DNA of 16,960 bases from Vibrio tasmaniensis 1F-187 (lineage in GTDB: Bacteria; Pseudomonadota; Gammaproteobacteria; Enterobacterales; Vibrionaceae): positions 1 to 16,960 of the forward strand of contig NZ_AJZM02000258.1 in assembly GCF_000272405.2 (NCBI RefSeq), given 5' to 3'. The position numbers and the translations under genes are program-made. The notes beneath the pieces were generated by a model. It ran no database searches and was not told the DNA's origin. It saw only the letters and a list, made by a program, of their open reading frames with translations. This document shows positions 1 through 16,960 of the stretch, piece after piece (the stretch's first letter is position 1; each line of letters starts with the position of its first letter).

Positions 1-16
1 ACCGCTCTTCCGATCT
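1..16. other. Illumina adapter remnant (artefact)
   Basis: The first 16 bases (accgctcttccgatct) are identical to the 3' end of the older Illumina paired-end PE2 adapter/primer. They are not genomic. Genuine sequence probably starts at about base 17, so this edge is a contig end and the gene running off it is truncated by assembly, not by biology. Confidence 0.9.
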
Positions 17-40
17 CGGCTGTACTGCTGGGTTGTTCAT
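17..40 (-). CDS. 5' end of a gene after the sensor kinase, probably a LytTR response regulator (partial)
   Basis: Only eight codons are present (MNNPAVQP), reading off the left edge of the genuine sequence. The ATG at 38-40 is preceded by AGGA with a six-base spacer, a good ribosome binding site. The frame starts 72 bp downstream of the sensor-kinase stop on the same strand. LytS/YehU-type kinases are normally followed by their LytTR-domain response regulator, so that is the likely product, but the visible residues carry no diagnostic motif. The LytTR-like direct repeats upstream of the operon (6048-6096) support the idea. The call rests on context alone. Confidence 0.5.
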
Positions 41-112
41 GGTTAGTCCTTTAAATTCACACTGTAAATCGTCTATTTTTCGTCACTGTTCTGTGCTTTC
101 TGGTCTGTAATT

Positions 113-1147
113 CTAGGCGGCTGCATCAGTCAACGGTAACAAGATCGTTGAGACTACCCCACCTTCAGCGTGTTCAGTAATCGTTAGGCTCGCCTTATCA
201 CCATACAGGGTTTCTATTCTTTGACGAATATTGCTTAACCCAACACCGTGACCCGTATTCGCAGAAGGCGTTTTCAACCCAGCGCCATTATCAGCCACTT
301 CAATTTTTAGCTGCTGGGATTGTTGAGTAATACGAATATTCACTTGGCCACCAGCGGCTTTGGGTTCAATACCGTGTGTGAGTGCATTCTCGACCAAAGG
401 TTGAATCAAGAACGGTGGAATCACCTGCAATTCACTAATCTCGTGTGTTTCAATCGAGAACGTTAAGCGCTCCCCCAAGCGTATCTTTTGGATATTAAGA
501 TAAGCGTCTAACAAGTCGACCTCTTGTGCGATGGTCGATTGCTCGTTGCGGCTGTTTTTCAAAGTCACACGCAATAAGTCAGTCAGTTTTTCGAGCATCA
601 ACTTGGCTTTCGCGCTGTCACTCTCAATCAACACATTGATGGTCGCAAGTGTGTTGAACAAGAAGTGCGGTTCAATTTGGCTCTGTAGTTGTTTAAGCTG
701 ACTGAGCACCACCACCTTTTCTTGATCGGCCTGACGACGCTTGGCCACTTCCAATTCGTTATCGGCACGTAACTGCTGCTCTCGGGTATAGAAATAGTAA
801 TAGCAAACCGAACAGAAGATCACACCGAGCAACACGACAGATTTAAGGTCCGAGATATTGGCTCCGAAATATCCGTTCAACCAATAGTGCGCGTTCAAGG
901 TACCAAAGGTCATCGCGATCACCATTGAGATACCCACTTCAAGCGTTCGAGATGTCCTCTTAAACAACTTCACCAAGATGAAAGAAGAACCCACGGCGCT
1001 GTAACCAAAGCCAAAACTGATTGCCAGGTTAACCGTTAATCCGCCGCCCCAAATCGTATGGGTTGTAATCGCAATAAGAACACAAAATAGCGTGGTGAAC
1101 GCGAAACTCTTAATCCATGAAAATCGACTGTTTGAAGAAGTGTCCAT
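113..1147 (-). CDS. LytS/YehU-type membrane sensor histidine kinase
   Basis: This 344-residue protein has four predicted membrane segments (about 13-33, 37-61, 71-91 and 101-121). A charged linker, probably coiled coil (122-155), leads into a His_kinase-type (LytS family) dimerisation motif, QIEPHFLFNTL, with phospho-acceptor His161. The ATPase domain follows: N box near QPLVENALTHG (249-259), G1 box DNGAG (286-290) and G2 box GHGVGLSNIRQR (299-310). It lacks the GAF and large 5TM-LYT input domains of classical LytS, so the short membrane domain is presumably the sensor. Its ATG overlaps the preceding outer-membrane protein stop by one base (TAATG), indicating translational coupling, and AAGGG lies about 8 bases upstream. 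It should phosphorylate the truncated regulator that follows. The signal sensed is unknown. Family assignment is firm; pairing with the transporter operon is inferred from gene order. Confidence 0.93.
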   Translation of the reverse strand: MDTSSNSRFSWIKSFAFTTLFCVLIAITTHTIWGGGLTVNLAISFGFGYSAVGSSFILVKLFKRTSRTLEVGISMVIAMTFGTLNAHYWLNGYFGANISDLKSVVLLGVIFCSVCYYYFYTREQQLRADNELEVAKRRQADQEKVVVLSQLKQLQSQIEPHFLFNTLATINVLIESDSAKAKLMLEKLTDLLRVTLKNSRNEQSTIAQEVDLLDAYLNIQKIRLGERLTFSIETHEISELQVIPPFLIQPLVENALTHGIEPKAAGGQVNIRITQQSQQLKIEVADNGAGLKTPSANTGHGVGLSNIRQRIETLYGDKASLTITEHAEGGVVSTILLPLTDAAA

Positions 1148-2439
1148 TAAAATCGCCCTTTGATATTTAAGAGAATCATATGACTATCGGGTAAGCTGGC
1201 GTAAGCAGAATCACTTTTACCGCCTAGAAAGCGTGCAGCAAGTTCCAAATCCAACGATGAATTGCCATTATCTAATGCTTGATAATTGAGCCACTGAGTC
1301 GCAATAAAACCGCCGTCTTGAGGAGACAACATCACATCGAATGTTGGCGTAATATCTTCAAGCCAGCCATGTGTCGAATCCAAAGACCAGTGAAACATGA
1401 TGTTGTGCTGAACCAAATTGGCGTGTTGATAACCTTGCGCGTAAGACCCTGCCAGTGATGCTGTCATCGAATTAACCGACAAAGACTCGGCACTTTCTAT
1501 TGCACTTTGCCATTCAGAATTGCTCCAAGCGCGGCTATCAAACCAATATTCCAAGACCACATTGTGACCCGTGTCATTGGCCCATGTTAGTCCTGCCAAC
1601 GCTTGATAAGCTTCGCCCTGCTCTTCAAGATAAACCGGTTTAAGCAGTATGTTAGGCTGACTGTAGCCAAGGCTTTGTCGTTGATAGACCACCGAGCCAT
1701 GAAACTCCCAAGCGAGGTTCAACACCGACACTAAACTCGCCCCAAGCAAGCCGTGACGTACATCGTCATAATAAGCGACCCATTGATATTCGTGATCGCC
1801 CACCAGGTTATAACGACGCAGCCCAAAGCCTTGTTGTTGGTTCTGCTTTTCGAATTCATTTACGTCTTGAGAAGTCCATGACGAATCGCTGTAAAGCAGT
1901 GTCCATTCTCCCGTCATATCGAACAGTGACGCCGAGGCCACACCCGCGCCCTCTTCTGCGACAATACCCACTGGGTTTTGTCGATACGGCTTGATGATGT
2001 CTAACGGTCGATAGCCATAACCCACGCCCCAATCCAAACGAACCTTACCAAGCGTAATATCAAGATAGTGGTCACCGATTAATGAATTCGACAGCTCAAC
2101 ACCACCTTGCCAAAACAACTCACGCACAATGAATTCAGATTCAAAGCTTGCGTCTTGTTGTTGAGGGTTATTGCTTAGAATATCGTTGGCTTTCACTGCG
2201 AACAGACCAAGCCAATTGTCATATCCAACCTCAAGATCCAACAAGCCATTCAAAGACTGACGATTATCAGATGGTAAAGGGCTAAATGGCGACTCTCGCG
2301 ATTCAATCGCTTCTGCACTGAGTTGCCAGTCCCACGCCAAGCTCAGATCGTCCGCTTGAATCGGGTGACTCACACAAGACAAGGCAAGCAAAGTAGCGAT
2401 TGAAGACTTAATGTGGAATCGGCGATTGGAAGCTTTCAT
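1147..2439 (-). CDS. Predicted outer-membrane beta-barrel protein of the export operon
   Basis: The protein has 430 residues from the chosen start. It has a signal peptide (about 1-29, cleavage after HPIQA), then a sequence rich in alternating polar and aromatic strands, and ends in Phe (IKGRF), typical of outer-membrane beta-barrels recognised by BamA. A stretch around 135-165 (GKVRLDWGVGYGYRP then DIIKP) recalls the WG...D.I.P pattern of DUF1302-like outer-membrane proteins found with LolA-like proteins and lipid transporters, but I cannot confirm the family. Start choice: a GTG at 2446-2448 abuts the previous stop, but the ATG at 2437-2439 has AGGTGA about five bases upstream, overlapping that stop, so the ATG is preferred. 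The gene lies between a LolA-like gene and a sensor kinase, suggesting it is the outer-membrane end of the pathway. Its cargo is unknown. Confidence 0.8.
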   Translation of the reverse strand: MKASNRRFHIKSSIATLLALSCVSHPIQADDLSLAWDWQLSAEAIESRESPFSPLPSDNRQSLNGLLDLEVGYDNWLGLFAVKANDILSNNPQQQDASFESEFIVRELFWQGGVELSNSLIGDHYLDITLGKVRLDWGVGYGYRPLDIIKPYRQNPVGIVAEEGAGVASASLFDMTGEWTLLYSDSSWTSQDVNEFEKQNQQQGFGLRRYNLVGDHEYQWVAYYDDVRHGLLGASLVSVLNLAWEFHGSVVYQRQSLGYSQPNILLKPVYLEEQGEAYQALAGLTWANDTGHNVVLEYWFDSRAWSNSEWQSAIESAESLSVNSMTASLAGSYAQGYQHANLVQHNIMFHWSLDSTHGWLEDITPTFDVMLSPQDGGFIATQWLNYQALDNGNSSLDLELAARFLGGKSDSAYASLPDSHMILLNIKGRF

Positions 2440-2448
2440 GACGCTCAC

Positions 2449-3231
2449 CTACAGCCCAGACACGCTGTTACGCGATAAGTAAGCAGGGTTGTAATACTTG
2501 TCTTCCAAGCTTTGCTCAATCACTTCGCGATACTCAATCACGGTTTTCTTGCTTGGTTGAATCTTATCGAGCAAGGTCATCGACATCACTGTGGGTAATC
2601 CATCACGCACACCTTCAGTAAACCACGCTTGTTTCGCCAGCTTTCCTGAACGCAGATAAAGATCCGCTTTAACTGGAAACGCTCGGTCTGCCGTTAACCA
2701 CAGATCAATCGATTGATAACTGGCACCCTTGGTTTTCGCCGCGAGCTTTAGGTGATGGGTATCGAGTGTCTCGCCAGTCGGCATCTCAACCTGTTGCTCG
2801 GCAACCCACTCACCTTGGTAATCTTCGCTCCAAGTGAGCGTCGAGATATCCCCCACAGAAGCTTCTCCCAATAGCTTTTGCATCGGTGTGATACGAATTG
2901 GGCGACGAGATTTCGGCATCAGTAGCCAATAATTATCTTCTATCATCAGCATCTTTTGACCAGCCTCAACGGCTGATTTAAAGACCACTAATGACTCTCG
3001 GTTTGGCCTTGTGTAGACGTTGTATTCACGGGTTTTGTCCAGTTGCTCGTCTTGATACAGCGCCACCAAAGACACTACCTTAGAGGCTTGTGCGCTGTTC
3101 AAACGATAGCTGTCTGCCTTGGCAATCATCTCAGTGACTTGTTGTGAATCAACCGCCCAGCTTGGTGTCGATACTAAAACCAGAACCAATACAGAACCTA
3201 AAACAGTGAGTAAACGAGTAAATTTATACAT
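2449..3231 (-). CDS. LolA-like outer membrane lipoprotein-sorting family protein (periplasmic)
   Basis: This 260-residue protein has a clear signal peptide (hydrophobic 7-22, cleavage near SWA/VDS at about 26). The mature part resembles the COG2834 'outer membrane lipoprotein-sorting' proteins: strand-rich, with YNVYTRPNRESLVVF (70-84), WLLMPKSRRPIRI (102-114) and a following LLGEASVGDI segment. There is no lipobox cysteine, so it should be soluble in the periplasm. LolA folds are open barrels that carry acyl chains. Next to an FtsX-type permease and an outer-membrane protein, a shuttle for lipid or lipoprotein is the natural inference. It starts 8 bp inside the permease gene's 3' end and has a strong GGAGG site nine bases before the ATG. 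It is not the housekeeping LolA (no such context). The substrate is unknown. Confidence 0.85.
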   Translation of the reverse strand: MYKFTRLLTVLGSVLVLVLVSTPSWAVDSQQVTEMIAKADSYRLNSAQASKVVSLVALYQDEQLDKTREYNVYTRPNRESLVVFKSAVEAGQKMLMIEDNYWLLMPKSRRPIRITPMQKLLGEASVGDISTLTWSEDYQGEWVAEQQVEMPTGETLDTHHLKLAAKTKGASYQSIDLWLTADRAFPVKADLYLRSGKLAKQAWFTEGVRDGLPTVMSMTLLDKIQPSKKTVIEYREVIEQSLEDKYYNPAYLSRNSVSGL

Positions 3232-4522
3232 AAACCAGCGCCTCCGTGATTGGCTTATTCACGCCTTTGCGAGCAGAGAAATAAGCTGCCAGCAAACATA
3301 TCGTCAGCACACCTAAAGTAGCGTAACCAACCAATTCTAATGAGAAGTAAATGTTGAGTGGGTAGCCTTCGGTTCGACCCGGAGGTGGTGGCATTTGGAT
3401 ATCAACCACCAGCAATAACACCGACACTAAGCCACTCACTAATGCGCCTATCGCGCTGCCAATCACAGCCAGCAATCCCGCCTCTTTTAAGAAGCCTGTG
3501 ACGATTTCAGAGGGGTAACTCCCGAGTGCCGACAAGGTGCCGATTTCACGAGTACGTTCTGTCACCGACATGGTCATAGTGTTAAACAAAGACACGAACA
3601 CCACCAATGCCATCACTGCGCCCATGATGCCGAAGATACGGTCGTAAAGATCTTTAACCTTGGTGTAGAAAAACGCGCGATCTTGCCATGGGGTGATCTC
3701 GATCTCTGCGCCTTGATCGTTTTGGCTCGCGCTATTTCGATCTAAAGCAGTTTGGATACGCTGTTGAACGGTCGAGGTCTTGTTGGTTTCAAATAGGAAC
3801 ACCGACAAGGTACTGACTTTGTCTGAGGCCAAAAGCTCTTGAGCAGTGGTGATGTGTACGTAAAGCTGACGCTTATCCAGCTCAGGCACCCCTGTCGAGT
3901 AGATGCCCTGCACCTTAAAATCAAAGGCATTCAAAGCGCCATCACTAGTAGTCGCAAGCAGTGTAACCCAATCACCAACCGCAACTTTGAGGTTACGAGC
4001 AAGGTCAGTTCCTAGCATCACTTGTGGTTCTTGGCTGTCGTATCTTGGGGATTTCACATCCGACAGGGTTTGCCCGCTGCGCACATCAAGGAAAGGTCCT
4101 TTCATATCGAACTCACGCTCATTCACGCCTGTTCCCATAAAAATGGTCGACTTGCTGCCGTTAGACACCAAACCGCTGAAATAGACTCGCGGCTGCACAC
4201 CACGCACGTCGCTGTCGCCAATAATGCTCTTGGTTAGCGCTTGAACGTTGTCCAGACCATTGCTCAGCGGCATGTCTTCGTCTTGTTCAAAGTATCCCGG
4301 CGTGCTCAAAGTAAGATGACCAGTATCTCGAGCGGTCGATTCTCTCAAAGATTCGTAGGTGTAAAGCCCGTAACCTCCTGCCGACGTCAGCGCAAATACC
4401 GCAATGGCGATAATCAATACCGAAAGCAGACTGCGGCGACCATTTCTTAATAAATTAAGCCACGCCAAACGCACCGAAGTTGGAAGTAAAAACGTGCTCA
4501 TTCTTTGTGTTAACTTGCCCAT
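3224..4522 (-). CDS. FtsX/MacB-type ABC transporter permease
   Basis: This 432-residue protein has the LolC/E-MacB plan: a TM helix near the N terminus (about 30-52), a large periplasmic domain (about 55-290), then three TM helices (about 295-317, 344-372 and 391-415). The FtsX-domain hallmark MSVTERTREIGTLSALGS lies at 318-335, and a proline-rich MPPPPGR loop at 377-383. Such permeases do not pass substrate through the membrane; they transmit ATPase motion to extract lipids, lipoproteins or peptides at the periplasmic face (family knowledge). The first ATG (4522) has GGAGG seven bases upstream and overlaps the ATPase stop by 13 bp, so it is preferred over the Met at 4501. It works with the ATPase encoded upstream and probably hands cargo to the LolA-like protein downstream. 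Confidence 0.93.
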   Translation of the reverse strand: MGKLTQRMSTFLLPTSVRLAWLNLLRNGRRSLLSVLIIAIAVFALTSAGGYGLYTYESLRESTARDTGHLTLSTPGYFEQDEDMPLSNGLDNVQALTKSIIGDSDVRGVQPRVYFSGLVSNGSKSTIFMGTGVNEREFDMKGPFLDVRSGQTLSDVKSPRYDSQEPQVMLGTDLARNLKVAVGDWVTLLATTSDGALNAFDFKVQGIYSTGVPELDKRQLYVHITTAQELLASDKVSTLSVFLFETNKTSTVQQRIQTALDRNSASQNDQGAEIEITPWQDRAFFYTKVKDLYDRIFGIMGAVMALVVFVSLFNTMTMSVTERTREIGTLSALGSYPSEIVTGFLKEAGLLAVIGSAIGALVSGLVSVLLLVVDIQMPPPPGRTEGYPLNIYFSLELVGYATLGVLTICLLAAYFSARKGVNKPITEALVYV

Positions 4523-5208
4523 GAGATCGCCTCCGTGGTTACAGCTTGTGGCGCCAGTTGACCGTCGATAAGTTCAATGACTCGATCGCAGCGCTGTGCC
4601 ATTCTTGGGTCGTGCGTTGCGACAATAAAAGTCGTGCCCATTTCGTGGCCAAGCTCTTTCATAATGTCGATCACAAGGTTGGCGGTGTGGCTGTCTAAGC
4701 TAGCGGTCGGCTCATCGGCAATCACCAAGCTTGGGTTATGGATAAGGGCTCTGGCTATCGCAACACGTTGCTGCTGACCGCCTGAAAGGTTGTCTGGACG
4801 GTGATGAACGTAATCTCCTAGCCCAACACGCTCTAACATCTCTTGAGCTCTGGTCTGCTGTTCTTGTTTTGAGCATTGGTTCAACATCAATGGGTAAGCG
4901 ACGTTTTCTAGCGCCGTCATCACAGGAACCAAATTGAAGCGCTGAAATACAAAACCCAACGACTGACGACGAAAACGTGCAGCGGCGATTTTCTCTGTCG
5001 GATATGGTTGGCCATCAATATTTATCTCGCCTCGGTAGTCCATATCCAACAATCCAAGAATATTCAAAAGTGTGCTTTTCCCTGACCCAGACGGCCCACA
5101 CAGCGCCACCATTTCACCGCGTTGGATATGTCCATCGACCCCGTTTAATGCATCAACACGTTGACCGCCCGTGACATATGCTTTGCCGATATTTTTAAAT
5201 TCAATCAT
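4510..5208 (-). CDS. LolD/MacB-type ABC transporter ATP-binding protein
   Basis: This 232-residue protein is a complete nucleotide-binding domain: Walker A GPSGSGKST (38-46), Q-loop Gln89 (VFQRFNLVP), signature LSGGQQQR (141-148), Walker B LVIADEP (161-167) with D-loop SLD, and switch His199 (ATHD). The FQxFNLxP Q-loop and ADEPTASLD are typical of the MacB/LolD/FtsE subgroup that pairs with FtsX-type permeases, and the gene overlaps just such a permease. A ribosome binding site (GAGGA) lies about eight bases before the ATG. The C-terminal Thr-Glu-Ala codons also carry the Shine-Dalgarno sequence of the permease gene. It energises the complex from the cytoplasmic face. All catalytic motifs are intact. 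Confidence 0.96.
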   Translation of the reverse strand: MIEFKNIGKAYVTGGQRVDALNGVDGHIQRGEMVALCGPSGSGKSTLLNILGLLDMDYRGEINIDGQPYPTEKIAAARFRRQSLGFVFQRFNLVPVMTALENVAYPLMLNQCSKQEQQTRAQEMLERVGLGDYVHHRPDNLSGGQQQRVAIARALIHNPSLVIADEPTASLDSHTANLVIDIMKELGHEMGTTFIVATHDPRMAQRCDRVIELIDGQLAPQAVTTEAISWAS

Positions 5209-5234
5209 TTCGTTGTCCTCTTATTACCAATCCA

Positions 5235-5315
5235 TTCTCAAGCTCTCGCAAGCCGAAATTGAGCTTTCACAGCTGTTATTTGGCTTTGGCAACTGTTACT
5301 TGGCTTTCGCTATTA
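5235..5315. repeat. Degenerate ~20-bp tandem repeat (about 4 units) across a stop codon
   Basis: Four consecutive units of 20-21 bp lie at 5235-5255, 5256-5275, 5276-5295 and 5296-5315. The best two (ttatttggctttggcaactg and ttacttggctttcgctatta) differ at few positions, and the first two are more decayed but share the central GCTTTC/GCTCTC core. The stop codon of the upstream secreted protein (complement 5296-5298) sits exactly on a unit boundary, and the array fills most of the gap before the ATPase gene. Confidence 0.7.
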
Positions 5316-5976
5316 GGGCCTTCGCTGTCATGGTCTCGATGTTTCCGGCATCGGTATTTTCCATTTTTTCAAGCCACACCTGTGCTTGCTCGAAGTCTTC
5401 AGCACGAATCGATGCGGTAATGGCGTAACGGTAAATCCATGAGGTCGCAGCGAAATGTTGTTGTTGGAAATCATCTTCCGCAAGTAACGAGAGGAACAAG
5501 TCATAACCACGATCGAAATGGTTAAACATGTCGGGTAGCGAGGTGTAAGTAACGGCGGCCATTGCGCGAGTTAGGTAAGAATCTGGCAGCCCTTGAACAC
5601 GAGGTTGCTCATGAATCGGTTGGTCTTCGTCTTTCAGCAGCACCAGTGATTTATCAATGGTTGATAAGCCTTTCTCCACATACTTCATCTTGTTCCAAGG
5701 TAAGAACGCATCACGCCCCATCAGGGTTTCTGTGCTGCCTAGATAAACCAAAGTCAGTGGCGTAGCACCATTTTGTTGTAACGTGTCATTCAGGCGTTCA
5801 TACGCTACTTCAACCAAGTCTTCATTGCCTTGCGCGGCTTGATTATAGATATCGAGCACGTCAGAGCTTGGGTTAGCCAAAGCTAACGACGGTGCAAAAG
5901 AAACAAGCGCAATCAGTAATGAACGCTTAAGCAGAGAAGTGGTAGAGCCTGAATTAAATGAGTGTGAAGTAGTCAT
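5296..5976 (-). CDS. Secreted helical-repeat (TPR-like) protein, first gene of the export operon
   Basis: This 226-residue protein has an N-terminal signal peptide: basic LLKRS, a hydrophobic stretch of about 17-33 and cleavage near LALA/NPSS. The mature part looks all-helical, with TPR-like helix pairs (for example DLVEVAYERLNDTLQQNG and AEDFEQAQVWLEKMENTDAG). I do not recognise a named family. It is the first gene of the operon, 87 bp before the ABC ATPase gene, in a gap filled by a short tandem repeat. A periplasmic accessory or adaptor role for the exporter is a guess from position. Start: the ATG at 5976 follows AAGGGA by about nine bases. The LytTR-like direct repeats lie 70-120 bp upstream, so this is probably where operon transcription begins. 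Confidence 0.8.
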   Translation of the reverse strand: MTTSHSFNSGSTTSLLKRSLLIALVSFAPSLALANPSSDVLDIYNQAAQGNEDLVEVAYERLNDTLQQNGATPLTLVYLGSTETLMGRDAFLPWNKMKYVEKGLSTIDKSLVLLKDEDQPIHEQPRVQGLPDSYLTRAMAAVTYTSLPDMFNHFDRGYDLFLSLLAEDDFQQQHFAATSWIYRYAITASIRAEDFEQAQVWLEKMENTDAGNIETMTAKALIAKAK

Positions 5977-6014
5977 GATTTCTAATCCCTTTCAAATGTT
6001 GACGTTGAAAGGTT

Positions 6015-6043
6015 AACTAGAATTTGTCATGCCGTTTTATCAA
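6015..6043 (-). promoter_or_regulatory. Possible weak sigma70 promoter for the export operon
   Basis: On the minus strand a TTGATA hexamer (6038-6043) is followed after 16 bp by TCTAGT (6016-6021), a 4/6 match to TATAAT. It lies immediately downstream of the three direct repeats, with only four bases between repeat 3 and the -35. That is the arrangement expected for an activator-dependent promoter. The match is weak and this is a suggestion only. Confidence 0.3.
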
Positions 6044-6047
6044 TGCG

Positions 6048-6096
6048 ACGAATGGTAATTACGAGGAGTGAATGGTTGTTCGAGAGTGTGAACGGT
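6048..6096 (-). promoter_or_regulatory. Triple direct repeat, putative LytTR response-regulator binding site
   Basis: Read on the minus strand, three 9-bp repeats occur: ACCGTTCAC (6088-6096), ACCATTCAC (6068-6076) and ACCATTCGT (6048-6056). They are spaced at exactly 20 bp (11-bp spacers), about two helical turns. LytTR-domain regulators bind pairs of 9-bp direct repeats of the form [TA][AC][CA]GTTN[AG][TG] about one to two turns apart, and E. coli BtsR/YehT recognises ACC[G/A]CT[C/T]A direct repeats. These repeats fit that style closely. They sit just upstream of the operon that ends in a LytS-type kinase and its presumed regulator, so autoregulation is the simplest reading. Confidence 0.6.
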
Positions 6097-6120
6097 AAAG
6101 AGAGACAAAAAATACAGACA

Positions 6121-6147
6121 AAAAAATAGCCGCTCAATGGCGGCTAT
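6121..6147 (-). terminator. Intrinsic terminator of the chemoreceptor gene
   Basis: An 8-bp stem (6126-6133 with 6140-6147, ATAGCCGC/GCGGCTAT) and a six-base loop are followed on the minus strand by a run of T (complement of 6121-6126). It lies about 60 bp beyond the chemoreceptor stop. It also insulates the export-operon promoter from read-through. Confidence 0.85.
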
Positions 6148-6208
6148 CTTGTCATGGTCTAAATCAACTATGCTTCACATCTAAAGAAAAGGCACACTGC
6201 ATGACTCA

Positions 6209-7819
6209 TTATTTATCTAACTTAAAGAAACTTAGCTCTGAGTTGAGTTCTTTCGTCACTTCAACAACGCTTTGGTTTGCTTGTGCAGATTGATCAATGC
6301 CTTCAATGTTTTGTTGAACCAATATGTTCATATTTTCAAGCTGTGTCGATATATCTGTCGTAACGGCACTTTGCTCTTCTGATGCCGTAGCAACGATGGC
6401 ATTCACTTCTGAAATACTTAAAACCTTTTCTGATATCGAATGAAAAGATTGAGCAAGCTCATCGGTCGTAGACTTTGTTAAGCGCATCAGTTCAACGTTT
6501 TTCACCATAGATTCATCCGCTTGCTTAGATTGGTCTTGTAACTGCGCAATGATCTCTTGAATATCGATAGTCGACTGCTGAGTTTTCCCAGCCAAAGCTC
6601 TTACTTCATCAGCAACAACAGCAAACCCTCTTCCTTGCTCACCGGCTCTAGCCGCTTCAATCGCGGCATTAAGCGCTAACAAGTTGGTTTGCTCAGAGAT
6701 GTTCTTAATTACCTCAACAACACTGCTGATACGCTCTGAGTGCTCTCTAAGTAAATTCACGACCGTTTGAGTTTCTGATATTGATTCAGAAATTTCTTCT
6801 GTCGTGTCAGTTGAGTTTTTCAATGTTCCATGGCTTAGCTGAATAATGTCATTCGCTTCCATCGCTGACTGCTCAGCTCTTTGTGCGTTGTCTGCAACAT
6901 CTCTTGCTGTTGAAGATAACTCAGTCGCGGCCGTCGCGATTTGCTCTACCGATGATAGTTCATTCAAAGAGTTACTCTGGGATCGCTCTATCAGAGCTAA
7001 AGACTCTTCTTGCTTTTGGTTAATTGAATTCATGCTTACACCTGCCTGTGACAGGATATCATTCAATTTTGCAGACAGTTGAGACAAAGAATCTGAAATA
7101 GTGTCGAGCTCATTTCCACCCTCTTTCAATTTAACGTCCGATAAACGTCCATTCTCAAGGGCTCTAATCCAATTTACGATCAATGGCAAATTTCTCAATT
7201 CTCTTTTCACTAGGAAATAAGATGAGCCAGAAGCAACGATAGAAGAGAAAAGAACCAGCCACCATGAGAAAGAAGAGTTGGACTCTAAAACTGAATCAGA
7301 ATGGGCTAATTCTTCCTTAGCGACGTCCAATTGCAATGAGATCAATTCACCAAGAACGCCTCCCATATCATCAACAAGGAGATAAAGCTGAGTGATCATC
7401 TCAGAATCATCAATCATCATATTTCTATGTTTATCAAGAATTAATGGTACTTCTCGCTCCACCTTGTCTATTTTAAGTTGAAGCTCTTTTGCCAACCCCT
7501 CTTCTTCTCGTGTTAGCTGCGTTGCCAGATAATGAAGGAATAGCTCATGAGCCTCTTTCATCGCAACAGAAACACCAGAATAAAAAGCCGTCTGCTCTAT
7601 CATTCCCACATGGTATTTATTCGCCGCATCAATCACGCTTACCGCGTACAAATCCGAAATACTTTTCAAATCAGATAACGGAATGACTCGGTCCTCGTAC
7701 ACAGAGTGAAAACTGTCCATAACCTCATTTGAAGTAGCTTCGCTTTTTAAGTTGCTTACAACTAAAAAGATAGAAAAGAACAGTGGAACTAGAAGAAGCT
7801 TTGTTGATATTGATTTCAT
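6209..7819 (-). CDS. Methyl-accepting chemotaxis protein
   Basis: This 536-residue chemoreceptor has an N-terminal TM helix (about 7-23) and a helical periplasmic sensor of about 160 residues (24-184), probably a four-helix-bundle 4HB_MCP type. TM2 (about 185-204), a HAMP-like segment (205-260) and a long cytoplasmic coiled-coil signalling domain follow. The hairpin tip that binds CheA/CheW is intact: [20 protein letters not shown] and [15 protein letters not shown] (about 373-407). There is no C-terminal NWxxF-type CheR-docking pentapeptide (it ends FFKLDK), as in many Vibrio receptors. The ligand cannot be told. The ribosome binding site is weak (AGGG about five bases before the ATG). The gene is monocistronic, with a terminator downstream. 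Confidence 0.95.
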
Positions 7820-8130
7820 ATAACCCTGAAAAATAATGTATGGGAATTTATTAATAATGATAATTGTATCACGCTTTTTAATGATTTTATCATTGACTTA
7901 TAACCCACCAACCTAAACAGACCAGTTCAAACTGCGATCGTTCCTCAACTATTTTGTAATGGAATAGCAACATAACTTGATCAATTAAACAATTCACCAG
8001 CATAGAGTGAAGCGAAATTGATACAGATCTCGCAGCACGCGAACGGTGCTGATGGACTTTCAACCAAAATAAGCTTACAACCACTTACATTGTTGAAAGA
8101 TATGTTATTTTTCTTTTTGATTAAAAACAA
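7820..8130. other. Intergenic region upstream of the chemoreceptor
   Basis: About 310 bp with no convincing gene. It holds an AT-rich Fur-box-like element (7853-7871), a perfect 15-bp palindrome AATGATTTTATCATT (7880-7894) and an 8-bp inverted repeat CTTTCAAC/GTTGAAAG (8057-8064, 8092-8099) with a 27-base loop. The chemoreceptor promoter must lie here, on the minus strand. Confidence 0.5.
7853..7871. promoter_or_regulatory. Possible Fur-box-like element
   Basis: AATAATGATAATTGTATCA has an unbroken 11-base match (ATAATGATAAT) to the first part of the 19-bp Fur consensus, but the third hexamer is poor (12/19 overall). It lies about 35-50 bp upstream of the chemoreceptor ATG, next to a 15-bp palindrome. 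In AT-rich DNA this could be chance. Confidence 0.25.
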
Positions 8131-8158
8131 AAAATAGCCGCTAGTTAGCGGCTATTTT
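8131..8158. terminator. Intrinsic terminator, A/T-flanked on both sides
   Basis: A perfect 12-bp stem (8131-8142 with 8147-8158) encloses a four-base loop (AGTT). The minus strand continues with a T-rich tail, so it most likely ends the LysR-dehydrogenase transcript, although 100 bp separate it from the stop codon. It shares the AAAATAGCCGCT stem sequence with the terminator at 6121-6147. Confidence 0.85.
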
Positions 8159-8182
8159 GTCAAAACAGAGCGAAGCTTCGAC

Positions 8183-8279
8183 GACTTTTAGTCTCTCTAC
8201 TTAATCTCGTCTACTATTCAAACTCTTCTATTTCTTAGTTTCTTCTACTTTTTCGTCTCTTCTACTTCTTAGTCTCTTC
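8183..8279 (-). repeat. 17-bp degenerate tandem repeat at the 3' end of the dehydrogenase gene
   Basis: Read on the minus strand, unit 1 (GAAGAGACTAAGAAGTA, 8263-8279) encodes the last residues of the dehydrogenase and part of its stop. Unit 2 (8246-8262) and unit 3 (8229-8245) each match it at 15/17, and unit 4 (8212-8228) at 12/17. Two shorter, decayed copies follow (about 8198-8211 and 8183-8197). The array fills the space between stop codon and terminator. Confidence 0.85.
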
Positions 8280-9137
8280 AACTACAGCTTTCATCAATAC
8301 TGATGTATCCATGCGACCTTGTCCTTGGGCAGACAGTGTCTTGTAGGCGTTGTTGGTCTTTTCCGTCAAAGGAAGTTGGATGCCTTGGCGTTCTGCTTCA
8401 TCTAGGCAGAAACCTAAGTCTTTGATCATCCAATCAATGGCAAAGCCGAAATCGAATTTATCTTGCGCCATTGTGGTCGCGCGGTTTTCCATCTGCCATG
8501 AACCGGCAGCGCCATTTTTAAGGCAATCAACCAGAGTTGGGATATCAAGACCTGGTTTCTCTGCAAGTACCAAACCTTCAGAAAGACCATTCAATACACC
8601 TGCAATGCAGATCTGATTGACCATCTTTGCGCGTTGGCCTTGGCCTACTTTACCCATCAGAACTGACGACTTACCGTAAGCTTCGAACACAGGTTGAAGG
8701 TCGTTGAAAAGCGCTTGTTCTCCGCCACACATGATGGTTAGCACGCCGTTTTCTGCGCCCGCTTGGCCACCAGATACAGGCGCGTCCATAAAGCGAACAC
8801 CAGCTTGCTTCGCTGCCACTTCAAGCTCTTCAGACAGCACAGCAGACGTTGTAGTGTGGTCGACAAGAATCGCGTTTGGCTTCATTGCTGCCAATGCGCC
8901 TGTTTCGCTGGTTGTCATGCTGCGTACGTCGTCATCATTACCTACACAAACCAATACCACGTCAGCTTCTGCGACACACTCAGCCACAGATTCTGCCGTT
9001 TTACCTTGGTGTTTATCAGCCCAGTCTAATGCTTTGTTGTGAGTGCGGTTAAACACCGTTACTTCAAAACCGGCTTTGACTAGGTGGCCTGCCATTGGGA
9101 AGCCCATAACGCCTAGCCCGATAAAACTTACTTTCAT
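8262..9137 (-). CDS. NAD(P)-dependent beta-hydroxyacid dehydrogenase (3-hydroxyisobutyrate dehydrogenase / tartronate semialdehyde reductase family)
   Basis: This 291-residue protein is the usual length for the family. It has the N-terminal Rossmann motif GLGVMGFPMA (7-16), the substrate-binding signature DAPVSGGQAGAENG (118-131), the catalytic segment GQGQRAKMVNQ with Lys171, GAAGSW (209-214) and the Lys239-Asp pair. The residues after the second strand are NRT (30-32), which in relatives such as GLYR1-type reductases favours NADPH; that is inference. Members reduce or oxidise 3-hydroxyisobutyrate, tartronate semialdehyde, succinic semialdehyde or glyoxylate, and the sequence alone does not decide. 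The ATG has an AAGGAG site, and the TAA of the LysR gene lies 12 bp upstream, so the two are one transcript. The last codons form the first unit of a 17-bp tandem repeat that continues past the stop. Confidence 0.9.
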   Translation of the reverse strand: MKVSFIGLGVMGFPMAGHLVKAGFEVTVFNRTHNKALDWADKHQGKTAESVAECVAEADVVLVCVGNDDDVRSMTTSETGALAAMKPNAILVDHTTTSAVLSEELEVAAKQAGVRFMDAPVSGGQAGAENGVLTIMCGGEQALFNDLQPVFEAYGKSSVLMGKVGQGQRAKMVNQICIAGVLNGLSEGLVLAEKPGLDIPTLVDCLKNGAAGSWQMENRATTMAQDKFDFGFAIDWMIKDLGFCLDEAERQGIQLPLTEKTNNAYKTLSAQGQGRMDTSVLMKAVVEETKK

Positions 9138-9149
9138 TTCTTTCTCCTT

Positions 9150-10052
9150 TTATTTGACCAAGTCATCGCTATGAAAAGATCGAACACTCTCAATCAACGC
9201 ATCAATAAGCAGGGTCAAAGCCTTTGGCTGATATTTTCTTTCTTTGTACACTAAATACGCTTGGCGATCACCCCGATGATACTCAGGGAGCACTTGAATC
9301 AAATTCATCTCAGGGGATACATGACGAAAAGGCAATGAAGCAAGCCCCAAGCCTTTTTGCGCGGCCGCCGCTACCGCATGAATATCGTTGACAATGAACT
9401 TGGGTTTAATCGTGATCATCTGTTCCAAGCGGTCGGATTTGTAGAGTGGCATATCAAACACATCATCAACGTTGATCCAGTCTTGAAGCTCTAGGTCGTC
9501 CGGCTTTTCAATCGTCTCACGCGAATCTAAGTATTCTTGGCTCGCGAAAAATCCGTGTTTGGCTTTGAAAAGTGGACGAGCAATCATGCCTTCCATCTCT
9601 GAGATCTTAAACGTGATCAGTAAGTCACGGTCGGTCTGCGGGATAAACTGTTGCTGGCTCAAGGTAAGGTCGAGCTGAACGTTCGGATATTGAGTGAGGA
9701 ATTGCTCTACCATCGACCTTAAAAAGCCACTATAGAAGTTGTGAGGTACGGCGAGCTTTATCTTGCCTTGAATAGCGTCACGCTCTTCTAGCAAGCTATT
9801 AAAGCCCTGATGAATCGACTCCATGCCGCTGCTCAGTGCAGAAAAGGCCGCCTCGCCGTCTTTGGTGGCCACCAGCTCACGACCTTTCTTTTCTAAAAGT
9901 CGGATATTCAGGCGATCTTCCAATGCGGTTAGCCTACGCGACATAGTCGACACTGGGAGTTGCAGCCGTTTAGAAGCCGATAGCAAAGAGCCCTCTTCAA
10001 CCACTGCACAGAATAAGAACAGATCATCAATGTTTCCAAATATGAAATTCAT
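9150..10052 (-). CDS. LysR-family transcriptional regulator
   Basis: About 300 residues. A winged helix-turn-helix sits at the N terminus (NIDDLFLFCAVVEEGSLLSA, then SKRLQLPVSTMSRRLTALED), followed by a linker helix and a LysR substrate-binding domain starting about residue 90 (KIKLAVPHNFYSGFL). The PVSTMSRRLTALE recognition helix and the small DUF2798 neighbour resemble Vibrio regulators of this type. Start choice: the ATG at 10052 gives the usual short lead-in to the HTH; an in-frame ATG at 10079 adds nine residues. Neither has a good ribosome binding site, so the start is uncertain. The gene is divergent from a DUF2798-type gene and co-directional with the dehydrogenase 12 bp downstream. 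Either or both could be targets. The effector is unknown. Confidence 0.92.
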   Translation of the reverse strand: MNFIFGNIDDLFLFCAVVEEGSLLSASKRLQLPVSTMSRRLTALEDRLNIRLLEKKGRELVATKDGEAAFSALSSGMESIHQGFNSLLEERDAIQGKIKLAVPHNFYSGFLRSMVEQFLTQYPNVQLDLTLSQQQFIPQTDRDLLITFKISEMEGMIARPLFKAKHGFFASQEYLDSRETIEKPDDLELQDWINVDDVFDMPLYKSDRLEQMITIKPKFIVNDIHAVAAAAQKGLGLASLPFRHVSPEMNLIQVLPEYHRGDRQAYLVYKERKYQPKALTLLIDALIESVRSFHSDDLVK

Positions 10053-10136
10053 ACTTCTATATGTGCCTATTTTTCTCATTAATGGATAGATGTAACCTTA
10101 TCTCATCAACAACAGAAAATCACGGGAGAACACAGT

Positions 10137-10388
10137 ATGAACAACAAACAATTTTGGGTAACCGCGATTTTATCCTCCCTGACCATGGCGACTATCATGT
10201 CTGGGTTAATTTCTGGCTACAAAATGGGATTCAACCCCGAGTGGCCGCCAATCTGGCTACAAAGCTTTTTCATTGCTTGGCCGTGTGCTATCACGCTCAA
10301 CCTCACCGTGCTTCCTTTGATCAGAAAACTCTCAGCATGGATTTGTCGCCCGAGAGCGCTTTGCATACCTGATGTCACGGAACGATGA
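10137..10388 (+). CDS. Small membrane protein, DUF2798 family
   Basis: 83 residues with two predicted membrane helices (about 7-27 and 41-63) separated by a short GYKMGFNPEWPPIW loop. The FxxAWPxAxxxNL pattern of the second helix (46-56) matches the DUF2798 family as I know it. The function is not established. GGGAGA lies seven bases before the ATG. It is divergent from the LysR gene with about 85 bp between starts, a common arrangement for a LysR target, so regulation by that protein is plausible. Its TGA stop overlaps the first unit of a 14-bp tandem repeat, and a bidirectional terminator lies about 105 bp downstream. Confidence 0.85.
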   Translation: MNNKQFWVTAILSSLTMATIMSGLISGYKMGFNPEWPPIWLQSFFIAWPCAITLNLTVLPLIRKLSAWICRPRALCIPDVTER

Positions 10389-10456
10389 TCAAGGACTTAT
10401 GCTCTAGGAGCTATGATCTAGAAGCTGCCATCAAGGGGTTGCGATCAAAGAGTCAT
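10387..10456 (+). repeat. 14-bp tandem repeat, five units, overlapping the DUF2798 stop codon
   Basis: Five head-to-tail 14-mers with no gaps: 10387-10400 gatcaaggacttat, 10401-10414 gctctaggagctat, 10415-10428 gatctagaagctgc, 10429-10442 catcaaggggttgc and 10443-10456 gatcaaagagtcat. Each matches the consensus GATCAAGGAGCTAT at 9-12 of 14 positions. The 14 bases just before it, the last codons of the gene, match at 9/14 and may be a decayed further unit. The TGA stop (10386-10388) uses the first two bases of unit 1. Confidence 0.8.
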
Positions 10457-10488
10457 TCTCACGGATAAACGTCTGAATTACGCCCATA

Positions 10489-10517
10489 AAAAAACCGAGC
10501 ACTAGGCTCGGTTTTTT
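10489..10517. terminator. Bidirectional intrinsic terminator
   Basis: A CCGAGC/GCTCGG stem (10495-10500, 10506-10511) is flanked by A6 on the left and T6 on the right, so it gives a T tail on both strands. It lies between the convergent DUF2798 and YebC-family genes and can serve both. Confidence 0.9.
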
Positions 10518-10548
10518 GTATTCTACATTCTACTCACAAGAGCAAAGC

Positions 10549-10567
10549 TATCAATTATAGATTGATA
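10549..10567. repeat. Perfect inverted repeat touching the YebC-family stop codon
   Basis: TATCAAT-TATAG-ATTGATA is a 7-bp perfect inverted repeat whose right edge is the base next to the stop codon (complement 10568-10570). It has no T tract and few GC pairs, so it is probably not a terminator by itself. It may protect the mRNA 3' end or be chance. Confidence 0.4.
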
Positions 10568-11284
10568 TTACAGCTCAGCGTTGTGGTAAACCTGCTGAAC
10601 GTCATCACAGTCGTCAAGCATGTCTAAGAACTTCTGGAATTTCTCAGAATCTTCTTCAGCTACTGGCGTAGTTGTTTGAGGAACGAAAGTGATTTCCTCG
10701 ACGTCTAGCGTTAGGTCTGGGAACGCAGCGTTTAGTGCTGTCTTCGTTTTGAAGAACTCAGTCGTTGGAGCGAATACAGTGATAACACCGTCTTCTAGCT
10801 CAACGTCAGTCACGTCTACGTCTTCCATCATCAGCATTTCTAGGATGATCTCGTCATCTTCGCCTGCAAACTGGAATACAGCTTGGTGAGCGAACATGTG
10901 AGAAACAGTACCTTCAACACCGATTTTCGCGCCAGTTTTAACGAAACATTGGCGAACGTCTTGGAAAGTACGGTTGCCGTTGTCAGTTAGACAGTCAACG
11001 ATTACGCTTGTGCCACCTGGGCCAAAACCTTCGTAACGAGCTGGTTGGAAGTCTTCACCGCCGCCGCCGTTCGCTTTATCGATCGCTTTGTCGATAACGT
11101 GAGCGGGTACTTGGTCTTTCTTCGCTTTAGCAATCAGGTGCTTAAGAGGTAAGTTCATGTCTGGGTCAGAGCTACCGTTCTTAGCCAGTACGTAAATCTC
11201 TTTACCGTATTTAGAATAAACTTTAATTTTTGCGCCTGCAGTTTTCGCCATTGAGGCCTTGCGCACTTCAAAACTTCTTCCCAT
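10568..11284 (-). CDS. YebC/PmpR-family protein, YeeN type
   Basis: This 238-residue protein has the length and overall pattern of E. coli YeeN: N-terminal [19 protein letters not shown], then [29 protein letters not shown] (58-75), [19 protein letters not shown] (84-102) and [11 protein letters not shown]. It ends with the family signature [12 protein letters not shown]. YebC-family proteins have been described as DNA-binding regulators (PmpR) and, more recently, as ribosome-associated factors easing translation of proline-rich stretches; which applies to the YeeN branch is not settled. GAGAAG precedes the ATG at a suitable distance. The gene is convergent with the DUF2798 gene across a shared terminator and appears monocistronic. 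Family assignment is firm. Confidence 0.95.
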
Positions 11285-11380
11285 CGGGATCTTCTCTCTG
11301 ATTCAATTAACGGTGCAAATTCTAGCAAATTACTGTGTCATTTCAATTCAACAGCTTTGCTGGGTAAGGTTTATCTGCGT

Positions 11381-11590
11381 TTATGCGACACCCATTACCC
11401 GTTTGTATTTTTCAACAGACTGATCAAACCAAGCCTTTTCTTCTGGATCACCTAGCTTCATTGCTTCTTCAACAATGGCTTCAGGGCCACATTTCGCTTG
11501 CTTCAGTTTCCAAACAAGAAACGATGCTTGCTTATCCAGTTCGATTTTATTTTTCTCACTGGGTGGAAGGAGTGAAAGGTTGATAGACAT
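11381..11590 (-). CDS. Small DUF3283-family protein
   Basis: 69 residues beginning MSINLSLLPPSEKNKIELDK, helical and charged, with a KCGPEAIVEEAMKLGDPEE segment. It matches my recollection of the short Vibrio DUF3283 proteins; the function is unknown. The start at 11590 is favoured because GAAGG lies about six bases upstream and the protein then begins at the conserved Met. The same frame stays open to 11716, but those extra residues have no coding character. It is probably cytoplasmic, with no signal or membrane segment. It is monocistronic as far as can be seen, and no clear terminator was found in the ~95 bp to the YebC-family gene. Confidence 0.75.
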   Translation of the reverse strand: MSINLSLLPPSEKNKIELDKQASFLVWKLKQAKCGPEAIVEEAMKLGDPEEKAWFDQSVEKYKRVMGVA

Positions 11591-11758
11591 TATTAGCCTT
11601 CGTCTGTAATACGCTTGGCCGAGAAATATATCATAGAGCAGCCTCATAAAACCAATACTATGAGCAATAGTGGGGGTTGTAGGACGAGAAACCATCAAGT
11701 CGCTGATGCAGGTCAAGCTAGTTTGAGAGAAGTTATACCCTTGATGAGAAAGTATCGC

Positions 11759-11824
11759 TTATTCAACTCATACCATGAGCCGTTTAAACAGTTATTCGAC
11801 TCACCTAATGAGCCGAATAATTAG
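11759..11824. repeat. 33-bp direct duplication with a hairpin-forming second copy
   Basis: Two adjacent 33-bp units (11759-11791 and 11792-11824) are identical at 24 of 33 positions, sharing TTATTC, ACTCA and ATGAGCCG blocks. The second copy also folds into a hairpin: TTATTCG/CGAATAA arms (11792-11798, 11814-11820), one mismatch, then CTCA/TGAG and a CCTAA loop. It lies about 50 bp past the phhB stop and could act in 3'-end formation for phhA-phhB, although it has no T run. Confidence 0.55.
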
Positions 11825-11873
11825 ATAATCGCATCACAGAACCAAGAAAGACGCCTCCTCGAACCCCAAAAGT

Positions 11874-12212
11874 CTATTCACTCACGGCGAACACATCGCA
11901 ACGTGAGGCGCAGATGAAGTCATTTTTGTGCAGACCTTTGATTGAGTGGCTCCACCAAGTGACGGTGACTTTGCCCCACTCCAGTAAGATCGAAGGGTGG
12001 TGAAACTCTTCTTCCGCCAATTCTGACACTTTGTTGCTGAATGCCCACGCTTGTTTGTAGTTCTTAAACTTAAACACCTTCTCAAGCTGTGGGATGCTGT
12101 CTCTTTCGATGATTTGCCAATCAGACAACTCCAACAATAAAGACTGTTGCTCGTCTTTACTTAGGGCAATCGCGTCGATACTGCAGGCTTCGCATTTTTG
12201 TTCATTCAACAT
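11874..12212 (-). CDS. phhB: Pterin-4a-carbinolamine dehydratase
   Basis: 112 residues, the normal size. The active-site block [20 protein letters not shown] (68-87) with His71, His72 and Pro73, then [14 protein letters not shown] (86-99), is characteristic of PCD/DCoH. The enzyme dehydrates 4a-hydroxytetrahydrobiopterin formed by phenylalanine hydroxylase so that the cofactor can be re-reduced. The ATG at 12212 is chosen over one 45 bp upstream: it has AAGGA eight bases before it and gives the usual N terminus, overlapping the phhA 3' end by 11 bp (coupled translation). The second residue block ([17 protein letters not shown]) matches gammaproteobacterial PhhB. No obvious terminator follows. 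Confidence 0.95.
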
Positions 12213-12996
12213 GTGTTGGTTCCTTGGGTTCAAAAAGTGGTGGTAGTAACCCCGCATCGATGGCGAGATCAGCTTGCTGTAATAGGTTTTCCTGACTGAT
12301 TTGGAAGAGCTCAGACAGCTCGTCGATCACGTAATATTTCGGCTGCATGATGTCGATACGATAAGGAGTTCTTAACACTGTTTGCAGATCGAACCGCTCA
12401 CGAACCGCCAAATCACCACCCAATGCATACATGGTTTCCGCCGGAGACGAGAGAATACCACCGCCGTAAATTTTCAGTTTTTGTCCCTCTTTTACTAAAC
12501 CGAACTCAACCGTAAACCAATACAAACGGGCAAGATAGGCGCGCTGTTTAGATGTAGCGGCTTGGCCTAGTTTTCCATAATGCTCAGTGAAAGCCGCGAA
12601 ATCGGCATTGGTGAGCATGGCACAGTGGCCGAAAATTTCATGAAAGAAATCAGGTTCTTGTAAGTAATCGAACTCATCTCGCGTTCTCAGAAATGTCGCA
12701 ACTGGGAATTTTTTATTAGCGAGCAAATCAAAGAATCGGTCGAAATCGATCAATGCGGGCACAGGCTGAACCTGCCAACCTGTTGTTTCCATTAGCACCT
12801 TATTTATCTCTGGAAGCTGAGGGACTCTGTCTAATGGCAGATCCAGCAGGGTCAAACCGTGCAAATAAGCATCGCATGCGCGGTCATTAATGGCGTCCAG
12901 TTGCCTTTTCACTAAGTCGTGCCAAATGGCGTCTTCTTCGAGGCTCCACTCAACCCATCCCTCTTGGCTCACGGGCTTAGAATGATATTGAGTCAT
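12202..12996 (-). CDS. phhA: Phenylalanine 4-monooxygenase
   Basis: This 264-residue monomeric bacterial phenylalanine hydroxylase is the normal length. The iron ligands of the 2-His-1-carboxylate facial triad are visible: His119 and His124 in DFFHEIFGH, and Glu164 in WFTVEFGL. Other conserved blocks are [28 protein letters not shown] (177-188) and the C-terminal [10 protein letters not shown]. It converts phenylalanine to tyrosine using O2 and tetrahydropterin in the cytoplasm; PhhB, overlapping downstream, regenerates the pterin. The ribosome binding site AGGAGGT is essentially perfect. A TyrR-type operator lies about 90 bp upstream of the ATG, and a TATAAG hexamer at complement 13042-13047 could be its -10, with a poor -35 as expected for an activated promoter. 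Confidence 0.97.
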
Positions 12997-13041
12997 TACA
13001 CACCTCCTTTCGAATGTCTCACTTTAAGCCTATCTCCACTC

Positions 13042-13047
13042 CTTATA
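13042..13047 (-). promoter_or_regulatory. Candidate -10 of the phhA promoter
   Basis: TATAAG on the minus strand, in a GC-richer stretch, about 45 bp before the phhA ATG. No acceptable -35 lies 16-18 bp upstream. If transcription starts about seven bases downstream, the TyrR box is centred near -58, a usual place for TyrR to activate. Confidence 0.35.
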
Positions 13048-13084
13048 TCCGCCAATTTGCGCGATTTTTCGAAACAAGCGATTG

Positions 13085-13102
13085 TGTAACATTTTGTTTA
13101 CA
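13085..13102. promoter_or_regulatory. TyrR box between phhA and acetoacetyl-CoA synthetase
   Basis: TGTAAC-N6-TTTACA matches the TyrR consensus TGTAAA-N6-TTTACA at 11 of 12 defined bases, including the key G and C. TyrR is the aromatic amino acid-responsive regulator of gammaproteobacteria and its relative PhhR controls phh genes in Pseudomonas. The position in the divergent promoter region of phhA fits well. Confidence 0.7.
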
Positions 13103-13125
13103 CAGTTCCGACGCACCCTTATTTT
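13097..13125 (+). promoter_or_regulatory. Candidate sigma70 promoter of the acetoacetyl-CoA synthetase gene
   Basis: TTTACA (13097-13102, 5/6 to TTGACA), a 17-bp spacer and TATTTT (13120-13125, 4/6). The -35 coincides with the right arm of the TyrR box, so TyrR binding would block this promoter. Inferred from spacing only. Confidence 0.4.
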
Positions 13126-13170
13126 GCTGATCTTTTGACTTTGTAAAACCTAAATACCAGACTGAAATCG

Positions 13171-13185
13171 TTAACATTTTGTTAA
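13171..13185. promoter_or_regulatory. Palindrome TTAACATTTTGTTAA just upstream of the synthetase start
   Basis: A perfect 6+3+6 inverted repeat ending 10 bp before the ATG. It shares the 12-mer TAACATTTTGTT with the TyrR box, 85 bp away (about eight helical turns). As a TyrR box it lacks the key G and C, so it may be a weak secondary site or a site for another regulator; occupancy would obstruct translation initiation or elongation by RNA polymerase. Confidence 0.35.
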
Positions 13186-13195
13186 AGGTAAAGGA

Positions 13196-15217
13196 ATGCA
13201 CGAAAGCAATAAGCCAATTTGGCAGCCTAGCGACCAGCGTATCGCACACGCCAACGTAACCCGATTTATGGATAGCCTCACTCTGTCAGGATTAAAGCCA
13301 CAAGACTTAGGGCTAGAGACGGAATGGAAAAACTACACGGAGCTTCATCAATGGTCTGTGGAACATCCCGAGTCGTTTTGGCAGAACGTTTGGCAGTTTT
13401 GTGGAATGGTGGGCTCGCAAGACAGTATTGATAACGCACAAAGAGAGCTCATCAAAACTCAAGGCGAGAGCCGTTGGCAACAGTCAAAATCGAATCGCGA
13501 TGCGGTGTGGTTTCCGAATGCTCAAGTTAACTACGCCGAAAACTTGCTGCACTCATCAAAAACGTTACCAAACGAGCTTGCGATTTGGTTTGAGAATGAG
13601 CGTGGCGAGCATCAAAGCTACACATGGCAAAACTTGTGTAAGGAAGTATCTAACGTTCAACAATGGCTTGTCGATATAGGTGTTCAACAAGGTGATGTAG
13701 TTGCTGCTTATACCCCTTATCTTCCTCAAACCGTGATTGCGATGTTGGCAACTACTAGCTTGGGTGCGATTTGGACATCGACTTCGCCTGATTTTGGCGT
13801 CGAGAGCGTGATTGAGCGCTTTGGCCAAGTGAAACCTAAGGTGCTTTTCACCTGTGACGGCTACACCTTCAATGGCAAGACGTTCGATATGACGGACAAA
13901 AACCGTGAAATCATCGAACACTTAAACGAATTAAAACAGGTGTGTCAGATCGGCTATTTAAAGAACAATGATTTTGAGCATGACGTGTCACTCCAAAACT
14001 GGCACAGCATCATCAATCAGTATCAACCAAAACCTCTTCGATTTACTCGTGTCGGCTTCAATGAACCTCTGTTTGTACTCTACTCTTCTGGCACCACCGG
14101 CAAGCCAAAATGTATTGTGCATTCTGTTGGCGGCACCATCATCAACCACCTAAAAGAGCATCAACTTCACTGCGATATTAAACCAAGAGATCGCGTGTTC
14201 TACTACACCACTTGTGGTTGGATGATGTGGAACTGGCACGTCTCTGCGCTCGCCAGCGGGGCTTGTTTGGTGATCTTTGATGGTAGCCCGGTTTATCCGC
14301 AACCTAGCGTTCTGTGGGATTTAGCGCAGCGAGCTGATGTATCGACATTTGGCACCTCAGCCAAGTACCTAGAAGCGATTGAGAAAGCGGAACTCTCACC
14401 GATCGACAGCCACTCTCTTCCCCACTTAAGAACACTGTGCTCGACGGGTTCAGTGCTCTACCCTGAGCAATTCGATTACGTCTACAAACACATCAAGCAA
14501 GACCTACATTTGGCGTCTATTTCTGGCGGCACGGATATTTGTGGCTGCTTTGTTTTAGGCAACCCTATCTCGCCGGTGTATCGTGGTGAGTTCCAACAGG
14601 CAGGGCTCGGCGTCGACATCAAGGTGTTCAACTCTTCTGGTCACAAGGTCGATCACGAACGTGGCGAAATGGTGTGTACCAACTCCCTACCCAACTTCCC
14701 TGTTGGCTTCTGGAATGACACCGGAGAGCGCTATCACAACACCTATTGGGATAGGTTCGATAATGTGTGGCATCACGGAGATGAAGTCGCACAGAGCGGA
14801 CATGGCGGCTACCTGTTCTATGGGCGAGGCGACACCACACTCAACCCCGGTGGCGTGCGAATTGGTACCGCTGAGATCTACCAGCAAGTGAACACTATTG
14901 AAGGCATTGTGGATTCGATAGCAGTCGGCAAAGACATCGACCGCAATGAGCAGATATGGCTGTTTGTCCAACTGCAGCAAGATGTGAGTCTAGATGAAAC
15001 GTTACTGACAGCCATCAGAAGTAAACTCAAATCATCTTGCTCACCAAGGCATGTGCCAAGCCAGATATTTGCGATCAGCGATGTGCCAAAAACACGCTCT
15101 GGCAAACTGGTGGAGTTGGCGGTGAAACAGGTTGTAAATGGTAAGGATGTAGAAAACCTCGGGGCAATTGCTAACGCCGAGGTTTTGAAAGAGATAAAGC
15201 GCGTTGTTTCGCTTTAG
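13196..15217 (+). CDS. Acetoacetyl-CoA synthetase (acetoacetate--CoA ligase)
   Basis: This 673-residue enzyme of the ANL (acyl-adenylate-forming) superfamily has the usual size of acetoacetyl-CoA synthetases. An ACS-type N-terminal region (FWQNVWQFCGMV, VWFPNAQVNYAENLL) is followed by the ATP-binding loop SSGTTGKPK (297-305), TTCGWMMWNW (338-347), GGTDICGCF (444-452), YGRGDTTLNPGGVRIGTAEIY (542-562; Asp546 is the conserved ribose-binding region) and catalytic Lys637 in TRSGK. The TTCGWMMWNW and GGTDICG blocks distinguish it from acetyl-CoA synthetase. It activates acetoacetate with ATP and CoA. Acetoacetate is an end product of phenylalanine/tyrosine breakdown through homogentisate, so divergence from phhA across a TyrR box makes sense. 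AAAGG lies seven bases before the ATG. The stop codon falls in a GCTTTA hexamer repeat. Confidence 0.95.
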   Translation: MHESNKPIWQPSDQRIAHANVTRFMDSLTLSGLKPQDLGLETEWKNYTELHQWSVEHPESFWQNVWQFCGMVGSQDSIDNAQRELIKTQGESRWQQSKSNRDAVWFPNAQVNYAENLLHSSKTLPNELAIWFENERGEHQSYTWQNLCKEVSNVQQWLVDIGVQQGDVVAAYTPYLPQTVIAMLATTSLGAIWTSTSPDFGVESVIERFGQVKPKVLFTCDGYTFNGKTFDMTDKNREIIEHLNELKQVCQIGYLKNNDFEHDVSLQNWHSIINQYQPKPLRFTRVGFNEPLFVLYSSGTTGKPKCIVHSVGGTIINHLKEHQLHCDIKPRDRVFYYTTCGWMMWNWHVSALASGACLVIFDGSPVYPQPSVLWDLAQRADVSTFGTSAKYLEAIEKAELSPIDSHSLPHLRTLCSTGSVLYPEQFDYVYKHIKQDLHLASISGGTDICGCFVLGNPISPVYRGEFQQAGLGVDIKVFNSSGHKVDHERGEMVCTNSLPNFPVGFWNDTGERYHNTYWDRFDNVWHHGDEVAQSGHGGYLFYGRGDTTLNPGGVRIGTAEIYQQVNTIEGIVDSIAVGKDIDRNEQIWLFVQLQQDVSLDETLLTAIRSKLKSSCSPRHVPSQIFAISDVPKTRSGKLVELAVKQVVNGKDVENLGAIANAEVLKEIKRVVSL

Positions 15218-15228
15218 CTTTAGCCTTA
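15211..15228 (+). repeat. Hexamer repeat GCTTTA x3 across the synthetase stop codon
   Basis: GCTTTA GCTTTA GCCTTA (15211-15228) includes the TAG stop (15215-15217). The third unit also forms the left arm of a weak stem-loop, TTAGCC/GGCTAA (15220-15225, 15235-15240), with no T run, so termination is doubtful. Confidence 0.45.
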
Positions 15229-15240
15229 GAAAGTGGCTAA

Positions 15241-15566
15241 CTATCTCCAATTTTCACTTGGTTGTCAGATAACATCTAGAGTAAAGGCAGCCGATTGAAA
15301 ACTAAATCGAAGCCACTCTTTGAGCTCATGAACCCTCTCATCTGTTTGGCTTCGTGCCTTTTCTAAAGATCTTAATGCGATCTGAACGTCATATTTAAAA
15401 CAAAATTTGAAAATTAATCATTTTATAGCCAGAGATAATATTCACTAAAGACGAATCATTTATACAAAAAAAGAGTCCACCACTGAATTGTATCCAAGCT
15501 TATGGATATTTAATCGAATTACAATAACTCCCGTTTCCACAGCCCCATTTCTAGTGAAATGATAAT
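15241..15566. other. Gene-poor AT-rich leader between the synthetase and arcC
   Basis: About 500 bp separate the two genes. The first part (15265-15420) contains a short open stretch with protein-like character on the minus strand (listed separately). The middle holds an 18-bp inverted repeat TATCCA-AGCTTA-TGGATA (15491-15508). The part next to arcC carries the FNR/CRP-type site and promoter. I see no RNA gene. Confidence 0.5.
15265..15420 (-). pseudogene. Possible coding remnant (C-terminal fragment)
   Basis: On the minus strand one frame stays open for about 50 codons and ends in TGA at complement 15265-15267. Its last 41 residues look like genuine protein: an amphipathic charged helix (DVQIALRSLEKARSQTDER), then HELKEWLRFSFQSAAFTLDV. 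The part before it is AT-rich and not protein-like, and there is no usable ATG or ribosome binding site. It could be the tail of a decayed gene. I recognise no family, and chance is a real alternative. Confidence 0.25.
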
Positions 15567-15580
15567 TTGATAACTATCAC
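15567..15580 (+). promoter_or_regulatory. Hybrid FNR/CRP-type site of the arcC promoter
   Basis: TTGAT-AACT-ATCAC matches the FNR consensus TTGATNNNNATCAA at 9/10. Extended, the right half ATCACATTT is a perfect CRP half-site. The centre lies between 15573 and 15574, exactly -41.5 from the start predicted by the TACTAT -10, the classic class II activator position. Confidence 0.6.
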
Positions 15581-15602
15581 ATTTAGAACAGTTATTTTCC
15601 CA

Positions 15603-15608
15603 TACTAT
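15603..15608 (+). promoter_or_regulatory. Candidate -10 of the arcC promoter
   Basis: TACTAT (4/6 to TATAAT). A start seven bases downstream, at about 15615, would leave a leader of about 130 bases before arcC. Chosen because it gives exact class II spacing to the FNR/CRP-type site. Confidence 0.45.
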
Positions 15609-15745
15609 CTCGGCATGTTACTTACTTAAGAGTAATTAAAAAAAACTAGTCACTCCTATTAATAAGCTTGAATTTAATTAGAAACAAGCGGTTAATCCCT
15701 ACGTAAAATAAATAAAATCATTATCAAATGATCGGAGACATTATC

Positions 15746-16675
15746 ATGCGCATAGTATTAGCTTTAGGCGGTAACGCTCTTTTAGCAAGAGGCCAAGCAT
15801 TAACGGCTGAGAACCAACGTGAAAATATAATAAAATCAGCGGCGAGTATTGCCGCGATCGCACGCGAGCATGAGATTGTTATCGTTCATGGTAATGGCCC
15901 ACAAGTAGGTTTGTTGATGGAACAAAACGCGGCTTATAGCGAATATTCGCCAGAGACTACCCCATACCCAATGGATGTACTCGGCTCTCAAACCTGTGGC
16001 ATGGTGGGCTACATGCTACAACAAGAGCTAAGAAACATTGACCCTGAATTAGACGTAGCGACGCTAGTCACGCAAACTGAAGTATGCAAAAAAGACCCTG
16101 CGTTTGCTAACCCGACAAAATTTGTTGGGCCTGTATATACAGAGCAACGAGCTAAAGAATTAATGGCTCAAAGCACAATGCAGTTTAAAGCTGATGGCGA
16201 GTACTACCGACGCGTTGTGCCTTCTCCTATGCCAAAAAGCATTGTTGAAATTCAGCAAATTGAAACTCTTCTAGATACAGAAAACCTTGTTATCGCTTGT
16301 GGCGGCGGCGGTGTTCCCGTGAGTATTGAGCAAGGTAAGAGTACTGGCGTAGAGTGCGTAATTGACAAAGATCTTACGGCTGAACTACTGGCTGAAAAAA
16401 TCCATGCCGATTTATTTATTATCTTAACCGATGGTTCGATTTTCCGTAACTATGGTAAAGAAGACCAAGCAGAAATGAAGCAAGCAACGCCTGCTGGTTT
16501 AGCAGAGTTTTCATTCCCTGCCGGTTCTATGGGACCAAAAATTGATGCCGTGTGTAAGTTCGTTGAAGCTGGATTGGGTCATGCGGCGATTGGTTCATTA
16601 TTTGATTTAGATAAAATAATTACCAATGAAGCTGGTACTCTGATTACAAAAGGCGAAGGTGTTGTTTATTATTAA
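15746..16675 (+). CDS. arcC: Carbamate kinase
   Basis: 309 residues from the chosen start, normal for ArcC. Motifs of the amino acid kinase fold are intact: LALGGNALL (5-13), VHGNGPQVG (47-55), PTKFVGPVY (123-131), RRVVPSPMP (155-163), ACGGGGVPV (184-192), DKDLTAELLA (207-216), LTDG (227-230) and GSMGPKI (260-266). It makes ATP from ADP and carbamoyl phosphate, the energy-yielding last step of the arginine deiminase or related carbamoyl-transfer pathways. The ATG at 15746 has GGAGA seven bases upstream and gives the canonical MRIVLALGGN; an in-frame ATG at 15728 has no ribosome binding site. No arcA or argF is visible: a terminator follows at once, so here the gene looks monocistronic. The FNR/CRP-type promoter fits anaerobic or carbon-limited expression. 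Confidence 0.96.
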   Translation: MRIVLALGGNALLARGQALTAENQRENIIKSAASIAAIAREHEIVIVHGNGPQVGLLMEQNAAYSEYSPETTPYPMDVLGSQTCGMVGYMLQQELRNIDPELDVATLVTQTEVCKKDPAFANPTKFVGPVYTEQRAKELMAQSTMQFKADGEYYRRVVPSPMPKSIVEIQQIETLLDTENLVIACGGGGVPVSIEQGKSTGVECVIDKDLTAELLAEKIHADLFIILTDGSIFRNYGKEDQAEMKQATPAGLAEFSFPAGSMGPKIDAVCKFVEAGLGHAAIGSLFDLDKIITNEAGTLITKGEGVVYY

Positions 16676-16714
16676 TATTGTCGAATGATAATCACCACTA
16701 ATATAAATTATATT

Positions 16715-16750
16715 ACAAGCCTCTTATTTAATTATAATGAGGCTTGTTTT
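16715..16750 (+). terminator. Intrinsic terminator of arcC
   Basis: A 9-bp stem ACAAGCCTC/GAGGCTTGT (16715-16723, 16739-16747) with an AT-rich loop, followed by TTTTATT. It lies about 40 bp past the arcC stop. Confidence 0.8.
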
Positions 16751-16938
16751 ATTCGGACCGTTTAATGCTAGATGAGATAAGTATTCATAATTTTGGAAAT
16801 TAAACCCGAAAAGAATTAATACATAATATCTTTAAATATACCCAATCTTAATTATAACGTGATTTAATCCAAATAACGTTTCCAGTTCATTAAAAAACAA
16901 TTCAATACGTTCACATCGGTGCATTTGCATCCGCTTGG
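16751..16938. other. AT-rich intergenic segment before the IS end
   Basis: About 190 bp of very AT-rich sequence between the arcC terminator and the IS-like end. No open frame of note, no repeat and no clear promoter was seen. Confidence 0.5.
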
Positions 16939-16960
16939 GGCTTTGTTGCGTAATTAAATT
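16939..16960. mobile_element. Probable terminal inverted repeat of an IS5/IS903-type insertion sequence (partial)
   Basis: From 16939 the sequence begins GGCTTTGTTGCGTAAT, closely resembling the terminal inverted repeat of IS903-group IS5-family elements (GGCTTTGTTG followed by an AT-rich stretch). Sequence ends 22 bases in, as expected when a contig breaks at a multicopy IS. No transposase is visible. Confidence 0.6.

Follow-up and report, generated by a model that had tools for sequence, protein, structure and literature searches.

The usual description of LytTR regulators has them binding to two repeats. In the portions of the articles cited here, those of AgrA from Staphylococcus aureus are centred at about -60 (PMC4227749) and those of autoactivating LytTR operons lie about 10 bp upstream of the -35 element; in S. 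mutans the period of LytTR repeats is mostly 21 (9+12), with 11-bp spacers also occurring (PMC6193735), and the YpdB sites, as contained in an oligonucleotide, have a period of 21 (PMC4847170). Three direct repeats are found with the one-component LytTR regulators RcoM and CoxC, and CoxC needs all three for efficient binding (PMC11347149). In common with AgrA and other LytTR response regulators, as these are depicted in the cited portions, the Vibrio operator described below consists of 9-bp direct repeats about two helical turns apart, with a centre at about -60 and a weak promoter downstream. In those portions two repeats and no third box are described, whereas the Vibrio operator has three, and its period is 20 in contrast to the 21 of most S. 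mutans repeats and of YpdB.

The three direct repeats are shared with RcoM and CoxC, as described in the cited portion; binding by the LytTR domain is a property of RcoM and CoxC and is predicted for Vibrio. Unlike the Vibrio system, RcoM and CoxC are one-component sensors without a kinase, the spacing is 12-13 bp, and the RcoM motif is TTCNNGCA; at the Vibrio locus, the motif is NCCRTTYRY and the kinase is a separate protein, and the combination of a TTCNNGCA-type motif with a fused sensor domain was not found. The LytTR Regulatory Systems HdrRM and BrsRM, according to the portion cited, autoactivate through direct repeats close upstream of the -35 element, as is proposed here for the Vibrio operon (PMC6193735). 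They differ from it in having no kinase and in being controlled by a membrane inhibitor encoded beside the regulator, an arrangement not seen in the relatives of the Vibrio operon, where a kinase gene precedes the regulator gene. A LytS-type kinase, a LytTR regulator and direct-repeat sites are features that the Vibrio system has in common with YpdA/YpdB and BtsS/BtsR. In contrast to these, the Vibrio regulator misses the BtsR cut-off, no LytS-type sensor domain was found in its kinase, and the two-component system is encoded inside the operon that it appears to control. A preliminary description of this DNA had called the third repeat unusual, for which RcoM and CoxC, with three, provide precedent in the cited portion (PMC11347149). 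Three-repeat LytTR operators are thus already known, and the fixed three-copy layout in Vibrio is a variant; a report of a three-repeat operator for a two-component LytTR regulator was not found in searches of the open-licence literature.

The Vibrio operator lies in a stretch of 16,960 nucleotides from Vibrio tasmaniensis 1F-187 (the window), which is one whole contig. Three 9-bp direct repeats are located there on the minus strand, with starts exactly 20 bp apart and at the positions given in the preliminary description. Together with the adjoining elements they form a rigid operator-promoter architecture, box1-N11-box2-N11-box3-CGCA-N28-TAnnnT:

6123-6150, minus strand: terminator-like hairpin preceding the operator; upstream of it the chemoreceptor gene (6209-7819)
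6096-6088, minus strand: box 1 (distal), ACCGTTCAC, predicted -93 to -85, over threshold in 69/76 operon loci
6076-6068, minus strand: box 2, ACCATTCAC, predicted -73 to -65, over threshold in 74/76 loci
6056-6048, minus strand: box 3 (promoter-proximal), ACCATTCGT, predicted -53 to -45, over threshold in 73/76 loci
6044-6047, minus strand: CGCA directly 3' of box 3, mean 1.82 bits per column
6010-6015, minus strand: predicted -10 element TAACCT; in alignment A1 (see below) all sequences share the T and A at its start and the T at its end

The hairpin separates the operon from the chemoreceptor gene. The -10 element was predicted from conservation after a sigma-70 scan had found no two-hexamer promoter, and no recognisable -35 hexamer was found 17 bp upstream of it. 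With the predicted -10 taken as -12 to -7, the first positions of boxes 1, 2 and 3 are -93, -73 and -53; the pair formed by boxes 2 and 3 has its centre at -59, and 9 bp separate the end of box 3 from the place of a -35 element. The pattern ACCRTTCRY-N11-ACCRTTCRY occurs in the window in two overlapping matches, both at the three-repeat site. Dinucleotide shuffles of the window (n=200) yielded a mean of 0.00 matches, which excludes an origin of the repeats by chance. In the genome of the strain (5.33 Mb, 435 contigs) the pair without mismatch is present solely at the three-repeat site. With up to 2 mismatches there were 17 forward and 18 reverse matches versus 27 and 25 for the reversed-pattern control; the relaxed matches lie below the control, and therefore only the three-repeat site stands out. 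The repeats and their exact 20-bp period were thereby confirmed as described, and the genome scan for the pair that the preliminary description had suggested returned exact matches only here.

Downstream of the operator, the window contains the following genes:

5296-5976, minus strand: gene 1, 226 aa, without Pfam family; predicted mRNA start near 6003
4510-5208, minus strand: ABC transporter ATPase, LolD/MacB-like, below equivalog cut-offs
3224-4522, minus strand: MacB/FtsX-type permease
2449-3231, minus strand: LolA-like protein (PF17131)
1147-2448, minus strand: gene 5, predicted outer-membrane beta-barrel, without Pfam family; model pLDDT 87
113-1147, minus strand: gene 6, histidine kinase (PF06580 + HATPase_c)
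17-40, minus strand: gene 7, first codons of a LytTR response regulator (MNNPAVQP), the remainder taken to be on contig C127 (L002)
3-16, no strand assigned: repeated 14-mer, a probable sequencing-adapter tail, not genomic

Genes 1-6 are complete in the window whereas gene 7 is cut by the assembly; contig C127 opens with a receiver + LytTR regulator gene that lacks its start. The 14-mer of bases 3-16, which we take to be a sequencing-adapter tail, interrupts the regulator gene. It occurs 13 times in the assembly; 8 of these copies lie no more than 17 bases from a contig start, and of its 5 occurrences on the opposite strand 2 were checked and both sit at a contig end, such that all 10 checkable occurrences are at contig ends. 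In searches with tblastn all seven genes were found in 74 of 75 fetched relatives, the contig of the remaining relative ending early, and in relatives the kinase gene precedes the regulator gene. The operon consequently has seven genes, not the six of the preliminary description, and ends in the LytTR response regulator instead of a LytS-type kinase. As had been noted, base 40 is the start of the regulator gene, which breaks off at the 14-mer.

The structure model of gene 5 gives a beta-barrel, and export across the envelope by the operon products is therefore likely. The first PDB matches of the model were to AlgE with a TM of about 0.53, which reflects generic barrel similarity, and an AlgE-like function was rejected. 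The closest relatives of gene 1 among named records come from Vibrio splendidus, V. lentus, V. crassostreae and others, with identities of 96% and less. In V. parahaemolyticus the genes around VPA0015-VPA0021 are apparently a version of the operon, judged by content and numbering: VPA0021 is listed as a LytTR regulator for which interactions with VPA0015 (ATP-binding) and VPA0018 (LolA domain) are predicted (PMC10469919). That article was the only one in the open-licence literature recognised as naming members of the operon, and none was found on the operator; it concerns expression in infected cultured cells and does not mention the operator in the portion cited.

The regulator contains a receiver (PF00072, 76.2 bits) and a C-terminal LytTR domain (PF04397, 68.1 bits, cut-off 22.6), both over the Pfam cut-off, as is typical of LytTR-type response regulators. 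The preliminary description would have had to be abandoned if the full downstream gene had lacked a LytTR domain, which is not the case. Across 18 aligned proteins, among them BtsR, the Asp of the receiver (LDI) does not vary, nor do the HR and SR pairs in the LytTR part. The protein, searched without its first residues, scores 140.6 bits against the BtsR equivalog NF008677 (NCBIfam), below the cut-off of 246, whereas the other LytTR protein of the genome (L001) reaches 359.8 bits and is BtsR. In a PDB sequence search with the regulator, the best 60 of 300 matches listed were all to the receiver part. Kinases of the LytS/BtsS type have a multi-span LYT sensor domain. The kinase of the operon has the His_kinase domain PF06580, which we take to be the LytS-type kinase domain, and HATPase_c-type domains; no LytS/BtsS-type sensor domain was found in it by Pfam, a search in which the BtsS-like partner of L001, cut at its start, could not serve as positive control. 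The N-terminal part of the kinase received no domain assignment. The regulator gene is apparently divided between two frames in G101 and truncated at its start in G003, and the regulator match in G097 contains a stop (loci L136, L112 and L125); the boxes still precede the operon in all three. Breakage of the regulator in G109 and G044 was considered and dropped, since in G109 a single open frame covers both pieces and in G044 the stop may simply be where the gene naturally ends.

Conservation of the operator within the genus was examined in 76 operon loci, comprising the locus of the window and 75 relatives; gene 1 was found in 76 of the 148 genomes of the genus. The exact ACCRTTCRY-N11 pair is present in 32 of the 148 genomes, 28 of them with gene 1, and the reversed pattern in 1. 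An exact match in G108 was rejected as an operator as it sits inside an 832-residue frame. Box pairs with up to 2 mismatches in all are 20 bp apart in 74 of the 76 loci; at other distances from 12 to 39 bp the maximum was 13 loci, and at 40 bp, which is two periods, 52. The 20-bp period is the best or tied best in 68 loci. Conservation also revealed the CGCA behind box 3 and, 28 bp beyond at a fixed distance, TAnnnT; in L176 and L195 the gap from CGCA to -10 was 27 bp by eye. The counts for the three boxes given in the list were obtained by anchoring on box 3, CGCA and -10 alone and applying a 3-bit threshold. All three boxes pass together in 64 of the 76 loci and a fourth position passes in 3, for which a longer repeat array was rejected. 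Control offsets, scored by the same matrix, pass 3 bits in 0.3% of cases on average and in 6.6% at most at one offset. The matrix was built from the best pair in the same 76 loci, and the scoring is therefore not wholly independent of box 1. An alternative count with another anchor and a 4-bit threshold gave three or more boxes in 60 loci. The repeats are thus kept with the operon across relatives, the outcome on which the preliminary description had made its reading depend. Among operons without gene 1, all three boxes are over threshold in 6 of 8.

In 50 of the 54 loci of the distant set the mean information per column reaches 1.06 bits in box 1, 1.40 in box 2, 1.37 in box 3, 1.82 in CGCA and 1.46 in the -10 element, versus 0.39 and 0.59 in the spacers and 0.10 in the upstream region. 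CGCA is not conserved behind boxes 1 and 2, where mostly nCC is found. The window and 46 loci align across 88 columns without a gap (alignment A1, 47 sequences, for which 13 of 59 sequences were left out by choice as near-duplicates or for weak or missing boxes). The arrangement at the window has the marks of a LytTR repeat pair, that is 9-bp repeats, 11-bp spacers and a constant distance to the predicted -10, and it has the three phased direct repeats of the RcoM and CoxC operators. L067 (G018) has an extra box pair with TCGCA at 747-775, where a LysR-type gene ends; the operon's own operator is located 1.7 kb downstream of it.

The operator travels with the operon's regulator. An 88-bp operator model, trained on 47 loci of which 46 are among the loci counted and match in a circular manner, was matched at E<=1e-5 in 82 of 86 regulator-positive and in 1 of 62 regulator-negative genomes of the genus, and at E<=0.01 in 82 and 4, respectively. 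The Fisher value for operator versus regulator is 1.7e-35 with shared ancestry ignored. Given the training on 47 loci, only loci outside the training set test the model independently, and related genomes cannot be counted as separate events. G058 was scored as regulator-positive from a partial match and is absent from a second regulator listing. The regulator-positive genomes without a model match are G042, G068, G098 and G141. LytTR domains occur in 139 of the 148 genomes, including 53 of the 62 regulator-negative ones, and LytTR genes in general therefore do not bring the operator. In G047 and G057 the kinase-regulator pair is present, and none of the operon's transport genes was found within the 18-19 kb that surround it; box 2-box 3-TCGCA-TAATCT still precedes the kinase gene. 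The genome of the window has one operator by model search. These data strongly support the earlier proposal that the regulator controls its own operon, except for the count of six genes. They provide a precise regulator-operator code, in the form of the 88-bp model, for an uncharacterised envelope operon; 86 of 148 genomes of the genus encode the operon's regulator.

In G071, the sole regulator-negative genome with a match at E<=1e-5, a decayed operon is kept: the promoter and the ABC gene remain, and the permease is fused in frame to the LytTR half of the regulator. The fusion, at L216 6076-7473, results from an in-frame deletion that joins the FtsX-type permease to LytTR in a 466-residue frame and retains the operator. 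It is possibly a membrane-tethered LytTR protein, a product of decay or an assembly fault.

Judged from sequence, the repeats are very probably the operator of the operon's own two-component system, which would exert positive autoregulation on the seven-gene envelope/export operon. We infer binding, phosphorylation, activation rather than repression, cooperativity and a role of box 1 as follows. The membrane kinase encoded by gene 6 would phosphorylate the LytTR response regulator encoded by gene 7, which would then bind to the three direct repeats, about two helical turns apart. At the usual activating position of LytTR sites, the box 2-box 3 pair may recruit RNA polymerase to a promoter that has a -10 element and no good -35 element. 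Box 1, as a conserved extra site, should raise occupancy or sharpen the response, and the predicted outcome is positive feedback on the operon. Activation and positive feedback are favoured by the position of the pair, with its centre at -59, by the distance of 9 bp from the end of box 3 to the -35 place and by the missing -35 hexamer. The three-box LytTR operator is real and conserved and most likely autoregulatory, an ordinary principle in a layout that was not found reported.

The same regulator might bind the repeats and repress the operon, similar to CoxC, a LytTR protein that represses from three repeats overlapping the -35 element, according to the cited portion (PMC11347149). This is quite unlikely given the end of box 3 upstream of the -35 place, the lack of a -35 hexamer and a layout that fits activating LytTR sites, although the -10 on which the numbering depends is itself predicted. 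The similarity of LytTR sites to one another and the presence of BtsR (L001) in the same genome would allow the repeats to be the site of BtsR instead, which would place the operon in a pyruvate-sensing network. The BtsR binding pattern, with a period of 21, has no match at the repeats with up to 3 mismatches; as it also gave no convincing site in the genome of the window (3 places with one mismatch versus 5 for the reversed control), this is a weak test. The operator follows the operon's own regulator although LytTR genes are found in 139 of the 148 genomes, which makes control by BtsR highly improbable.

More weight has to be given to the possibility that boxes 2 and 3 alone are functional, box 1 being a remnant that is tolerated. 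Conservation of box 1 is lower than that of the other two (1.06 versus 1.40 and 1.37 bits), and it fails in 7 of the 76 operon loci. Its loss is more pronounced outside the genus: of 40 family loci, 26 have boxes 2 and 3 over threshold and 5 have box 1, which fails in 35. Since box 1 is rare there, the two-box core together with CGCA and -10 represents the more widespread form, and the third box is found mainly in the genus. All 27 named-record loci, a set that overlaps in part with the unnamed loci, have a model match (E<=0.004); 15 pass a strict three-box test and 12 fail it, 5 of them Photobacterium. None of the five Photobacterium rows has box 1, and four of the five are the four weakest model matches. 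Within the genus, by contrast, box 1 passes in 69 of the 76 loci, far above the control offsets with their mean of 0.3% and largest value of 6.6%, and it is retained by 14 of 16 rough lineages with differences at no fewer than half of the non-motif columns (72 of the 76 loci, those with up to 1 mismatch in the anchor). A remnant is therefore unlikely, and a functional box 1 in the autoregulatory operator is preferred. Conserved and yet lost here and there, the third box offers ready-made pairs of two-box and three-box promoters with which to ask for the role of a third site. More tentatively, and with somewhat less than even confidence, a fixed three-site LytTR assembly may be envisaged in which two upstream NCCRTTYRYnCC boxes and a specialised promoter-proximal box, NCCRTTYRTCGCA, are held at a strict period of 20 bp. 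In such an assembly the third site would determine the threshold of autoactivation or its steepness, and CGCA would mark the subunit that touches RNA polymerase.

At the level of the order, 17 loci were fetched from other families. The complete set of seven genes, with a model match in front, is present in L229, L230 and L241 (E 6.9e-11, 1.5e-14 and 1.5e-7), and in family f10 a box pair with TCGCA is present at 4 of 5 barrel-kinase-regulator clusters. The remaining nine include weak matches in L238 and L240, a match behind the regulator in L242 and otherwise none; an operator in front of the cluster is absent from most of the ten loci L236-L245. In genus g3 a kinase-regulator pair is located upstream of a relative of gene 1, and in two loci a box pair with TCGCA lies between them (L188 1272-1300, L200 7759-7787).

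A few genomes contain further model matches, which rejects a single operator target in every genome. A membrane protein of about 73 residues, without a Pfam family over cut-off, is encoded by 13 genes in 12 of the 148 genomes. A model match in the right direction ends within about 60 bp upstream of 10 of these genes (L246-L252, L254, L257 and L258; E 3.5e-8 to 0.0017), where 7 of the 13 genes were originally found via operator matches, 3 of the other 6 match and none was in the training set. The match is present at 9 of the 10 genes in regulator-positive genomes and at 1 of the 3 in regulator-negative genomes. A weak operator match precedes the gene of a 2TM-domain (PF13239) protein in G114 (L228 1909-1962). 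In three close relatives, G006, G018 and G146, a gene read as catalase-like, with a Pfam run on the G006 copy, is preceded by a copy of the operon's promoter stretch (L217 2606-2692, L218 2627-2702 and L225 3329-3407).
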